A DNA stretch of 64,000 nucleotides from Aureimonas sp. Leaf324 (lineage in GTDB: Bacteria; Pseudomonadota; Alphaproteobacteria; Rhizobiales; Rhizobiaceae). Position 1 is the stretch's first letter. The number at the start of each line of letters is the position of its first letter. The position numbers were made by a program, and so were the translations under genes. This document shows, in pieces, positions 1-64,000 of this stretch. Location of the stretch: positions 30,563-94,562 of the forward strand of contig NZ_LMOH01000001.1 in the NCBI RefSeq assembly GCF_001423245.1. The letters are read 5' to 3'. The notes under the pieces are model-generated. The model was not told the origin of the DNA and did not search any database. It saw only the letters and a list, made by a program, of their open reading frames with translations.

Positions 1-537
1 GACCATGACCGCGGCGTAGCGGCCGAAGGACACGTCGAAGAAGTTCGCGGTGACGATGTTCACGAGGTTCGACACGACGAGCGGCAGGCTGGTCGTGTCG
101 GCGACGAACCCGCAGGCGACGACGAAGGCGAGCGCCCCGGCGGGCGGGAAGTCGAGGCGCAGGAGGATGGCGAGCACGATCGGGGTGAGGAGAAGCGCGG
201 CCCCGTCGTTGGCGAAGACGGCGGCGATCGTCGCACCCAGCAGGACGACGAGCGGGAACAGCCGCCGCCCGTTGCCCCTGCCCCAGCGGGCGACGTGGAG
301 AGCGGCCCAGGCGAAGAACCCGGCCTCGTCGAGGACAAGCGAGATGACGATCAGCGCGACGAAGGTGAAGGTCGCGTCCCACACGATCTGCCAGACCGTC
401 CCGACGTCGCCCCAGCCGACGACGCCGGTCGCCAGTGCGACCGCGGCGCCGATGAGTGCCGACCAGCCGATGCCGAGGCCCCGGGGCTGCCAGATGACGA
501 GGACGAGGGTGGCGACGAAGATCGCGAGGGCGAGCAT
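1..537 (-). CDS. arsB: ArsB-type arsenite efflux permease (C-terminal part outside the window)
   Basis: Inner-membrane arsenite/antimonite extruder. The 179 codons present begin at the ATG at 537 and give a run of hydrophobic segments. They start [16 protein letters not shown] and continue with [14 protein letters not shown], the conserved [12 protein letters not shown] stretch near residue 95 and a [13 protein letters not shown] segment, all typical of ArsB rather than of ACR3. It lies 22 bp downstream of arsH and is the last visible gene of an arsR-arsC-arsH-arsB operon. The reading frame is open to the window edge, so it is cut by the window and shows no sign of damage. The family usually has about 430 residues. 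Confidence 0.88.
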
Positions 538-559
538 GGGATGTCCGGGGACAGGAGGA

Positions 560-1285
560 TCAGAGGGTGCGCTGGTTCACGCGCATCGAGAGTTGCTCGG
601 CGCTCTCAACGCGCTCGGAGTAGCGATCCGTCAGGTAGTCCGAGCGGCCGCGCACGAGGTGGGTGAACTTCACCAGTTCCTCGCAGACGTCGACGACGCG
701 GCTGAGATAAGCCGACGGCTTCATGCGTCCCGCCTCGTCGAACTCAAGGAACGCCTTCGGGACCGACGACTGGTTCGGGATCGTCACCATGCGCATCCAG
801 CGGCCGAGGATGCGCATCTGGTTCACGGCGTTGAAGGACTGCGAGCCGCCCGACACCTCCATGACGGCCAGCGTCTTGCCCTGCGTCGGACGCTTGGCGC
901 CGAGCGCCAGCGGGATCCAGTCGATCTGCGCCTTCATGATCCCAGTCATCGCGCCATGGCGCTCCGGGCTGACCCACACCATGCCCTCGCACCAGTCGGC
1001 GAGGTCGCGGAGCTCCTTCACCTTCGGGTGGCCGGGCTCCGCCCCGTCGGGAAGCGGCAGGCCGCGGGGATCGAACGTCTTCTCCTCGCAGCCGAACCAG
1101 CGAAGCAGGCGACCGGCCTCCTCGGACAGTAGGCGGGAGTAGGACCGCTCGCGGATCGAGCCGTAGAGGACGAGGATGCGCGGCGGATGCGTCGGGGCGC
1201 CGGGGCCGGCGAGCGCGTTCCCGTCGATCGGGCGGAGCTGGTCGAGGTCGACGGAGGGCAGGTCGAGAGCGGCGGGATCCGTCAC
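560..1285 (-). CDS. arsH: ArsH, NADPH-dependent FMN reductase / organoarsenical oxidase
   Basis: Flavoprotein of the ArsH family, known to oxidise trivalent methylarsenicals and to reduce quinones, azo dyes or metals with NADPH. The 241-residue product has the flavodoxin-like phosphate-binding segment [15 protein letters not shown] near residue 40 and the ArsH signature [17 protein letters not shown] near residue 107, at full family length. Its ATG overlaps the arsC stop by 4 bp (ATGA), so translation is probably coupled. It lies between arsC and arsB in the arsenic operon. The function is inferred from family motifs and operon context. Confidence 0.95.
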
Positions 1286-1695
1286 GTAGCCAGCCCCGAG
1301 GAGGCGACGGTTTCCCCGTCTTCCTTGGTGAACGTCGCGACTGGGTTGGCAAGGAGCGGCAGCACCTTCTCGGACGGTCGGCAGAGCGCGGCGCCCTTGT
1401 CCGTCACGACGATCGGGCGGTTGATCAGGATCGGGTGCTCGATCATCGCCGCGAGCAGTTCCTCGTCTGTCAGCTTGGGGTCGGCAAGCCCGAGTTCGGC
1501 GTAGGGCGTGCCCTTCTCGCGCAGGATGTCCCGCGGCTTCATGCCCATCATGTCGAGGAGTTCGGCCAGGACCTCACGGCTCGGCGGGTCCTTCAGGTAC
1601 TCGATCACCTGCGGCTCCTCACCGGACTGGCGGATCATCTCCAGCGTGTTGCGCGACGTGCCGCAGGCGGGGTTGTGGTAGATCGTGACGGTCAC
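1282..1695 (-). CDS. arsC: ArsC, glutaredoxin-linked arsenate reductase
   Basis: Reduces arsenate to arsenite, which ArsB then exports. I chose the GTG at 1693-1695, which overlaps the arsR stop as GTGA. It gives a 137-residue protein starting [17 protein letters not shown], close to the usual length of 140. The CGTSRNT loop holds the catalytic cysteine (residue 11), as in the E. coli R773-type enzyme. The conserved RPIVV segment with its substrate-binding arginine is at about residue 93. An upstream ATG would lengthen the protein into arsR and has no support. The 4-bp overlaps with arsR and arsH point to one transcript. Confidence 0.95.
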
Positions 1696-2045
1696 GAACA
1701 GGTCTCCGACGAGCATGAGGGGGCGAGGAGGTCGGCGCCGAGGTTCCCGCAGATCTCTGGGTTCCCCGAACAGCAGTCCTCGGTCAGGAAGGCGAGGAGC
1801 TGGCGCATGTCGTCGTAGCTCGCGGCGTAGAGAATGCGGCGCCCGTCCCGCCACGAGCGCAGCAGCCTGGCGCGCTCGAGCGTCGCGAGGTGGAAGCTCA
1901 TCCGCGTCGGCGGGATGGATAGCGCCTCGGCGATTTCCCCCGACGCCATGCCGTTCGGGCCGGCCCGGACGAGCATCCGGAAGGCCGCGAGGCGGTCGGC
2001 ATGGGCGAGGGCGGACAGGGCGGCAACGGCTGTGTCGTCGTTCAT
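1692..2045 (-). CDS. arsR: ArsR-family arsenic-responsive repressor
   Basis: A 117-residue winged-helix repressor of the ArsR/SmtB family and first gene of the ars operon. The helix-turn-helix spans roughly residues 33-60 (GEIAEALSIPPTRMSFHL). Cysteines cluster at the C terminus (C91, C92, C99, C111, C116). This resembles ArsR proteins that bind arsenite through C-terminal cysteines; the canonical alpha-3 ELCVCDL motif is absent. It is expected to bind the dyad at 2053-2076 and to leave the DNA when As(III) binds. The TGA stop overlaps the arsC GTG. Confidence 0.94.
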   Translation of the reverse strand: MNDDTAVAALSALAHADRLAAFRMLVRAGPNGMASGEIAEALSIPPTRMSFHLATLERARLLRSWRDGRRILYAASYDDMRQLLAFLTEDCCSGNPEICGNLGADLLAPSCSSETCS

Positions 2046-2052
2046 CCCTGCG

Positions 2053-2076
2053 ATATTGCAAACATCGTTGTAATAT
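2053..2076. promoter_or_regulatory. Putative ArsR operator (inverted repeat)
   Basis: The arms ATATTGCAA (2053-2061) and TTGTAATAT (2068-2076) form an inverted repeat with one mismatch around a 6-bp spacer, only 8 bp upstream of the arsR start. Its position between the promoter and the start codon fits an autoregulatory ArsR site. The rest of the 2077-2226 spacer shows no gene. Confidence 0.6.
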
Positions 2077-2226
2077 TCAAGCTCGATGGTGCGCGTTCGC
2101 CCAAACGTCGCTGGCTTCGGTGTTCCGGATACTCAAGATCCGGTTTTGTCATTGTGACGTTGCCGTCGCTCCGCGTCACCCCACTAGGGTCTTCCGTGAG
2201 CAGCGTCGTCGCGGACCCAGCCGTGT

Positions 2227-3609
2227 CTAGCGGCTGGTTAGAATCGGGCTGGCGGTGGCTGTTAGTCCCTCGACCACGACCAGCCGCGGCTCCTTGCCCG
2301 CCGATTGCACCCCCGGGGCGGCAAGCGTGCGCACCGGGCCGATGCTGGAGGCCATGCCGGCTCCCTTGTCGTTGGTCTTCAGCACCACGACGGGTTCGTC
2401 CTGTCCTTCGAAGAACACGCCGTACTCCGTCATCGGCCTCAGCTTGGCGACGCTGACGTCGATCGCATCGACGAGCCCGAGGTTGCGCGAGACGACCATG
2501 CCGGAGCCGGTGGCCCCCTCGGGCGCCTTCAGCGAAAGCGTCAGGTTCTCCGGACCCGCCTTCAACGGTTCAAGGTTCTCCGTGCCCGCACCCTCCGGGA
2601 CCGCACCCGGCACGAAGACGAGAGCCTGCGGGGCCTGTCCGATCGGGATCTCGGCGACGACCTTCTGCTCGGCCGTGTCGATCACGTCGACACGATCGTC
2701 GTTCTCGAGCCCGACGAAGATGCGGCTGCCATCGTCCGCCCCCCAGATGCCGTGGGGCAGTGCACCCACCGGAATGGTTGCGACGAGTTCCGTCTTCTCT
2801 CCGGGCTTGTAGACCTTCACGACGTTCTCGCCGCCGATCGTGACGTAGACCAGCGTCTCACCGTTCACCGTGCCGAAGCCGAGATGGTTAGAGATCGGTC
2901 CGCTGTCGATCACCTCCTTCACCTCGAGCCTCGTGGCATCGACGCGCGTGACCTTGCCGACGTCCTTGTGCGTCAGCCAGATGTCGCGGCCGTCGGGGCT
3001 GACCTGCACGAAGGGCACGAAGGGCGAGACGACAGGAATGCGCTTGACGAGCGCGTGGCTCGCGACGTCGAAGACCTCCAGCACCGGATTGAACGAGTTC
3101 GCGACGAAGGCGAGCTTGCCGTCGCGGGAGAACTTCGTCATGCCCGGACCGCTCGTCGTCGGGATACGACCTGTCTCCTTGAACGTCTCGGCATCGATCA
3201 CCGAGAGGTAGTCCTCGCCGCGCACCGTCGCCCAGACTTGCGCGCCGTCCGGCGTGAAGAAGGCCTCGTGCGGGTTGCGCCCGACATAGGTCGTGCCCTT
3301 CACCGCATTGGTCGCCGTATCGATGAAGGTGACGGAGTTCGTGACGGTGGAGACGGCGACGATCGTCTTGTGGTCCGGCGAGAACCCGAGGCCGTGGACG
3401 TTGACCTCGCCCTTGTAGAGCGGGCTCAGAACGTCCGGACGCGGGTTGCCGAGGCGGATCTGGCCGAGCAACTTGTTCGCGACGGGGTCGATGACCGAGA
3501 CCGTGTTGGAGTTCTGGTCGGCGGTGTAGACGCGATCGGAGGCGGCAGGCAGCGCGAAGGCCGATGTCGAGACGACGAGCGCGGCGGCGAGGATTGCGGT
3601 GCGGGTCAT
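2227..3609 (-). CDS. Secreted YncE-like beta-propeller protein
   Basis: A 460-residue periplasmic protein with a cleavable signal peptide (hydrophobic to about residue 20, ending SAFALPAASD). It then has repeated YVTN-type beta-propeller blades (for example VYTADQNSNTVSVIDP and VWATVRGEDYLSVID), giving about seven blades up to residue 330. A C-terminal beta-rich tail of about 110 residues follows. Family members (YncE and surface-layer YVTN proteins) bind DNA or ligands or act as scaffolds, and the substrate here is unknown. Its ATG overlaps the stop of the upstream DUF305 gene (ATGA), so the two are very likely made together and probably act together in the periplasm. Confidence 0.8.
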   Translation of the reverse strand: MTRTAILAAALVVSTSAFALPAASDRVYTADQNSNTVSVIDPVANKLLGQIRLGNPRPDVLSPLYKGEVNVHGLGFSPDHKTIVAVSTVTNSVTFIDTATNAVKGTTYVGRNPHEAFFTPDGAQVWATVRGEDYLSVIDAETFKETGRIPTTSGPGMTKFSRDGKLAFVANSFNPVLEVFDVASHALVKRIPVVSPFVPFVQVSPDGRDIWLTHKDVGKVTRVDATRLEVKEVIDSGPISNHLGFGTVNGETLVYVTIGGENVVKVYKPGEKTELVATIPVGALPHGIWGADDGSRIFVGLENDDRVDVIDTAEQKVVAEIPIGQAPQALVFVPGAVPEGAGTENLEPLKAGPENLTLSLKAPEGATGSGMVVSRNLGLVDAIDVSVAKLRPMTEYGVFFEGQDEPVVVLKTNDKGAGMASSIGPVRTLAAPGVQSAGKEPRLVVVEGLTATASPILTSR

Positions 3610-4016
3610 GGGGTCGTCTCCGGAACGGGTTTCGTGGTGTCGGCGGATGCGGCGAGCATCGAGCGCATCAGCGTGATCTCGTAGGTCTGTTCGGTGATGA
3701 TGGACTGGGCGAGGTTGCGGATCGCCGGGTCCTCGGTCGAGCCGAGGACGGCCTTCGCCATGTCGATCGCCCCTTGGTGATGCGGGATCATCTGGGACAG
3801 GAAGTCATGATCGGGATCGCCGGTCACCGGCGCCGACATCATGCCGGCGTGCATCGTCTCCATCGCCGCTGCGGTCGCTTGCGCATAGGGCGAGCCGCCG
3901 GGCGTGGCCGGTGACATCGTCGCATGCTGGTGCGCAGGCGCGTCCTGCGCTTCGGCCGAAGTCAATGACGCCCCGGCGAAGGCGAGGGCGAGGGCGAGGA
4001 GAAGCGTCTTCGACAT
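3606..4016 (-). CDS. DUF305 periplasmic protein
   Basis: I chose the ATG at 4016 because it starts a clear signal peptide (MSKTLLLALALAFAGASL, cleaved near SAEA). The result is a 136-residue secreted protein. The mature part is a DUF305 domain with the diagnostic MIPHHQGAIDMAK motif and is rich in Met and His, consistent with metal binding (copper or silver are the usual suspects). It is first in a two-gene operon with the beta-propeller gene and divergent from the TDT transporter. A second DUF305 domain is fused to a membrane protein at 24771-26237. Confidence 0.85.
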   Translation of the reverse strand: MSKTLLLALALAFAGASLTSAEAQDAPAHQHATMSPATPGGSPYAQATAAAMETMHAGMMSAPVTGDPDHDFLSQMIPHHQGAIDMAKAVLGSTEDPAIRNLAQSIITEQTYEITLMRSMLAASADTTKPVPETTP

Positions 4017-4151
4017 GGGGCTGGCGTTTCCTCCAAGCACGGGCTGGAAGGGAAGACGCTCGTCGATCGCTTTCATTCCCGAGGTCGCGACTTTTATTTT
4101 TCCCCGATGCGGAGCCTCGAGGCGTCCGCCGCTTCCAGTCCGACGCTGAAA

Positions 4152-4175
4152 GCAACCGATCGATGCAACCGATCG
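4152..4175. repeat. Tandem 11-bp direct repeat in a divergent promoter region
   Basis: GCAACCGATCG occurs at 4152-4162 and again at 4165-4175 (13-bp period) in the spacer between the divergent DUF305 and TDT-transporter genes. It could be a paired operator. No regulator gene is adjacent, so the assignment is speculative. Confidence 0.4.
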
Positions 4176-4249
4176 GAAAGACCGGAACAACGCGTTGGAT
4201 CAACCTGTCGTCGCCGCGCATGGTCTGAGCAGGAAAAGGATCTTCGCCC

Positions 4250-5401
4250 ATGACCTTCGAACAGATGTGTGCCGTCTCGCTCGGCCTCCACCCGCTGTCG
4301 CGCCTCGACAGTCCCCGCGAGGTGGTGCGCCAGTTCACCCCGAACTGGTTCGCCGCCACCATGGGCACGGGCATCCTGGCCATCGCGCTCGCGCAGTTCG
4401 GGACCGCGGTCCCGCTCCTCCATGCGATCGGGGAAGGTTTGTGGATGCTGAACATCGGGCTCTTCGCCCTGTTCACCTCGCTCTACGCCGCCCGCTGGAT
4501 CTTCTTCTTCGACGGGGCCAAGCGCATCTTCGGCCATTCCGTCGTGTCGATGTTCTTCGGCTGCATCCCGATGGGGCTCGCCACCCTCATCAACGGCTTC
4601 CTCATCTTCGGGCTGCCGCGCTTCGGCCAGGTCGCGGTGGGGATCGCCGAGACGCTCTGGTGGATCGACGTCGCGATGGCGGCGGCCTGCGGCATCGCGA
4701 TCCCCTACATGATGTTCACCCGGCAGAGCCATTCGATCGACCAGATGACCGCGGTCTGGCTCCTGCCGATGGTGGCGGCTGAGGTTGCCGCGGTGTCGGG
4801 CGGCCTGCTCGCGCCACATCTCGCCGACCCGCAGAGCCAGCTCCTCGTCCTCACGCTGTCCTACGCGCTCTGGGCCCTGTCGGTGCCGATCGCCATGAGC
4901 GTCCTCGTGGTGCTTGTCCTGCGGCTCGCCGTCCACAAGCTGCCGCACGCATCCATGGCCTCGTCGAGCTGGCTGGCGCTCGGCCCCATCGGCACCGGCG
5001 CGCTCGGTCTAATGACGCTGGGCGGGGCGGCTCCTGCGATCCTCGCCGCCAACGGGCTGGAACGCTTCGGCGCAACGATGGAGGGCGTCGGCCTCGTCGG
5101 CGGCCTGCTTCTCTGGGGCTACGGCCTGTGGTGGCTCGCCATCGCGACGCTGGTCACGGTCCGCTACCTGCGGGAAGGCCTGCCGTTCAATCTCGGCTGG
5201 TGGGGCTATACGTTCCCGATCGGCGTCTACGCCGTGACGACGCTGAAGCTCGGCACGATCCTGCCCATTCCCGCGATCCACGGCTTCGGCGTAGCGCTGG
5301 TTGTTCTCCTCGCCGTGGTCTGGTCGATCGTGGCTGTGCGCACGGTCCGGGGCGCCTGGCGCGGCGACCTCTTCGTCGCTCCCTGCCTGAAGGCCAGTTG
5401 A
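4250..5401 (+). CDS. TDT-family (TehA/Mae1/SSU1) anion transporter
   Basis: A 383-residue inner-membrane protein with about ten hydrophobic helices. It opens with the family hallmark PNWFAATMGTGILAIAL near residue 31 and also has WWGYTFPIGVYAVTT near residue 320. The TDT family includes dicarboxylate carriers, SLAC1/TehA-type anion channels and SSU1 sulfite exporters, and substrate cannot be assigned from sequence. It is transcribed divergently from the DUF305/propeller operon and followed, 134 bp later, by a DsbA-like gene. A sulfite or tellurite role would fit a stress island but remains inference. Confidence 0.85.
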   Translation: MTFEQMCAVSLGLHPLSRLDSPREVVRQFTPNWFAATMGTGILAIALAQFGTAVPLLHAIGEGLWMLNIGLFALFTSLYAARWIFFFDGAKRIFGHSVVSMFFGCIPMGLATLINGFLIFGLPRFGQVAVGIAETLWWIDVAMAAACGIAIPYMMFTRQSHSIDQMTAVWLLPMVAAEVAAVSGGLLAPHLADPQSQLLVLTLSYALWALSVPIAMSVLVVLVLRLAVHKLPHASMASSSWLALGPIGTGALGLMTLGGAAPAILAANGLERFGATMEGVGLVGGLLLWGYGLWWLAIATLVTVRYLREGLPFNLGWWGYTFPIGVYAVTTLKLGTILPIPAIHGFGVALVVLLAVVWSIVAVRTVRGAWRGDLFVAPCLKAS

Positions 5402-5535
5402 AACGCGGATGGCTGACGCGTTCGTGATGCCCGTCCAGATAGGGCCAGGGAAGAACAGGCGGGCCGGAGCGTCATGGTGAAGGGCCGATCGAGTGCCGTG
5501 CCGCCCACGAACGACACCAATTGGAGACCTGCCCC

Positions 5536-6195
5536 TTGCCATCACGTCCCATCGCCCCGTCGCTTGATCGTCGCCGCCTTCTCATCGGGGGCACCATGGT
5601 CGGACTGGGAATAGCGTTGCCCGGTTCCGCTCTGGCAGAGGACGGCGGGCCGGTCGATCCGGCGGCGGTGCAGACCCCAGGTCCCTTGGCGGAACTCAGC
5701 TACGGCGATGCGGCTGCCCCTGTCACGGTGGTTGAGTACACCTCGCTGACCTGCGGCTTCTGCGCCGAGTTCCACGTCGGCGTCCTGCCGGAGTTCAGGC
5801 GCACGCATATCGACACCGGCCGCGCCCGTTTGGTGCTGCGCGAGTTTCCGCTCGACCCGCGTTCGCTCGCCGGGTTCGTGATAGCGCGATGCCTGAATGG
5901 CGAAGCGACGCTCGCGATGATCGACGTCCTGTTCCGCCAGCAGGCGGCATGGGCACGGGCGGAGAACGCCTCCACGGCACTTCTCGGCATCGCGCAGCTT
6001 GCGGGGATGAATCGCGACGCCTTCACCGCCTGTCTGTCGAACAAGGCGCTGCAAGCCGAGGTCGTCGCGGTTCAGGAGCGCGGGCGGACCGAGTTCGGTG
6101 TCAGCGGCACGCCGACCTTCTTCGTCGGGGGGCAACGTCAGGTCGGAATGATCTCGGCCGCCGATCTCGGCACCATCGTGGATGCGCAGACCTGA
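5536..6195 (+). CDS. DsbA-family periplasmic thiol oxidoreductase
   Basis: A thioredoxin-fold protein with a CGFC active site (C73/C76) and a later cis-proline loop GTPTFFVGG, matching DsbA/DSBA-like oxidoreductases (Com1/BdbD subgroup). The N terminus has DRRRLLIGG followed by a hydrophobic segment and a cleavage site near SALAED, a Tat- or Sec-type signal. I chose the TTG at 5536 because GGAGA lies 8 bp upstream; the TTG at 5521 overlaps that ribosome site. The product is 219 residues. The substrate is unknown; the neighbouring periplasmic proteins are possible clients. Confidence 0.85.
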   Translation: MPSRPIAPSLDRRRLLIGGTMVGLGIALPGSALAEDGGPVDPAAVQTPGPLAELSYGDAAAPVTVVEYTSLTCGFCAEFHVGVLPEFRRTHIDTGRARLVLREFPLDPRSLAGFVIARCLNGEATLAMIDVLFRQQAAWARAENASTALLGIAQLAGMNRDAFTACLSNKALQAEVVAVQERGRTEFGVSGTPTFFVGGQRQVGMISAADLGTIVDAQT

Positions 6196-6208
6196 CCGCC
6201 GACCGCCG

Positions 6209-6868
6209 TCACGACGTCTCCCGCTGGAATGTCGTCACCCCAGCACGGAACTCTGCCGCACCGCCCTGGGCGGGATGGCGGACGTAGGTGACCGGCACGC
6301 CGAACCCTTCGCTCGCACCCTCCGCCACACGCCCGATCGCGAGGATGCGACGGGGTCGGACGGTTTCGACGAGAAGCGCCAGCGTGTCGCAAGACCGGGC
6401 GATCTCGGACCGGGACGGCGTTCGGTTGCGCACGGGTGTTCCTGCCCAATGCGGGTGGTGCATGACGGCGTTCCAGAACAGGGGCAGCCGTTCCGGCAGT
6501 GCACCCCAGATCTGGCGCGAGGTACCGGATGATGGTGCGGCGGGAGCATCGGCCGTCGTCGCGATCTCGAACGGTGCGACGGCAAGGCGCGAGGAGAGAT
6601 CGACCAATCGGCCTTCGCCTGTGAAGGGCACGCCCGTGCGCCGGGCTCCGAACCTCGAAGGTGCTTCACCGAGCCACAGGTCGATGCCGTCCCGTCCGGC
6701 AAACGCATGGAGGTATCGCCGAAGGTTGCGGCAGCGGATCGAAGCGGCATCCGGAGCATCGACCGCCGGGTCCGTGTCGGCGTAAGGGTTGAAGAGGGTC
6801 GGCGTCCCGGCCGATGCGGCGACATGCCGGACGAGACGATCCAACCTCGCTTCGTTGTCGCCTGTCAC
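6209..6868 (-). CDS. Uracil-DNA glycosylase superfamily protein
   Basis: A 219-residue protein with the UDG-superfamily layout: a motif I-like GEAPSRFGARRTGVPFTGEG segment near residue 55, WNAVMHHPH near residue 120, and a C-terminal VTYVRHPAQGG segment in the position of the DNA-intercalating loop. It probably removes uracil or a related damaged base. The start is the GTG at 6866-6868, which overlaps the LysR stop as GTGA, so the two genes are co-transcribed. Pairing of a LysR regulator with a base-excision gene is uncommon. The family is fairly clear, but the precise substrate is not. Confidence 0.75.
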   Translation of the reverse strand: MTGDNEARLDRLVRHVAASAGTPTLFNPYADTDPAVDAPDAASIRCRNLRRYLHAFAGRDGIDLWLGEAPSRFGARRTGVPFTGEGRLVDLSSRLAVAPFEIATTADAPAAPSSGTSRQIWGALPERLPLFWNAVMHHPHWAGTPVRNRTPSRSEIARSCDTLALLVETVRPRRILAIGRVAEGASEGFGVPVTYVRHPAQGGAAEFRAGVTTFQRETS

Positions 6869-7764
6869 TCGTCCGGACCCTGATGGTTGTCTCGAAGCTC
6901 GTGCAGGAACGCCGATGCCGCGCGGCCGAGGCTGCGCTCCTTCATCTCCACCGCATGGAAGCCGCGAGCGGGAAGCGGGAAGGCGATCTCGATCAGCGTC
7001 CCGCTCCGCAGTCCTGGCTGAGCCACCGCAAGCGGCAGGACGCCGACGACGCCGCCAGCCTCGATGGCCGATCGCACCGCCTCGTTGGACGGGAGTTCGA
7101 GATCGACCGACAACGTGACGGGATCGATGCCCGCGCCGCGCAGCGCGTCTTCCAGAATGCTGCGCGTGCCGGACCCAGGCTCGCGCATGACCCATCTCAC
7201 CTTTGCAAGTTCCGGGAGGCATCGGGGAGCGCCCTCGGGTGATCCATCGCCGGGGGATGCGACGAGAACGAGCCGGTCGTCGGCGACACGGGTCGTTCGC
7301 AGGCGCGGATCCCGTAGTTCGTCCTCGACGAAGCCGAGATCGGCGTCCCCAGCGGCCACCGCCTCGCTGACCTCGCGTGTGTTGGCGATGCGAAGGAAAA
7401 GGGTGATGCCGGGATGGCGTTCGCGGAAGCGCCGCATGCGAGGCGGAAGCCAGTGGTTGGCGACCGTTTGGCTGGCTGCCAGCGCGACATGCCCGCGCCG
7501 AAGCTCGGTGAGATCGTCGAGTGCCTTGGCCGCCTCCGCTGCCCGTGCCAGGACCGAGCGTGCTTCCGGGAGGAACAAGCGTCCCGCCTCGGTCAGCTCG
7601 ATGCCGCGGCCGACCCGATCGAACAACCGGACGCCGTGACGGCTCTCCAGCGCGGCCAGCGCCGAGCTCGTGGCCGACTGCGTGAGGTTCAACGCCCGCG
7701 CCGCCTCGGTCACGTGTTGGCGCTCGGCGACCGCGACGAAGATGCGAAGCTGTTCCAGCGTCAC
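6865..7764 (-). CDS. LysR-family transcriptional regulator
   Basis: A 299-residue LysR regulator. The N-terminal winged helix (residues 1-60, LRIFVAVAERQHVTEAARAL and LTQSATSSALAALE) is followed by a LysR substrate-binding domain with the segment PPRMRRFRERHPGITLFLR. It resembles the CysB/CbbR/YeiE branch. Its stop overlaps the glycosylase start by 4 bp. The spacer to the upstream anti-sigma gene is only 9 bp, so it may lie in a longer transcript that starts at the ECF sigma gene. The effector is not predictable. Confidence 0.9.
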   Translation of the reverse strand: MTLEQLRIFVAVAERQHVTEAARALNLTQSATSSALAALESRHGVRLFDRVGRGIELTEAGRLFLPEARSVLARAAEAAKALDDLTELRRGHVALAASQTVANHWLPPRMRRFRERHPGITLFLRIANTREVSEAVAAGDADLGFVEDELRDPRLRTTRVADDRLVLVASPGDGSPEGAPRCLPELAKVRWVMREPGSGTRSILEDALRGAGIDPVTLSVDLELPSNEAVRSAIEAGGVVGVLPLAVAQPGLRSGTLIEIAFPLPARGFHAVEMKERSLGRAASAFLHELRDNHQGPDE

Positions 7765-7773
7765 GGGCGCTCC

Positions 7774-8586
7774 TCAAAGCTGGTTCGCGGGTGCGGCGTT
7801 CGGCGACCGCTCCAGTTCGTCGTAAACGAGCCGGGCGACCGGCATCAACGCATCGCGGGATGTCCCGGCCGTCACGACATAGCCAAGGCCGCGGTCGCGC
7901 CACAGGAAGGCGGACACGCCGTCCTCCTCGACGAACTGGAACGACGTCTCTTCGGTCTCGTCCGTCTTGACGTACAGCGTCAGGCGCGTGCCCGCGTCGT
8001 CGTCGTACATCAGCATCGCGGCAGGACCGGAGCCACCGGGCAGGAGGCGACCGCCCATCAGGCGGTAGCCGAGCGGGGTGAGGTCCGGGGCGGTGATCGA
8101 TGTTCGCAGCCGCTTCGACAACCAGCCCACGAGATGAGCTTCCTCGTCGGCTTTGACCTCGACGGGATGGACGACCTCGACCACGAAGGTGCGGTAGGCC
8201 GCGATCGCGTCGTCCGCCATGCGGGCGATGCGGACGGGTTCGGCGTTTGGCGCCCCAAGGATGCCGTTCGCCATCCAGCCCCCAAGCGCACCGACGGTGA
8301 GCCAGGCACAGACGGCCGCGACCGACCGCAGGTGGAGCAGCCGGCGACGGCGCACGCCGGCGCGGATGCTGGAGATGCGAAGGCGAGCCGGGATGGGTTC
8401 GGCGGCCTTGGAGCCGAGGCGGTCGCGCAACTCGGCGAGCAGCCTGCGATCCCGCTCCAGGTCGGCGGCGATCGCAGGATGGTCCGCAAGATAGCGTTCC
8501 ACCGCTTCGACGCGTTCGGGGCCGAGGCGTCCGTCGAGATAGGCCTGGATGTCGTCTTCGCCGACGGGAAGGTCGATAGGGTTCAC
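7774..8586 (-). CDS. Membrane anti-sigma factor of the adjacent ECF sigma
   Basis: A 270-residue single-pass membrane protein. A cytoplasmic N-terminal sigma-binding region (residues 1-80, starting with DDIQAYLDGRLGPERVEAVE) is followed by an Arg-rich stop and one transmembrane helix at about 86-108. A periplasmic sensor part of about 160 residues follows. The layout matches the RskA/FecR-like anti-sigma proteins often paired with ECF factors. It starts at a GTG whose GTGA overlaps the sigma stop, a typical sigma/anti-sigma arrangement that keeps stoichiometry. No zinc-binding HxxxCxxC motif is visible, so it is not a ZAS-type anti-sigma. Confidence 0.85.
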   Translation of the reverse strand: MNPIDLPVGEDDIQAYLDGRLGPERVEAVERYLADHPAIAADLERDRRLLAELRDRLGSKAAEPIPARLRISSIRAGVRRRRLLHLRSVAAVCAWLTVGALGGWMANGILGAPNAEPVRIARMADDAIAAYRTFVVEVVHPVEVKADEEAHLVGWLSKRLRTSITAPDLTPLGYRLMGGRLLPGGSGPAAMLMYDDDAGTRLTLYVKTDETEETSFQFVEEDGVSAFLWRDRGLGYVVTAGTSRDALMPVARLVYDELERSPNAAPANQL

Positions 8587-9098
8587 TTGACCCTCCTGAG
8601 GTTCGGCCTCGCGCCATGGTCGAGATAAGAGCGCAAGCGCTCCCGGGCGCGAGACAGGCGCGACATCACGGTTCCGATCGGCAGACCCATGACCTTGGCG
8701 GTCTCCTCGTAGCTCAGGTCTTCGACGCCGACGAGAAGGAGCACCGTGCGGTGCTCCTCGCTCAAGACTTCTAGGCCGGCGAGAACGTCGCGGAACTCGG
8801 CCCTGCTCAACTGGCCGCCGTCGACGCCGGGGGGCTCGGCCATGTCGTCGAGCCCGACGTGCTCTCCGCGCCGGCGGCCTTGGCGCAGAGCCGACAGGTG
8901 GAGGTTGCGCAGGATGGCGTAGATCCAGGCGCGCAGGTCGCCCTCAGTGCGGCGCAGGTGCCAGCGCCCGACGACGCGCTCCAGGCAGTCCTGGACGAGA
9001 TCGTCGGCGGCAGTTCCGTCCCGTACCAGGGCGTGGGCGTAGCGCCGCAGCCCCGGGATCAGCGGCTCCACCAGCCGTGCGATCTCGTCCTCGCTCAT
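8583..9098 (-). CDS. ECF-family RNA polymerase sigma factor
   Basis: A 171-residue sigma factor with only regions 2 and 4. Region 2 spans roughly residues 10-72 (AADDLVQDCLERVVGRW and LRAWIYAILRNLHLSALR). Region 4 spans roughly 110-160 (LSEEHRTVLLLVGVEDLSYEE followed by PIGTVMSRLSRARERLR). It is first in a cluster with its anti-sigma factor, a LysR regulator and a glycosylase. The periplasmic stimulus sensed through the anti-sigma protein is unknown. It is distinct from the second ECF factor at 14438-15418. Confidence 0.92.
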   Translation of the reverse strand: MSEDEIARLVEPLIPGLRRYAHALVRDGTAADDLVQDCLERVVGRWHLRRTEGDLRAWIYAILRNLHLSALRQGRRRGEHVGLDDMAEPPGVDGGQLSRAEFRDVLAGLEVLSEEHRTVLLLVGVEDLSYEETAKVMGLPIGTVMSRLSRARERLRSYLDHGARPNLRRVK

Positions 9099-9118
9099 GG
9101 CGGCCTCGCTTCCCGGCC

Positions 9119-9535
9119 TTACTTCGCGAGCGCCGGGTCGACCTGCCAGATCTCGTCGACAAGCTTGCCGTCGCGGAACAGCATGACGTATCGCACCGGA
9201 ATCTTGTCCTTGCCCGCGAACACGACGTTCGCCGTCACGGTCGCGCCCTTCGGGTTCATCGCCTCCGACACATCCATCACATTCGCGGTCAGGTTCGGCT
9301 GGGCCTTGGCGAACTTCTCCCAGACCGCCTTGATCTCGGACCCCTTGTAGGTCCCGTCGAGCGGACCGCCCACCCAGTGAAGGGTCGCGCCGTCATTGTA
9401 GGCGCCGGCGACTGTGGGGGTATCCCCCTTGGCGATCGAGGCGATGCGGGCCTGCGCCATGTCGGCGGCAGGGCCGGCATGGGCTGCGGTTGTCGTGATC
9501 ACGGCCATGGCTGCGGTGGCGAGAAGGGTCTTCAT
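9119..9535 (-). CDS. Secreted SnoaL/NTF2-like protein
   Basis: A 138-residue product with a signal peptide (MKTLLATAAMAVITTTAAHA, cleaved near AHAGPA) and a mature NTF2/SnoaL-like fold. It contains IAKGDTPTVAGAYNDGATLHWVG-type elements and a C-terminal VRYVMLFRDGKLVDEIWQV strand. I chose the ATG at 9535 because it starts the signal peptide. The gene sits 20 bp upstream of the ECF sigma gene on the same strand, so it may be a co-regulated envelope-stress product. No catalytic residues can be assigned. Confidence 0.75.
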   Translation of the reverse strand: MKTLLATAAMAVITTTAAHAGPAADMAQARIASIAKGDTPTVAGAYNDGATLHWVGGPLDGTYKGSEIKAVWEKFAKAQPNLTANVMDVSEAMNPKGATVTANVVFAGKDKIPVRYVMLFRDGKLVDEIWQVDPALAK

Positions 9536-9722
9536 GGGCGTTCGTCTCCGACGTTGACGGTTACTGACCATGCGGAGACGTCGCCGACGACCTCGTATTC
9601 CCGTCTGGTTGGAAAAAACTTCGCTGTCCTGGGCGGAATAAATCCAAAACCACGGCGTCCTCCCCACAAGCCGGCCCGAGACAGGGGCCTCGACCATTGA
9701 CGCGAACCGCCAGGAGTTTTCG

Positions 9723-10511
9723 ATGCCTCGCCTCCTGATCCTTGCCAGCGCCGCCCTTCTCCTAGCCTGCGCCACCGCGCAGGCGCAGGACACCGTCCTC
9801 TTCTTTCCCACCATTCGGCACGAGCCGAAGGACGGCATCGTTCGCCTCTACGGTGCGGGCGGTCCCAACACGGCGTTCGGGAAGGTCGCCGACCTCTGGA
9901 TGCGGCAGACCGGGAACAAGGTCGAGATCAACGCTGGCCCGGAGGGCACGTGGTCGAAGAAGGCCCAGGGTGATGCCGATATCATCTGGGGCACGTCCGA
10001 GCAGTCGATGACGGCGTTCCTCCAGACCTACAAGACCTTCTCGTCCGATCAGGTTCAGCCGATCTATGTGCGTCCCACCGTGAGCGCGGTGAAGAAAGGC
10101 AATCCGAAGGGGATCCAGGGCTTCGACGACCTCCTGAAAGACGGCGTGAAGATCGTCGTCACGGAAGGGTCGGGCGTCGCCAACACGTCGGGCACCGGAA
10201 CTTGGGAGGACGTGGCGGGCCGTCTCGGCAAGTTGTCGGACATCGAGCGCTTCCGCCGCAACATCGTGAGCTTCTCCACCGGCTCGGGCGCCAGCTTCAA
10301 GGCGTTCGGGGATCTCGACGCCGACGCCTGGATCACGTGGCCGGACTGGACGGTAACGAAGGCCGACGTGCTCGACGCCGTGCCGATCGAGGCGGAGCGC
10401 CGGATCTGGCGCGATCTGAACATCGCGGTGGCTCCGGACGTCGATCCGCAGGCGAAGGAGTTCGCCGACTTCCTGGTCACACCGGAGGCGCAGGCTTTGA
10501 TGCGCACGTAA
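9723..10511 (+). CDS. Orphan periplasmic substrate-binding protein (ModA-like fold)
   Basis: A 262-residue secreted protein with a signal peptide ending AQAQD at about residue 21, followed by a type-2 periplasmic-binding-protein fold (GAGGPNTAFGKVADLW, VSAVKKGNPKGIQGFDDLL and AWITWPDWTVTKADV). It resembles molybdate/sulfate-type extracellular solute-binding proteins. No permease or ATPase gene is adjacent, so it is an orphan: it could feed a transporter elsewhere or act as a sensor or chaperone. It is divergent from the SnoaL gene and ends 56 bp before the fluoride riboswitch of crcB. The ligand is unknown. Confidence 0.8.
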   Translation: MPRLLILASAALLLACATAQAQDTVLFFPTIRHEPKDGIVRLYGAGGPNTAFGKVADLWMRQTGNKVEINAGPEGTWSKKAQGDADIIWGTSEQSMTAFLQTYKTFSSDQVQPIYVRPTVSAVKKGNPKGIQGFDDLLKDGVKIVVTEGSGVANTSGTGTWEDVAGRLGKLSDIERFRRNIVSFSTGSGASFKAFGDLDADAWITWPDWTVTKADVLDAVPIEAERRIWRDLNIAVAPDVDPQAKEFADFLVTPEAQALMRT

Positions 10512-10567
10512 GGGTGGGAGCGGTGACTTCCCAACCTAGCGAGAGCGCGTTACCGTCTCATCGCTAC

Positions 10568-10617
10568 GGGGATGGGGTTCCCCCGCAACCGCCCGCGTCG
10601 GGCTGATGACTCCTATC
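10568..10617 (+). promoter_or_regulatory. Fluoride riboswitch (crcB motif)
   Basis: The aptamer shows the conserved order GGGGATGGGGTTC, then CCCC-GCAACCGCC, then GGGCTGATGACTCCTAT, matching the crcB/fluoride riboswitch consensus, including the AACCGCC and CTGATG elements. It lies 62 bp upstream of crcB on the same strand. Fluoride binding is expected to switch on the exporter. The hairpin at 10628-10655 is a good candidate for part of the expression platform. Confidence 0.93.
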
Positions 10618-10627
10618 GAAACCGCGG

Positions 10628-10655
10628 CGCATGCTCGGATTTTTCCGAGCATGCG
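10628..10655 (+). terminator. Hairpin downstream of the fluoride aptamer (expression platform candidate)
   Basis: An 11-bp perfect stem (10628-10638 with 10645-10655) closes a six-base loop ATTTTT. It lies just 3' of the aptamer and 13 bp before the Shine-Dalgarno AGGAG of crcB. There is no run of T after the stem, so it may act by structure rather than as a classic intrinsic terminator. Confidence 0.5.
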
Positions 10656-10679
10656 AACCCATGTTGATAGGAGACCCGC

Positions 10680-11111
10680 ATGTCCTTCACCAGTTGCGTC
10701 ATCGTCATGCTGGGTGGCGCGCTCGGCACGTTCCTGCGCCACGCCATCTCGGTCATCGCCCTGCCGATCAGCCGCGATCTGCCCTGGGGCACGATCCTAA
10801 TCAACATCGCGGGCTCCTTTGCGATCGGCCTGTTCGGGACGCTCACGCTCGCATCGGGCCGTTTCCCGGCTTCGGAGAACCTTCGTCTGTTCGTGATGAT
10901 CGGCATCTGTGGTGGCTTCACCACCTTCTCTTCGTTCAGCCTTCAGACGCTCGATCTCCTGCGGGCCGGCGCTGTGCTCCGCGCCATGCTGAACGTCGCC
11001 CTGTCGGTGGTCCTGTGCGTGGCGGCCGTTGCCGTAGGTCACCTCGTGGCATCTCAGTTCAACGACAGCGCCCAGCGTATCGCGCAGATCGACATCGAGG
11101 AGGATGCATAG
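10680..11111 (+). CDS. crcB: CrcB/Fluc fluoride channel
   Basis: A 143-residue dual-topology membrane protein with four helices, which exports toxic fluoride. It has the family core [13 protein letters not shown] near residue 12, a [16 protein letters not shown] segment with the key Asn near residue 42, and [17 protein letters not shown] near residue 76 (pore Thr and Phe residues). AGGAG precedes the ATG by 7 bp. It is controlled by the riboswitch directly upstream. A single crcB gene implies a homodimeric channel. Confidence 0.96.
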
Positions 11112-11331
11112 CCTTGTACGGCGACCGGCGGTGTCCTGTTGAGGGAAGTTACAGAAACAAACGTGTTGTCTGCGAAGGGTCGATGGCTGATGGTCTGCTA
11201 CAGGAGGCTCGTTTCGTAGTGCCGATCATGCGAGAGGGATGGCACCCGGTCGGTCGATTCCGGATGTGGAATGTGGTCGACCGGACGGGCCGAAGCAGCA
11301 CCCAGGGTGCTGTATCGTTCGACGGGCGCGC

Positions 11332-12111
11332 ATGGTCCTGCGACGCTTAGCGCTTGCCGTCGGCGTGATGGCCATCGCGTGGGCCTACATGGCGTATCTC
11401 GTCCTGCCGTTCGCGCTGCGCCACTACGAGCATCAGACGGCGCTGAACGGCTTGGAGATGGTGACGCGTACGGCGGACGGGCTGGCGGGCGATCCTCTCA
11501 ACGTCGGCGTCGTCGGATCCCGGAGCGAACTCGTGACGCCCATGGCAGCCGCGGGTTGGACGCCGGCCGATCCCGTGACGCTTCGCACCAGCATCGAGAT
11601 TGTCGCTAGCGTGGTTCTCGACCGCGCCTATCATGATGCCCCGGTCAGTCCGCTGTTCTACCAAGGGCGGCAGCAGGACTTTGCCATCGAGAAAGCCGTG
11701 GGACGCAGCGCAGACCGACGTCAGCATGTGCGCTTCTGGAATGTCCTGTCAGCCGGGGCGGAGGGCCGACCTGTCTGGCTCGGATCCACCTCGTTCAATG
11801 TCGGCGTCGGGCTCAGCCATTATACGGGTGCCGTGACCCATGCCATCTCACCGGACGTCGATGCGATGCGTGACGAGTTGACGGCCGATCTCGCCAGGAT
11901 CGGGCGTGTTGCCGAGGTCTACGAGGTGACGGGCGTCGGCCTGACCTTGAACGGTCGCAATGGCGAAGGGGACCGCTACTACACCAACGGCGAGATCCGC
12001 TTCTCCAGCCTGGCGCCCCCGGGGGTGACGGGACGCCAGCCGCCTCCCGCCCTGCCCAACCCGCCGCTGATCGACCTCAAGAACGAGCTGTGGAACGCTG
12101 TCACAGACTGA
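11332..12111 (+). CDS. LssY C-terminal-domain membrane-anchored protein
   Basis: A 259-residue protein anchored by one N-terminal hydrophobic segment (LALAVGVMAIAWAYMAYLVL). The rest resembles the LssY C-terminal domain, with conserved segments PMAAAGWTPADPVTLRTS, SPLFYQGRQQDFAIEK, HVRFWNV and WLGSTSFNVGVGLSH. The biochemical role of this domain is unknown; it occurs as a tail of PAP2-like membrane proteins and, as here, alone. I chose the ATG at 11332 because it begins the hydrophobic anchor. The upstream 220 bp after crcB show no gene or clear signal. Confidence 0.75.
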   Translation: MVLRRLALAVGVMAIAWAYMAYLVLPFALRHYEHQTALNGLEMVTRTADGLAGDPLNVGVVGSRSELVTPMAAAGWTPADPVTLRTSIEIVASVVLDRAYHDAPVSPLFYQGRQQDFAIEKAVGRSADRRQHVRFWNVLSAGAEGRPVWLGSTSFNVGVGLSHYTGAVTHAISPDVDAMRDELTADLARIGRVAEVYEVTGVGLTLNGRNGEGDRYYTNGEIRFSSLAPPGVTGRQPPPALPNPPLIDLKNELWNAVTD

Positions 12112-12203
12112 AACGTGCAACGCTTCGGCAAAGTGCGACTAGGAATCGTATCGTCCGCTCGGAGGCGGATATGAGAAAGGCACCCGCGGTGTGAACAGTC
12201 GAC

Positions 12204-12283
12204 AGCGGGTGGTCCGCTTCCGGGCGTCCGCTTCCTCGGAGCCAATCGGCGCGGCTGGGTGGTTTTCTGCCCGTCCGGTTTGG
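12204..12283 (+). repeat. Dispersed ~80-bp intergenic repeat, copy A
   Basis: The sequence starts AGCGGGTGGTCCGCTTCCGG, continues CGTCCGCTTCCTCGG and contains CTGGGTGG and CCGTCCGGTTTGG at the same spacing as copies B (13211-13290) and C (26409-26490). It lies in the convergent spacer between the LssY-like gene and catB. The internal pairing of the AGCGGA- and TCCGCT-type blocks suggests a folded RNA or DNA element. No transposase is associated with it. Confidence 0.6.
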
Positions 12284-12320
12284 ATGACGGGACGAGCAGA
12301 AGCTGACGCGAAGGCTCTGG

Positions 12321-12959
12321 CTATGCCAGCGACTTGGTGACCGTCTGCCAGTGACGATGCAGAGCCGGAATGTCGCCGCTGGTGAGGATCGGCATGGCCT
12401 TTCTCAGCTCGTCGTCGTTCCAATCCCACCAGCGAAGTTCTAAGAGACGCGCGATGTCGGCCTCTTCAAACCGCTTGCGGATGGTCCTGGCGGGATTACC
12501 ACCGACAATCGCATAGGGCTCGACGTCCCGCGTTACCAGAGCTCGCGTGCCGATCACCGCTCCGTCGCCGATCGTAACGCCCGGCATGATGATGGCCTCC
12601 GTTCCGATCCAGACGTCGTTGCCGATCACCGTGTCTCCGGCGTGTTCAAAGCCGTTTCGTGCGCCCGCAAAGGCCGCGACCTCCGACATCCAATAAAAAG
12701 GAAAGGTGCTGATCCAGTCGCTCCGATGACCTTGGTTCCCGGCCATGATGAAGGCCGCACCCGAACCGATAGAGCAGAAGGAACCGATAATAAGCTGATC
12801 GACGCCCTCGTCCGGCAGGAGGAAGCGAGCGCAGTCATCGAAGCCGTGGCCGTGGTAATAGCCGGAATAGTAGCTGTGGCGCCCGACCCGGATGTTTGGG
12901 TTGGTGACCAGGCGATCAAGCGTGATGCCCTTGAAGGGGCTCTCGAAGACGTTGTGCAT
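12321..12959 (-). CDS. catB: CatB-type (xenobiotic) chloramphenicol O-acetyltransferase
   Basis: A 212-residue left-handed beta-helix acetyltransferase of the CatB/Xat family. It has the family N terminus ([15 protein letters not shown]), the segment [19 protein letters not shown] near residue 26 with the catalytic-region His, and hexapeptide repeats through [20 protein letters not shown] near residue 112. [13 protein letters not shown] follows near residue 153. It transfers acetyl from acetyl-CoA to chloramphenicol or related hydroxyl substrates. Chromosomal CatB genes are common in alphaproteobacteria, so actual drug resistance is not assured. Confidence 0.93.
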
Positions 12960-12999
12960 GATGGAAACCGGTTGTTCGCAAGCCGCGCATGCGGCGACA

Positions 13000-13025
13000 G
13001 TTCACCCGAGCATATGCGGGTGAAC
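13000..13025. promoter_or_regulatory. Perfect 9-bp inverted repeat upstream of catB
   Basis: GTTCACCCG (13000-13008) and CGGGTGAAC (13017-13025) flank an 8-bp centre, 41 bp upstream of the catB start. The size and place suit a dimeric-repressor operator. The 12960-13373 spacer otherwise holds only repeat copy B and no convincing gene. Confidence 0.45.
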
Positions 13026-13210
13026 GCCAGCGAGCGATCCGATGGATCGCCGCCCAGCTTCCAGCGTCAGCGACGAGGAAGCGCGATGTCGGTGGTTCGG
13101 TCTGCGGACTTCATATGCGGATCATGGCCCAATCGGGCGTCGATGCCAATCCGCTACGGCTGCTTTCGGATTACGCGCGTGACGGATCGAGCGTCGGTAA
13201 GGGGATCGAG

Positions 13211-13290
13211 AGCGGATGGACTGCTACCGGACGTCCGCTTACTCGGCGCCGATCGGCACTACCGGGTGGAAAGGAGATCGTCCGCTTCCG
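13211..13290 (+). repeat. Dispersed ~80-bp intergenic repeat, copy B
   Basis: It starts AGCGGATGGACTGCTACCGG, then GTCCGCTTACTCGGCGCC, ATCGGCAC, CCGGGTGG and a final TCGTCCGCTTCCGG. The blocks are colinear with copies A and C. It is located between catB and the short-chain dehydrogenase gene. Confidence 0.6.
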
Positions 13291-13373
13291 GCAGACGGAG
13301 GCATGAAAGCTGCCACTCGCAGCAGCGGATTTTCCGAAGCCGGGGATGTCGTCCTTCGCGAGTGCTCCCGGGT

Positions 13374-14339
13374 TCAAACTGTGTCCAACCCCGTCCATGC
13401 AGCGGACACTTGCCATAGGCTTTCGGCTGAGTCCGGATCGCATGCCCACGGACTGACACCCTTCCTTCCCGTGCTCGGCTCGTTGACGACCGCGACGTCG
13501 CAGTCCTCACAGTAGACCCCACCCATGCCGCTGAGCTGCGGGCTCGTGGCGCACCAGACGCTCGTGGCGGCCCCTTGCTGCACCGTCTTCATCCCGCGCT
13601 CGGGATTGACGATCGGGCGGCCCGCTTCGTCGAGTGCGTCGAACGAGGCGATCTCCTCCGCGCTGAGGTACCGGGCGAGATCGGTGAGGATCTGGCCTGG
13701 ATGAAGCGAGAAGGCCCTGATCCCGTGCTCTTGTCCTCGGTGGTCGAGTGCCATCGCAAAGAGGGCGTTGGCCGTTTTTGACTGACCGTAGGCGAGCCAC
13801 TTGTCGTAAGGGCGAACCCTGAAGTCGATGTCCTCGAAGTCGATCCCGGCGATCTGGTGGCCGCGCGATGAGACGCTGACAACGCGTGCCCCTTTGGCGG
13901 CGACGAGGGCCCGCCAGAGGCCGAGCGTGAGCCGGAAGTGGCCGAGGTGGTTCGTTGCGAGCTGAGCTTCGTGTCCTTCGGCGTCTCGTGTCTCCGGCGT
14001 TGCCATGATGCCCGCACTGTTGACGAGGATCGACACGGGTCGGCCGGCGGACACGACCCGACCAGCCAAGGCAGCGACGGACTGCGGATCGGCGAGATCC
14101 ATGAGCTCGACCGTCGCGCCAGCGAGTCCGCGCAAGGCGGATATTGCCCGCTCGGGACTGCGCGCAGGGACGATCACCTCCGCCCCAGCGTGAACAAGAG
14201 CGCGCGTCGTCTCGAGACCGAGCCCCGAAGCTCCTCCGGTCACAACGGCAAGCTTCCCCGAAAGATCGATCCCGGAGACGACCTCCATTGCCGTGCTGGC
14301 AGCACCGAAGCCGGAGCCGATGGGCGTTTGCTGGGTCAT
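13374..14339 (-). CDS. Short-chain dehydrogenase/reductase, ECF41-linked oxidoreductase
   Basis: A 321-residue classical-type SDR. It has an NAD(P)-binding TGGASGLGLE motif near residue 35, NSAGIMATPE near 110 and a catalytic Tyr-Lys pair in YGQSKTANALF near 189, resembling retinol-dehydrogenase-like SDRs. I chose the ATG at 14339; upstream codons would run into the sigma gene. It lies 98 bp downstream of the ECF41 sigma gene on the same strand. Oxidoreductases are one of the three partner classes known for ECF41 loci, so it is a likely member of that regulon. The C terminus (about the last 35 residues) is longer than usual. The substrate is unknown. Confidence 0.85.
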   Translation of the reverse strand: MTQQTPIGSGFGAASTAMEVVSGIDLSGKLAVVTGGASGLGLETTRALVHAGAEVIVPARSPERAISALRGLAGATVELMDLADPQSVAALAGRVVSAGRPVSILVNSAGIMATPETRDAEGHEAQLATNHLGHFRLTLGLWRALVAAKGARVVSVSSRGHQIAGIDFEDIDFRVRPYDKWLAYGQSKTANALFAMALDHRGQEHGIRAFSLHPGQILTDLARYLSAEEIASFDALDEAGRPIVNPERGMKTVQQGAATSVWCATSPQLSGMGGVYCEDCDVAVVNEPSTGRKGVSPWACDPDSAESLWQVSAAWTGLDTV

Positions 14340-14437
14340 GCTGTTGTCCTGCGTGAGGGGCGCGCCCAGCGGAAGCAGGAAGCGCGTTGAGAGGTTGGGT
14401 TTTGCGTGAGGCGACCCGCCGGTCGCTCGCTGCCCGA

Positions 14438-15418
14438 TCACTGTGTCGGCGAGCCCGGGTCCGGCTCCGCCGCGAGAGCCTGCGCGACGTGGCGTAGCTT
14501 GTCGGGATTACGGGTGATGTAGATGGCGGTGATCCGGCCGTCCTCGATGGCGAGCGCCGTCGTCTGGAGGACGTCGCCGCGCTCGCGGCTGACATAGCCG
14601 GGCAGCCCGTCGATCCAGACGGGCTCGAGCATCTGCGCCCAGCCTTCACCCCATTTGTGCTGCACGGTCTCGTACAGCCGTAGGAGGCGGTCCAGTCCCG
14701 TGATGGGATTGATGAAGGCCAGGACCTTGCCGCCGCCATCCGAGCGCAGGACTGCGTTCTCGGCAAGGAGCGTGCGCAGCGTCGCGGTGTCGCCGGTGGT
14801 CGAGGCTGCGAAGAAGGCGCGCGCGATCCGCTCGCCCTCCTCGCGCGCGACCGGGAAACGTGGCCGGGCGGCCTGAACGTTCCGCCGCGCCCGGACGGCG
14901 AGCTGGCGCACGGCCGCGGCTTCCCGGTCGAGCGTGTCTGCTACCTCGCCGAGCGGCACGCCGAAGACGTCGTGGAGCAGGAAGGCCGCCCGCTCAAGCG
15001 GCGACAGGCGCTCAAGCGCCATCATCAGCGTGAGTGTCAGGTCGTCCTCGTCCACGCCGTCCTCCTCGGTTTCCACCAGCGGTTCGGGCAGCCAGGCGCC
15101 GACATAGGTCTCCCGACGGGCACGGGCCGACTTCATCTCGTCGAGGCAGAGGCGGGTGACGATGCGTGTGAGGAAGGGATAGGGGGCGACGATCCCGTTC
15201 CGGTCGGCGCCGATCCAACGCAGCCACGCGTTCTGCACGATGTCCTCGGCCTCGCTGCGCGAGCCGAGCATGCGATAGGCGATGCGCAGGAGCCGCGCCC
15301 GATGGGTCTCGAAGATCATCGTGGCGTCGTCTGCCTGCCGCATGTGCGCGTCCTCGACGGTGGTTAGGGATAACTCGGCCATGGCTGTCGCGCGGGATAG
15401 CCGCTGTTCAAGATACAC
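14438..15418 (-). CDS. ECF41-group sigma factor with C-terminal SnoaL-like regulatory domain
   Basis: A 326-residue ECF sigma factor with regions 2 (about 35-100) and 4 (about 130-180) and a SnoaL-like tail to residue 310. All three ECF41 hallmarks are visible: WLPEP (109-113) in the linker, DGGGK (227-231) and NPDKL (304-308) in the tail. In this group the tail itself acts as the on/off switch and no anti-sigma protein is needed. I chose the GTG at 15418 because AGGAG lies 4 bp upstream; an internal ATG at 15343 with GAGGA is the alternative. It starts 8 bp after the cupin gene stop. Confidence 0.93.
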   Translation of the reverse strand: MYLEQRLSRATAMAELSLTTVEDAHMRQADDATMIFETHRARLLRIAYRMLGSRSEAEDIVQNAWLRWIGADRNGIVAPYPFLTRIVTRLCLDEMKSARARRETYVGAWLPEPLVETEEDGVDEDDLTLTLMMALERLSPLERAAFLLHDVFGVPLGEVADTLDREAAAVRQLAVRARRNVQAARPRFPVAREEGERIARAFFAASTTGDTATLRTLLAENAVLRSDGGGKVLAFINPITGLDRLLRLYETVQHKWGEGWAQMLEPVWIDGLPGYVSRERGDVLQTTALAIEDGRITAIYITRNPDKLRHVAQALAAEPDPGSPTQ

Positions 15419-15425
15419 GGGTCTC

Positions 15426-15842
15426 CTAAGGGCGATCCGGTGTTGTCAGTTTGGTATCGTCCGTATCCACGACGAAGACGGCGAGGAGCTTGGAGGGATT
15501 GTTGTCACTCGCGTTGGCGCTGACGCCGTGGTGGTCGCCCGGCATCTCGACGAAGCTCTCGCCGACGCGGAAGACCTTCTCCGGCCCGTCGTTGATCCGG
15601 CTGCGCACCGCGCCTTCGATGATGGTTGCCGTGATGAAGGCGGATGCGGCGTGGGTGTGGGACGGCGAGGAGCCGCCCGGGCCGTACTCGACAAGGACGC
15701 CGCGCAGGCTCTTGCCGGGAACGGACGGCAGCGGATGGTCGAAGATCGTCGTGACGCGTGCCTCACCACTCGCGACGTCCGCCGCTAGGGTGGGGGCAGT
15801 TGAGACGGTGACGAGGGCAGCCAACAAGAGATTCCGGAACAT
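15426..15842 (-). CDS. Secreted cupin-domain protein
   Basis: A 138-residue product with a signal peptide (MFRNLLLAALVTVSTAPTLA) and one cupin barrel. The metal-binding motif is visible as GGSSPSHTHAASAF near residue 57 and PGDHHGVSANAS near residue 100. The activity is unknown; small cupins of this type act as binding proteins, isomerases or dioxygenases. It sits between the epimerase-like gene and the ECF41 sigma gene on the same strand, so it probably belongs to the same transcript and regulon. Cupins are not one of the three classic ECF41 partners. Confidence 0.82.
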   Translation of the reverse strand: MFRNLLLAALVTVSTAPTLAADVASGEARVTTIFDHPLPSVPGKSLRGVLVEYGPGGSSPSHTHAASAFITATIIEGAVRSRINDGPEKVFRVGESFVEMPGDHHGVSANASDNNPSKLLAVFVVDTDDTKLTTPDRP

Positions 15843-15881
15843 GGAAAGGTCTTTCGACGTAGATGGAAGACGTGCAGGGGT

Positions 15882-16628
15882 TCAGGCGGCGAGCCAGCTC
15901 TCGAAGCGTGTTGGCCCCAGTCGTGCCGCGCCATCATGCTCGGGAACAAGCGACCCTTTCTCGAGCTCGGCTCCAAAATAGCGCGCCGATCTGTCGGCCA
16001 GCACTTCCCGATGGTCGCCATTGGCGGCGATGCGGCGGGCGACGAAGTCCCGGAACGGCTGGCGGTCCGGTCCGGCGACCTCAATCGTCGCATTGCGCGC
16101 CGGACCAAGCGCGACATCGGCGAGCGCTGCGGCGACGTCGATAGCGGCGATGGGCTGGAAGTCTGCATCGGGAACGACAAGGCGGTCGCCGTCGACTGAG
16201 CTTTCCGCGATGGCGGCTACGAACTCGAAGAACTGGGTCGCGCGCACGATGGTGAAGGGGATGCCGGAGCCTTTGACGATCTGCTCCTGGGCGACCTTGG
16301 CCCGGAAGTAGCCGTTCCCTTCAAGGCGGTCCGTGCCGACGATGGACAAGGCAACGTGGTGCTTCACACCCGCCTCGCGCTCGGCGGCGAGGAGGTTGCG
16401 GCCAGAGCGTTCGAAGAAGTCGAGCACCGCCGCATCCTCGAAGGAGGGCGAGTTCGAAACGTCGACGACAGCGTCGGCTCCGGCAAGGACCTCGGCCAAG
16501 CCTTCGCCCGTCAGCGCGTTCACGCCGCTGCTAGGCGATGCCGCGATGGCCTCGTGCCCTTGCCGCGAGAGTTCGGTCGTCAGGTGCTGACCGATGAGTC
16601 CGCTACCGCCAATCACCACGATCCTCAT
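15882..16628 (-). CDS. NmrA-like NAD(P)-binding protein, ECF41-linked epimerase class
   Basis: A 248-residue atypical short-chain dehydrogenase of the NmrA/SDR_a5 type. It has a Rossmann GGSGLIGQHL motif at the N terminus, the segment VDVSNSPSFED near residue 55 and the conserved TIVRATQFFEF near residue 130. The usual catalytic Tyr-Lys pair is not evident, so it may act as an NAD(P)-dependent sensor or reductase. The ATG at 16628 is 64 bp from the -10 element of an ECF41-type promoter (16699-16726). Epimerase/dehydratase-like proteins are classic ECF41 partners. Confidence 0.85.
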   Translation of the reverse strand: MRIVVIGGSGLIGQHLTTELSRQGHEAIAASPSSGVNALTGEGLAEVLAGADAVVDVSNSPSFEDAAVLDFFERSGRNLLAAEREAGVKHHVALSIVGTDRLEGNGYFRAKVAQEQIVKGSGIPFTIVRATQFFEFVAAIAESSVDGDRLVVPDADFQPIAAIDVAAALADVALGPARNATIEVAGPDRQPFRDFVARRIAANGDHREVLADRSARYFGAELEKGSLVPEHDGAARLGPTRFESWLAA

Positions 16629-16698
16629 TGTACCCGTCTCCTCGTTCAAGAACGGACGGGGCGGCTCCACGCCGCGCTCTCGCGTCCGTCGAACAAAG

Positions 16699-16726
16699 GA
16701 CGAGAGGGGCTGGTCCGGATGTGACA
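16699..16726 (-). promoter_or_regulatory. ECF41-type promoter for the NmrA-like gene
   Basis: Read on the minus strand, TGTCACA (16726-16720) is followed after 17 bp by CGTC (16702-16699). This matches the published ECF41 pattern of a TGTCACA -35 element and a CGTC -10 element. The surrounding GGGCATGTCACATCCGG block is nearly identical to that of the second promoter at 17340-17366. Confidence 0.8.
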
Positions 16727-16794
16727 TGCCCCGAAGAAAATCAGCGAAGCGAGACACAGAATTGTCGGTCAGGGATCGATCAACGTCGGCGGGC

Positions 16795-16816
16795 GGGACG
16801 GCATTGGCGCCGTCCC
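16795..16816 (-). terminator. Hairpin after the carboxymuconolactone decarboxylase gene
   Basis: An 8-bp stem GGGACGGC/GCCGTCCC (16795-16802 and 16809-16816) with a 6-base loop lies 21 bp past the stop of the minus-strand gene ending at 16837 and before the next promoter. It lacks a strong T run, so it is a weak terminator candidate. Confidence 0.4.
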
Positions 16817-16836
16817 TGATGAAACGGTAGAACGGG

Positions 16837-17292
16837 CTAGGCCTTCGCCTGGACCGGGAGGCGGAAGGGCGCGCCGAGACGGTTGAACGCGTTCATCGCA
16901 GCGATCGTGATCGTCAGGTCGACGAGGTCCTTGGGCGCGAAGGCAGCGCTTGCGGCTGCGTAGGCTTCGTCGGAGGCGTGTGTCTCGCTGACCCGTGTAA
17001 CCTCCTCCGCCCAGGCAAGCGCGGCGCGGTACTGGTTGGAGAACAGGTGGGGCACTTCAGCCCAGACCGGAACCAGGACCACCTTATCGAGCGGCATCGT
17101 CTTCAGCAGGTCCCGGGTGTGCAGGTCGATGCAGTGGGCGCAGCCGTTGATCTGCGATACCCGTAGGAAGACAAGGTGGATCAGCTCGTGCGGCAGATCG
17201 GTGCCCGTCGTGATGTAGTGGTGGATGCCATAGAGCGCCTTGGCACCCTGCGGCGCCACTTCGTTCCAGACCAGCCGCGTGTTCTCGCTCAT
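16837..17292 (-). CDS. Carboxymuconolactone decarboxylase (AhpD-like) protein, ECF41 partner
   Basis: A 151-residue AhpD-like protein with the peroxidase-type motif CAHCIDLHTRD (C51, C54, H58), typical of alkylhydroperoxidase/carboxymuconolactone-decarboxylase family enzymes that use a cysteine pair and a proton-relay His. I chose the ATG at 17292 (MSENTRLVW), which fits family starts and lies 48 bp from the -10 of an ECF41-type promoter. Proteins of this family are the most frequent ECF41 partners. Its likely role is peroxide or reactive-carbonyl detoxification, with the native substrate unknown. Confidence 0.9.
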   Translation of the reverse strand: MSENTRLVWNEVAPQGAKALYGIHHYITTGTDLPHELIHLVFLRVSQINGCAHCIDLHTRDLLKTMPLDKVVLVPVWAEVPHLFSNQYRAALAWAEEVTRVSETHASDEAYAAASAAFAPKDLVDLTITIAAMNAFNRLGAPFRLPVQAKA

Positions 17293-17339
17293 GTCTCGTC
17301 CTTGTGTTTCGAACGCCGAGGATCGACGTTCAAAGCCAA

Positions 17340-17366
17340 GACGAGCCGAGCGACCCGGATGTGACA
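17340..17366 (-). promoter_or_regulatory. ECF41-type promoter for the AhpD-like gene
   Basis: On the minus strand TGTCACA (17366-17360) is followed after 16 bp by CGTC (17343-17340). The context GGCATGTCACATCCGG is shared with 16720-16735. The spacer from 17367 to 17691 contains no gene and no other clear signal. Confidence 0.82.
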
Positions 17367-17691
17367 TGCCAGCAGGATTTTCGTTGGAAGCAGCCTACAG
17401 ACCATCCGGCGAGAGCTGCACCAGCCATCGTATTTGACTTCGTCGATCCAATAGGCATGCTGGCGGCATGACCACGTTCGATCTTCGACAAGCGCTGAGC
17501 GCCCGGGTGACCCCGGCCGCACCGATCTAGCCCCAGCCGTCGGTTGCCTTGCGCCCCGATGCTGGGGCCGTCGATCTCGTCACGTCTATCTCATTCAAAA
17601 TCGTCGCGGCAGCCGCATCGGTGTGCCCATTCGCAAACCGTTGCACACAGCGCTGCGCCGTTTGCGGAGACGTGCTTCCAGGAACTCTTCC

Positions 17692-18105
17692 ATGTCCCCG
17701 AATCCTTCCACACGCCTGCCCAGGATCACCGTCACCGAACCCGAGTTCGAGAGCCTGTCGCGACTTGCAAACGCGGCTCTCGAGACGTTGCCGGACGTCG
17801 CCGAAGAACTCCTGCACGAGCTAGAGCGTGCGCGCATTGTGTCCGAGAAGGCTGCGAAGCCCGACGTCGTCCGCATGAACTCGACCGTCCTCTACCGACA
17901 GGAGGGCGGCACTGAGCGCCGTGTCACGCTTGTCTACCCGGCCGAGGCTGACATCTCCGAAGGGCGCGTCTCGATCATGACGCCGATTGGAACCGCCCTG
18001 ATCGGACTCGGCGTCGGCCAGTCCATTGCCTGGGCGAACCGTGCCGGGAAGCGTCAACAGCTCACGGTCGTTGCCGTCGATCCGCCCGGCGGGAACCCTC
18101 GTTGA
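17692..18105 (+). CDS. rnk: Rnk-like nucleoside diphosphate kinase regulator (GreA/GreB C-terminal fold)
   Basis: A 137-residue protein of the Rnk family. It has an N-terminal short helical region with TVTEPEFESLSRLANAALE near residue 12 and a C-terminal GreA/GreB FKBP-like domain. The domain contains NSTVLYRQEG, RRVTLVYPAEADISEGRVS and the family signature MTPIGTALIGLGVGQSI near residue 98. Rnk binds RNA polymerase and is linked to nucleotide-pool control and stress. I chose the ATG at 17692, with AGGA 10 bp upstream. It is a single-gene unit divergent from the ECF41 cassette. Confidence 0.9.
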   Translation: MSPNPSTRLPRITVTEPEFESLSRLANAALETLPDVAEELLHELERARIVSEKAAKPDVVRMNSTVLYRQEGGTERRVTLVYPAEADISEGRVSIMTPIGTALIGLGVGQSIAWANRAGKRQQLTVVAVDPPGGNPR

Positions 18106-18295
18106 GACCAACGGCTCGAACAGCGGCGAAGCGGCGACCTAGGGTGCCGCTTTCCACTGGCCGGAAACCGGAGCGGGGTGCTCATCGCCAGCCTTGGCAG
18201 AGCCGTTCCCGCCGCCGCGAAAGTCCCGCCACTGTCAGGTGGCCGGACCGCCATCCTGCCCTCATCGCCAAGGGGCGCGACGGCTTCCGTCCTGC

Positions 18296-18767
18296 TCACG
18301 TCGCGCCCGCCCCAACCTCGAACATCTTGTGGATCGAGGCGACGTCCTCGCGATACGTGCGGAAGCCGATAGCATCGTAGTAGCAAGGCACCGTCGTTGC
18401 CCCGGCCGATCTTGGCGTCGATCCGCTCCAACCCCGCCGAAGCCGCCGCCGCCCGACTGACCTCGAACAGCGCTTTCTCGACGCCGCGGCGGTGGGCGAG
18501 GGGTGAAATGTGGGTACCGATGATCCCCCAGCCCTCCTCGACGCCGTAGGAACTGCCCGAAAGCGACCGGATCAGCGACTGGAAGCCCAGCATGTTCCCG
18601 ACCTCCGAGACGGCGACCGAGCAACGGATGCTTGCTGGATGGTTGATGTAGGTGGACAGGACGAAGTCGACCTCGCTCGGCCTGTCTCGTCCCGTGGCGG
18701 TGATGATCGCCCGAAGTGTTCAGCTTATTGGTTCGGCAGTGACGGTCTCGGCAATCCGGATCTTCAT
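18296..18767 (-). pseudogene. Broken GNAT-family N-acetyltransferase
   Basis: Reading from the ATG at 18767, the frame starts MKIRIAETVTAEPIS and meets a TGA at 18720-18722. It then continues in the same frame with RAIITATGRDRPSEVDFVL and VGNMLGFQSLI, up to the GNAT-like IDAKIGRGNDGA. A frameshift near 18395 is then needed to reach YYDAIGFRTYREDVASIHK, ending at the TGA at 18296-18298. The YYDAIGFR segment is the usual C-terminal GNAT signature. One nonsense codon and one frameshift in an otherwise recognisable enzyme indicate gene decay (or two sequencing errors). It faces away from the marR gene, with which it shares a 112-bp spacer. Confidence 0.75.
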
Positions 18768-18845
18768 CGTTGTCTCCATGAGGGCGGGCCACGTGGGCTG
18801 CCACCGCTCCTCGAGTCATAATCTGCAAACTTTGCATCGGCAGGC

Positions 18846-18870
18846 TTGACGTAGATAGGACTCCTATTAT
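18846..18870 (+). promoter_or_regulatory. Promoter with overlapping palindrome for the MarR gene
   Basis: TTGACG (18846-18851) may act as the -35, with TATGCT-like sequence around 18868 as the -10. Between them is the perfect palindrome ATAGGA-C-TCCTAT (18855-18867). A repressor site inside the promoter fits MarR autoregulation. Confidence 0.5.
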
Positions 18871-18879
18871 GCTGGGTGC

Positions 18880-19554
18880 ATGGAGACGCCAAACGCCCCC
18901 ACCTCGATCAACCATCGCATTCTGGAAGGTCTCACCCGGGTCGCGACGGCCATGCGGATCGATGAATGGGACCGAGCCAAGGCGACCGGCCTGAACCCGA
19001 CCCAGCTTGCCATCCTCGATCTGCTCGAGGGGCGGGCAGGGGGGCTCGGCGTTAAGGACATCGCCGTCCACCTTGGCGTCTCGCAGCCGACAGCAACCGA
19101 TTCCGTCGGCGCGCTGGAGCGCAAGGGGCTCCTTGCCAAGAAGGCAGTCGAGGGAGACCGACGTGCCGTGCGCGTCGTCGTCACTGCCGAAGGGCTGTCG
19201 GTGCTCTCGTCCGGAAGCCAGGGTGCGGGGCTCGCCGAGCGGGCGGTCGATGCGCTCGACCCCGTTCGGCAGCAACACCTTCTAACGACGCTTGTCGCGA
19301 TGATCCGCCACCTTCAGGAGATCGACGCCATCCCGATCCAGCGGATGTGCGTGGGCTGCCGTCACTTCGCGCCTTATGCCCATTCCGATGCGGCTCAGCC
19401 GCATCACTGCAATCTCGTGGACGCGGCCTTCGGCCAGCGCGACCTGCGCGTCGACTGCCGCGAGCACGAGACCGCCGATCCCCAATCCCGGGCAGCCACC
19501 TGGGATCGGTTCCTCCAAGGATCGGATCAACCCCTCCAGGCAAACCAGGGATAA
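18880..19554 (+). CDS. MarR-family regulator with C-terminal four-cysteine domain
   Basis: A 224-residue regulator. Residues 12-145 form a MarR winged helix (PTQLAILDLLE, then VKDIAVHLGVSQPTATDSV and the wing VEGDRRAVRVVV). Beyond the usual MarR length lies a tail of about 70 residues with C157, C160, C177 and C193 and several His (CVGCRHFAPYAH and HHCNLVDAAFG). This looks like a metal- or iron-sulfur-binding module that could sense redox or metal. It heads a run of same-strand redox genes (19568-22341). The palindrome at 18855-18867 is its likely operator. The ligand is inferred, not known. Confidence 0.85.
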   Translation: METPNAPTSINHRILEGLTRVATAMRIDEWDRAKATGLNPTQLAILDLLEGRAGGLGVKDIAVHLGVSQPTATDSVGALERKGLLAKKAVEGDRRAVRVVVTAEGLSVLSSGSQGAGLAERAVDALDPVRQQHLLTTLVAMIRHLQEIDAIPIQRMCVGCRHFAPYAHSDAAQPHHCNLVDAAFGQRDLRVDCREHETADPQSRAATWDRFLQGSDQPLQANQG

Positions 19555-19567
19555 GGAGAACACCCAC

Positions 19568-20287
19568 ATGATCAGACGATTTGCAGCCGGCGCGCTTGCC
19601 GCCGGAACGACACTGCTTTGCCTAACGGCAGGCGCGCTTGCCCATTCCATCGAGGCTCCACCCGCGCAGGCCGTTGCCCCGTCCTTCGACATCGTCGAGA
19701 CGAGCATCGTCACGAAGGGAGACGTCGCCGTCTTCACGACACGGGTGCGCGGCGAGGCGGGCAAGGACAAGCCCGACGCTACGGGCAAGTTCGAAGGATC
19801 GGAAGTCTACGCCTATGTCTGGCCGACCTCGCTCGACAGCGGCGAGATCGGCTTCGACAAGGCTCAGGGCATCGTCGCGTTGGCGGTGACGTTCCATCCC
19901 GACTTTGACGACGCGGCCAACGGCGCCAAGAACAGGCATGTCTGGCATCCGCATTGGGTCGTGCTGGCGAAGGACGAGGCCTGCGGCGCCGATCTCAAGG
20001 TCGTCGACATTCCGGAAGGCACCAAGCCGAAGGTTCCCGAGACGTGGCCCGGTGTCCCGCTCCTGATCGACAGCCCGACCTATCCAACGGAGTTCCGAGG
20101 CGATGCCGTCGGCGTCACGATCCCGCTTGAGCTCATCAGCGGCATCGCGGAAGCGTCCTTCGACGGCGTGACGGCCGGCCTGAAGGTCAACGGCAACCTC
20201 CACGCGCCGCTTCTATGCGTCGCCGACGTCTTCAAGGTCGCCTCCGGCAACTTGAGCCTTCCCGGCAAGGTCGTTCCCGCGAAGTGA
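19568..20287 (+). CDS. Secreted protein of unknown function in the MarR redox cassette
   Basis: A 239-residue periplasmic protein with a signal peptide (MIRRFAAGALAAGTTLLCLT, cleaved near GALAHS). The mature part is beta-rich and has VFTTRVRGEAGKDKPD, VYAYVWPTSLDSGEIGF and the distinctive HVWHPHWVVLAKDEACG near residue 128, whose histidines could bind a metal. I do not recognise a characterised family. It starts 13 bp after the MarR stop, so the two are co-transcribed. This makes it the first target of that regulator. Confidence 0.7.
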   Translation: MIRRFAAGALAAGTTLLCLTAGALAHSIEAPPAQAVAPSFDIVETSIVTKGDVAVFTTRVRGEAGKDKPDATGKFEGSEVYAYVWPTSLDSGEIGFDKAQGIVALAVTFHPDFDDAANGAKNRHVWHPHWVVLAKDEACGADLKVVDIPEGTKPKVPETWPGVPLLIDSPTYPTEFRGDAVGVTIPLELISGIAEASFDGVTAGLKVNGNLHAPLLCVADVFKVASGNLSLPGKVVPAK

Positions 20288-20363
20288 CCTCGATGCGCGG
20301 GTCCGCCGACAGCCATCAGCGAACCCGCATGTTCCACCCTCCAGGCAAACGGAAAGACAGAAC

Positions 20364-20912
20364 ATGACAAGGATTACCCTTATCGATCCCGCCGAGGCAA
20401 CGGGCCCGGCTGCGGCGAAGCTCGCCGAGATCAAGTCGGCCTTCGGCGTCGTGCCGAATATGTTTAAGGCCGTGGCGAACTCGCCCGCTGCCCTGAACAG
20501 CATGTGGGGCGCCTTCGGTGCCCTCGGGCGTGGGCGCCTTCCGGCCAAGCTCGGCGAGCAGATCGCGGTGGCGATCGCCGACCGCAACGCTTGCCACTAC
20601 TGCCTCGCGGCTCACACCGTGCTCGGACGCAAGGCGGGCGCCACGGCAGAGGAGATGACGCAGGCGCAGGCCGGCCGGTCCGCCGATCCGCGCACGGCCG
20701 CAGCCCTCGCGTTCGCGACGGCGGTCGTGGAAAAGCGTGCCGGCGTGGAAGCTGATGATGTCGAGGCGCTGCGCAAGGCCGGGTTCGACGATGGCGAGAT
20801 CGTCGAGATCCTGGCTCACGTCGCCCTCAACCTCTTCACCAACTACGTGAACGTTGCGCTCGACGTGCCGCTCGACTTCCCGGGCGTGAAGCTCAACCGC
20901 GCCGCCGCGTGA
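20364..20912 (+). CDS. Peroxidase-related carboxymuconolactone decarboxylase family protein
   Basis: A 182-residue AhpD-like protein with the cysteine motif CHYCLAAHTVLG (C77, C80, H84), characteristic of alkylhydroperoxidase-related proteins. The flanking segment GVVPNMFKAVANSP near residue 28 is common in this subfamily. It probably reduces peroxides or related electrophiles. It lies between the secreted unknown protein and a thioredoxin-fold protein, consistent with a redox-defence cassette under the four-cysteine MarR regulator. The hairpin at 20918-20952 directly follows its stop. Confidence 0.85.
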   Translation: MTRITLIDPAEATGPAAAKLAEIKSAFGVVPNMFKAVANSPAALNSMWGAFGALGRGRLPAKLGEQIAVAIADRNACHYCLAAHTVLGRKAGATAEEMTQAQAGRSADPRTAAALAFATAVVEKRAGVEADDVEALRKAGFDDGEIVEILAHVALNLFTNYVNVALDVPLDFPGVKLNRAAA

Positions 20913-20917
20913 GGCCG

Positions 20918-20952
20918 GCCGGGCGGATCGCGTGCCGCTCGATCCGCCCGGC
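20918..20952 (+). terminator. Strong 13-bp hairpin between redox genes
   Basis: GCCGGGCGGATCG (20918-20930) pairs perfectly with CGATCCGCCCGGC (20940-20952) around a 9-base loop, 5 bp after a stop codon. There is no T tract. It may attenuate or stabilise the upstream message rather than end transcription fully. Confidence 0.6.
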
Positions 20953-20976
20953 ACCTATGTTCGAGGATCCAAGACC

Positions 20977-21543
20977 ATGACGACGAACTCCGCAACGCTC
21001 GCGCCCGAACTGGCGGTGAGCGAATGGTTCAACACGCTTAAGCCCCTAACGCTTCGCGAGCACATTGGCCGTCCCGTTCTTCTCCATACCTTCCAGCTCC
21101 TGTGCCCGGGTTGCGTGTCGGCCTCACTGCCGCAGGTGCAGCGCATTGAGCATGTCTTCGCCGGGACCGATCTTCAGGTGATCGGCCTCCACACGGTGTT
21201 CGAGCATCATGCTGCGATGACGCCGGTCACGCTGAAGGCTTTTCTCCACGAGTACCGGATCCGACATCCCGGCGGCGTCGACCTCGCTGACGGCAAGTCC
21301 GACATTCCCGTCACCATGCGCCGGTTCGCCCTTCGCGGCACGCCATCCTCGGTGCTGATCGGCCGTGACGGCTCGATTTTCCACACGAGCTTCGGCGTCG
21401 AGGAGGACATGGCGCTCGGGGCACGCGTTGCCATGGCCCTTGCCGCGCCGCTGCGGACTCCGACGGCGACGGATGCTTCGGCGGACGATGGACCCGCCTG
21501 TTCGGAAGACCATTGCGCAATTCCGCCGACCCGGGCTGCGTGA
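20977..21543 (+). CDS. Thioredoxin-fold (TlpA/AhpC-TSA-like) protein
   Basis: A 188-residue protein with a thioredoxin-like fold. HIGRPVLLHTFQLLCPGCVSAS (N-terminal third) carries a CPGC pair (C43, C46) where TlpA/peroxiredoxin-like proteins have their redox site. LRGTPSSVLIGRDGSIFH near residue 115 gives the cis-proline and the beta-hairpin. No signal peptide is visible, so it probably works in the cytoplasm. I chose the ATG at 20977; an earlier in-frame start would lie inside the hairpin. It ends with a Cys-His tail (CSEDHC). The partner is unknown. Confidence 0.8.
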   Translation: MTTNSATLAPELAVSEWFNTLKPLTLREHIGRPVLLHTFQLLCPGCVSASLPQVQRIEHVFAGTDLQVIGLHTVFEHHAAMTPVTLKAFLHEYRIRHPGGVDLADGKSDIPVTMRRFALRGTPSSVLIGRDGSIFHTSFGVEEDMALGARVAMALAAPLRTPTATDASADDGPACSEDHCAIPPTRAA

Positions 21544-21633
21544 CGAGCTGATGATCGGCCGAGGCTTCGAGCGGTGGCTCGTCGAACTGTCGATGGCCGA
21601 GATCGGTCTTCAGCCCTTTAAGGAGGACAAGCG

Positions 21634-22341
21634 ATGACCTCTGTACAGCTCGAAGCCCTTCTTATTGGCAGAGTGAGACCTCTCGGTTCCCGTGGCGCAC
21701 CGAGCGGCATTAGGAAGATGGCCGTCGCGGGTCCCGTCGCCCTTCGAACCACAGGCTTCGACGGGGACGAGCAAGGCGATCCGGTCCGGCATGGCGGCCC
21801 GGAGAAGGCGGTGCATCATTATCCGCTCGAACACTACGCCGCGTGGCAGGAGGACCTCGGACCGCAGCGTCTGCTGGGTCGCCCGGGTGCCTTCGGTGAG
21901 AACCTGTCGACCTATGGCATCACGGAACGGCACGTTGCAATCGGCGACGTGTTCGAGATCGGAACGGCGCGGATCGAGGTCAGCCAGGGACGCCAGCCCT
22001 GCTGGAAGCTGAACGAGCGGTTCGGCCTGCCGGACATGGCCAAACGTGTTCAGGGAACGGGACGGACCGGGTGGTACTACCGCGTCCTCCAAACCGGAAT
22101 GGTGGGCCCTAGCGATCGGCTGACCCTTGTCCATCGTCACTCACCCGACTGGACGGTCGAGCGGGTCTGGCGCGTCTTCTACATTGACACCTTGAACCGC
22201 GGGGAACTCACCAGGCTGTCCGAGGTCGAGCGGCTGGCGAACGGCTGGCGCGAACATGCCCTGCGGCGCCTGCGGTCCGGCGCCGTGGAGGATTGGACGT
22301 CGAGGCTTGTCCGCGAGCGCCCGAAGGCACTGGATGGGTGA
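21634..22341 (+). CDS. MOSC-domain protein (YiiM-like)
   Basis: A 235-residue MOSC-domain protein with GFDGDEQGDPVRHGGPEKAV near residue 42, PGAFGENLSTYG near residue 88 and the conserved cysteine loop SQGRQPCWKLNERFG near residue 118. A 3-alpha domain follows at the C terminus. YiiM-like members use the molybdenum cofactor to reduce N-hydroxylated compounds such as 6-hydroxylaminopurine. AAGGAGG lies 8 bp upstream of the ATG. It is probably the last gene of the MarR-headed redox cassette. Confidence 0.9.
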   Translation: MTSVQLEALLIGRVRPLGSRGAPSGIRKMAVAGPVALRTTGFDGDEQGDPVRHGGPEKAVHHYPLEHYAAWQEDLGPQRLLGRPGAFGENLSTYGITERHVAIGDVFEIGTARIEVSQGRQPCWKLNERFGLPDMAKRVQGTGRTGWYYRVLQTGMVGPSDRLTLVHRHSPDWTVERVWRVFYIDTLNRGELTRLSEVERLANGWREHALRRLRSGAVEDWTSRLVRERPKALDG

Positions 22342-22418
22342 TCCTTTCGGATCCAGTCGCACCAATTCCCCACCGTCAGACCCCGACAGGCTCATTCACG
22401 CGACCGGGGGCGTTTGCT

Positions 22419-22895
22419 TCAAGTGACCGTTTCAGCCGGGAGACATTCAGCCTTGGCGATGGACTGCCGGACGTCGGGGAAGGCTGCAAGGACATCGAGT
22501 ATCCCGAGCTCCCCTTTCGGCAGGTCGCCGAACGTGTAGCCGTCCAGAACCGCCAGGAATGCCTGCGTCGCCTCCTTCAGTATCTTGCGGATGCCGCAGG
22601 CCCTCGCGATGACGCAGGAGCCGCAGTCGACAAGGTCGAACCCGTCCTCTGTCACCCGGACAACTTCGCCCACCGTGATCTCCCCGGGCGGGCGCGCCAT
22701 CTTGATGCCGCCCGAACGGCCGCGCACCGTCGTCACGAGGTTCGCGCGGCCGAGATCCTGGACCACCTTCATCAGATGGTTCTTCGAGATGCCGTAGGCC
22801 TGCGAGATCTCGGCGATTGAGGACAGGCGATCGGGATGGGCCGACAGGAACACCAGCACGCGGATCGAGTAGTCGGTGTAGAGGGTCAGCCGCAC
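22419..22895 (-). CDS. nsrR: NsrR, nitric-oxide-sensing Rrf2-family repressor
   Basis: A 158-residue Rrf2-type repressor. The winged helix spans residues 1-60 (MRLTLYTDYSIRVLVFLS and GISKNHLMKVVQDLG). The iron-sulfur ligands C91, C94 and C100 lie in DCGSCVIARACG, the NsrR pattern. NO destroys the cluster and releases the DNA. It is divergent from the truncated-haemoglobin/hmp pair, and two 23-bp sites with exact NsrR geometry lie in the shared spacer, so it should repress itself and those genes. Confidence 0.94.
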   Translation of the reverse strand: MRLTLYTDYSIRVLVFLSAHPDRLSSIAEISQAYGISKNHLMKVVQDLGRANLVTTVRGRSGGIKMARPPGEITVGEVVRVTEDGFDLVDCGSCVIARACGIRKILKEATQAFLAVLDGYTFGDLPKGELGILDVLAAFPDVRQSIAKAECLPAETVT

Positions 22896-22920
22896 GGCTA
22901 TGGATCCTTCGCTTCAGCAA

Positions 22921-22943
22921 AACATGTAGGACGCTTGCATCTT
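22921..22943. promoter_or_regulatory. Putative NsrR operator 1
   Basis: AACATGT-N9-GCATCTT has the exact 7-9-7 spacing of the NsrR consensus (AAGATGC-N9-GCATCTT). The right arm is perfect and the left arm has two mismatches. It lies 26 bp upstream of the nsrR start. Confidence 0.7.
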
Positions 22944-22969
22944 TTAGGCAATGTGCTACACGACAGCCA

Positions 22970-22992
22970 TAGATGCATCATCGATGCATGTT
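22970..22992. promoter_or_regulatory. Putative NsrR operator 2
   Basis: TAGATGC-N9-GCATGTT matches the NsrR consensus in 6 of 7 positions in each arm with correct spacing. It ends 16 bp before the haemoglobin start codon, a position that would block transcription of that gene. Confidence 0.75.
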
Positions 22993-23008
22993 ATGGCGAT
23001 CCCGTCCA

Positions 23009-23443
23009 ATGCGCCCGTTCGAAGTTGCTCCTGAACCCTGCCCACTCAGCGCAGCCGAACTGCGGCACTTGGTGTCGGCGCTCTATGGCGCGGTCCGCAG
23101 GGACGACCTGCTAGCGCCCATGTTCATGCCGCGGGTCTTAAACTGGCCCGCGCATCTGAAGCGTCTTGAGGCGTTCTGGTGCTCGGTCATGCTTGGCAGT
23201 GGCACCTATAAGGGCAATCCCTTCGGCGCCCATCTGCCTCTCCGCGACACACTTGAGCCCATGCATTTCGCGCGCTGGCTCTCGCTGTTCCATGCGACCG
23301 CGGAACAGGAGTTCGGTGCCGACCGCAGCGCCGCGATCTCGCAAAAGGCCGATCGGATCGCCGATAGCCTGAAAGCTGGGCTCCGGTTCCGGGCGTCGGC
23401 TCGGCCGCCTCCGGCTGCAACGGTTGATCCGCCTCTCGGCTGA
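23009..23443 (+). CDS. Group III truncated haemoglobin
   Basis: A 144-residue truncated globin. It has the group III features: AELRHLVSALYGAVRRDDLL near residue 18, an FW-containing E-helix region (LEAFWCSVMLGSGTYKGNPF) and a proximal-His segment HFARWLSLFHATAEQEF near residue 88. It probably binds NO or O2 and is placed for NO or nitrosative protection together with hmp. I chose the ATG at 23009, just after operator 2; earlier starts would place the operator inside the gene. The stop is 32 bp from hmp. Confidence 0.88.
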   Translation: MRPFEVAPEPCPLSAAELRHLVSALYGAVRRDDLLAPMFMPRVLNWPAHLKRLEAFWCSVMLGSGTYKGNPFGAHLPLRDTLEPMHFARWLSLFHATAEQEFGADRSAAISQKADRIADSLKAGLRFRASARPPPAATVDPPLG

Positions 23444-23475
23444 CGCCTTCCATCCTTCCACTAGGAGACAATGCC

Positions 23476-24708
23476 ATGACCTCGCCCCTTAGCGAGCGAA
23501 CAGTCGCGACCGTAAAGGCGACGATCCCAGCCCTCGAAGCCCACGGGCTCGAGATCGTCAGGACCATGTACGAACGCATGTTCCGCGATTCCGCGATCCG
23601 CGACCTGTTCAACCAGTCCCACCACGGCGAGACGGGCTCGCAGCCCAAGGCCCTAGCCGGGGCGATCCTCGCCTATGGGCGGAACATCGACAACCTTGCC
23701 GTCCTTGGCGAAGCCGTCGAGCGCATCGCGCAGAAGCACGTCGGGCTCCAGATCCGTCCCGAGCACTACCCCGTCGTCGCCGAGGCCCTGCTCGGCGCCA
23801 TCTCCGAGGTATTGGGCGAAGCCGCAACGCCCGAGGTGCTGGACGCCTGGGGCGAAGCCTACTGGTTCCTCGCCAACATCCTGATCGGAAGGGAAGGAGC
23901 GCTCTACCGGGAGCTCGAAACAGCCGACGGCGGCTGGTCCGGATGGCGGCAGTTCACGATCGAGGCCAAGATCCGGGAAAGCGACATCGTGACGTCGTTT
24001 GTGCTGCGGCCCGCGGACGGCGGAGCCGTGATCCGGCACCGCCCGGGGCAGTATCTGACCTTCCGGCTGAGCCTTCCCGGCGACGTCGTGTTGAAGCGCA
24101 ACTACAGCATCTCCTCCGCGCCCGACGGCCAGACCTATCGCATCACCGTCAAGCGCGAGCTGAAGGGCTCGGCGTCCAACTGGCTGCACGACGCAGCCGA
24201 GGTCGGCACCATCCTCGACGTTGCGCCCCCCGCCGGCGAGTTCGTCCTGAAGTCCGAGACGGACGCTCCCGTCGTGCTCCTGTCCGGCGGCGTCGGACTG
24301 ACGCCGATGGTATCGATGCTCGAGACGCTCGTCGGACGAGGGGAGGGCGTCCCCGTGCACTACGTCCACGGCACGCAGGACGGAGCGACCCATGCGATGG
24401 GCAAGCACGTCAAGCGCCTCGTGTCCGGTCGGTCCGAGGCACGGCTGACGACCTTCTACCTGTCACCCCGCCCGGAAGACGAGATCGGCCGAACGCACGA
24501 CGTCGACGGCATGATCACCCTCGACTGGCTGCGCGAGCACACGCCGATCGAGAGCGCGCATTACTACCTTTGCGGTCCGAAGGCGTTCCTCGCGGCGTTC
24601 GTCCATGGCCTGCAACGGATCGGCGTGCCGCCCGCACGCATCCACTACGAGTTCTTCGGGCCTGCCGACGACCTGTCCGAGGAGCCGGATGATCGCCTGG
24701 CGGCCTGA
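23476..24708 (+). CDS. hmp: Hmp, flavohaemoglobin nitric oxide dioxygenase
   Basis: A 410-residue flavohaemoglobin that converts NO and O2 to nitrate with NAD(P)H. The globin domain (1-140) shows the B10 Tyr in TMYERMF, an E7-type Gln in GSQPKAL and the proximal His in IAQKHVGLQIRPEHYP. The FAD domain has RNYSISSAP near residue 210. The NAD domain has LLSGGVGLTPMVSML near 273 and YYLCGPKAFL near 362. It is at full family length and intact, downstream of the truncated globin and under the predicted NsrR control. Confidence 0.97.
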   Translation: MTSPLSERTVATVKATIPALEAHGLEIVRTMYERMFRDSAIRDLFNQSHHGETGSQPKALAGAILAYGRNIDNLAVLGEAVERIAQKHVGLQIRPEHYPVVAEALLGAISEVLGEAATPEVLDAWGEAYWFLANILIGREGALYRELETADGGWSGWRQFTIEAKIRESDIVTSFVLRPADGGAVIRHRPGQYLTFRLSLPGDVVLKRNYSISSAPDGQTYRITVKRELKGSASNWLHDAAEVGTILDVAPPAGEFVLKSETDAPVVLLSGGVGLTPMVSMLETLVGRGEGVPVHYVHGTQDGATHAMGKHVKRLVSGRSEARLTTFYLSPRPEDEIGRTHDVDGMITLDWLREHTPIESAHYYLCGPKAFLAAFVHGLQRIGVPPARIHYEFFGPADDLSEEPDDRLAA

Positions 24709-24770
24709 ACCGTCGGGGCTCGCGTGTGCAGGCCCCCTTCCACCTTCCCGAAACCTGGAACTCTCCCGAC

Positions 24771-26237
24771 ATGCGTATCCGAAGTTCGACCAGCCGTTTA
24801 GGAACGACGCTGGCCTGCATCGTTCCCGCCATCCTCATGCCGACGCTGGCGCAGGCGCACGTGAAGTGGTTCGCGCCCTACATCGTCGGCGCCCCGCCTG
24901 CGCCCGTCTCGAGGACGGCCGCTGATCCCTGGTTTTGGGCTGCCATCGCGCTGGTCCTCGTCTTCTTCGTCGGCACGCGCCTCGTCGAGCGCTCGGCGGC
25001 GGGCGAGGGGATCCTACGCGGCATGGACCGCGTCACCGATCCCCTCTGGACGCGCCTTGACGATTTCGTCTGCGTCGTCGTCGGCGCCTTCTTCGTCGCC
25101 ATCTTCGCGGTTGGCGGCGTCTACCTGACGCCCGACCTCAAGACCCCTAACGAGTGGGTGTCGTGGGTCCAGCTCCTGATCGCCTTCGGCGTCTTCTCGA
25201 AGCGCACGATGCCGCTGTCTGCGGCCGGGATCATCTTCCTCTGGGTGATCGCCCTCCGGGACTACGACTTCTTCCATCTGCTCGACTATCTGGCGCTTGG
25301 GCTGGGCGTCGCGGCCTATCTCGTGCTTGCCTCGTCGACGAAGCCCGAATGGCGCAAGCACCGCTTCGAGGCGCTGCGCTGGGGCGTTGCGATTGCCCTG
25401 ATGTGGTCGAGCCTCGAGAAGTTCGCCTATCCCGACTGGTTCTACCCGCTCGTCGAGGAGAAGCCGTTCCTGACCTTCGGCATGCCGCGGGACGTCTTCA
25501 TCCCGATGGCGGGCGTCGCCGAGTTCACGATGGGCTTCGGCTTGATCTGGACGCCGCTCGTGCGCAGGCTCTCGGCGATCGCGCTGTTCCTCATCATGGG
25601 CGCCGCCGTCTACCCCTTCGGCCGGGTCGATCTCATCGGCCACGCGCTCATCATGGCGATCTTCGTCGCCATCGCCGCCGACCACACCCGGGAGGTCCAC
25701 TTCCTCCCGGCGATCAAGCGCTCGCTCGCCGGGGTCCCGGCCGGGATCGCCGCCGCCCTCGTGATCTTCGTGACGGGCTACTGGGGGCTGCACATTGCCT
25801 TCTACGGCCTGGAGGGACGTGCGGTCGCCATGCCGACCGAGATGGCGACGCACACGTACTCGCCCGAGCATCCGCATGGCCCGAAGGCGCTTGAGAGCGT
25901 CGTCTCCGGCGAGCTCGAGGGGGGCATGCACATGTCTCATGGACAAACCACATCCGCACCCGGAGGCGGGGCGACCGCTGCCTACGCGGCGACCATGGCG
26001 ACGATGCATGGTCCGATGATGGAGGGCATGCGCCATCCCGACCCCGACGTGGCCTTCGTGCTCGGCATGATCCCGCATCATCAGGGTGCAATCGACATGG
26101 CGAAGGTGCAGCTTCAGTACGGCGCCGACCCGAGCAACAAGGCGCTGGCCGAGCACATCATCCTGGAACAGCAGCAGGAAATTGACGCCATGACCGATTG
26201 GCTTCGGCAGCGGGGCGTGACCGCACCGAGCCGGTAG
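24771..26237 (+). CDS. Polytopic membrane protein fused to a C-terminal DUF305 domain
   Basis: A 488-residue protein in two parts. Residues 1-350 contain a signal-like N terminus (ending QAHVKWFAP) and about nine hydrophobic helices, with DoxX-like stretches such as WSSLEKFAYPDWFYPL near residue 222. After a linker with HMSHGQTTSAPGGG, residues 395-485 form a DUF305 domain (HGPMMEGMRHPDPDVAFV and MIPHHQGAIDMAKVQL). I chose the ATG at 24771; TMs and DUF305 are in one frame. The architecture suggests a membrane anchor displaying a Met/His metal-binding domain in the periplasm. The exact function is unknown. It follows hmp by 62 bp. Confidence 0.8.
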   Translation: MRIRSSTSRLGTTLACIVPAILMPTLAQAHVKWFAPYIVGAPPAPVSRTAADPWFWAAIALVLVFFVGTRLVERSAAGEGILRGMDRVTDPLWTRLDDFVCVVVGAFFVAIFAVGGVYLTPDLKTPNEWVSWVQLLIAFGVFSKRTMPLSAAGIIFLWVIALRDYDFFHLLDYLALGLGVAAYLVLASSTKPEWRKHRFEALRWGVAIALMWSSLEKFAYPDWFYPLVEEKPFLTFGMPRDVFIPMAGVAEFTMGFGLIWTPLVRRLSAIALFLIMGAAVYPFGRVDLIGHALIMAIFVAIAADHTREVHFLPAIKRSLAGVPAGIAAALVIFVTGYWGLHIAFYGLEGRAVAMPTEMATHTYSPEHPHGPKALESVVSGELEGGMHMSHGQTTSAPGGGATAAYAATMATMHGPMMEGMRHPDPDVAFVLGMIPHHQGAIDMAKVQLQYGADPSNKALAEHIILEQQQEIDAMTDWLRQRGVTAPSR

Positions 26238-26255
26238 AATTTCGAAGGAGCTTTG

Positions 26256-26291
26256 GGACGGGGCCGGCCGAGACGCTGTACGGCCCCGTCC
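26256..26291 (+). terminator. Hairpin after the DUF305 fusion gene
   Basis: GGACGGGGCCG (26256-26266) and CGGCCCCGTCC (26281-26291) form a perfect 11-bp stem 18 bp after the stop codon. The GC-rich stem without a T tract is typical of Rho-assisted or weak termination. The remaining spacer to the riboswitch holds repeat copy C and no gene. Confidence 0.6.
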
Positions 26292-26408
26292 GCATACGCA
26301 CAGTGCATTTCTATACAATCAGCAACGAAGCGCCGACCAATCCGACGATAGCGAATGTCCGCTATCGAGAAGAGCTTCTGTGCTCGCGAACGACAGAGAC
26401 GGGTCGAT

Positions 26409-26490
26409 AGCGGATGAGCCGCTTCGAGGCGTCCGCTTTCTCCGCTACGATCGCCACGACCGGGTGGGTACCTGCCTGTCCGCTTCGAAG
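26409..26490 (+). repeat. Dispersed ~80-bp intergenic repeat, copy C
   Basis: It begins AGCGGATGAGCCGCTTCGAG, followed by GCGTCCGCTTTCTCCGCT, ATCGCCACGACCGGGTGG and CTGTCCGCTTCGAAG, colinear with copies A and B. It lies between the DUF305 fusion gene and the first cobalamin riboswitch, on the same strand as the other two copies. Confidence 0.6.
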
Positions 26491-26566
26491 CCCCATCCAG
26501 GACAAGCGGACGTTGGGGATAGAGACGCACGGCGCGTTGACTCGAACCCTCGCTGCCGCACTATAT

Positions 26567-26756
26567 GCGGCAGTCACGGTCCGCCGCATCGCAAGATGTG
26601 GTGGCTAAGAGGGAACCCGGTGAGCCGCAGGGCAAGGCCGGGGCTGCCCCCGCAACTGTAAGCGGCGAGCCATCCGTCCATTCCGCGTCACTGGGGCATT
26701 CGCTCCGGGAAGGCCGGACGGAAGGCGACGACCCGCGAGCCAGGAGACCTGCCGCG
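26567..26756 (+). promoter_or_regulatory. Cobalamin riboswitch upstream of nrdAB
   Basis: The landmarks are in order: AAGAGGGAACCCGGTG, GGGGCTGCCCCCGCAACTG with TAAGCGG (the B12 box region), CACTGGG, CCGGGAAGGCCGG, and the closing GCGAGCCAGGAGACCTGCC. Outer arms GCGGCAG (26567) and CTGCCGC (26750) can form P1. Adenosylcobalamin is expected to lower nrdAB expression. The platform lies between 26757 and the start at 26895. Confidence 0.95.
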
Positions 26757-26894
26757 ACTTGGTAGAACCTTCCCTGGGCGGGGTGTCCCGGTGGATCGTG
26801 TGCCTGTCGCGGCGCCGCGCTCCCGTCCGGGATCCGCGTGCCGTCCGGTCTCGCGTCCGCTCGGCCTTTGCCTCCACTTCGCTGGAGCAGCCGA

Positions 26895-29801
26895 ATGTCT
26901 CTTCTTCCTACCCCCGCGGCCCTGCCGCATCCGTTCCCCGCAGCGCACGCCGCCAACGACGCGTCCGCACCGTCCGACACGGCGACCGCGCGCGTGATCC
27001 GGCGCAACGGCTCGGTGTCGCCCTTCGACGCCTCCAAGATTGCGGTCGCGATGACCAAGGCGTTTCTCGCCGTCGAAGGACGCCAGGCCGCCGCCTCGAC
27101 CCGCGTCCACGACGTCGTGCGCAGCCTTGCCGACGAGGTCGTCGCCGCGCTGGCGCGACGCTCGGGCGGCGACCGCCTCCTGCACATCGAGGACATCCAG
27201 GACCAGGTCGAGCTCGCGCTGATGCGCTCCGAGCACCCGAAGGTCGCCCGAGCCTACGTTCTCTACCGCGAGGAACACGCCCGCGCCCGCGCCTCACAGG
27301 CCGCCGCGTCCGAGACGCCCGCCATGCCGACCCTGTCCGTCCGGCAGGCCGACGGTTCGCTCGCGCCCCTCGACGAAGCCCGGCTCGACCGCGTCGTCGC
27401 CGAAGCGTCCGACGGTCTCGACGGCGTGTCGCCCGACGCGATCCTCGCCGAGACGCGGCGCAACCTCTACGACGGCCTGACGCTGGCGGAGCTGGCCGAA
27501 GCGCCCGTCATGGCGGCGCGCACCCTGATCGAGACCGAGCCGAACTACGCCTTCGCCTCGGCGCGCCTCCTCCTCGACCGCTTGCGCGGCGAGGCGCTGT
27601 CGTTCGTCTCCGGAGCGCCCGCCGCGCCGACGCACGCGGACATGGGCCGGCTTTACGGCGAAGCCTTCCCCGCCTACCTCGACCGCGGCATCGCGGCCGG
27701 CCTGATCGACCCGGAACTCGCCCGCTTCGACGTCGCCCGCTGTGCTGCCGCGCTGATCCCCGAATGCGACCGCCTGTTCCAGTTCCTCGGCCTCCAGACG
27801 CTCTACGACCGCTACTTCCTTCAGACCGATGGGGTGCGCTTCGAGCTGCCGCAGTGGTTCTTCATGCGCGTCGCGATGGGCCTCGCGCTGCGCGAGGTCG
27901 ACCGCGAGGCGCGGGCCATCGAGTTCTACGAACTCCTGTCGAGCTTCCGCTTCATGGCCTCGACGCCGACGCTGTTCAACGCGGGCACCTCGCGCCCGCA
28001 GCTCTCCTCCTGCTTCCTCACCACCGTCGCCGACGACCTCGGCGGCATCTTCAAGGCAGTGAAGGACAACGCGCTGCTCGCCAAGTACTCCGGCGGCCTC
28101 GGCAACGACTGGACGCCCGTCCGTGGCCTTGGCGCCCACATCAAGGGGACGAACGGCCAGAGCCAGGGCATCGTGCCGTTCCTCAAAGTGGCCAACGACA
28201 CCGCGATCGCGGTCAACCAGGGCGGCAAGCGCAAGGGCGCGGTCTGCGCCTACCTCGAGACCTGGCATATCGACGTCGAGGAGTTCCTCGACTTGCGCAA
28301 GAACACGGGCGACGACCGGCGGCGCACGCACGACATGAACACGGCGCACTGGGTGCCGGACCTCTTCATGCAGCGCGTGGCCGAGAACGGCGACTGGACC
28401 CTGTTCTCGCCCGACGAGGTGCCGGGCCTGCACGACCTCTACGGCGCGGCGTTCAAGGAAGCCTACGAGGGCCACGAGGCGCGGGCGGCACGCGGCGAGA
28501 TCCGCGTCCACCGCCGCGTGAAGGCGGTCGACCTGTGGCGGCGCATGCTGACCATGCTGTTCGAGACCGGGCACCCGTGGATCACGTTCAAGGACCCGTG
28601 CAACGTCCGCTCGCCGCAGGGCCATGTCGGCGTCGTGCACTCGTCGAACCTCTGCACCGAGATCACCCTCAACACCTCGGCCTCCGAGGTCGCCGTCTGC
28701 AATCTCGGCTCGGTGAACCTCGCCGCCCACGTGACTGCCGGCGGCCTCGACCGGGCGCTGCTGTCGCGCACCGTGAAGACGGCGATGCGGATGCTCGACA
28801 ACGTCGTCGACATCAACTTCTACACGATCCCCGAGGCGCGCCAGTCCAACCTGCGCCACCGTCCGGTCGGCCTCGGTCTCATGGGCTTCCAGGACGCGCT
28901 CCAGACCCTGCGCCTCGCCTATGCCAGCGAGGAGGCGGTCGCCTTCGCCGACACCAGCATGGAGGCGCTCTCCTACGAGGCGATCTCGGCCTCGGTGGAC
29001 CTCGCCGCCGAGCGCGGGCGCTACCCATCCTTCGACGGCTCGCTCTGGTCGAAGGGCATCCTGCCGATCAACAGCCTGGAACTCCTGGCCGAGGCTCGCG
29101 GCGGCACCCTCGACCTCGACCGTTCGGCGACGTTGGACTGGGAGGCCCTGCGCGTCCGCGTCCGCTCGGTCGGCATGCGCAACTCCAACACGATGGCAAT
29201 CGCGCCGACGGCGACGATCTCGAACATCTGCGGCGTGTCGCAATCGATCGAGCCCGCCTACCAGAACCTCTTCGTCAAGGCGAACATGTCGGGCGACTTC
29301 ACGGTGGTGAACGCCGCCCTGGTGCGCGACCTGAAGGCAAGGGGCCTCTGGGACGAGGTCATGGTCTCCGACCTCAAGTACTACGACGGGTCGCTCGGTC
29401 CCATCGACCGCGTGCCGGACGACTTGAAGCGCCTCTACGCCACCGCCTTCGAGATCGACTCCGCGTGGCTGATCGAGGCGGCCGCCCGGCGGCAGAAGTG
29501 GATCGACCAGGGGCAGTCCCTGAACCTCTACCTCGCCGCGCCGTCGGGCAAGGCGCTCGACGCGCTCTACCGCCTCGCCTTCGACCGCGGCCTGAAGACG
29601 ACCTACTACCTGCGCACCCGCTCGGCGACGCATGTCGAGAAGTCCACCCTGAAGGTCACCGACGGCAAGCTGAACGCCGTTGCGGCCGCGCCGATGGCGG
29701 CGGCGGCGACGGCCTCGGTGCCCGCGGAGATCCGCGTGCCGGACGCGGCATGGGGCAGGGCCTGCTCGATCGACGATCCAGAGTGCGAGGCCTGCCAGTA
29801 G
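26895..29801 (+). CDS. nrdA: NrdA, class I ribonucleotide reductase large subunit with two ATP cones
   Basis: A 968-residue catalytic subunit that reduces ribonucleotides to deoxyribonucleotides. Two N-terminal ATP-cone regulatory domains are visible (about residues 33-130 and 140-230). The catalytic barrel has [19 protein letters not shown] with the thiyl-radical Cys, [11 protein letters not shown] and the radical-transfer Tyr pair in [12 protein letters not shown]-terminal Cys pair follows (DPECEACQ). I chose the ATG at 26895 (GGAG 9 bp upstream). The pair with a class Ic small subunit fits the Chlamydia-type enzyme. Control by the cobalamin riboswitch suits a B12-independent isozyme used when a B12-dependent reductase elsewhere lacks cofactor. 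Confidence 0.96.
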
Positions 29802-29874
29802 GCCGTCACTCGCAATGATCTTCCTCAGCCCGCCGACCGGCGGCGGGCCACTTCTCCCTTCGAAAGACGCTCCC

Positions 29875-31023
29875 ATGCTCGACTGGAACGACTCCGTCCC
29901 CGCGACCGCCGCGAACATCCCCGCCGCCACGCCCGTCCCCGACGACATCGCACCGCCGCCGGCGACTGCGACCGAGATCACGACCGACACCGTCGATCGC
30001 AACGGCGGCCGCGTCTCGGTGTCGGAGAAGCGGATGATCAACGCCCGCGCCGACGTGAACCAGCTCCTGCCGATGCGCTACGGCTGGGCCTGGGAGAAGT
30101 ACCTCTCGGCCTGCAACAACCACTGGATGCCGACCGAGGTCTCCATGCAGGCCGACATCGCGCTGTGGAAGTCGGCGGGGGGCCTCACTGAGGACGAGCG
30201 GCGCATGGTGAAGCGCAACCTCGGCTTCTTCGCCGCCTCGGAGAGCCTGGTGGCCAACAACATCGTGCTGGCGATCTACCGCCACCTGACGAACCCCGAG
30301 TGCCGCCAGTACCTCCTGCGACAGGCCTTCGAGGAGGCGGTCCACACGCACACGTTCCAGTACGTCGTGGAGAGCCTTGGGCTCGACGAGGGCGAGCTGT
30401 TCAACATGTACCGCGAGGTGCCGTCCATCACCGACAAGGCGGCCTGGGCACTCAAGCACACGCAGGGCATCGAGGACCCGCACTTCCGCACCGGGACGCC
30501 GGAGGCGGACCGCGCCTTCCTGAAGGACCTCGTCGCCTTCTACGTCGTGTTCGAGGGCATGTGGTTCTACACGGGCTTCGCGCAGATCCTGTCGCTCGGG
30601 CGGCGGGGGAAGATGCAAGGCATCGCCGAGCAGTACCAGTACATCCTGCGCGACGAGAGCATTCACCTGAACTTCGGCATCGACGTCATCAACCAGATCA
30701 AGGCGGAGAACCCGCACCTCTGGACGCCCGCCTTCCAGGACGAGTTGCGCGCCATGCTGCGTGAGGGCGCCGAGCTGGAGGCGGCCTACGGTCGCGACAC
30801 GATGCCGACCGGCTTCCTCGGGCTGAACGCCTCGAGCTGCGAGGCGTACATGCGCTTCATCGCCAACCGCCGCTGCGCCCAGCTCGGGCTTGCCCCCGTG
30901 TTCCCCGAGACCGAGAACCCGTTCCCGTGGATGTCGGAGGTGATGGACCTGAAGAAGGAGAAGAACTTCTTCGAGACCCGCGTCATCGAGTACCAGAACG
31001 GCGGCGCGCTCGCCTGGGACTGA
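29875..31023 (+). CDS. nrdB: NrdB, class Ic-type (R2c) ribonucleotide reductase small subunit
   Basis: A 382-residue R2 subunit that supplies the radical-equivalent metal cofactor. Ligands are E123, E154, H157, E227, E261 and H264, with F161 at the position of the radical tyrosine. All seven residues match Chlamydia trachomatis R2c (E89, E120, H123, E193, E227, H230 and F127) with a constant offset of 34. The enzyme is therefore predicted to use a Mn(IV)/Fe(III) cofactor instead of a tyrosyl radical, which would be resistant to NO and peroxide. I chose the ATG at 29875, as a longer start lacks support. It is 73 bp after nrdA, in the same riboswitch-controlled operon. Confidence 0.95.
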
Positions 31024-31160
31024 CGTGAGGCGTGTCCGAGAGGGAGGGGGCCGTGAACGAGGCCCCTGCGCCGTTCGTCGCGCTAGGCAAGATATACGGA
31101 CATAAAGATGTCCTTATGTCCTCATTGACACCCCGGCTGAGATCGTGTTGAATGGTCGCT

Positions 31161-31357
31161 GTCGAGGTTCCCCATCCCAGGCATGGCGGTGGGGCTAAGA
31201 CGGGAAGCCAGTGGCGCCCTTGCGGGCGGAGTCTGGCGCTGCCCCCGCAACTGTAAGCGGCGAGCGGCGGTTTCCTCGGGTGCCACTGCGCCTTGCAAGA
31301 GGCTCGGGAAGGCCGGAACCGTCGCATTGACCCGTGAGCCAGGAGACCTGCCTCCGA
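31161..31357 (+). promoter_or_regulatory. Cobalamin riboswitch upstream of mesX-mesD
   Basis: It shows GGGGCTAAGACGGGAAGCC-type sequence, then GCGCTGCCCCCGCAACTG with TAAGCGG, GTGCCACTG, CTCGGGAAGGCCGG and GTGAGCCAGGAGACCTGCC. The downstream region resembles that after the first riboswitch: both have GGTGGATCG after a G-rich hairpin-forming stretch. It is expected to shut off the B12-independent methionine synthase when cobalamin is available. Confidence 0.95.
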
Positions 31358-31488
31358 CGCAAGACGTTCCTCGGACGGGGGTTCCTCCGGTGGATCGCGC
31401 TCGAAGCCCGCGCCCATGGCCACCGCCATGGAGGCACTTCCCTTGCGCGTTCGACCCATGCCCCCCGCCTGACCAGAGACGGTGGGTC

Positions 31489-32475
31489 ATGACGAACAGC
31501 GCCTTCGCCTTCACGATCAGCAGCGTCCCGTTCGACGAGGACTACCGTCCCGCCGACCACACGCGCATCACCACGAACTTCGCCAACCTCGCCCGCGGGG
31601 ACCGTCGTCGGGAGAACCTTCGGAACACGCTCGCGATGATCGACAACCGCTTCAACTCCCTCATGCCTTGGGACAACCCGGCGGGGGACCGTTACGCGGT
31701 CGAGCTTGCGATCGTCACCGTCGACCTGACGGTCGGAGCGCGCGAGGAGGCCGAGACCTTGCCCCTGATCGAGATTCTGGCGGCGACCGTCGTCGACAGG
31801 CGCACCGGCGAGCGGTTCGACGGTATGGTCGGCAACAACCTCTCGTCCTACGTCCGCGACTACGACTTCAGCGTCCGCCTGGCGGACCACCTCCGAGAGC
31901 ACCCTGAAGGCGGCGCGCCGGAGGGATTCGGCGAGTTGCACGGCAACCTGTTCAAGCGCCTCCTGGCCTCCGGCGCCTATCGGGAACGGTTCGCGAAGCC
32001 GCCCGTCGTCTGCCTCAGCGTGTCCAGCCGGGAGACCTACCGCCGGACCGCGAACGCCCACCCCATCCTCGGAGTGGAATACGGGGCCGAACGCCCTTCC
32101 AGGACCGACGACTACTTCGCCAGGATGGGGATGCGGGCGCGCTACTTCCTGCCGCCGGGCGGCGTCGCGCCGCTCGCCTTCTACCATCTCGGCGACCTGA
32201 CGGGCGACTATTCCAATGGCGAGCTGGCCAGCACGGTCGCCGTGATGGAGACCTTCCAGAAGATCTACCGCCCGGAGATCTACAATGCGAACTCCCCGGC
32301 GGCCGAGCACTACCGACCGAGCCTGACCTGGCAGGACTACTCCCTGACCCGCATCGTCTACGACCGGGACGAGCGCAGCCGGCTGGCCGTCGAGCAGGGC
32401 CGCTTTGCCGAACAGCACGTCATCAAGCCGCTTGGCGCCCAGCTCGAACGCTGGTCGGCGACCGCGGACCTATGA
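31489..32475 (+). CDS. mesX: MesX (DUF1852), partner of methionine synthase MesD
   Basis: A 328-residue DUF1852 protein. This family is required together with MesD for oxygen-dependent, folate-independent methionine synthesis. Visible family stretches are FTISSVPFDEDYRPADHTRI at the N terminus, FANLARGDRRRENLRNTLA near residue 33 and LAFYHLGDLTGDYSNGEL near residue 230. I chose the ATG at 31489, which starts the conserved N terminus; the 130-bp leader back to the riboswitch holds the expression platform. It is 28 bp upstream of mesD. Its biochemical step is not fully established; a role in methyl-donor generation or activation is inference. Confidence 0.93.
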   Translation: MTNSAFAFTISSVPFDEDYRPADHTRITTNFANLARGDRRRENLRNTLAMIDNRFNSLMPWDNPAGDRYAVELAIVTVDLTVGAREEAETLPLIEILAATVVDRRTGERFDGMVGNNLSSYVRDYDFSVRLADHLREHPEGGAPEGFGELHGNLFKRLLASGAYRERFAKPPVVCLSVSSRETYRRTANAHPILGVEYGAERPSRTDDYFARMGMRARYFLPPGGVAPLAFYHLGDLTGDYSNGELASTVAVMETFQKIYRPEIYNANSPAAEHYRPSLTWQDYSLTRIVYDRDERSRLAVEQGRFAEQHVIKPLGAQLERWSATADL

Positions 32476-32503
32476 ACCGAACGGACACGAGAGGACAACC
32501 AGC

Positions 32504-33532
32504 ATGACGATCCTGTTGCCGACCACCACGGCGGGCAGCCTGCCGAAGCCTTCCTGGCTCGCCGAGCCCCGGACGCTCTGGTCGCCCTGGAAACTCGAAG
32601 GATACGAGCTTCTCGCGGGCAAGCGGGATGCCCTGCGCTTGGCCTTGGACGACCAGCGGCAGGCGGGGATCGACATCGTCGGCGACGGCGAACAGACGCG
32701 CCAGCACTTCGTCACCACCTTCGTCGAGCATCTCGGCGGCGTCGACTTCGAGAAGCGCGAGGTCGTCCGAATCCGCAACCGCTACGATGCCAGCGTGCCG
32801 ACCGTGGTCAGCGCCGTCTCGCGCACGAAGCCGGTCTTCATCGAGGACGCGAGGTTCTTGCGGGCGCAGACCGCGCAGCCGATCAAGTGGACGCTTCCGG
32901 GTCCCATGACGATGATCGACACGCTCCACGACGCCCACTACCGGAGCCGCGAGAAGCTCGCGTGGGAGTTCGCGTGCATCCTCAACGAGGAGGCGAGGGA
33001 ACTCGAGGCCGTCGGCGTCGACATCGTCCAGTTCGACGAGCCGGCGTTCAACGTCTTCTTCGACGAGGCGAACGACTGGGGGATAGCGGCCCTGGAACGG
33101 GCCGCCGAGGGGCTGAAGGCCGAGACCGCGGTCCACATCTGCTACGGCTACGGGATCAAGGCCAACACCGACTGGAAGATGACCCTCGGCTCGGAATGGC
33201 GGCAGTACGAGAAGACCTTCCCCAACCTCCAAAAGTCGGGGATCGACATTGTCTCGCTCGAGTGCCGGAACTCGCGCGTGCCGATGGACCTGATCGAACT
33301 CGTCCGCGGCAAGAAGGTGATGGTCGGCGCGATCGACGTGGCAACCGACGCGATCGAAACGCCCGAGGAGGTCGCCGACACCCTGCGCAATGCGCTCCGG
33401 TTCGTGGACGCCGACAAGCTGATCCCCGCGACGAACTGCGGCATGGCCCCCCTGTCCCGCGACGTGGCACGGGGCAAGCTGAAGGCGTTGGGCGCGGGTG
33501 CCGCGATCGTCCGCGAGGAGCTTGCGCGCTGA
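32504..33532 (+). CDS. mesD: MesD, core MetE-like B12-independent methionine synthase
   Basis: A 342-residue protein corresponding to the catalytic C-terminal half of MetE, without the N-terminal folate-binding half (full MetE has about 750 residues). Zinc-ligand-type segments are visible: VHICYGYG near residue 212, SLECRNS near 253 and TNCGMAPLSRDVA near 312. The substrate-binding DIVQFDEPAFNVFF is near 170. Its size and its neighbour mesX place it in the MesD family, which methylates homocysteine with an unknown oxygen-dependent donor. GAGAGGA precedes the ATG. It is under the second cobalamin riboswitch. Confidence 0.93.
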   Translation: MTILLPTTTAGSLPKPSWLAEPRTLWSPWKLEGYELLAGKRDALRLALDDQRQAGIDIVGDGEQTRQHFVTTFVEHLGGVDFEKREVVRIRNRYDASVPTVVSAVSRTKPVFIEDARFLRAQTAQPIKWTLPGPMTMIDTLHDAHYRSREKLAWEFACILNEEARELEAVGVDIVQFDEPAFNVFFDEANDWGIAALERAAEGLKAETAVHICYGYGIKANTDWKMTLGSEWRQYEKTFPNLQKSGIDIVSLECRNSRVPMDLIELVRGKKVMVGAIDVATDAIETPEEVADTLRNALRFVDADKLIPATNCGMAPLSRDVARGKLKALGAGAAIVREELAR

Positions 33533-33566
33533 AGTCGACGCGGTGTCCCGAAGACAGGTTAGCCAA

Positions 33567-33593
33567 GTGCCGGGCGGGTCGACCGCCCGGCAC
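33567..33593. terminator. Bidirectional hairpin between mesD and hupE
   Basis: A perfect 11-bp stem GTGCCGGGCGG/CCGCCCGGCAC (33567-33577 and 33583-33593) with a 5-base loop sits between the convergent stops. Its position suits termination from both sides. Confidence 0.7.
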
Positions 33594-33605
33594 CGCGACC
33601 AGGGA

Positions 33606-34196
33606 CTAGAGCCAGCCGGCGAGGATGCCGACGCCGCCCAGCGCGAAGACGGCACCTGCGGCGCGGGCCACGGTCCGTCCGTAGCGGCCGATCAACGAGG
33701 CAATCCCGAACGCCAGCGCGATGCCCGTCGCGTGCAGGAGGGCGGTCGCCGCGATGAACCCGGCGGCGTAGGTCAGCCCGCCGGCCGTCTCGGGCATCTC
33801 CGCCCCGTGGGCGTGTCCGTGGAAGACGGCGAACACCCCGACCAGAGCCATGGCGACGCCGACGGGCATCGGCCGGCCGAGGGCGGCCGCCCCGCCGATC
33901 ACGACGCTGGAGAGTGCAATGCCGAGTTCGACGAACGGCACGTCGACCTGTGCGACGCCGAGCGAGAAGCCGACGACCATCATGCCGACGAAGGCGGCGG
34001 GGACCAGCCACAGCGCACGGCCGCCGAGGACGTAGGCGAACACGCCGACCGCGACCATCGCGAGGATGTGGTCGAGACCGCCGATCGGGTGCTCGAAGCC
34101 ATGGAGGAAGCCGGCCGTGTCGCCGACCCCGGTATGGGCGAAGGCGACTGTCGGAAGGAGGGAGGCCGCTAGGGCAAGGGGAAACGCTCTGCGCAT
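33606..34196 (-). CDS. hupE: HupE/UreJ-family putative nickel or cobalt transporter
   Basis: A 196-residue membrane protein with a signal-like first helix (ending VAFAHTGVG) and about six helices. The family motif GFLHGFEHPIGGLDHILAMVAVG-type is near residue 29, and a HGHAHG metal-binding loop is near residue 125. HupE/UreJ proteins import nickel and in many bacteria cobalt. Lying beside a B12-linked module, a cobalt role is attractive, but no cobalamin riboswitch precedes this gene. It is followed by the copper cassette on the same strand, 195 bp upstream. Confidence 0.85.
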   Translation of the reverse strand: MRRAFPLALAASLLPTVAFAHTGVGDTAGFLHGFEHPIGGLDHILAMVAVGVFAYVLGGRALWLVPAAFVGMMVVGFSLGVAQVDVPFVELGIALSSVVIGGAAALGRPMPVGVAMALVGVFAVFHGHAHGAEMPETAGGLTYAAGFIAATALLHATGIALAFGIASLIGRYGRTVARAAGAVFALGGVGILAGWL

Positions 34197-34391
34197 GGTG
34201 GTCTCCTGTGAGGAACGAGGCGTCCCAACTAGTATCGGTCGCGGGGACGGCGGGTCCTTTGCGTTGACTTCGGTTCGTCGCCGACTCCCCGTTCAAGCCG
34301 ACGACCGGGCCGCGCACCGTTCGCGTCGCGCATCTTTGCCATCACGACGGCGTGACGGCAACGACGCATCTTCGCACTTGGCCGGCCTGCG

Positions 34392-35009
34392 TCACGTTCC
34401 CGCCAGTTGTACCGGCTCCTGCCGTAGAAGCACCTGCCGGATCTTGTCGATCGCCTCCTCCCGGGGCGTGGCGTAGGGGATCAGTCCCTTCAGCCGACCG
34501 TCCCGCCCGACGAGCAGCAGCGAGGTCGTGTGCTTCATGTGGTAGTCGTTGCCGTCCCCATTCTTGCGGGCGACGACGAGCCAGGCCTGCGACGCCTTGT
34601 GCATCTCCGCCTCGCTTCCCGTCACGCCGACGATCCGGTCGGATATCGAGGCGACGTAGGGCCCCACGACGTCCGGCGTGTCGCGCTCGGGGTCGATGGT
34701 GAAGAAGAGCGCCTGAAGGTCTCGGCCTTCCGGACCCAGCTCGTTCAGCCAGTCGGCCATCTCGATCAGCGTCGTCGGGCAGACTTCGGGGCAGTTGGTG
34801 TAACCGAAGTAGACGAGCGACGGGCGTCCCTCGAACACGTGCTCGGTCACCGTCCGGCCCGCGGTGTCGACAAGCGCGAACGGGCGCTTGACCGCGCTGT
34901 GCTCCGCCTGACCGACATAGACGAAGCCAACGGCGGTGAGGAGCACGCCGAGAAGTGTGACGAGACCGCCGATCGCGAGCATGCGGTTGGCTGAAGCGGG
35001 CGATGACAT
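34392..35009 (-). CDS. SCO1/SenC-family copper chaperone
   Basis: A 205-residue membrane-anchored thioredoxin-fold protein. One N-terminal helix (LAIGGLVTLLGVLLTAVGFV) is followed by the copper motif FGYTNCPEVCPTT (CxxxC) and the distant ligand His in NDYHMKHTTSLLLVG. It delivers copper to cytochrome oxidase CuA or to other periplasmic proteins. I chose the ATG at 35009. A second SCO gene lies at 40312-40914, bracketing the copper cassette. Confidence 0.92.
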   Translation of the reverse strand: MSSPASANRMLAIGGLVTLLGVLLTAVGFVYVGQAEHSAVKRPFALVDTAGRTVTEHVFEGRPSLVYFGYTNCPEVCPTTLIEMADWLNELGPEGRDLQALFFTIDPERDTPDVVGPYVASISDRIVGVTGSEAEMHKASQAWLVVARKNGDGNDYHMKHTTSLLLVGRDGRLKGLIPYATPREEAIDKIRQVLLRQEPVQLAGT

Positions 35010-35074
35010 CGAGATGATCCTTTCGTTCTCCAACGCTGATCGGTGGTCGGGGCTGTCGGGCGGCGAGACCGTCG

Positions 35075-36685
35075 TCAGGGTCTGACGTCGATCGTCGTCG
35101 CGATGCGTTCTAGGCTGAAGTCGTCGATCAACACCTCCAACTGGACAGCCCACGCGCCGGGAACGGGCAGCGTCACATCCGTCCGCCAGACCCCGTCGCC
35201 GCGGTTCTCGGCTGGCCGCCGGATGGGGCCGATGCCGCTGGCGGCCTGCTCGAACACGAAAGTGACGGACGTCGGGGCGACGGGTCCGTAGTCGATGGTG
35301 AAGAGCGTCGCTTCGGCGGTGACGGGCCCGGCCCGGCCGGGGACCAGCGACAGGTCGGCCATGACGGTTCGTCCCATCGCGTGGGCCGAGATGGGCTCGG
35401 CCGCGACCGCCGCCTCGACGCGCGGCGGCGGCGTGAAGCGCCATAGGGCGACCGCCGACAGGATCAGGACCGCCACGCCGATCTCGACGACGATCACACG
35501 GGCCATCGACACGGTCGCCGACGGCTCGCCACGCAACGACTGCTCCGTGAGGCGCCAACGATTGTAGGCCGCGAGCGAGAACAGGACCGCGAGGAGGCAG
35601 AGCTTGGCGAGGAGGACCCTTCCGTAGGCGGTGGCCCAGAGCGCGGAGACGACGCCGACCTGCACCACCGCGAGAACCGTGCCCGATACCAGTAGCGCGA
35701 CGACGACCCACGGGATGAGCTGCGAGAAGCGTCGCAGCGCCGCCGCGCCGACCGAAGGGCCTCCGCGCAGCGACGCGGCGAGCGGCACGAGGGCGCCGAT
35801 CCACAAGGCGACGGCCAGCCCGTGCACGGCGACCGCCGGGCGCATCAGCCATGTCGGAGAGGCGTTCGAGGCGTGACCACTCGACGCAAAGGCAGCTCCG
35901 ACGCCGAGCAACGCGGCAGACGACAGCAGCGCGGCAAGGAACTGGCCGGGCACCCATGTCGTTAGGAGCGCCACCGCCATGGCCGCGGCCGCAACCGCGA
36001 GCGTCCAGGCGAAGCTGGTTCCCGCACCCGCCTGCCACACCTGGGGATCGGTGAGCGCCGCCAAAGGCGCGCCGAGGGCATCGAGCCCCTGGGCGATCAG
36101 CGCGACGGGTGTCGCGAGAAGTCCCACCAGAAGGGCCGCACGGACCAGACGCAGTGCGGCGCCGGACGGCCGTGACCCCACGAGAAGCCCGGTCGCGCCG
36201 CCGACCCCGAGAAAGAGCCCGACATACAGAAGAACACGCGACGCCCAGACGAGCATGCGCACGCCGAGGTCGTCCGTCATCGTCGCGGTCGGGGTCGCGC
36301 TGGTGCTTCCGAGGGAGAAGACGACCGAGCCGGCGACGGGATGGCCGTCCGCCGAGACGACGCGCCAGGACAGGACGTGCGTCCCCTGAACCATGTCGCC
36401 GGGCGCGGGAACACCGAGCGTGTTGCCCGAGAGGCTGGCCCCCGACAAGTCGCGGCTCGAGCCGTCGGGGCCGACCAGGACGATGCGGAGCGGGGACACG
36501 GGTTCGCTGAACGTCATCTCGTAGCGCGAAGGCGCGACGTCGAGAACGGCTCCGTCGGACGGAGACGTGGAGACAAGGCCCGCATGCGCATACGCGGCCG
36601 CCATCCCGGCGACGAGCGCCGAGACGAGGGCGATCAAGCCGAGCACGGCGTCTCGTAGGGTGCCCGGTCGGAACGGGATGGACAT
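35075..36685 (-). CDS. CopC-CopD fusion copper protein (YcnJ-like)
   Basis: A 536-residue fusion. After the signal peptide, residues 33-125 are a CopC-like beta barrel starting at AHAGLVSTSPSDGAVLD with conserved DGHPVAGSVVFSLG. About eight helices of the CopD type follow (130-430), and then a periplasmic C-terminal beta domain (from about 440, with MGRTVMADLSLVPGRAGPVTAE). It binds copper at the N-terminal His and carries it across the membrane or acts in import. The architecture matches Bacillus YcnJ. It lies between an SCO gene and a YcnI-like gene, again like the ycn set. Confidence 0.92.
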   Translation of the reverse strand: MSIPFRPGTLRDAVLGLIALVSALVAGMAAAYAHAGLVSTSPSDGAVLDVAPSRYEMTFSEPVSPLRIVLVGPDGSSRDLSGASLSGNTLGVPAPGDMVQGTHVLSWRVVSADGHPVAGSVVFSLGSTSATPTATMTDDLGVRMLVWASRVLLYVGLFLGVGGATGLLVGSRPSGAALRLVRAALLVGLLATPVALIAQGLDALGAPLAALTDPQVWQAGAGTSFAWTLAVAAAAMAVALLTTWVPGQFLAALLSSAALLGVGAAFASSGHASNASPTWLMRPAVAVHGLAVALWIGALVPLAASLRGGPSVGAAALRRFSQLIPWVVVALLVSGTVLAVVQVGVVSALWATAYGRVLLAKLCLLAVLFSLAAYNRWRLTEQSLRGEPSATVSMARVIVVEIGVAVLILSAVALWRFTPPPRVEAAVAAEPISAHAMGRTVMADLSLVPGRAGPVTAEATLFTIDYGPVAPTSVTFVFEQAASGIGPIRRPAENRGDGVWRTDVTLPVPGAWAVQLEVLIDDFSLERIATTIDVRP

Positions 36686-36735
36686 GCGCGCCTCCATGGC
36701 GGGGGGCGGTGCGGCGGGACCGCACCGCCGGACAG

Positions 36736-37257
36736 TCAGTTCTTCGGCAGGAGCGTCACGCCCGCGGCCGGGTACTCGTAGTCGTCGGCTGTCTTCCCAG
36801 CCTCGGGGATCTCGATCCAGCGCTCGGCCTTGCCTTCCGGGCATTCTTGCACGACCGGGAACCAGAGCTTGCCCCCGGTGGCGAGGTCGGGCGTCAGGTA
36901 CACGCGCATGACGAACTCGTCGTAGTAGGCGTCGGGCAGGTTGCCGCCGCTCCAGGTGACCTCGCGCACGCCCTCGGTGAGCGGCGTGCCGTAGTAGTCG
37001 AAGGTCTTGCCGTAGGCTTCGGTCTTCGTCGCGATCTCCCAGCCGGCCTTCGGCATCGGCTTGACGGAGATGACGCCGTCCGGGATGCGCACGCGGATGG
37101 TCGTCGTCGGCGCGCCCTCGCAGCCGTGGCCGACGCGGAACACGGCCTTGTAGCTACCGCCGACCTTGGCCTCCTGGGTCTCCAGGGTGACGTGCGCGGA
37201 GGCCTGGCCGAGCATGGCCGCGGTGGCTGCCGCCGTGATGAGAATGCGTTTGGTCAT
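36736..37257 (-). CDS. ycnI: YcnI/DUF1775 copper-binding protein
   Basis: A 173-residue secreted protein with signal peptide MTKRILITAAATAAMLGQASA and mature N terminus HVTLETQEAKVGGSYKAVFR. The N-terminal His is the copper-brace residue of the family. GCEGAPTTTIRVRIPDG and WFPVVQECPEGKAERWIEIP are further DUF1775 hallmarks. It is likely a periplasmic Cu(II) chaperone working with the CopC-CopD fusion 50 bp downstream, as in the ycnKJI locus. Confidence 0.92.
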   Translation of the reverse strand: MTKRILITAAATAAMLGQASAHVTLETQEAKVGGSYKAVFRVGHGCEGAPTTTIRVRIPDGVISVKPMPKAGWEIATKTEAYGKTFDYYGTPLTEGVREVTWSGGNLPDAYYDEFVMRVYLTPDLATGGKLWFPVVQECPEGKAERWIEIPEAGKTADDYEYPAAGVTLLPKN

Positions 37258-37348
37258 GGGATGGTCCCTTCGGGTTTGCCCTGGCCTTGTCGAGGTCCTC
37301 GGGCGGGTGGATTGGGGTGTTGGTTCGTTCGGTACGGAGCCGGACGCG

Positions 37349-37876
37349 TCAGTGCGCGTGGGCCGGGTCCGCGGTGCCGTGATCGTGCGCGGGCTCCTTG
37401 GCGCCCATCGAGCCGACGTCGAGTTCGACCTCGACGGAGCCGGCCTTCTCGAAGGTCAACGTGACGGGCACCATGTCGCCCTGCTTGAACGGCTCCTTGA
37501 TGCCGACCAGCATGAGGTGGAAGCCGCCCGGCGCGAGTGCGGCCTCGCCGCCGGCGGGGATCTCGATGCCGCCCGCGACTTGGCTCATGTTCATGACGCC
37601 GTCGACGATCGTCATCTCGTGGACCTCGACCTTCTCGGCCATCGGCGAGGCGGCCGACACGAGGCGGTCGGTCTCGGTGCCGGAGTTCGACAGGGCGAGA
37701 TAGCCCGCGCCCGTCCTGGCGCCCGGCGGCGTGGCGCGGCTCCAGGGGTGCTCGATCCCGATCGAGCCGACCTTGAACTCGTGGGCCTCGGCGGTCATCG
37801 ACGCGGCGGCGAGCGTTGCGCAGGCGAGAACGAGGGCCGTCGCGCCTCGCCGGGCAGCGAGAGTGATCCTGATCAT
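37349..37876 (-). CDS. PCuAC-type periplasmic copper chaperone
   Basis: A 175-residue secreted protein with a signal peptide to about residue 31 (MTAEAHEFK at the junction) and a PCuAC (DUF461) domain. Its Cu(I) ligands follow the usual H, M, H-x-M order: VEVHEMTIVDGVMNM near residue 85 and GGFHLMLVG near 117. A His-rich tail (HDHGTADPAHAH) adds metal-binding capacity. It delivers Cu(I) to oxidase CuA sites together with SCO proteins. I chose the ATG at 37876. Confidence 0.92.
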   Translation of the reverse strand: MIRITLAARRGATALVLACATLAAASMTAEAHEFKVGSIGIEHPWSRATPPGARTGAGYLALSNSGTETDRLVSAASPMAEKVEVHEMTIVDGVMNMSQVAGGIEIPAGGEAALAPGGFHLMLVGIKEPFKQGDMVPVTLTFEKAGSVEVELDVGSMGAKEPAHDHGTADPAHAH

Positions 37877-37962
37877 GGACTGGGTTCCTTTTTGGATGGA
37901 GGCCGGGACGCGGACGTGGTTCCGGCGGTTGGGATTGACGATGTGCGGCTTTGCGCCAGCCC

Positions 37963-39333
37963 TCAGGCGGGACGCGCCTCGCGCGCGGAGCGGAGCTTCG
38001 AGACGGCGAAATCCATCGCCAGCATCACGAGCAGCGAGGCGCCCATCAGCGGGAAGACGATGCCGCCGATGGCGAGAATCGCGATCAGGCCGCGGAACAC
38101 CCGCTTGTCCTTTGGCATCGGCGGCACGCCCATCGAGCGGCCGGGGCGGCGCTTCCACCACATGACGGCCGCCGAGACAGCCAGCACCACGTTGCCGATG
38201 CAGACGAGGACAAGGAGAATCTGGTTGGCGAGGCCGAACTGCTGGCCCATGTGGAAGTTGATGCCCCATTCGAGCGCACGCCCCATCGGGCCGTAGTCGG
38301 CGTAGCTCATGTCGAGGAGCGGCTTGCCGGTGTACTGGTCGAGATGGACGACGCGCTGCTGGGCGAGGTCGTCGGGATAGACCGAGCCCGTGTAGACGCC
38401 GGTCGGCTTGGTCGGCAGGTTGACGGCGTAGCCGTGGTGAAGCCCCAGTTCGTCGAACTCGGCGACGGCCCGGTCGAGGCCGATCGGCGTGGCGTCGGAA
38501 GGGGCCGAGTTCGGCACCTGCGCCTGCTCGAGCGACCAGGTCGTCAGCCCCTCGGCCGACAGCTTCTGGCCGGACATCGGCACGTCGACGCGCACGCCGG
38601 AGGGGTAGCCGAAGTTCGAGCCGTTGGCCCACTCGTTCACTTGGCCGCCCCAGACCTGCGACCAGGGCATGCCCGTCAGCGCCAGGAAGGCAATGAAGCC
38701 GCCGACGAAGAGGCCCGTGACGGCATGGGTGTCTCGCCAGAACACGCGTTTCGTCCGGTCGCCGCGAACCGACACGACGCCGCCCTTCTGACCGCGAGGC
38801 CACCAGAGGTAGATGCCGGTCGCCACCAGCAGGATGGCCCAGCCGCCCGCGATCTCGATGACGCCGCGTGCGACGGGGCCGAAGTACCGCAGCGAGTGGA
38901 GATAACGCACGGTCCACATGACCGTGCCCCGGTCGGCGATCGAGCCGAGGACGTGGCCGTCATAGGGGTTCACGTAGACGGCTATGCGCGCGCCGTCGGG
39001 CGTCTTGATCGTCACCTCGGCGGAGGCTTCCCGAACGGCGGGGTCGGTGAACTTGACCGCCGTTCCCGGATAGGCCGCGAGCGCCGCGTCCACCATGCGC
39101 GACGGAGCGATGGTCTGCGCGCCTTCGACAACCTGCACGCGCTGGAGGTCGGCATGAATGAAGGCGTCGATCTCCTCGCGGAACAGGTACAGCGCCCCGG
39201 TGACCGACAGGGTGACTAGGAAGGGCAGGACGAAGAGCCCCGCGTAGAAGTGCCAGCGCCAGACGGCGCGGTAGAGGTCGACGGCGGAGGCGCGGGCCGC
39301 GCTGTCCATCCGGTCGGCGGTGATGTCGGACAT
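37963..39333 (-). CDS. PepSY-domain transmembrane protein
   Basis: A 456-residue inner-membrane protein with PepSY-TM architecture. The opening helix YRAVWRWHFYAGLFVLPFLV is followed by a first PepSY region (about 75-130), then helices around WAILLVATGIYLWWPRG and a second periplasmic part. The helix NQILLVLVCIGNVVLAVSAA and a terminal helix come last. Conserved His residues (RWHFYAG and YLHSLRY) may bind haem, as in PepSY reductases linked to metal-chelate reduction. It lies in the copper cassette, so reduction of copper or iron outside the membrane is a reasonable but unproven role. Confidence 0.88.
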   Translation of the reverse strand: MSDITADRMDSAARASAVDLYRAVWRWHFYAGLFVLPFLVTLSVTGALYLFREEIDAFIHADLQRVQVVEGAQTIAPSRMVDAALAAYPGTAVKFTDPAVREASAEVTIKTPDGARIAVYVNPYDGHVLGSIADRGTVMWTVRYLHSLRYFGPVARGVIEIAGGWAILLVATGIYLWWPRGQKGGVVSVRGDRTKRVFWRDTHAVTGLFVGGFIAFLALTGMPWSQVWGGQVNEWANGSNFGYPSGVRVDVPMSGQKLSAEGLTTWSLEQAQVPNSAPSDATPIGLDRAVAEFDELGLHHGYAVNLPTKPTGVYTGSVYPDDLAQQRVVHLDQYTGKPLLDMSYADYGPMGRALEWGINFHMGQQFGLANQILLVLVCIGNVVLAVSAAVMWWKRRPGRSMGVPPMPKDKRVFRGLIAILAIGGIVFPLMGASLLVMLAMDFAVSKLRSAREARPA

Positions 39334-39380
39334 TCGGCGGTCTTTCGTGGTTCGAGGTGTGAAGAGGGGCGTGCCGTCCG

Positions 39381-40178
39381 TCAGGCAGGCATGCGAGCGG
39401 CCGCCCGTTCGGCCGCGCGCCTAGCGTCCTGGAGCGCGGGTCCGCGTCGGCGCAGGACCTCGGCCGTGATGTCCGCGCCCGCGCCCGCGGGCGATCCTGC
39501 CGGGAACGGCGGCTTCGGATCGTATTCGAGGACGAGCTGGATGCGCTTTGCCGCGTCCTCGCCCTTCATCCGGGCCGCGAGCGTCAAGCCGAAGTCGACG
39601 CCGGCCGTCGCGCCCCCGCCGGTGACGAGGTTTCCGTCCTCGACGACGCGTTCCTCGGTCGGGACCCCGCCGAACAGGGGGAGGAGATCGCGGACGTACC
39701 AGTGCGTCGTCGCGCGCTTGCTGCGGATGAGCCCGGCCGCTCCGAGAAGGAGGGTGCCGGTGCAGACCGCGGTGACGAAGCGGGCACGCTCTCCCATCTC
39801 CCGGAGGAAGGCGATCGTGCCGGGATCGTCCATCAGGTCGACGGTGCCGCCGAGCCCGCCGGGGACGAAGAGGACGTCCACGTCGCGCGGGCAGTCGGGA
39901 TAGGTCGTCGTCGGGGTCACCGGGATGCCGACCTCGGATGCGACCGGGGCCGGCGTGCGGCCGACGAGGTGGATCCGCGCCCCCATGACGTTGAAGACGG
40001 TCAGCGGGCCAACGAGGTCGAGAAGGATCATCTTCGGGTGGACGAGCATTGCGAAGCTCGGCCCGTCCGCCGCAGAAGCGGCGGGCGTCGGGCTCTTGGC
40101 CGCCGATGCGGTACCGGGCGCGAGCACGCCGAGGCCCGCGGCGGCCCCGAGGGCCAGCGAGAAGTCCCTGCGGTTCAC
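39381..40178 (-). CDS. Tat-exported DJ-1/PfpI-family protein
   Basis: A 265-residue DJ-1/PfpI (GATase-like) protein with a twin-arginine leader (NRRDFSLALGAAAGLGVLAP). The nucleophile elbow is AVCTGTLLLGAAGL near residue 150, and PGGLGGTVDLMDD is near 124. It is like the isonitrile hydratase/transcription-regulator-associated branch but without a DNA-binding domain. I chose the GTG at 40176-40178 because GGAGA lies 7 bp upstream and it opens exactly at the Tat motif. Its role in the copper cassette is unknown; a periplasmic glyoxalase/chaperone-like role is one idea. Confidence 0.82.
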   Translation of the reverse strand: MNRRDFSLALGAAAGLGVLAPGTASAAKSPTPAASAADGPSFAMLVHPKMILLDLVGPLTVFNVMGARIHLVGRTPAPVASEVGIPVTPTTTYPDCPRDVDVLFVPGGLGGTVDLMDDPGTIAFLREMGERARFVTAVCTGTLLLGAAGLIRSKRATTHWYVRDLLPLFGGVPTEERVVEDGNLVTGGGATAGVDFGLTLAARMKGEDAAKRIQLVLEYDPKPPFPAGSPAGAGADITAEVLRRRGPALQDARRAAERAAARMPA

Positions 40179-40311
40179 GGGCTTGTCTCCATGCGAGAAA
40201 GACGTTCGGCGCACGGACGGAGAACCTGTCCGGGCGATTGCACTTGGTGACGGGGTGGCTCGCCGGTTCGGGCGAGCGACAGGACGGAACGCGGGCGCCC
40301 TTGGCGCCCGT

Positions 40312-40914
40312 TCAGGTCGTCGTGCGCGAGGCAAGCCGCCGCAGCTTTGCGAGGGCGTTGTCGTGCCCTTCCTCGTAGGCGATCGTGCCGACGAACCCGC
40401 CGGCCGCATCGAGGAGGAGCACGGCAGCGGTGTGGTCCATCGTGTAGCCACCGTCCTCAGTGGGAACCCGCTTGACGTAGATCCCGTAGCTCTTGGCCAT
40501 CGCCCGCACGGCGTCCGGCTCGCCCGTGATCCCGCGGATGCGCTCGTCGAAGGCGGAGAGGTACGTGTGCAAGACCTCCGGTGTGTCCCGCTTCGGGTCC
40601 ACCGACACGAAGACGACGTTGAGCCGTTCGGCGTCGGGGCCGAGTTCGCCCATCAGTCCGGCGAGTTCGGCAAGCGTCGTCGGGCAAACCTCCGGGCAGA
40701 AGGTGAAGCCGAAGAACAGCGCCGTCGGCTTGCCCCGCAAGTCGGTGTCCGAGATCGGCCTGCCTTCGTCGCTCGTCAGCCGGAACGGCGCGCCGAGCAG
40801 CGTCGCCACACTGTCGCTCCGGTTCCAAGGACCAAGGACCGCGGCCGCGCCGACAGCGCCCCCAAGGACCAAGACGGCGGCGAGCGAAAGGAAGAAGCGG
40901 TTGCCACGGGTCAT
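40312..40914 (-). CDS. Second SCO1/SenC-family protein
   Basis: A 200-residue protein with one N-terminal anchor helix (FFLSLAAVLVLGGAVGAAAV) and the SCO motif FGFTFCPEVCPTT. The distal His is in YTMDHTAAVLLLDAAG. It diverges from the first SCO protein, so the two probably serve different targets or different redox steps. I chose the ATG at 40914. It lies between the DJ-1 gene and the DUF2946 gene in the same orientation, near the probable 5' end of the copper cassette. Confidence 0.92.
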   Translation of the reverse strand: MTRGNRFFLSLAAVLVLGGAVGAAAVLGPWNRSDSVATLLGAPFRLTSDEGRPISDTDLRGKPTALFFGFTFCPEVCPTTLAELAGLMGELGPDAERLNVVFVSVDPKRDTPEVLHTYLSAFDERIRGITGEPDAVRAMAKSYGIYVKRVPTEDGGYTMDHTAAVLLLDAAGGFVGTIAYEEGHDNALAKLRRLASRTTT

Positions 40915-41142
40915 CGGACCCGGCCGCTTCGCGCACTGAGCGGGGACGTATCGGCGCGTCCTGCCGAAACCGCTGGGAGGGCGCCAGCAAGTGGACGATG
41001 CCGGACCGTCGTGCGCCCGGAGGCGCCACAATTGATATGCATGAGAACAGCCTCTCGGCGACCGGGCGACCGACGCCAAAGGCGCGGTGCCGTCGCAAAT
41101 GACGCATACGATCCCGCCACGGACGCGGCGGGGGCTCGGTCG

Positions 41143-41532
41143 TCAGGCGGAGAGAGGCGGGCCTCGGGTGCTTCGAGGCGTCTCGACGGCACCGGAGCCG
41201 ACGTCCTCGTACAGGACGAACGGCACGGACAGGATGACGGGCTGGCGGACGAGCAGCGACACGAGCGTCGGCGGCGGAGCGCTGGGAGCCCCGAACATGC
41301 CGCAGCCCATCGAGCAGCATTCCATCAGCTTGGAATGGTGATCGGACTTGTCCGTTGGCTTGTGGTTGCCGCCCTTGCCGTCCGTGACGCAGAGGACGTT
41401 GCCGAACTGGTCACGGGGCAAGAGGTCGGCGGTGGCGCTCAGGGAGAAGCCGAGCAGCGCGGCCTGAACGACGAACAGGAAGGCGGCGAGCCGCACCATC
41501 CATCCGTTCGAGCCGTTGCGCCGCGATTCCAA
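41143..41532 (-). CDS. DUF2946-like small membrane/secreted protein
   Basis: A 129-residue product if the TTG at 41530-41532 is used, supported by GGGAGA 7 bp upstream. One hydrophobic segment (MVRLAAFLFVVQAALLGFSL) is followed by LCVTDGKGGNH and a Cys-rich stretch ECCSMGCGMFG. It ends with a second hydrophobic region. Such DUF2946-type proteins often open copper-handling operons in proteobacteria. The His and Cys clusters suggest metal contact. The function is unknown. The 41533-41749 spacer upstream shows no gene. Confidence 0.65.
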   Translation of the reverse strand: MESRRNGSNGWMVRLAAFLFVVQAALLGFSLSATADLLPRDQFGNVLCVTDGKGGNHKPTDKSDHHSKLMECCSMGCGMFGAPSAPPPTLVSLLVRQPVILSVPFVLYEDVGSGAVETPRSTRGPPLSA

Positions 41533-41749
41533 GTCCCAGTCTCCCTTTGATGCAGGAGTCGTAGCACCTGCGAACCGCTTTGGCCATGACGGTCCCTTGG
41601 ACAAACGGTCCTACGATTCGACCCGACGAAGCGTCTTGTCGGGACGGCAAAATACTCATCGTAAAAACTTGGGTGCCGGAATGTCCGCTTCTGAGCCTCG
41701 GTTATTTCGAGCTGAGAGTCCGGTAGGGGTCGGAAGGGGTCGGGCGACC

Positions 41750-42568
41750 TCAAACCTCGACGACCAACCTAGGATCGAAAGCCGGGTTCTCGATCTCATC
41801 GAAGCCGACGCCCTGAACGCGTCTCGACCGCACGTAGCCTCTCGGATTGCAGATCACCCGCGTCCCGAAAACGGTGTAGTCGCGCTGGCAGTGAATGTGC
41901 CCGTGCACCCAGAGCGCCGGCCGACCGTCGTGCATGACGTCCTCGAGGTGCGAGGCGTAGGCAGCGTCCAGCCGTTCCCTGACCTCGCCGTGGCGCAGGG
42001 AACGCGTCGACGGCGCATGGTGCGTGACGACGACCGTCGGGCCATCGAACGGCGTCGCCAGCGTCTCGACGATCACTTTCCGGTGCCGGGCGTGGATGCC
42101 GACTAGGTGCTGTGGTGTGAGCCTGGGCCGTTCCCGATCGACGCCGGCCCTCGTGTACCGGAAATCGTTCATGTTCGCCAAAGCCTCGATCTGGCCCTTG
42201 TGGACGCCGTCGCGACATATCCCATAGTCCGTCCAGAGCGTCCCGCCGACGAAGCGGACGCCGCCGATCTCGACCGTGTCGCCGTCGAGGACGTGGATGC
42301 CGTCGTGCTGGAGCCGCTCCCGGAACCTGGGGATCTCGCGATCGACCGAGCCACCCCAAAAATCGTGGTTTCCCGCGACGACGATGATCGGGATGCCTAG
42401 GCGGCGGCGCTGCCCCTCTAGCCAGTCCCGCCCCATCGTTGACAGCCTGCCTGCGATGTCGCCGGCGACGACCAGGACGTCGGCTTCGACGTCGGCGAGA
42501 GGCTGCCAGATGCCTATCGCCGACCGGGAGAAGTCATCGTGCAGGTCGCTCATGATCCAGACTTTCAT
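41750..42568 (-). CDS. Calcineurin-like metallophosphoesterase (AAA-ATPase operon)
   Basis: A 272-residue metallophosphoesterase with the complete metal-site set: SDLHDD at the N terminus, VVAGDIAG near residue 34, AGNHDFWGG near 66, VVTHHAP near 180 and WVHGHIH near 220. It hydrolyses a phosphodiester or phosphomonoester of unknown identity. The ATG overlaps the stop of the 65-residue gene upstream (ATGA), and that gene overlaps the AAA+ gene, so the three are translated as a unit. Confidence 0.88.
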   Translation of the reverse strand: MKVWIMSDLHDDFSRSAIGIWQPLADVEADVLVVAGDIAGRLSTMGRDWLEGQRRRLGIPIIVVAGNHDFWGGSVDREIPRFRERLQHDGIHVLDGDTVEIGGVRFVGGTLWTDYGICRDGVHKGQIEALANMNDFRYTRAGVDRERPRLTPQHLVGIHARHRKVIVETLATPFDGPTVVVTHHAPSTRSLRHGEVRERLDAAYASHLEDVMHDGRPALWVHGHIHCQRDYTVFGTRVICNPRGYVRSRRVQGVGFDEIENPAFDPRLVVEV

Positions 42569-42762
42569 GCGTGACCTCCTGCTTTGTAATGGCGTTCCAT
42601 GACCAGGCCGATGGCCGTGACGCCGAGTGCGCGACGCTCCGGTCCGGTGAGTTGAGAGAAGACCGAGATGGCCTGGTGGCAGACCTCCAGGGGCGGGACG
42701 CCTTCCTCACGTTCGATGCGGTCCAGACGTTCCCTGACGTCGATCGGGAGCGCGAGGATCAC
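42565..42762 (-). CDS. 65-residue protein of unknown function between AAA+ and phosphoesterase genes
   Basis: Starting at the GTG at 42760-42762, which overlaps the AAA+ stop (GTGA), the frame gives a 65-residue protein with LPIDVRERLDRIEREEGVP and a later GPERRALGVTAIGLVMERHY. It is probably helical and acidic-basic mixed, of antitoxin or adaptor size. A longer upstream start at 42849 would overlap the ATPase by 90 bp, so it was not used. Its stop overlaps the phosphoesterase ATG. I do not recognise a family. Confidence 0.65.
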   Translation of the reverse strand: MILALPIDVRERLDRIEREEGVPPLEVCHQAISVFSQLTGPERRALGVTAIGLVMERHYKAGGHA

Positions 42763-44540
42763 ATCGGCCTCCCGCGCAGCACCGTTTCCCGTGCGTCCAG
42801 CGTCGCCTGGATTGCCGTCCGTAGACGACGGAGGGAGCCGCCCTTCCACATACGTCGGATCACGGCCAGCTCGTCGTATGCCAGCGCCGGAGTCCAGGCG
42901 GGGTCCAGACCGTCATCGATCGCGATGTCCGCAACGATCCGCCGGGCGAGATCGCCCAGGTGTTCGGGGCCTGCGTCCGGCATCTCGATCACCCGGAAGC
43001 GGTCGAGGAGAGGCGCGGGGACGTCTACCAGACTGTTCGCCGTCGCAATGAAGCTTACGAACGACAGGTCGGACGGACGCTCGATGCCGACCTCGAAATA
43101 CGCCGAGGCCGTGTGCCGTTCGAGCATCGGTAGGAGCGACGTCAGAAGGGAACCGTGGTTGCCGCCGCTACCCGTCTTCTCGATCTCATCCAGCACGAGG
43201 ACCGGGTTGGCGAGGTTCGCTGCCCGGATCGCCTCGAGGGGCGTGGATGCCCTCCTGGTGCCCCACTGCATGGGCGTGCCGCCGAACGAGTTGTCGGACA
43301 CGGATGCGCACGGATAAACCGTCGTGTGCAGGCCCAGAGCCGTCCCGATCTCGCGGGCCAAGGACGTCTTGCCGGAACCCGGCTTGCCGACGAGGAGCGT
43401 CGGACGGAACCGGATCGGTTCGCCGGGCAGGACGTCCCGGAGGATCCGATCGATCGCCTCGCGAGCATGCGGCCAGGCGTCACCGAGCCTCCCAGCAATG
43501 CCGAACACATTGTCCGGCGCACACGCGAGTTCGATGTGACGGCCCGAGATCGCTCCCAGATGCCTGACGAGTTCGTTGTCGCCGCCGGGAGCCTTCCGAC
43601 CGCCCTCCGAAAGCTCCAGATCGGCGAGGACGACGAGGTACGGATACGCAGCCGTAGGCCGGTCCGGCCGTGCAGCCTCCCTCTCCGCCGTCACCTGCGC
43701 GACGTGCGCATGGATCCTGGCAGTCCGCTCTTCGGGCGGCTCGTCCGAACTCTCGTCGACGACGACGCCGAGATGATCATCCCACAACAACCCGGAACCA
43801 GCACGGCAGTACCGGTTCGGGTCGTCCGGGCCGACGTAGTCTTCAGCCTCGACGTCGACGGTCCTGGTCTTCTCGATTTCGCGTTCGTATGCCTTCGTCC
43901 TCGCGATCGTGACCAGATCGCGCAGCCATGCCTTCTCTGCCGCAGCGTGCTCCTCCTGTGCGCTGGGACGCTTGATTGCCTCGCGCCAGTCGCAGACGGC
44001 GCTCACCGCGCCGACCTGCAGAGCGATGCGCGTGGCGAGTTCGGCCGCACCGCGGATCAGGATCTTGATCTCGATGCCGGGATGCCACGACCAGGCGTGG
44101 TTCCGGGCAATGGACTTCGCGTGCTTCTCCAGTCCGAGCACGAACGCGGCCCGGAGGTCCACCGACTGATGGTACCGCCGATACAGTTCGTTGGCAGCGT
44201 CGAGGTCCCCGTGGACCGCGAGCCAGTAATCAACCCGCTGCCGCTCGTTGCCGGCCGGCATGTGATCCCGCAGATCTCTCAGGATCGCACGAGTAGGCAG
44301 ATTCGTGCACGCGATGAGCAGCCGGAGTTCGCCGTCTTCGGACAGCAGGCGACGCCGGCGGATGTTCTCGGCCCACAAGCTGAAGTCCGTCATAATCGAG
44401 CCGTCGGCGGGCGGGCCACCCTTCAGCAGGAAGTCGAGGGCGGCGTACTCCTTGCCCGCGAGAACGGGCTGGAGGCTTTCGTCGTAGATCTGGGTTTGGG
44501 AAATCAGGACGTCGTACAGACTCGCGGCGTCGGAAGACAC
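42759..44540 (-). CDS. Lon-like AAA+ ATPase with unknown N-terminal domain
   Basis: A 593-residue protein. The first ~370 residues are helical and match no family I know. The AAA+ module follows: Walker A GKPGSGKT (385-392), Walker B VLVLDE (447-452), sensor-1 N502 and an Arg finger at R514 in LLDRFRV. NPVLVLDEIEKTG resembles Lon ATPase, but there is no protease domain: the C terminus ends soon after a helical lid. It is first in a three-gene overlapping operon with a 65-residue protein and a metallophosphoesterase, 353 bp from the tRNA. Possible roles are a remodelling ATPase, a mobile-element function or phage defence; none is proven. Confidence 0.82.
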   Translation of the reverse strand: MSSDAASLYDVLISQTQIYDESLQPVLAGKEYAALDFLLKGGPPADGSIMTDFSLWAENIRRRRLLSEDGELRLLIACTNLPTRAILRDLRDHMPAGNERQRVDYWLAVHGDLDAANELYRRYHQSVDLRAAFVLGLEKHAKSIARNHAWSWHPGIEIKILIRGAAELATRIALQVGAVSAVCDWREAIKRPSAQEEHAAAEKAWLRDLVTIARTKAYEREIEKTRTVDVEAEDYVGPDDPNRYCRAGSGLLWDDHLGVVVDESSDEPPEERTARIHAHVAQVTAEREAARPDRPTAAYPYLVVLADLELSEGGRKAPGGDNELVRHLGAISGRHIELACAPDNVFGIAGRLGDAWPHAREAIDRILRDVLPGEPIRFRPTLLVGKPGSGKTSLAREIGTALGLHTTVYPCASVSDNSFGGTPMQWGTRRASTPLEAIRAANLANPVLVLDEIEKTGSGGNHGSLLTSLLPMLERHTASAYFEVGIERPSDLSFVSFIATANSLVDVPAPLLDRFRVIEMPDAGPEHLGDLARRIVADIAIDDGLDPAWTPALAYDELAVIRRMWKGGSLRRLRTAIQATLDARETVLRGRPM

Positions 44541-44893
44541 AGGGCCACCTTGGCGATCGGGAACGGGAAGGGCGGGGGGTGGGTGCTGCGACGCTACCCG
44601 CGGTCACCAGGATTTCAGACCTGGGTTATTCGGCGGACGTTGCACCCTGCTTTGGGGGTAAGGAGAAGACTAGCGCGTCCCTCGCCCGTCCAGCAGTCCC
44701 GATCAGCGATCGCGGTTAGCGAGAAGTTTTCCTAAACCCTGAAAATCCCGCCCCGACGCTCACGATCCGCCAAGGAACCTGAACGTCTCCGCTAAAAAGC
44801 GATTCCCCCAGAACTCCCCCAAACGGCCGATACAGCCGGGTAAGTGGCAGTCATCTAAAGGTCAAAAGACCAATGTTTGCAGGGTGTTGAGGG
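44541..44893. other. Non-coding junction between island-like DNA and tRNA-Thr
   Basis: No gene is seen in this 353-bp stretch. It is less GC-rich than its surroundings and, read away from the tRNA 3' end, contains two G-run motifs (TTTGGGGGAGTTCTGGGGGA). Such motifs are often seen near tyrosine-integrase attachment sites. It also holds the expected promoter of the AAA+ operon. No integrase gene is adjacent, so an old or remote-ended insertion is inferred. Confidence 0.45.
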
Positions 44894-44969
44894 TGGTGCC
44901 GCTTAGGTGATTCGAACACCTGACCCCATCATTACGAATGATGTGCTCTACCGACTGAGCTAAAGCGGC
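44894..44969 (-). tRNA. tRNA-Thr (anticodon CGT)
   Basis: On the minus strand the gene folds into a full cloverleaf. The acceptor is GCCGCTT/AAGCGGC, followed by a D arm starting GCTC. The anticodon stem CATCA/TGATG has loop TTCGTAA with anticodon CGT (reads ACG), and the T arm is AGGTG-TTCGAAT-CACCT. The CCA end is encoded (44894-44896). The 3' end faces the accessory region to the left. Confidence 0.97.
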
Positions 44970-45059
44970 CCGGCCTAGGCTCGTGCCCGGCGGATGGGGT
45001 TCTGATAGCGCCATTGGGCTCGAGGTTCAAGCGGTTTTGTGACGAAACTGGCGCGGAGA

Positions 45060-46013
45060 TTAAGCGATCGAAAGGCGCGCGCGGGCATCGTGGTATTCTT
45101 TGAGCAGACGCTCCACGAGTTCGGAAACGGGCGTGACGGCATCGATCGAGCCGACCCCTTGGCCGGCGCCCCAGATGTCCCGCCAGGCTTTTGCGCCTTT
45201 CTCAGCTCCGAAATCCATCTTGGATGGATCGCTTTCCGGGAGGTGATTCGGATCGAGCCCGGCGGCTTCGATCGAGGCGCGAAGGTAGTTGCCGTGAATG
45301 CCTGTGAAAAGGTTGGAGTAGACGATGTCCTGGGCTCGGCTGGCGACGATTGCGGCCTTGTAGCGCTCGTCGGCTCGGGCTTCCGTCGTGGCGATGAACG
45401 CGGAACCGATATAGGCGCCGTCCGCGCCCGCAGCCTGGGCCGCCAGGATTCCGCCACCGGTGGCGATCGCGCCGGACAGGAACAGCGGGCCGTCGAACCA
45501 GCGCCGAATTTCGGCCACCAGCGCGAAGGGAGATAGCGTGCCGGCATGGCCACCGGCGCCCGCTGCCACCGCGATCAGTCCGTCCGCTCCCTTTTCGATC
45601 GCTTTGTGGGCAAATCGATCGTTGATCACGTCGTGAAAGACGATCCCGCCATAGGAATGGACCGCCTGATTGACCTCTTCCACAGCACCGAGCGAGGTGA
45701 TGACGATCGGAACCTTGTGCCGGACGCAAACGGCGAGATCGGCCTCAAGCCGCTTGTTGGAGCGGTGGACGATCTGGTTGACCGCGAAGGGCGCGGCGGG
45801 CCGACCGTCGGAAAGGGGAAGAGTCAGCGCGTCCGAGATTTCCGCAAGCCAGTCGTCGAGTTGCTCGGCGGGTCGGGCGTTGAGGGCGGGGAAGGCGCCG
45901 ACGATGCCCGCCCGTGCCTGTGCGATCACCAAGGCCGGATGCGAGATGATAAAGAGCGGGGCGCCGATGAGTGGCAGTCGCAGGCGACCTTGCAGGATCG
46001 GGGGCAGGGCCAT
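45060..46013 (-). CDS. Nitronate monooxygenase (2-nitropropane dioxygenase family)
   Basis: A 317-residue FMN-dependent TIM-barrel enzyme that oxidises nitronates. It has the N-terminal RLPLIGAPLFIISHPALVIA, the FMN-phosphate loop AVAAGAGGHAG near residue 150 with its conserved His-like context, and FLSGAIATGGGILAAQAAGADGAYIG-type barrel strands near 178. A C-terminal region follows with YHDARARLSIA at the end. It is at family length and intact. It lies on the core-genome side of the tRNA and is divergent from the exonuclease gene. Confidence 0.92.
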   Translation of the reverse strand: MALPPILQGRLRLPLIGAPLFIISHPALVIAQARAGIVGAFPALNARPAEQLDDWLAEISDALTLPLSDGRPAAPFAVNQIVHRSNKRLEADLAVCVRHKVPIVITSLGAVEEVNQAVHSYGGIVFHDVINDRFAHKAIEKGADGLIAVAAGAGGHAGTLSPFALVAEIRRWFDGPLFLSGAIATGGGILAAQAAGADGAYIGSAFIATTEARADERYKAAIVASRAQDIVYSNLFTGIHGNYLRASIEAAGLDPNHLPESDPSKMDFGAEKGAKAWRDIWGAGQGVGSIDAVTPVSELVERLLKEYHDARARLSIA

Positions 46014-46166
46014 CGGGTCGCTCCATGATTGACGTAAACGTAAGACCTGGTTTAGCTCGACCGTACGCGGACGCCAAGGGGGGCGTTACGGGTCGAGATA
46101 CGATCACTGCGCCGGAGCGGGCCGCGATGGCGCGTCGCACTGGCGCCGTTGCCATAAAGTGCCGAT

Positions 46167-46988
46167 ATGGCGGGGATGACCAGTCTGTTCCCTGCCGTCG
46201 CGCCTAAACCGGATTTGTTCCAGCATCAGCCGAACCTCCTGGTCCGGGTGATCGACGTGGAAACGGCGGGTCACAAACTCGAAGATGACGCGGTGATCGA
46301 GATCGGGTCGGTGGATGTCGATCTGGTGTCCGGTCAGATCGGAGATCCGCGGGAGACGTTGGTCGATCGAGGCAGCATTGCGATCTCGCCGGGCGCGCGG
46401 CGGGTTCACCGGATTTCGGACGAGGCGCTCGTCGGCGCGCCGGATTTCGATACGGCGCGCGCTGGCTTCGCCGGGGCGCCGATCTACGCGGCGCAGCGGG
46501 CCTCGTTCGACAGGTCGCGGCTTCGCCTGCCGGGACGCTGGCTCTGCACCTACAAGCTCGCTCTGCGGGCGTTCCCGGGCGTGCGGGCCCACGGGCTCCA
46601 GTCGTTGGTGAAGTACGTGCCGCTGGACCTCGCCGATGTCCGGGACAGGCTGGAAGGTTCGCATCCGCACCGTGCCCTCTACGACGCCCTCTGCACCGCG
46701 GTTCTCCTGCGCCGGATCGCGCAGGAACTGATGCCTCGGTGCGTCGATGCCGCGGACTTTCTGGCCCGGGCGGAGAAGGTGTCGGCGGAGCCGGCGCTTC
46801 TCGTCCGCTTTCGCTTCGGGCGATACAAGGGCGCGACGATCGCGGACGTGCCGAGCGACTATCTCGACTGGTTGATCCGCGAGCCCGGGATGGATGCCGA
46901 CGCCGTGTTCACCGCGAGGCACCACCTGGCCCTGCGGGAGCGCGCGGCGCTGGCGGCCACAGCGAGACCGCTCCCGGCGCAGGTGTGA
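46167..46988 (+). CDS. DEDDh 3'-5' exonuclease-domain protein with DUF3820 tail
   Basis: A 273-residue protein. Residues 25-190 form an RNase T/DNA polymerase III epsilon-like exonuclease fold with IDVETAG (D30, E32) as ExoI, the segment AAQRASFDR as ExoII and HRALYDAL as ExoIII. The C-terminal RFRFGRYKGATIADVPSDYLDWL segment is a DUF3820-type module. This two-part layout is known in bacterial exodeoxyribonuclease-X-like proteins. It probably trims DNA ends in repair. An ATG at 46176 is an alternative start. Confidence 0.85.
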   Translation: MAGMTSLFPAVAPKPDLFQHQPNLLVRVIDVETAGHKLEDDAVIEIGSVDVDLVSGQIGDPRETLVDRGSIAISPGARRVHRISDEALVGAPDFDTARAGFAGAPIYAAQRASFDRSRLRLPGRWLCTYKLALRAFPGVRAHGLQSLVKYVPLDLADVRDRLEGSHPHRALYDALCTAVLLRRIAQELMPRCVDAADFLARAEKVSAEPALLVRFRFGRYKGATIADVPSDYLDWLIREPGMDADAVFTARHHLALRERAALAATARPLPAQV

Positions 46989-47175
46989 GATCTGGGCCCC
47001 GTCGCGGAAGCTCTCGACCGTCCGGCATCCGCTCCGAGAGCGTGAATCGCAATTCGCCGCGCCCTGGCGGAGATGCCCGGTGTCGATACGAATTCAGCTG
47101 GAGGCGGCATCGCTTCTCGCCCTGTACCCGCTGCGAACTATCTAGCGGCTGAACGCCAACCTCCGGTTCACCCGC

Positions 47176-48843
47176 TTGCAGCGATTTGCCGACCTCCTGG
47201 ATCGCCTCGTCCTGACACCGTCGCGCAACGGCAAGCTGCGGTTGATGGCGGATCATTTTCGCACCGTTCCCGATCCCGAACGCGGCTATGCGCTGGCTGC
47301 GATCACCGGTGAACTCGATATCCGCTCGGTCAAGCCTGCCATGCTGCGCGACCTGATGACCGAGCGGATGGACGAGGTTCTGTTCGGCTATTCCTACGAC
47401 TATGTCGGCGATCTCGCGGAAACCATCGCGCTGGTGTGGCCGTCGCCGCATGACGGCGAGGTCGTCCGGCGGAACGATACGCCGACGCTCGAGCAGGTGA
47501 TAACCGAACTCGATGCGGCGACGCGGGCCGAGGGGCCGCGCCTCGTGGAAGCGTGGCTGGACAAGCTGGACTCGTCCGGTCGCTACGCCCTCCTGAAGCT
47601 CGTCACGGGATCGCTGCGGATCGGCGTGTCCTCGCGCCTCGCCAAACAGGCTCTCGCCGACTTCGGGGGCAAGGACATCGTCGAGATCGAGGAACTCTGG
47701 CACGGTCTGCGTCCGCCTTACATCGAGCTCTTCGACTGGCTGGAGGGGAGGGCGCTGAAGCCGGTGTCCGCCGCTGCCTCGCCCTTCCGGCCCGTCATGC
47801 TCTCGCAGCCGCTCGAGGAGCCGGACTACGGCCGCATCACGCCGCAAGACTATGCAGCAGAGTGGAAGTGGGATGGGATCCGGGTCCAGGCGACGGTCGA
47901 ACGCGGTGTGAAGCGCCTCTATTCGCGCACCGGCGACGACGTGTCGGGCGCCTTTCCCGACCTTCTCGACTACATGACCTTCGAGGGCTCGCTTGACGGC
48001 GAACTGCTCGTCGCGCGGCCCGCCGCCAAGGGGGGCGGCCGGCCGGCCGTTCACCCCCATCAGGGGGCGGTCCGGGACGATATCGTGGTCGGCACCTTCT
48101 CCGACCTCCAGCAGCGGCTGAACCGCAAGAGCGTGTCGGCTGCCGTGATGAAGAAGCACCCCGTCTTCATGCGAACCTACGACCTCCTTCAGGACGGGGC
48201 CGAAGACCTGCGGGCGCTGCCCTTCGCGGAGCGCCGCAAGCGGCTCGACCGTTTCATTGAAGGGCTCGAGACCAGCCGCTTCGACATCTCGCCGTTCGTG
48301 GCGTTCGACCGGTTCGAGGATCTGGCGCGCCTGCGGGCCGACCCGCCGCATCCCGTGATCGAAGGATTGATGCTGAAGCGGTGGGACTCGGCCTACGTTC
48401 CCGGCCGGCCGAAGGGGCCCTGGTTCAAGTGGAAGCAGGACCCGCATCTGATCGACGCCGTGCTGATGTACGCCCAGCGCGGCCACGGCAAGCGTTCGAG
48501 CTTCTATTCCGACTACACGTTCGGCGTCTGGACGGGACCCGACGATCAGCCGGAACTCGTGCCCGTGGGCAAGGCCTATTTCGGTTTTACCGATGAGGAA
48601 CTGAAGCAGCTCGACAAGTACGTTCGCGACAACACGATCGAGCGTTTCGGGCCGGTCCGCTCGGTGCGCGCCGAGCCGGATCATGGTCTCGTGATCGAGG
48701 TGGCGTTCGAAGGCCTCGCCCGCTCGACCCGCCACAAGTCCGGCGTCGCGATGCGGTTTCCGCGCGTTTCGCGACTTCGGTGGGACAAGCCGGCCGCCGA
48801 GGCGGATCGGCTGGAAACGCTCCAGGCGATGATCGACGCGTGA
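47176..48843 (+). CDS. ATP-dependent DNA ligase (LigB/LigC-like, bacterial)
   Basis: A 555-residue ligase. An N-terminal DNA-binding region begins QRFADLLDRLVLTPSRNGKL. The nucleotidyltransferase domain carries the adenylated Lys in EWKWDGIR (K231), and the OB domain ends near residue 520 with RHKSGVAMRFPR. It seals nicks with ATP, in addition to the NAD-dependent LigA expected elsewhere. I chose the TTG at 47176, as the conserved N terminus starts there. In many bacteria this ligase sits with an exonuclease and Lhr-type helicase; those partners are not adjacent here. Confidence 0.92.
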   Translation: MQRFADLLDRLVLTPSRNGKLRLMADHFRTVPDPERGYALAAITGELDIRSVKPAMLRDLMTERMDEVLFGYSYDYVGDLAETIALVWPSPHDGEVVRRNDTPTLEQVITELDAATRAEGPRLVEAWLDKLDSSGRYALLKLVTGSLRIGVSSRLAKQALADFGGKDIVEIEELWHGLRPPYIELFDWLEGRALKPVSAAASPFRPVMLSQPLEEPDYGRITPQDYAAEWKWDGIRVQATVERGVKRLYSRTGDDVSGAFPDLLDYMTFEGSLDGELLVARPAAKGGGRPAVHPHQGAVRDDIVVGTFSDLQQRLNRKSVSAAVMKKHPVFMRTYDLLQDGAEDLRALPFAERRKRLDRFIEGLETSRFDISPFVAFDRFEDLARLRADPPHPVIEGLMLKRWDSAYVPGRPKGPWFKWKQDPHLIDAVLMYAQRGHGKRSSFYSDYTFGVWTGPDDQPELVPVGKAYFGFTDEELKQLDKYVRDNTIERFGPVRSVRAEPDHGLVIEVAFEGLARSTRHKSGVAMRFPRVSRLRWDKPAAEADRLETLQAMIDA

Positions 48844-48934
48844 GATCTGCGTTCACGCTTGTGGCAGACGGGCCGCTTGCATCGCCACAATCCGCCCTCT
48901 ACCTCCGACGGGTCGCTGGAGAAAGAGGACTGCC

Positions 48935-49204
48935 ATGGCCGATCGGGTCTCGACATTTCTGGGTGGATCGCCGCTGTCCGTGCTTGTCCGGCTGCTGGTC
49001 ATCTCGCTGCTCGTGGGCATCCTCCTGTCCTGGTTCGACGTTCGTCCTTACGAGATCGTCGCCTGGGGGCGGGAGTTCGTGCAGTGGGCCTGGTACAGCG
49101 TGTTCGGCTCGCTCAACCGGGTGATCGACTACGTGCTCCTCGGCGCGGCCGTGGTCGTGCCGATCTTCATCGTGTCCCGCCTTCTGAAGACGGGCCGTGG
49201 CTGA
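48935..49204 (+). CDS. Small membrane protein (DUF6460-like)
   Basis: An 89-residue protein with two hydrophobic helices (SVLVRLLVISLLVGILLSWF and VIDYVLLGAAVVVPIFIVSRL) around the conserved core RPYEIVAWGREFVQWAWYSVFG-type segment. It is common in Hyphomicrobiales and of unknown function. It stands 91 bp after the ligase and ends 4 bp from the convergent deacetylase gene. Confidence 0.78.
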   Translation: MADRVSTFLGGSPLSVLVRLLVISLLVGILLSWFDVRPYEIVAWGREFVQWAWYSVFGSLNRVIDYVLLGAAVVVPIFIVSRLLKTGRG

Positions 49205-49207
49205 CGT

Positions 49208-50107
49208 TCAGGCGAACTCGCTGGCGACACGATGCAGGATGGAGTGGCGGCGGGCCAAGGCCTCGATGTCGCGCGAATAGCCGCCGCCGATCACGCCCGC
49301 GACGGGAATGCCGCGGTCTCTGAAGAAGCCGATCACTCGCCGGTCGCGCTCGGCAAGCCCGCTATCGCTCAGCGACAGGCGGCCGAGCCGGTCGTCCACA
49401 TGCGGATCGACGCCAGCGTTGTAGAAGACGATGTCCGGCCGCGCGCGCTCCAGGGCGGTACGCAGGAGATCGGGAAGGATCGAGAGATACTCGTCGTCGC
49501 CGGTCCCGTCGGGCAGGCCGAGGTCGAGGTCTGATACGGCCTTCGGATGCGGATAGTTTCGCTCGCCGTGGATCGACAGCGTGAACACGGCCGCGTCGTC
49601 GGCGAAGATGCGCGCGGTGCCGTCGCCCTGGTGCACATCGCAGTCGAACACGAGGACACGTCCAACCTCGCCATCGGCGATCAGCACCGAGGCCGCGACG
49701 GCGACATCGTTGAAGACCGAGAAGCCCGCGCCCCCCTCACGCGCCGCATGGTGGCTCCCTCCGGCAGTGTTGCAGGCGAGGCCGCGTTCCAGCGCCAGCC
49801 GTGCCGCGAGCACCGTGCCGCCTGTCGCGCAGCGCGAGCGCATCGCCACGCGCGCGTCGACGGGAAACCCGATCGCCTTCTCCGTCGCCGTGTCGACGCG
49901 CTGCGTCAGGACCGCATCGACGTAGGCAGGGGTGTGCGCGAGTTCGAGCCAGCTTTCAGGCGCCGGGATCGGCTGGAAGAAACCGGGCGAAACGAGCCCG
50001 TCCTCGACCAGGATTTCCGCCAGGCGCGTGAACTTCGACATGGGAAAGCGATGCGCGGCGTCGAACTGCGCATCGAAGGCGGGGTGGTGGACGATCGCCA
50101 GCGACAT
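49208..50107 (-). CDS. Histone-deacetylase-superfamily hydrolase (AcuC-like)
   Basis: A 299-residue zinc deacetylase of the HDAC/acetoin-utilisation/acetylpolyamine amidohydrolase superfamily. It has GGSHHAAREGGAGFSVFND near residue 117 (tandem His), FDCDVHQGDGTARIF near 151 (zinc Asp/His), YNAGVDPHVDDRLG near 235 and a glycine loop GVIGGGYSRDI near 280. It removes acetyl groups from lysine or polyamines. It is upstream of nothing obvious and downstream of pyrD by 14 bp on the same strand, so it may be co-transcribed with it. Confidence 0.92.
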   Translation of the reverse strand: MSLAIVHHPAFDAQFDAAHRFPMSKFTRLAEILVEDGLVSPGFFQPIPAPESWLELAHTPAYVDAVLTQRVDTATEKAIGFPVDARVAMRSRCATGGTVLAARLALERGLACNTAGGSHHAAREGGAGFSVFNDVAVAASVLIADGEVGRVLVFDCDVHQGDGTARIFADDAAVFTLSIHGERNYPHPKAVSDLDLGLPDGTGDDEYLSILPDLLRTALERARPDIVFYNAGVDPHVDDRLGRLSLSDSGLAERDRRVIGFFRDRGIPVAGVIGGGYSRDIEALARRHSILHRVASEFA

Positions 50108-50120
50108 GGCGTTCAGCCCG

Positions 50121-51239
50121 TCAAGGCCGGTCGGTCTCCCAGCCGAGCGGCGGGCCGCCGGACAGGATCTCGTCGACGCGCGTATCGCGCACGCTCGCGA
50201 TCGTGTCGATGCCGGCCCGGTCGAGATGCCGCGACAGGTCGTTCAGGATGCGGATGGGTAGGTCCGGCCCCCCGTAGACGAGGGCCGTGTAGAGCTGGAC
50301 GAGATCGGCGCCCGCCTCCATCTTGCGCAGGAACGTCGAGGCGTTCTCGACACCTCCGACGCCGATGATCGGCACGTCGGGCCCCATCGCCCGCCGGAAC
50401 AGGGCGAGGACATAGGTGGACCGGCTGAAGACCGGACGGCCCGATAGCCCGCCCGCCTCGCCGGCATGAGTGCGGCCCTCGACCCCATGGCGAGACAGCG
50501 TCGTGTTGGAGACGATGAGGCCTTCGACCTTCCGGTGCTTGGCGGTGTCGGCGATCGCCCAAATCTCGTCCTCGCTGAGGTCCGGCGCGACCTTAAGGAA
50601 CACCGGACGCCGCTTCGTGGCCGCGATCGCCGCCGCGCCGTCGCGCGCCGCCATCACGAACTCGAGGAGCCGGTCGAGATCGGAGCCCTGCTGCAGCTTG
50701 CGAAGCCCCGGCGTGTTCGGCGAGGAGATATTGACGGTCAGATAGCTCGACAGCGCCTCGAACCGGTGGATGCCCGCGACGTAGTCGGCGATCCGGTCCT
50801 CCGAGTCCTTGTTCGCACCGATATTGACGCCGACGATCCCGGCCTTGCGTGAGCGCGCTTCGAGGCGCTCGGCGACATCCGCGTGACCGTGATTGTTGAA
50901 GCCGAGCCGGTTGATCACCGCATCCGCGTCGGCGAGGCGGAAGACGCGGGGCTTCGGGTTGCCCTCCTGCGGAAGCGGGGTCACCGTGCCGACCTCGACG
51001 AAGCCGAACCCGAGCCGCAGCGCCGCATCCGCGACTTCGGCGTTCTTGTCGTAACCCGCGGCCAGTCCCAGGGGGTTGGGGAAGGACAGGCCCGCGACCT
51101 CCGTGCGGAGGCGCGGATCGATCGGCCGGTTGCGACGCGGAACGAGGCCGCGCTTCAACGCCTCCACCGACAGGCCATGCGCGCGCTCGGCGTCGAGCTT
51201 GAAGAGGAGCGGGCGGGCGAGCCCATAAAGACCGCTCAT
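50121..51239 (-). CDS. pyrD: PyrD, quinone-dependent dihydroorotate dehydrogenase
   Basis: A 372-residue class 2 dihydroorotate dehydrogenase, fourth step of pyrimidine synthesis, on the inner membrane. It has the helical N-terminal quinone-binding part (LYGLARPLLFKLDAERAHGL) and the FMN segment GLAAGYDKNAEV near residue 62. The catalytic-Ser loop NISSPNTPGLRKLQ is near 170 and IIGVGGVENA near 300. I chose the ATG at 51239, which overlaps the stop of the DUF952 gene (ATGA). Confidence 0.96.
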   Translation of the reverse strand: MSGLYGLARPLLFKLDAERAHGLSVEALKRGLVPRRNRPIDPRLRTEVAGLSFPNPLGLAAGYDKNAEVADAALRLGFGFVEVGTVTPLPQEGNPKPRVFRLADADAVINRLGFNNHGHADVAERLEARSRKAGIVGVNIGANKDSEDRIADYVAGIHRFEALSSYLTVNISSPNTPGLRKLQQGSDLDRLLEFVMAARDGAAAIAATKRRPVFLKVAPDLSEDEIWAIADTAKHRKVEGLIVSNTTLSRHGVEGRTHAGEAGGLSGRPVFSRSTYVLALFRRAMGPDVPIIGVGGVENASTFLRKMEAGADLVQLYTALVYGGPDLPIRILNDLSRHLDRAGIDTIASVRDTRVDEILSGGPPLGWETDRP

Positions 51240-51589
51240 CGCATGCTGCCCGGAAACACGTGCCGGCCATCCGGCCCGATCGGCAGGTCGGCGACGTAGA
51301 CCACCGCGTCCATCGACAAATCCGCATAGAGGTGAGGGAAGAGCGCACCGCCGCGCGACACCTCCCACTTCAGCGCCTCGCCGAGCCGCGCGGGATCGAT
51401 CGCCGCGACGATCAGCGAGGACTGACCGGCGAAATGCTTCGCCGCCGTTTCGCGAACCTGCTCGGCCGTCGAGAAGTGGATGTACCCGTCCTTGCGGTCC
51501 ACCGGAGCGCCGGTGAAACGGCCGGCCGCCTCGGCTTCCAGCCAGTCCGAGCGAGGCGACAACTTGAAGATGAGGGCTTGCTGTTCCAT
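51236..51589 (-). CDS. DUF952-family protein
   Basis: A 117-residue DUF952 protein with characteristic DGYIHFSTAEQVRETAAKHF near residue 35 and FPHLYADLSMDAV near residue 83. Its function is unknown; the fold is related to ADP-ribosyl-like RNA phosphotransferase folds. It is translationally coupled to pyrD through a 4-bp overlap. This DUF952-pyrD pairing is common in Hyphomicrobiales, so a link to pyrimidine supply or regulation is possible but unproven. Confidence 0.88.
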   Translation of the reverse strand: MEQQALIFKLSPRSDWLEAEAAGRFTGAPVDRKDGYIHFSTAEQVRETAAKHFAGQSSLIVAAIDPARLGEALKWEVSRGGALFPHLYADLSMDAVVYVADLPIGPDGRHVFPGSMR

Positions 51590-51626
51590 TCGTTTCGCCT
51601 GCCAGACGGTCCGCCGCTCGTCAATC

Positions 51627-52634
51627 TCAAGCGGCCGCGCCGGGAAACTCCGGACGGGACTCCGCAACCACCGCGATCTGCCGGTTGAGGATTTCGGCCA
51701 TGGCCCGTTCGGAGCGGGTTCCGGCTTCGGTCTCGAATGTCTCGTAGACATGGCAGCCGTCCGGCTGCACGCGCAGTTCTGCCTCGTTGCCGGCGGCGAG
51801 CCAGCGCGCGTGCATGAACAGCGTATCGTCCAGGAGGAGATCGCGGGTCCCCACGCTGAAAAGGGCAGGGGGCATGTCCGTGAGATCGGCGTAGAGGGGC
51901 GAAACCTCGGCGCTGCGCGCGTCCACCCCCTGCGGCACGAAACGCTGCACGAACTGCAAAACGTCGTCACTGTTCAAGATCAGGCGCTCGGCACCGAAAT
52001 TTCGCACGCTCGGCGTGAGGGAGAGGTCGAAGCAGCCCGCCACGAGGTTGGCGGCCTGAAACGGCACCGATCCCGTTCGCTGGCGAAGCCGGAGCAGCGT
52101 CAGGGCGGAGAGATGCGCGCCAGCCGATTCACCGCCGATCGCGAGGAAGTCGATCGGAAGATCGGCCAGCTTTCCAGCAGCGAGGGCCAACGCCGCGCTT
52201 TCGCAGTCGTCAGGCCCGGCCGGGAACGGATGCTCCGGCGCCAGCCTGTAGTCGACGGAGGCGATGCAGAGGCCGGTCGCGTCGGCCAGATGGCGCAGGC
52301 GCGGGTCGTTCTCGACCGCTCCGCCGAACACCCAGCCGCCGCCGTGGAAGTGAAGATAGGTTCCGCGCGGCGTCCGGTCCTGCGGGTACAGGATCCGGAC
52401 CGGGATCGCGTGGCCCTCCGGGGCCGTCAGTTCGAAGACCCGGGCGTCCGGGTCGGGCGACAGGCCCGGAAAAACGCCGAGCCCTTGCCGCCTCGCTTCG
52501 CGCACGACCTCGGCCGGAAACGACCAGGGGCTCGGTCGGCTCGCCTGAAACGCCGAGATTTCGGCGTTCAGCCGTCGCAGTTCCTCATCTGCGCCGAGAA
52601 ACGCGTTATCTCCCTGACCGATGCCGCCCGCCAT
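51627..52634 (-). CDS. Alpha/beta hydrolase, hormone-sensitive-lipase family
   Basis: A 335-residue esterase. The oxyanion motif HFHGGGWVFGG is near residue 94, the nucleophile elbow GGESAGAHLSAL near 166, and the catalytic Asp and His are in the VGTRDLLLDD and CHVYETF regions. It probably cleaves short-chain esters. It is the first gene of the run leading to DUF952-pyrD but has a 37-bp spacer. The natural substrate is unknown. Confidence 0.9.
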   Translation of the reverse strand: MAGGIGQGDNAFLGADEELRRLNAEISAFQASRPSPWSFPAEVVREARRQGLGVFPGLSPDPDARVFELTAPEGHAIPVRILYPQDRTPRGTYLHFHGGGWVFGGAVENDPRLRHLADATGLCIASVDYRLAPEHPFPAGPDDCESAALALAAGKLADLPIDFLAIGGESAGAHLSALTLLRLRQRTGSVPFQAANLVAGCFDLSLTPSVRNFGAERLILNSDDVLQFVQRFVPQGVDARSAEVSPLYADLTDMPPALFSVGTRDLLLDDTLFMHARWLAAGNEAELRVQPDGCHVYETFETEAGTRSERAMAEILNRQIAVVAESRPEFPGAAA

Positions 52635-52702
52635 CCATCCACCCTCTCGCCGCTCTGCACTGTCCGAACCATATGGCGCGGGACGCCGAGGACGAAACGA
52701 TC

Positions 52703-53143
52703 ATGCAACCGATCACGCATCAATTTCTTCATCGCCTTTCCCTGCAGACGAAAGGGCAGGGGCTGACCGACATCACGCGCGAGATCGCAGCCGCGCTCGC
52801 CTCCCATGGAGCGGGGGACGGCCTCCTCACGGTCTTCATCCGGCATACGTCCGCGTCGCTGACGATCCAGGAGAACGCCGATCCCGACGTGCAGGCCGAT
52901 CTCCTGACCGCGTTCGACCGGCTGGCGCCCGAAACGGCGCCTTACATTCACACGATCGAGGGCCCCGACGACATGCCGGCGCACATCAAGACGGCGCTCA
53001 CCGACACCAGCCTCTCGGTGCCGGTCGAGCGCGGGCGGATGGCGCTGGGCACGTGGCAGGGAATTTATCTGTTCGAGCACCGCAGCCGGCCGCACCGCCG
53101 CGAGGTGGTGCTGCACTTCATCGGCGCCAGCCGCGACCTATAG
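52703..53143 (+). CDS. YjbQ-family protein (UPF0047)
   Basis: A 146-residue protein of the YjbQ/UPF0047 family, with GLLTVFIRHTSASLTIQEN (HTSA core) near residue 45 and GTWQGIYLFEHR near 119. The family has thiamine-phosphate-synthase-like activity in vitro. I chose the ATG at 52703, with GAGGA upstream. It is divergent from the hydrolase and stands 80 bp before mscL. Confidence 0.92.
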   Translation: MQPITHQFLHRLSLQTKGQGLTDITREIAAALASHGAGDGLLTVFIRHTSASLTIQENADPDVQADLLTAFDRLAPETAPYIHTIEGPDDMPAHIKTALTDTSLSVPVERGRMALGTWQGIYLFEHRSRPHRREVVLHFIGASRDL

Positions 53144-53223
53144 GTTCGCGCGATGGTTGCTTTCGTGAAACCCTGCGGTACGTTTCTGCCACGGGCCCGT
53201 GAGTCGGGCGGAGGGGGTATGCC

Positions 53224-53682
53224 ATGCTCAAGGAGTTTCGCGAGTTTGCCCTCAAGGGCAACATGGTCGATCTGGCGATCGGTATCATCATCGGCGCCGC
53301 GTTTTCCGGCCTGGTGAATTCGATCGTCGCCGATATCATCATGCCGATCGTTGGCCTCGTGACCGGCGGTGTCGACTTCTCCAATCAGTTCGTCGCGCTG
53401 AGTTCCAACGTCACGGCGACCAGTCTCGCGCAGGCGCGCGAGCAGGGCGCCGTCATCGCCTACGGCAACTTCCTGACGCTCGCGATCAACTTCGTGATCG
53501 TCGCCTTCGTGCTCTTCATGGTCGTCAAGGGCATGAACCGTCTGAAGCGCAAGGAAGAGGCCAAGCCCGCCGAGGCCAAGGAGGTGCCGCGCGAGGAGAA
53601 GCTCCTCGAGGAGATCCGCGATCTCCTCGCAGGTGGCCGCTCCTCCGTTCGTCCCGGACAGGTGCCGGGCGGCGACTTCTAG
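53224..53682 (+). CDS. mscL: MscL, large-conductance mechanosensitive channel
   Basis: A 152-residue MscL with the amphipathic N terminus [20 protein letters not shown] and the gate helix [21 protein letters not shown] second helix [19 protein letters not shown] and a charged C-terminal bundle follow. It opens under membrane tension to release solutes on hypo-osmotic shock. It is full-length and on its own. Confidence 0.97.
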
Positions 53683-53793
53683 TGCGGCGATCGACGCGCC
53701 TTCGGGCTTGACGAAACCAGCGGAAAGACCGAGTCCCCGGGCTGAACGGGCCGCGCACCGATCGTGGCCCGCACCGCTATCCGGGACTGCCAC

Positions 53794-54963
53794 ATGAGCC
53801 ATCTCCAGCGTCTGCGTCCGGCCGCGCTCGCCGCGCCTGAAAGCGGCATCGTCGCCGTCATCAATCATGCGCGCGGGCGCGACGGGCTGATCCCGCTCTG
53901 GGCCGGCGAAGGCGACCTCTCGACCCCCGCCTTCATCGCGGAGGCCGCCGCCGAAGCGCTGCGCTCCGGCGAGACCTTCTACACTTGGCAGCGCGGTATT
54001 CCCGAACTGAGACAGGCGATCGCCGCTTATACGGAGCGCCTCTACGCCCGCCCGACCTCGCCGGAGCGCATCTTCGTGACCGGCTCGGGAATGCACGCGA
54101 TCCAGCTCGTGCTGACGGCGCTGGCAGGAGAGGGTGACGAGGTCGTCTTCGTCTCGCCTCTCTGGCCGAACTTCGCCGCAGCGGCCGGCATCACCGGCGC
54201 CCGCGCCGTGGAGGTGCCCCTCGACTGGACCGGCGAGGCGTGGTCGCTCGACCTCGACCGGGTGCGGGACGCCATCACCCCGCGCACCAAGGCGATCTTC
54301 GTCAACACGCCGAACAATCCGACCGGCTGGACCGCCGACGAGGGCACGATCCGCGCCATTCTGGGCCTCGCGCGGGACGCCGGGATCTTCGTGGTCGCCG
54401 ACGAGATCTACAGCCGCTTCTTTTATGCGGGTACGCGCGCGCCGTCCTTCCACGACGCGATGACCGACGAGGACGCGCTGATCTTCGTCAATTCCTTCTC
54501 CAAGAACTGGGCGATGACCGGCTGGCGCGTCGGCTGGATCGAGGCGCCCGAGGCGTTCGGGCAGCTGATCGAGAACCTCGTCCAATACTCCAACTCGGGC
54601 GTCGCGGCCTTCATGCAGCGCGGCGCGGTCGCGGCGATCGAGCACGGCGAGCCCTTCATCGAAAGCCAGGTGACACGGGCCGCCGAGGCCCGGCGCATCT
54701 TCACGACGACGCTGGCAGCGACCAACCGCGTGTCGATCGCGCCGCCCGATGGCGCGTTCTACGCGTTCTTCGCCATCGACGGCGTGTCCGACGGAATGCA
54801 GGCTGCGCTCCGGATCGCGGACGAGGCGCTGGTCGGTCTGGCGCCCGGTGCCGCCTTCGCGCCGACGACGCAGGGGCATCTGCGCGCCTGCTTCCATCGA
54901 CGTCTCGATCAGGTCCAGGAATCGGCCAATCGTCTTGCGGAGTGGATCGGGCGTCAGCCTTGA
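53794..54963 (+). CDS. Class I/II PLP-dependent aminotransferase
   Basis: A 389-residue fold-type I aminotransferase with the cofactor Lys in NSFSKNWAMTGWRVGW near residue 233, FVNTPNNPTGWTADEG near 168 and the phosphate/Arg elements at the C terminus. It resembles aspartate/aromatic or alanine-type enzymes; the substrate is not assigned. I chose the ATG at 53794 (MSHLQRLRPA). Its TGA overlaps the TTG start of the next gene (TTGA), so the two are coupled. Confidence 0.9.
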   Translation: MSHLQRLRPAALAAPESGIVAVINHARGRDGLIPLWAGEGDLSTPAFIAEAAAEALRSGETFYTWQRGIPELRQAIAAYTERLYARPTSPERIFVTGSGMHAIQLVLTALAGEGDEVVFVSPLWPNFAAAAGITGARAVEVPLDWTGEAWSLDLDRVRDAITPRTKAIFVNTPNNPTGWTADEGTIRAILGLARDAGIFVVADEIYSRFFYAGTRAPSFHDAMTDEDALIFVNSFSKNWAMTGWRVGWIEAPEAFGQLIENLVQYSNSGVAAFMQRGAVAAIEHGEPFIESQVTRAAEARRIFTTTLAATNRVSIAPPDGAFYAFFAIDGVSDGMQAALRIADEALVGLAPGAAFAPTTQGHLRACFHRRLDQVQESANRLAEWIGRQP

Positions 54964-56060
54964 ACGGGTTCGCGCAGGCGGCGCTGACGATCGCCATCGG
55001 CGCGGTCGGCGGCACGCTGGCAGCGGTCGCCGATCTGCCGGTCGCCTGGTTGCTCGGTGCCACCATGGCCGTCGTGATCGCGACGCTTTCCGGCCTCTCG
55101 CTGCGGGTGCCCGACCGCCTGCGCGACCTCACCTTCTTCATCCTCGGCATCCAGGCCGGCTCGGGCGTCACGCCCGAGGTCGTCGATCAGCTCGCGCTGT
55201 GGCCGCTGTCCTTCGCGATCCAGATGGTCGGGGTGGCGCTGATCGTCGTCGCGACCAAGGTCTTCCTGCAGCGCGTCTTCGGTTGGGATCGCGAAACCGC
55301 GCTCTTCGCTTCGCTGCCGGGTGCCATGTCCTTCGTGCTTGCGGCCGCCTCGGAAACGCGGGCCGACATGACGCGGATCGTGGTCGTCCAGTCGACGCGA
55401 CTTCTTCTCCTCATCGGTGCGCTAACGCCGATGCTCGCATGGCTGGAGGGCGGCGACGTCATCGAAGGGGAGTTGCGTGGCGGGGTGATCGGCACGCCGC
55501 TGCAATACCTGATCCTCGGCGGTCTCTGCGCCCTGTGCGCCTGGATCGGCCTGCGAAGCCGCGTTCCCGGCGGACTGATCCTCGGCGCGCTGTTTGCGAG
55601 CGCCTTCCTGCATGGAACGGAGATCGCGCCCGTCGCCATCCCCACGTGGATTGCGATCCCCGCACTCGTCGTCCTCGGCTGCTCGATCGGCGCACGGCTG
55701 AAGCCGGAGCACCGCAACGCCATGCGCGAGCTGCTGACGGCGTCGCTCGGCGCCTTCGCCATCGGCCTCGGACTGTCGGGCCTCGCAGGCCTCGTGGCCT
55801 TCGCGATCCTCGGCATCGCCTTCGGAAAGATCGCGCTCGCCTACGCGCCGGGTGCTCTCGAGGCGCTGACGGTTCTGGCCTTTCAGTTCAACCTCGACCC
55901 GGCCTACGTCGCCGCCCACCATGTCGTGCGCTTCGTCGGCCTCGCCCTGATCGTGCCGGTCCTCGCGCGTCGCCTTCCGCGTTCGCGAACGGAAGAAAGC
56001 GTGGTGCGCAAGGAAGCGGCGCCCGGCTCGGCCGCTCACGACAGCGAGGACGCCGCCTGA
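54960..56060 (+). CDS. AbrB-family (AidB regulator/ammonia-oxidation-like) membrane protein
   Basis: A 366-residue membrane protein of the PF05145 AbrB family with ten or so helices. It has the duplicated core near residue 25 (LPVAWLLGATMAVVIATLSG) and near 195 (VPGGLILGALFASAFLHG), plus FASLPGAMSFVLAAASETRAD near 118. It starts at the TTG at 54960, overlapping the aminotransferase stop. The function is unclear: it is named after its E. coli homologue, which affects aidB expression, and a transporter is likely. Confidence 0.85.
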   Translation: MNGFAQAALTIAIGAVGGTLAAVADLPVAWLLGATMAVVIATLSGLSLRVPDRLRDLTFFILGIQAGSGVTPEVVDQLALWPLSFAIQMVGVALIVVATKVFLQRVFGWDRETALFASLPGAMSFVLAAASETRADMTRIVVVQSTRLLLLIGALTPMLAWLEGGDVIEGELRGGVIGTPLQYLILGGLCALCAWIGLRSRVPGGLILGALFASAFLHGTEIAPVAIPTWIAIPALVVLGCSIGARLKPEHRNAMRELLTASLGAFAIGLGLSGLAGLVAFAILGIAFGKIALAYAPGALEALTVLAFQFNLDPAYVAAHHVVRFVGLALIVPVLARRLPRSRTEESVVRKEAAPGSAAHDSEDAA

Positions 56061-56085
56061 CCGGCGGTCGTCCGCCGACGTCCGC

Positions 56086-57366
56086 TCAGCCGCCGGCCTT
56101 CGCCAGCACCAGCGCCGGGGCCGGATCTTCGACCGGCGTCTCCACTGGCCGCTGCGAGGCGAAGGGGATGCCGAGCGCGGTCCAAGTCTCGACGAGGGCC
56201 GCGCGCAGGCCCGCCACGAGGGCGTCGTCGTGCAGCGGGGTCGGCGTGATGCGCAGCCGCTCGGTGCCGCGCGGCACCGTCGGGTAGTTGATCGGCTGGA
56301 TGTAGATGCCGTGCCGGTCGAGCAGTCGATCGCTCGCCTGCTTGCACAGTTCGGGATCGCCGACGAGAAGCGGCACGATATGCGTGTCCGACGGCATGAC
56401 CGGCAGATCCGCACTCGTCAGTTCGCGCTTCACCTCGGCCACCTGGCGCTGCTGTCCCGCGCGCTCGGCGCCGGACTGCTTGAGATGCCGGATCGAGGCC
56501 GCCGCCGCGGCGGCAAGTGCCGGGGGCAGGGCTGTCGTGAAGATGAAGCCCGGCGCATAGGAGCGCACCGCGTCGACGAGCGCGCGCGAGCCGGCGATGT
56601 AGCCGCCGAGCACGCCGAAGGCCTTGGCCAGCGTGCCCTCGATCACGTCGAGCCGATGTGCCACGCCGTCCCGGTCCGTGATGCCGCCGCCACGCGGCCC
56701 GTACATGCCGACCGCATGGACCTCGTCGATGTATGTCATCGCGTTGTAGCGCTCGGCGAGGTCGCAGATCGCGGCGATCGGCGCCACGTCGCCGTCCATC
56801 GAATAGACGCTCTCGAAGACGATCAGCTTCGCCCGCTCGGGATCGGCTGCTTTCAGCAGTTCCTCGAGATGCGCGACGTCGTTGTGGCGGAACACCTGCT
56901 TGCGGCAGCCTGACCGCCGGACGCCCTCGATCATCGACGAGTGGTTCAACTCGTCCGACAGGATCAGGCAGTCGGGCAGGAGCTTGGCGATGGTCGAGAT
57001 CGACGCGTCGTTGGAGACGAAACCGGAGGTGAAGACGAGCGCCGCCTCCTTGCCGTGCAGGTCGGCGAGCTCGGCCTCGAGCTCGACCAGCGGATGGCTG
57101 GTGCCCGAGATGTTGCGCGTGCCGCCGGCGCCCGATCCCATCGAGGTGACGGCGCCGCGCATCGCATCGACCACGGCGGGATGCTGGCCCATGCCGAGAT
57201 AGTCGTTCGAGCACCACACGGTGATCTCGCGAGCCTTGCCCTCGTGGCGCCAGACGGCGGCCGGAAAGCGACCGGCGATCCGCTCGAGATCGGCGAAGAC
57301 GCGGTAGCGGCGTTCTGCGTGGAGGGCCTCGATCGCGGATGCGAAGTGGGACTGGTAGTCGATCAT
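56086..57366 (-). CDS. hemA: HemA, 5-aminolevulinate synthase
   Basis: A 426-residue PLP enzyme that condenses glycine with succinyl-CoA to start haem and cobalamin-type tetrapyrrole synthesis (C4 pathway, typical of alphaproteobacteria). It has [15 protein letters not shown] near residue 52, [21 protein letters not shown] near 76, [11 protein letters not shown] near 139 and the PLP Lys in [17 protein letters not shown] near 245. I chose the ATG at 57366. The usual N-terminal MDY start context ([15 protein letters not shown]) supports it. Confidence 0.96.
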
Positions 57367-57444
57367 CCGGAACTCCTTCGTGAGAAGGGTTCTAAATTCG
57401 GCCCTCCCTGAAGTCCACCCGGACAGAATGTCCAAGCGCTTGCG

Positions 57445-57618
57445 TCAGACGGCGCTCTCGTCCGGTCGGTCCGCGTGCTCGTCCGATGGCTCGTCGTCGG
57501 TCGGCGCCTCCGCCCGGCCGCGCGCCTGTTCCTTGCGCCGGCGCAGGTTCTCGCGCAGCGTTTCCTCCAGCCGCTTCTGCCGCTTCAGCTTGGCCGGGTC
57601 GATCGGGGCGTGAGTCAT
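57445..57618 (-). CDS. 57-residue charged protein, conserved type
   Basis: A short frame (57 residues) with the N terminus MTHAPIDPAKLKRQKRLEE followed by TLRENLRRRKEQARGR and an acidic tail. The Lys/Arg-rich amphipathic helix followed by acidic residues resembles small helical proteins found widely in Hyphomicrobiales next to hemA. Codon use is clean. It lies between hemA and the epimerase gene, 9 bp from the latter's stop, and probably belongs to the latter's transcript. The function is unknown. Confidence 0.7.
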   Translation of the reverse strand: MTHAPIDPAKLKRQKRLEETLRENLRRRKEQARGRAEAPTDDEPSDEHADRPDESAV

Positions 57619-57627
57619 GATCGAGCC

Positions 57628-58560
57628 CTATCGCCGCTTGCCGCGGCGCTTCAGGTGCAGGTCGCGCAGCATTCGGCGCAACCCGTCCTCGGTGGTCTCC
57701 GGCGGATGCCAGTCGGCTGCGGTCCGAAAGGCCGTGTCGTCGACCACCAGCGAGCCGAAGACGTGCTCGTACTGTTGGCGGCGTCCGGCGAGGCTGGCGA
57801 TGCGCGCCAGCGTGTGCGTCGGCAGCGAGAACAGGCGCGGGGAGCGTCCCATCTCCTGCCGCGCGAAGGCGACCATCTCACCGAGGCTCCAGGGCTCCCC
57901 GTCGCAGACGAGGAACGTGCCCCCGGCCGTTCCCGGCGCCGTCGCTGCCAGCGTCAGGGCATCCACGGCGTTGGCGATCGACAGAAGGCTGCGGCTGGCG
58001 CTCGGGGCGGCGAGGGGCAGAGGAATGGGCAGGCTGGACACCCGCAGCAGCGCAGCGACGCCGCCGCGCCCGCCGGGCCCGTAGACCGGCGGCAGGCGCA
58101 GGACGACGCCGTCCGTCTGCGACCCTTCCAGCCCCTGCCACAGCGCGGTTTCGCCCGCCAGCTTCGACGCGGCGTAGGCATTCTGCGGCTGTTCGGGCGC
58201 GCTCTCGTCGAACGGTTCCGAGGTCAGCGGGTGCACGAGGTTGGTCGAAGCATAGACGACGCGTGGAACGCCCCGCCGTGCGGCCGCCTCCGCCAACGCT
58301 TTCGTCGCCGAGACGTTGGCCGCCATCAGCGCTGCGTCGTCGCTCGCGGCCGCGTCGCCGCGCGCCGGATTGAGGGCGGCAAGGTGGATCACCGCGTCCA
58401 GCCGGCTCGGCCAGCCCGCCCATGCGTCGATCTCGCGGAGGTCGCCCGGAACGCCGTCGCGCCCCCGCGACACGGCGACCGCGTCGTCGCCGTGTTCGAC
58501 GAGATGGGCGACGAGGTGCCGGCCGATGAAGCCGGAGGCCCCGGTCACGAGAATGCGCAC
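57628..58560 (-). CDS. NAD-dependent epimerase/dehydratase
   Basis: A 310-residue extended SDR with the Rossmann motif VTGASGFIGRHLVAHL at the N terminus, HLAALNPARGD near residue 66 and a catalytic Tyr-Lys pair in YAASKLAGETAL near 134. RLPPVYGPGGRGG follows near 158. It probably acts on a nucleotide sugar for surface polysaccharide synthesis. It starts at the GTG at 58558-58560, divergent from the sugar transferase, so the two likely belong to the same pathway. Confidence 0.9.
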   Translation of the reverse strand: MRILVTGASGFIGRHLVAHLVEHGDDAVAVSRGRDGVPGDLREIDAWAGWPSRLDAVIHLAALNPARGDAAASDDAALMAANVSATKALAEAAARRGVPRVVYASTNLVHPLTSEPFDESAPEQPQNAYAASKLAGETALWQGLEGSQTDGVVLRLPPVYGPGGRGGVAALLRVSSLPIPLPLAAPSASRSLLSIANAVDALTLAATAPGTAGGTFLVCDGEPWSLGEMVAFARQEMGRSPRLFSLPTHTLARIASLAGRRQQYEHVFGSLVVDDTAFRTAADWHPPETTEDGLRRMLRDLHLKRRGKRR

Positions 58561-58611
58561 GTCGGATTGTCCCCACTTGCTCTGGCCGCGTTTTCGCGGC
58601 ACTCGCCTCCC

Positions 58612-59175
58612 ATGAAGCGTGTGTTCGACATTCTGGCAAGCGCCGCCGGCCTGATCGTGTTCGGTCCGGTGATCCTGATCCTCGCCGCGCTGGTGCGCCG
58701 CGACAGTCCGGGGCCCGGAATTTTCGCGCAGGAAAGGGTGGGCCGAGGCGAGCGGCCCTTCACCTGCTACAAGCTGCGCACGATGCGCCAGGGCACGGTT
58801 TCCGCGGCTTCGCACGATACCCCGGTCTCGGCGGTGACCCCTCTGGGCGCCACGTTGCGCAAGTGGAAGCTCGATGAGCTTCCGCAGCTATGGAACGTCT
58901 TCAAGGGGGAGATGAGCTTCGTCGGGCCGCGGCCGTCGCTTCCGGTCCAGAGCGACGTCATCTCCGCACGCCGAGCCCAGGGGGTGTTCGCCCTGCGTCC
59001 AGGAATCACGGGGCTCGCGCAGGTCCACGACATCGACATGTCGCAACCGGAGCGGCTGGCCGAGGCGGACGCCCGCTATCTCGCGACGCGAAGCTTTCTC
59101 GGCGACATCCTTCTTATCTTTCAGACGATCACGGGAAAAGGGCGCGGAGACCGTGTCGGCACCGGACAGACCTGA
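58612..59175 (+). CDS. Polyprenyl-phosphate sugar-1-phosphate transferase (WcaJ/PglC-like)
   Basis: A 187-residue bacterial sugar transferase that loads the first sugar phosphate onto a lipid carrier at the membrane. It has the membrane helix ILASAAGLIVFGPVILILAAL, the segment FAQERVGRGERPFTCYKLRTM and the active-site region KLDELPQLWNVFKGEMSFVG with PRPSLP. The short PglC-like form lacks the extra N-terminal helices of WcaJ. It overlaps the start of the next gene by 23 bp. Confidence 0.93.
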   Translation: MKRVFDILASAAGLIVFGPVILILAALVRRDSPGPGIFAQERVGRGERPFTCYKLRTMRQGTVSAASHDTPVSAVTPLGATLRKWKLDELPQLWNVFKGEMSFVGPRPSLPVQSDVISARRAQGVFALRPGITGLAQVHDIDMSQPERLAEADARYLATRSFLGDILLIFQTITGKGRGDRVGTGQT

Positions 59176-59854
59176 CGTCCTGCGCATCGCGACCTGGAAC
59201 CTTCATGGTTTCGTCGGGGAAGGGCGGCGGCCCGACCCCGAGCGGTCCTTTCGCGTCATCGAACGTTTCTCGGCGGATATCGTCGCCCTTCAGGAGGTCG
59301 ACGGACGCACCCATCTTCGGCGCCTTCCCCGAGCGTTCGAGCAGGTTCGCGAGACGCTGGGCGGCCATCTGGCGGAAACGCGGCTCTTCGGGCCGCCGGG
59401 GCGCGAATACGGTCATGCGCTGTGGTCGCGCCATCCGTTCGAGCGCGTGGCCCTGCACCCGCTGCCGGGTCCGGGAATGGAGCCGCGAGGGGTCATCGAG
59501 GCGGTGGTCGCGACCCCGCTCGGCCCCTTGCGCGTCCTGGCCGCCCATTTCGGGCTCGATCCGCGGGCCCGCCCGCGACAGGGCGCCTTCGTCGCGTCGC
59601 TCGTGAAGGGCGACATGCCGACCGTCGCGCTCGGCGACTTCAACGAGTGGCGACGCTCCGGCCCGGTTCATGGCGCGCTGAAGGCGGCGCTCCCCGTTCA
59701 CCGGCCGATGCCGACCTGGCCGGTCGGTCGACCCTTCGCCTGTCTCGACCGCCTTTATGCATCGCAGACTGTCACGCTCCGCTCGATCGAGGCGGTGCGG
59801 GCGGCCGCACCTGCGTCCGATCACCTGCCGCTGGTGGCCGACATCGCCTTCTAG
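59153..59854 (+). CDS. Endonuclease/exonuclease/phosphatase-family protein
   Basis: A 233-residue EEP-fold phosphoesterase with LRIATWNLHGF near residue 10, DIVALQEVDGRTH near 42, VALGDFNEW near 153 and SDHLPLVADIAF at the end (catalytic His). Members include sphingomyelinase-like and DNA-repair enzymes; the substrate here is open. It starts at GTG 59153, inside the end of the sugar transferase gene. Its last base pair overlaps the convergent permease gene. Confidence 0.85.
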   Translation: MSAPDRPDVLRIATWNLHGFVGEGRRPDPERSFRVIERFSADIVALQEVDGRTHLRRLPRAFEQVRETLGGHLAETRLFGPPGREYGHALWSRHPFERVALHPLPGPGMEPRGVIEAVVATPLGPLRVLAAHFGLDPRARPRQGAFVASLVKGDMPTVALGDFNEWRRSGPVHGALKAALPVHRPMPTWPVGRPFACLDRLYASQTVTLRSIEAVRAAAPASDHLPLVADIAF

Positions 59855-60666
59855 CGTCTGCGCGGGTCCAGCCGGTCGCGCAGGCCATCGCCGATGAGGT
59901 TGAAGCCGAGGACCGCCAGCGCGATCGTGCAGCCGGGCGCCAGCGCCAGCCAAGGCGCCGATCCCATGTAGGTCTGTGCGTCGGCCAGCATCCGCCCCCA
60001 GGACGGCGCGGGGGGCGGCCGGCCGAGGCCGAGATAGCCGAGGCCCGCCTCTGTGAGGATCGCCAGCCCCATCTGCAGGGAAATCTGGATCGCCAGGGCG
60101 CCCGCGATGTTCGGCAGGACATGGTGCCGGGCGATGGCCGGCCCGCTGCGACCGAGCGCGCGAGCCGCCGCGACGAAATCGCGAGCCAGGACCGATGCGG
60201 TCGTCGAGCGCGTCACCCGCGCGAAGACCGGAAGGGTGAACAGCGCGATCGCAGTCGTCGCGCTCCAGAAGCCGGTGCCGAGCGCGGCGGCGAGCATCAT
60301 CGCCGACAGGAGCGGCGGAAAGGCGAAGAGCACGTCCGCCCCCCGCATCAGCGCCGACCCGGTGCGCCCGCCCGTCTCGGCCGCGATCAGGCCGACCGCA
60401 GCGCCGAGGATTGCGGCGATCAGGATGGCGGTGGCTGCCGTTGCAAGGCTGTTGCCGGCGCCGAGCATGAGAAGCGACAGGACATCGCGGCCGAGCTGGT
60501 CCGTCCCGAGAAGGCCGCCGGCAAGCGGCGCTTCGAGGCGCTCGCCGAGACGCAGGCGAAACGGCGCGGCGGACGGTGTCCAGAACGGCGCGACGAGCGC
60601 CGCCGCGACAAGCGGCGCCACGATCGCGAGGCCTGACGCAATGCGCAGGTTCCTCCGATCCGGCAT
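59851..60666 (-). CDS. ABC transporter permease, DppC/NikC type
   Basis: A 271-residue inner-membrane permease with six helices. The EAA loop ARALGRSGPAIARHHVLPNIAG near residue 168 contacts the ATPase, and the DppC-type GTDQLGRDVLS is near residue 52. It forms the channel of a peptide/nickel/metallophore-type importer with the next permease; the two overlap by 1 bp. The ATPase genes are not present in the window downstream, where the strand turns. Confidence 0.92.
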   Translation of the reverse strand: MPDRRNLRIASGLAIVAPLVAAALVAPFWTPSAAPFRLRLGERLEAPLAGGLLGTDQLGRDVLSLLMLGAGNSLATAATAILIAAILGAAVGLIAAETGGRTGSALMRGADVLFAFPPLLSAMMLAAALGTGFWSATTAIALFTLPVFARVTRSTTASVLARDFVAAARALGRSGPAIARHHVLPNIAGALAIQISLQMGLAILTEAGLGYLGLGRPPPAPSWGRMLADAQTYMGSAPWLALAPGCTIALAVLGFNLIGDGLRDRLDPRRR

Positions 60667-61613
60667 CAGGTCGCCGATCGCGTGCGCGGGTCCACCCAGA
60701 CCTGCACGAGGTCGACGACGGCGTTCACCGCCACCACCATTCCGGCCAGAAGCAGCGCAACGGCCTGCATCGTCACGAGATCGCGCTGAGCGAGCGCCTG
60801 ATAGGCGAGCTGTCCGAGCCCCGGCAGGGCGAAGACGTTTTCGACCAGGACCGCGCCGGCAACGAGATAGGCGAACTGAAAGCCGACGATGGTGAGGATC
60901 GCGGGCAGCGCGTTCGGCACGCCATGCCGCAGGAGCGCCTGCGTCTCGGACAGGCCCTTGGCGCGGGCGGTCCGCAGGAAATCCTCATTCGCCGTGTCCA
61001 TCAGGGCGCCGCGCGCGACGCGGCAGAGAACGGCAGCCTGCGGTATGGCGAGGGCGGCGGCCGGCATGACCAGCGATCGCAGGGCAGGGCCCGCGCCCGC
61101 ATCCCATCCGGGAAAGCCGCCGCCCGGCATCCAGCCGAGCGTTGCGGAAAAAACGAGGATCAGAAGGAGGCCGATCCAAAAGTTCGGCACCGCCATGCCG
61201 CCCTGCGCGAAGACGACCGCGAACCGATCCGCCCGGCCGCCCGGACGGCGCGCGGCGAAGAAGCCGGTCGACAGGCCGAGCGCCAGCGCCAACGCCAACG
61301 ACAGGAAGGCGAGCGGCAGCGTGATCGCCATGCGCTGGGCGATCAGGCCGGAGACCGGCATCCCGTAGGTCAGCGAACGTCCGAAGTCCCCCGTCGCGGC
61401 ACCGCCAAGCCAGGAGAGCCACCGCACGAGGACCGGCCGGTCGAGCCCGAGCTCGGCCCGCAGCGCCGCCAGCGTGTCCGGTCGCGCCGAAGTGCCGAGC
61501 ATGACCGCGGCCGGATCTCCCGGCAGAAGATCGAACACGACGAAAACGACCAGCGAAACGACGACGAGAAGGGCGACGAAGCTCGCCAGTCGCCGGAGGA
61601 GGAGGCTCGGCAA
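60666..61613 (-). CDS. ABC transporter permease, DppB/NikB type
   Basis: A 315-residue permease with the family start (RRLASFVALLVVVSLVVFVVFDLLPGDPAAV). The DppB-type segment FGRSLTYGMPVSGLIAQR is near residue 91, and the EAA loop RTARAKGLSETQALLRHGVPNA near residue 200. It is the first permease after the binding-protein gene (14-bp spacer) and pairs with the DppC-type permease. The ATPases must be encoded elsewhere or shared. Confidence 0.93.
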   Translation of the reverse strand: MPSLLLRRLASFVALLVVVSLVVFVVFDLLPGDPAAVMLGTSARPDTLAALRAELGLDRPVLVRWLSWLGGAATGDFGRSLTYGMPVSGLIAQRMAITLPLAFLSLALALALGLSTGFFAARRPGGRADRFAVVFAQGGMAVPNFWIGLLLILVFSATLGWMPGGGFPGWDAGAGPALRSLVMPAAALAIPQAAVLCRVARGALMDTANEDFLRTARAKGLSETQALLRHGVPNALPAILTIVGFQFAYLVAGAVLVENVFALPGLGQLAYQALAQRDLVTMQAVALLLAGMVVAVNAVVDLVQVWVDPRTRSAT

Positions 61614-61627
61614 GGCGAAGCGTCAGC

Positions 61628-63133
61628 TCACTGCGTCCAGCGGACGTCTGTGAGGTCGTTGGAGGGGATCGGCTCGTTGGTCCAAAGGCCGGTCAATCGC
61701 TTGTCCCACAGCCCGAGCTTGGGCATCACGAAGAGGTAGAGGGCGGGCAGGTCCTGCGCGAGGATCTCCTGCGCGCGGCCGTAATGCGCCAGCCGCGCGG
61801 CCTCGTCCGTCGCACGCTCGGCCTCGTGGTTGGCCTCGTTGAAGGCGTCGCTCTGGTAGCCGAAGTAGTAGTTCGGGCGGGCGTAGATGCCGATGTCGAG
61901 CGGTTCGGCATGGGCGACGATCGTCATGTCGAAGTCGTGGCCCTTCAGCACCTGATCGACCCAGACCGCCGGAAACTCGGTCGGCACGATCTCGACGGTC
62001 ACGCCGATTTCGGCAAGGAGGGCCTGCAGCACCTCGGAGGAGCGCGTCGCGTAGGACATCTGTGGCACGCGGATCGTGGTCTTGAACCCATCGGGATAGC
62101 CGGCCTCCGCCAGCAGCGCCTTGGCGGCGTTTGGGTCGTAGGGCGCCACGCCGGTCAGGTCGCGATAGCCCGGGTCGTTCGGCGTGTAGTGACTGCCGAT
62201 CGGCTGGCCGAACCCGTTCATCGCGGCCTCCACGAGCCCCGCCCGGTCGACCGCCATCATCAGCGCGCGGCGTACCCGCGGATCGTCGAAGGGCTTGCGC
62301 CGGGCATTCATGCCGGCGACGACCTTCAGCTCGGTGTTGCCGACGACGCTCGCGAGGCGCGCGTCGCCTTCGAAGCTCTTGTAGAGTTCGGTCGCGATGA
62401 ACTCGGGGATCGCGTCGACATCGCCGGAACGGATCGCCGTCGCCTGCGCCTGCGGGTCGGCGATGAAGCGGAACTCGGCACTCGCCAGCGCCGGACGGTT
62501 CGCCTCGTCCCAGTAGCGCTCCGCGCGCTCCAGCCGCACACGATCGCCCGGCCGCCACTCGGCGAAGCGGAACGGGCCCGTGCCGACCGGCTGCGAGCGG
62601 TTGGTCTCGGCCGAACCCGGCTCGACCATGACCGAGGCGGGCCAAGCCAGCCAGTAGAGAAGGTTGGCGGACGGCTCCTTCAACCGCAGCACGAGCGTCG
62701 CGGCGTCGGGCGTCTCGATGCTGTCGATGACCTGGAAGAACTGCTTCTGGGGATTGGTCGACGTCTCGCCGCGCGCCCGGTCGAGAGTGAACTTCGCGGT
62801 ACTGGAATCGAAGCGCACGCCGTTGTGGAAGGTCACGTTCTCGCGAAGGCGGAACGTGATCGTCCGGCTATCGTCGGACATCGTCCAGCCGGTCGCGAGC
62901 TGGGGCAGGACCTTTCCGTCCGCGTCGATGCGGGTCAGCCCCTCGAAGACGTTCTGCCAGACGACCTGTCCGATAGCCACGGGCGCGGCGATGGTCGGGT
63001 CGAGACCGGCAGGCTCGATGCTCATCCCGAGGCGGATCGAATCGCGCGGCTCCGCCGATGCGGCGCTCGCGATGCCAAGCAGCATCACTGCGCCGGCCAT
63101 GAGGGTCAGGAGACGGGACGAGAACATCGGCAT
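61628..63133 (-). CDS. Peptide/metallophore-type ABC substrate-binding protein
   Basis: A 501-residue periplasmic binding protein of the SBP_bac_5 (DppA/OppA/NikA) family. It has a signal peptide to about residue 26 (ASAASAEPRDS) and VWQNVFEGLTRIDADGKVLPQLATGW-type N-terminal elements. The later segment DPQAQATAIRSGDVDAIPEF is family-typical. It captures peptides, nickel complexes or metallophores and hands them to the two permeases. I chose the ATG at 63133 as the signal-peptide start. An iron-responsive box lies 135 bp upstream, next to a divergent siderophore-interacting protein, which favours an iron or metal ligand. Confidence 0.9.
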   Translation of the reverse strand: MPMFSSRLLTLMAGAVMLLGIASAASAEPRDSIRLGMSIEPAGLDPTIAAPVAIGQVVWQNVFEGLTRIDADGKVLPQLATGWTMSDDSRTITFRLRENVTFHNGVRFDSSTAKFTLDRARGETSTNPQKQFFQVIDSIETPDAATLVLRLKEPSANLLYWLAWPASVMVEPGSAETNRSQPVGTGPFRFAEWRPGDRVRLERAERYWDEANRPALASAEFRFIADPQAQATAIRSGDVDAIPEFIATELYKSFEGDARLASVVGNTELKVVAGMNARRKPFDDPRVRRALMMAVDRAGLVEAAMNGFGQPIGSHYTPNDPGYRDLTGVAPYDPNAAKALLAEAGYPDGFKTTIRVPQMSYATRSSEVLQALLAEIGVTVEIVPTEFPAVWVDQVLKGHDFDMTIVAHAEPLDIGIYARPNYYFGYQSDAFNEANHEAERATDEAARLAHYGRAQEILAQDLPALYLFVMPKLGLWDKRLTGLWTNEPIPSNDLTDVRWTQ

Positions 63134-63267
63134 GTCTGTAGGTCTCCCCTCCACGACGCACACGGCGCCGTTCGAGCTCTTCGCAGCGGCGGCCATAGGC
63201 ATCATAAGCCCCCGCGAAAGTCGAGAGTGCGATGCGAAGAAACCGTCGTCCCCAGCCCGCTTAAACT

Positions 63268-63282
63268 TGACTATTGAAGTCA
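63268..63282. promoter_or_regulatory. Iron-responsive (RirA/IRO-type) box
   Basis: TGA-CTATTGAAG-TCA matches the rhizobial IRO consensus TGA-N9-TCA exactly, extended to a TTGAC/GTCAA palindrome (63267-63283). It lies in the divergent spacer, 36 bp upstream of the siderophore-interacting protein start and 135 bp from the binding-protein start, so iron control of one or both is likely. Confidence 0.68.
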
Positions 63283-63318
63283 ACAAATCGTAGGCCGGAT
63301 CATCGAAGGAGAGCCGGC

Positions 63319-64000
63319 ATGGACCAGATCGACACAAGCGCTTCGCCCGTTCCGGCGACGGATCAGTCGCGGCGGCTGACCGCGCGTCTGACCGCCCCCG
63401 TCTCCGACCGCGAGGCGTTTCTCGGTCATCTTCTGGAGCATCTCGACGAGGACTGGTTGGGGCCGATCGATCCAGACAATGAAACGTGTCTCACGGTCTA
63501 CGATTGCGAGACCCGGTTGCGCTTTTCCGGCGAGGTCCTGTCGGTCGTCGTGAACGGGCAGGAGGCCGGGCAGCACGGCGTCGCCAAGGGCGTCATCGCC
63601 TACTATCTCCAGCACATCCTCGGCGACGCCTGCCCGCCGCTCGTCTGGAGCGGCGACGGGGCCGACACGAGGGAACTTGCTCACTTCCGCGAGATGCGCG
63701 TCGTCTCGGCCCATCAGGTGACGCCGCACATGCGGCGTGTCCGCCTGGCGGGCCGCTACCTGGCGCGATTTGCGACCGGCGGCCTCCACGTGCGGCTCCT
63801 GTTTCCGCCGAAGGGGCGCGCGCCGGTCTGGCCTCACGCCGGTCCCGCCGCGCTGCCCGTCTGGCCGCAAGGCGAGGACGAACTCGTCACCCGCGTCTAC
63901 ACGATCCGCCGCATCGATCCGGCCGCCGGCCATCTCGATATCGACGTCGTCCTCCACGATCCGCCCGGCGCCGGCTGCCGGTGGTCGCGCGAGGCCGCGC
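63319..64000 (+). CDS. Siderophore-interacting protein with N-terminal DUF2218 domain (cut by the window end)
   Basis: The 227 codons visible from the ATG at 63319 (AGGAGAG upstream) give an N-terminal DUF2218 domain (about residues 20-105, with FLGHLLEHLDEDW and KGVIAYYLQHI). The FAD-binding part of a siderophore-interacting protein then begins, with ARFATGGLHVRLLFPPKG and the flavin motif RVYTIRRIDP near residue 195. Such proteins use NAD(P)H and FAD to reduce ferric siderophores and free the iron in the cytoplasm. The NAD domain lies beyond the window. It is divergent from the metallophore-type transporter and has an iron box in front. Confidence 0.88.
   Translation, partial: MDQIDTSASPVPATDQSRRLTARLTAPVSDREAFLGHLLEHLDEDWLGPIDPDNETCLTVYDCETRLRFSGEVLSVVVNGQEAGQHGVAKGVIAYYLQHILGDACPPLVWSGDGADTRELAHFREMRVVSAHQVTPHMRRVRLAGRYLARFATGGLHVRLLFPPKGRAPVWPHAGPAALPVWPQGEDELVTRVYTIRRIDPAAGHLDIDVVLHDPPGAGCRWSREAA

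Follow-up and report, generated by a model that had tools for sequence, protein, structure and literature searches.

Organization of the locus

The window, a 64,000-nucleotide stretch of contig NZ_LMOH01000001.1 from Aureimonas sp. Leaf324, carries a module of two neighbouring operons, nrdAB and mesXD, with a cobalamin riboswitch in the leader of each (Table 1). Rfam and profile matches in the window confirmed the gene identities and both riboswitches proposed in an initial annotation. As it had claimed, each operon has a complete aptamer, and both score above the Rfam gathering score for RF00174, 31.5; only the start of riboswitch 1 lies slightly ahead of the coordinates first given.

Table 1. 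Features of the module and its right-hand neighbour, in window coordinates
Feature	Position	Strand	Evidence
Putative -35 (TTGACT) of nrdAB	26537..26542	+	sequence; TTGAC in 8/8 aligned nrdA leaders
Cobalamin riboswitch 1, nrdAB leader	26560..26770	+	RF00174, 125.2 bits, model 1-189 of 189
Post-aptamer hairpin GGGCGGGGTGTCCC	26776..26789	+	GGCGGGGTGTCC identical in 8/8 nrdA leaders (leader alignment)
nrdA, class Ic ribonucleotide reductase (RNR) large subunit with ATP cones	26895..29801	+	PF02867, PF00317, PF03477 (2 stretches); NF005544, 1653 bits, over cut-off
nrdB, class Ic small subunit (R2c, Phe at radical-Tyr position)	29875..31023	+	NF005550, 662 bits, over cut-off; alignment to 1syy, 2ani
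20-bp palindrome ACATAAAGATGTCCTTATGT, predicted operator for a methionine-cycle regulator of SahR type	31100..31119	+	mesX-locus consensus, 2 mismatches here
Putative mesXD promoter TTGACA-N17-TTGAAT	31125..31153	+	sequence; TTGACA after the palindrome in six Sphingomonas loci listed
Cobalamin riboswitch 2, mesXD leader	31148..31369	+	RF00174, 108.3 bits, model 1-189 of 189
Post-aptamer hairpin GGACGGGGGTTCC	31373..31385	+	leader alignment of mesX loci
mesX, O2-dependent partner of MesD	31489..32475	+	PF08908 (formerly DUF1852), 520 bits
mesD, core methionine synthase without folate domain	32504..33532	+	NF006589, 664 bits, over cut-off; PF01717
HupE gene	33606..34196	-	profile match

The likely start codons, each the ATG that opens the gene in Table 1, were picked by eye from the sequence. 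An N-terminal NrdA extension coded from the post-aptamer hairpin was rejected; its frame is open in genome G168, which holds another copy of the module, and in pAU20b, and is off by one base in the window, so that the ATG at 26895 is preferred.

An alignment of NrdB placed a Phe opposite the Phe of chain 1syy, where chain 2ani has Tyr, which together with the NF005544 and NF005550 matches upholds the class Ic assignment. We take 1syy to be the C. trachomatis class Ic protein, with F127 as the aligned residue. Class Ic RNRs have a Mn/Fe cofactor, and their activation depends on O2. As expected of MesX-MesD, the PF08908 gene adjoins a core methionine synthase (342 aa) lacking the folate domain; a structure search gave no credible solved structure resembling MesX (best E 0.9). 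According to Price et al. 2021 (PMC7857596), MesD needs MesX and O2 but not B12 or MetF, in line with the reliance on O2 suggested for it at the outset. The same source describes methionine synthesis without B12 or 5-methyl-THF for Sphingomonas koreensis genes, gives co-occurrence of MesD/MesX with MetH in 75% of cases, and leaves the methyl source open as of 2021. By analogy, the same activity is predicted for the copy in the window.

The HupE gene was excluded from the module; it lies outside the block common to G168 (26400-33525), in a copper-type cluster with SCO1, CopC-CopD, DUF1775, PCuAC and PepSY genes. It and a CopM-type gene flank the module.

B12-dependent counterparts in the host

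Absence of nrdJ or metH from the genome had been named as evidence against the module. Both are present, nrdJ at G000:C12:50422-52569 (equivalog NF005736, 2283 bits, over the cut-off) and metH at G000:C18:9253-12819 (over the cut-off), so this objection falls away. Each operon is thus a riboswitch-preceded isozyme of a B12-dependent enzyme of the same genome. The host also carries cobH, found by profile search, and a third cobalamin riboswitch with CbtA, CobW and CobO-type genes downstream. The idea of a kit for survival without cobalamin is revised accordingly. Because the host has nrdJ, metH and B12-synthesis genes, the best reading of the module is as a backup against B12 or cobalt shortage; it more likely serves such a shortage than a host devoid of B12, and cobalt shortage may be the trigger. 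We consider it very probable that the two operons form a backup, switched off under ample cobalamin and switched on under scarcity.

Riboswitch leaders

A consensus promoter scan lists neither putative promoter of Table 1. In the nrdAB leader, the loop CGGGG of the post-aptamer hairpin is complementary to CCCCG in aptamer 1, suggestive of a kissing interaction; the hairpin is absent from the minimum-energy fold of that stretch folded alone. The mesXD hairpin is identical in the window, G168, G162 and three Sphingomonas loci (L008, L010, L012), and differs in a Brevundimonas locus (L023). Origin of the pair by riboswitch duplication was rejected, as riboswitch 1 and its hairpin match the nrdA leaders of the genus, and riboswitch 2 matches the mesX leaders of Sphingomonas.

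Cobalamin is the probable ligand of both aptamers, and repression the probable outcome. No intrinsic terminator was found on the + strand, which led us to reject one as the expression platform of either leader; regulation may be translational or Rho-dependent. Besides the missing terminator, two leader features count against the backup reading, namely the long distance from aptamer to start codon (about 120 nt in both) and the folding of the post-aptamer leaders, which is no better than that of shuffles (z -0.28 and -1.19).

Riboswitches and B12-dependent enzymes across genomes

An NrdJ-type PF02867 match and CobH each occur in 20/21 genus genomes, where NrdJ was judged by PF02867 and frame length, the NrdJ model being used for the host's only. 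The one genome without both nrdJ and cobH, G158, has no riboswitch near its nrdAB; a riboswitch precedes nrdAB in all eight genus genomes having both NrdJ and nrdAB. When seven MesX-bearing genomes from outside the genus are included, a riboswitch precedes the class I RNR in 12/13 NrdJ-positive and 0/3 NrdJ-negative genomes (Fisher p 0.007, relatedness ignored). The absence of the riboswitch where nrdJ and cobH are missing offers a natural experiment on how such switches track enzyme redundancy.

Several observations count against the backup reading. G158 still has metH, and three cobalamin riboswitches at other sites, and so is not a B12-free organism. G321 has NrdJ and no riboswitch before nrdIEF. 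A metH match over the cut-off is present in 26/27 genomes; G062 has none, though riboswitch-mesXD is present. Two members of the host's family, G081 and G121, combine metH with mesXD lacking a riboswitch, and have a metR-like gene beside mesX.

Among 80 fetched mesX loci, a riboswitch lies directly upstream of mesX in 31 and divergently beside it in 10 more. These 41 comprise every locus that is not beta- or gammaproteobacterial by title, and none of the remaining 39 has one by our own B12-box pattern, on which the riboswitch counts in both the mesX-locus and genus surveys rest; one of the 39, L080, offers just 313 bases upstream of mesX. The pattern's predictions were all confirmed in loci also searched with Rfam, and loci for which it predicted no riboswitch (L125, L126, L133-L136, L069) gave no RF00174. 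Of the 39, seven were searched with Rfam, and RF00174 was in none of them. MesXD is thereby tied to B12 control in many alphaproteobacteria. An order-level survey found a clear MesX in only 2/397 genomes, plus a weak match in G182, too few for pairing statistics.

A palindrome shared with metH

A palindrome within three mismatches of the consensus lies upstream of the aptamer in 43/44 riboswitch-mesX loci tested, compared with 0/880 mononucleotide shuffles. It recurs in the metH promoters of the host, G168 and G162 (3/3 examined; 0, 0 and 1 mismatch, the host having 0), and in 0/200 dinucleotide shuffles of the host metH contig. Since the consensus was written after the mesX sites had been inspected, the metH promoters are the independent test. 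Leyn et al. 2014 (PMC4239095) describe 20-bp palindromes as the sites of SahR, with metH as a core target and metE2 as a genome-specific one, and PF08908-metE2 as a target of MetR. The palindrome is thus a predicted second input to mesXD, at which a SahR-type regulator would act, an assignment made on two grounds, its form and the common target metH.

The near-universal palindrome would also suit a reading in which only nrdAB is B12-controlled in function and mesXD is mainly a methionine-cycle gene with a weak or vestigial riboswitch. Ten Rhizobiales-type loci whose mesXD has no direct riboswitch fit it too, as do G081 and G121, with none beside mesXD. However, mesX aptamers score 102-134 bits against RF00174 in the tested loci, and the post-aptamer hairpin is unchanged between the window and three Sphingomonas loci. 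Moreover, in the ten Rhizobiales-type loci a cobalamin riboswitch heads the divergent metR-type operon, and mesX is preceded by MetR-like boxes, so B12 input to mesXD may persist by another route. We regard a vestigial riboswitch as highly improbable, and retain the prediction of B12 control for both operons.

Origin and mobility of the pair

The module had been taken as accessory and transferable; the first is supported and the second probable, given its patchy presence in 21 genus genomes and the Sphingomonas descent of its mesX. In a tree of 72/95 MesX rows, with 23 beta/gammaproteobacterial rows left out for thinning and the bootstrap not fully settled, the window mesX nests within Sphingomonas, and the mesX of four other genus members is a different one. 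Conservation of the pairing in relatives is limited: it is intact in 2/7 mesX-bearing genus genomes (the host and one other) and a relic in a third, Aureimonas sp. AU20. We propose that a genus-like riboswitch-nrdAB unit was joined with a Sphingomonas-derived riboswitch-mesXD unit.

The join could have been an accident, two riboswitch-regulated operons landing side by side once. The few adjacent copies agree with this, as does their separation in four other genus genomes, where both operons, each with a riboswitch, lie far apart or on separate contigs. Likewise, the fetched Sphingomonas and Brevundimonas flanks, which reach at most 10 kb each side of mesX, hold no match to NrdA or NrdB. Yet a riboswitch-controlled class I RNR also lies within 10 kb of mesXD in L043, L067 and L073, where class Ib nrdIEF stands beside mesXD, and in G062, where the RNR is class Ic. 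Such linkage in at least four lineages out of 60, both figures being our estimates of independent lineages, has p about 2e-4 if the chance for each genome is put roughly at 20 kb in 4.5 Mb. Similar pairings from different parts suggest that grouping is favoured, and chance adjacency appears unlikely.

Whether the module spreads between species as one mobile island is more evenly balanced, and we lean slightly against it. The block 26400-33525 is 92% common to the host and G168, the 5 kb on either side 0%, and the G162 flanks differ too. The MetH tree places the host beside G167 and G159 and puts G168 next to G169, and none of these three partners has an NrdB or MesX match; between the host and G168, nucleotide identity is 97.8% for mesX and 87.5% for metH. 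Copies of a dispersed repeat occur at 26397-26470 and at three sites around the module of G168, where a resolvase gene is also found, 2.7 kb past the shared block's upstream end. Homology ends sharply at the module, but flank comparison is weakened as proof of mobility by control core genes, whose flanks vary also (shared: metH left flank 2-3%, nrdJ 21-60%, cobH 82-99%). The identity of nrdA (90.7%) is near that of nrdJ (91.3%), which leaves room for ancestral presence with losses, and no integrase, transposase or other recombinase is among the window genes identified beside the module.

Proposed mechanism

With B12 present, deoxyribonucleotides would come from NrdJ and methionine from MetH, and riboswitches 1 and 2, occupied by ligand, would keep nrdAB and mesXD shut. 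As B12 runs low, perhaps by cobalt shortage in a host with B12-synthesis genes, both leaders would open and an O2-dependent pair would take over, the class Ic RNR with Mn/Fe and no B12, and MesX-MesD with neither B12 nor methyl-folate. The SahR-type operator shared with metH would be a second lock on mesXD; a low SAH signal would open transcription of metH and mesXD, and the riboswitch would then decide whether mesXD is needed. Once joined, the pair would later have moved or been partly lost. The mechanism predicts how B12-making bacteria may cope with cobalt shortage under O2.

More tentatively still, and with slightly less confidence than we give the mobile island, Alphaproteobacteria may repeatedly build B12-free islands, independently assembled sets of mostly O2-using substitutes, each behind a cobalamin riboswitch. 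Members would include class Ic or Ib RNR and MesXD, the latter with a direct riboswitch and SahR-type operator or via a riboswitch-controlled metR. A hot-dog acyl-CoA thioesterase would belong too, perhaps clearing acyl-CoA while a B12-dependent mutase idles, as would a GbcA-like Rieske oxygenase of two relatives, which could stand in for corrinoid-dependent betaine demethylation. The separate RNR-mesXD pairings make this idea testable by genome counting.

Comparison with known systems

Riboswitch control of B12-independent isozymes is already known. For metE and metH, repression of the B12-free enzyme by the riboswitch is stated and tested in PMC9600662; isozymes of B12-dependent enzymes form a category of cobalamin-riboswitch targets in PMC3766115; and PMC5962746 cites Borovok 2006 for Streptomyces class Ia nrdABS under a cobalamin riboswitch. 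The initial annotation held such control to be known for each of its two types separately, which is documented for nrd and metE; for mesXD, no report of it or of mesXD-RNR clustering was found among the matches listed.

Like metE and Streptomyces nrdABS, the operons here place a B12-free enzyme behind a riboswitch, with the B12-dependent counterpart in the genome. They differ in using MesXD instead of MetE and a class Ic RNR, in being adjacent, and in the additional palindrome common to metH. As in Price et al. 2021 (PMC7857596), PF08908 adjoins a core methionine synthase and MetH co-occurs. The main text of that paper does not use the word riboswitch, whereas here one stands beside mesXD in 41/41 non-beta/gamma loci, though not in G081 or G121; a flavin reductase gene is often near mesXD, and none was seen beside the window copy. 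As in the SahR regulon, the mesXD site is a 20-bp promoter palindrome common to metH. The SahR and MetR regulons presented in PMC4239095 are not combined there with a cobalamin riboswitch, whereas mesXD here has both palindrome and riboswitch.

Organization of the two operons

Rfam and family models bore out the initial annotation that nrdAB and mesXD each lie behind a cobalamin riboswitch of their own, with both aptamers complete (see table); the start codons of the four genes were picked from the sequence. NrdB carries a Phe aligned with the Phe of solved chain 1syy, where chain 2ani has Tyr. Such a replacement in the small RNR subunit marks class Ic. Within the genus, G168 (locus L107) and plasmid pAU20b of Aureimonas sp. 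AU20 (L098) have an open frame in the phase of nrdA that begins at the post-aptamer hairpin; the same frame is broken in the window by one extra base. The spacer from hairpin to nrdA start codon in the window is long, at ~105 nt.

A dispersed repeat of ~70 bases marks the upstream edge of the window module and both sides of the G168 copy, and might have aided rearrangement. Three genes identified by family models lie just 5' of the module and outside it (22419-26237). The flavohemoprotein and a long protein that ends in a CopM-type domain both score over cut-off; the third, an Rrf2 regulator of NsrR/RirA-like type, stays below the equivalog cut-offs. Elsewhere in the window, a fluoride riboswitch (57.7 bits) precedes a crcB-type gene within 10559-11111, the expected arrangement.

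Coordinates of the module and of related features in the window and in compared loci
Feature	Position	Strand	Basis
Cobalamin aptamer 1, complete	26560-26770	+	Rfam
nrdA	26895-29801	+	family models
nrdB	29875-31023	+	family models
Cobalamin aptamer 2, complete	31148-31369	+	Rfam
mesX	31489-32475	+	family models
mesD	32504-33532	+	family models
Hairpin-started frame, broken	26776-26895		
Dispersed repeat, ~70 bases, window	26397-26470; 12198-12262; 13203-13269		
Dispersed repeat, G168 locus	L107: 6411-6455; 13817-13855; 15718-15791		
NrdB C-terminal remnant, AU20	L114: 9575-9742		
Riboswitch-thioesterase examples	L043: 7831-8748; L010: 8479-9186; L099: 8851-9615		
Further riboswitch-thioesterase loci	L019, L022, L040, L044, L050, L051, L064, L081		
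Thioesterase 3' of nrdB, G155	L109: 9023-9736		
Riboswitch and GbcA-like gene, G062	L127: 3434-5012		
Riboswitch and GbcA-like gene, G121	L131: 14563-16127		

Predicted riboswitch control and B12-dependent counterparts

The initial annotation called for a search for nrdJ and metH elsewhere in the same genome, and the Leaf324 assembly (4.4 Mb, 30 contigs, 99.93% complete) has both. B12-dependent NrdJ, over the model cut-off, is the single RNR besides nrdA, and there is one full-length metH. The contig bearing that metH is 13 kb long; unlike the cobH region, its left flank (2-3%) is not common to the host and either G168 or AU20. The third of three cobalamin riboswitches in the genome precedes a CbtA cobalt-transporter-type gene followed on the same strand by CobW and CobO domains, with cobH ~6 kb away on the opposite strand; judged by these few genes (CbtA, CobW, CobO, cobH), the host is equipped with B12-synthesis genes.

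Among 21 genomes of the genus, NrdJ-type matches and CobH were each found in 20, G158 being the sole genome without either. Its nrdAB is the only one among nine in the genus that has no riboswitch, and the genome retains metH and three cobalamin riboswitches at other sites. The comparison was widened by seven MesX-bearing genomes from outside the genus. NrdJ-positive G062, G098, G121 (class Ic) and G126 (class Ib) have a class I RNR behind a riboswitch; NrdJ-negative G081 and G096 have none there, and neither does NrdJ-positive G321. Pooled, the RNR riboswitch is present in 12/13 NrdJ-positive versus 0/3 NrdJ-negative genomes (Fisher p 0.007, relatedness ignored), which is the pattern that a backup logic predicts, with G321 as the single exception.

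Distribution and origin of the pairing

An NrdB relative was found in nine of the 21 genus genomes and MesX in seven, all within those nine (Fisher p 3e-4, relatedness ignored); G155 and G158 have nrdAB without mesX. Conservation of the pairing in relatives was partial: the two riboswitch-operons adjoin in the host and, intact, in G168, and are distant or on separate contigs, each with its riboswitch, in G151, G152, G153 and G156. AU20 carries riboswitch-mesXD on the chromosome and riboswitch-nrdAB on pAU20b, the best plasmid match to NrdA (89.6%). Since a C-terminal NrdB remnant of ~60 codons with in-frame stops precedes the chromosomal copy, AU20 mesXD derives from a once-joined nrdB-mesX locus.

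In the MesX tree, the window, G168 and AU20 form one clade (100/100) nested within Sphingomonas, and G151, G152, G153 and G156 cluster with Devosia and G096. The genus thus acquired mesX twice. Riboswitch 2 also matches Sphingomonas in its leader and hairpin. Window positions 26400-33525 are common to the host and G168 at 92% with nothing common in 5 kb on each side, and the closest relatives of both genomes in the MetH tree have no module. Movement of the module is the likely reading; an older locus may instead have been lost in some lineages, because flanks of core genes vary too and nrdA divergence is ordinary.

Outside the genus, several loci join an RNR to mesXD. In L043, a Xanthobacteraceae MAG, mesX-mesD-flavin reductase is followed by riboswitch-nrdI-nrdE-nrdF; in L067 and L073, riboswitch-nrdIEF lies beyond metR, 2.3 and 3.8 kb from mesX, respectively. 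The L067 NrdE is class Ib, over cut-off (TIGR04170); its L043 and L073 counterparts share 89% and 97% identity with it, respectively. G062 has a class Ic riboswitch-nrdAB, its nrdB frame broken near the end, 5.7 kb from mesXD, and Acinetobacter sp. NIPH 2100 has nrdAB ~2.5 kb from mesXD with no riboswitch. Because RNR classes and orders differ among these loci, the comparison argues for repeated assembly of the pairing.

Predicted control of mesXD and neighboring genes

Among the 80 best MesX loci from genome contigs, a riboswitch lies directly 5' of mesXD in 31 and divergently beside mesX in 10. The other 39, beta- or gammaproteobacterial by title, showed no riboswitch by our B12-box pattern, nor did the seven of them searched with Rfam. 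In a separate search, alphaproteobacterial G081 and G121 had mesXD and metH with no riboswitch adjoining mesXD. One of the 41 riboswitch loci, titled Arthrobacter sp. TPD3018, has a mesX almost identical to that of Sphingomonas aquatilis and is probably mislabelled or contaminated.

In 43 of 44 direct-riboswitch loci, a palindrome (consensus ATATAARGANNTCYTTATAT) stands 203-236 bases ahead of the B12-box end, L079 being the single miss. The palindrome recurs in metH promoters (no mismatches in the host and AU20, one in G168); it was found before none of 11 nrdA riboswitches and none of 20 mesX genes lacking a direct riboswitch, and in 0/200 dinucleotide-shuffled versions of the contig that carries the host metH. 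PMC4239095 describes SahR sites as palindromes of 20 bp and counts metH among the core targets. Based on that description and the palindrome shared with metH promoters, we infer that mesXD would be under two inputs, an SAH signal at the promoter and B12 at the leader.

The divergent riboswitch precedes a hot-dog thioesterase gene and a MetR-type LysR gene or, in a variant with the thioesterase broken or absent, the MetR-type gene. MetR-like boxes 5' of mesX at 11 loci without a direct riboswitch (five at one mismatch, six at two) lend modest support to MetR control, because 1.1% of shuffles reach one mismatch and 11.6% reach two.

At 11 loci, four Sphingomonas and seven Rhizobiales-type, a gene for a hot-dog (4HBT) acyl-CoA thioesterase lies divergently to mesXD behind a separate cobalamin riboswitch; the enzyme could possibly relieve acyl-CoA build-up while a B12-dependent mutase idles. 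Another member of the host genus, G155, has a related thioesterase gene, 52% identical to that of L043, directly 3' of nrdB in riboswitch-nrdAB. A GbcA-like Rieske oxygenase gene behind a cobalamin riboswitch adjoins nrdAB in G062, where this pair occupies the interval to mesXD, and lies downstream of nrdAB in G121; both matches are below the equivalog cut-off, and both genomes also carry split MetH-like methyltransferase pieces.

Comparison with known systems

Our literature search, in which subscription journals were little covered, found no paper joining MesX/MesD to a cobalamin riboswitch and none on a riboswitch-controlled thioesterase beside mesXD; among the matches listed for DUF1852/PF08908/metE2 and B12 riboswitches, the mesXD link was likewise not found. 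Judged from sequence, the paired operons are real and their probable backup role is well explained in outline, the strongest parts being the riboswitch/NrdJ/CobH correlation, the predicted two inputs at mesXD and the pairings seen in parallel elsewhere. Cobalamin-riboswitch control of B12-independent isozymes is itself already established, according to PMC9600662 and PMC3766115.
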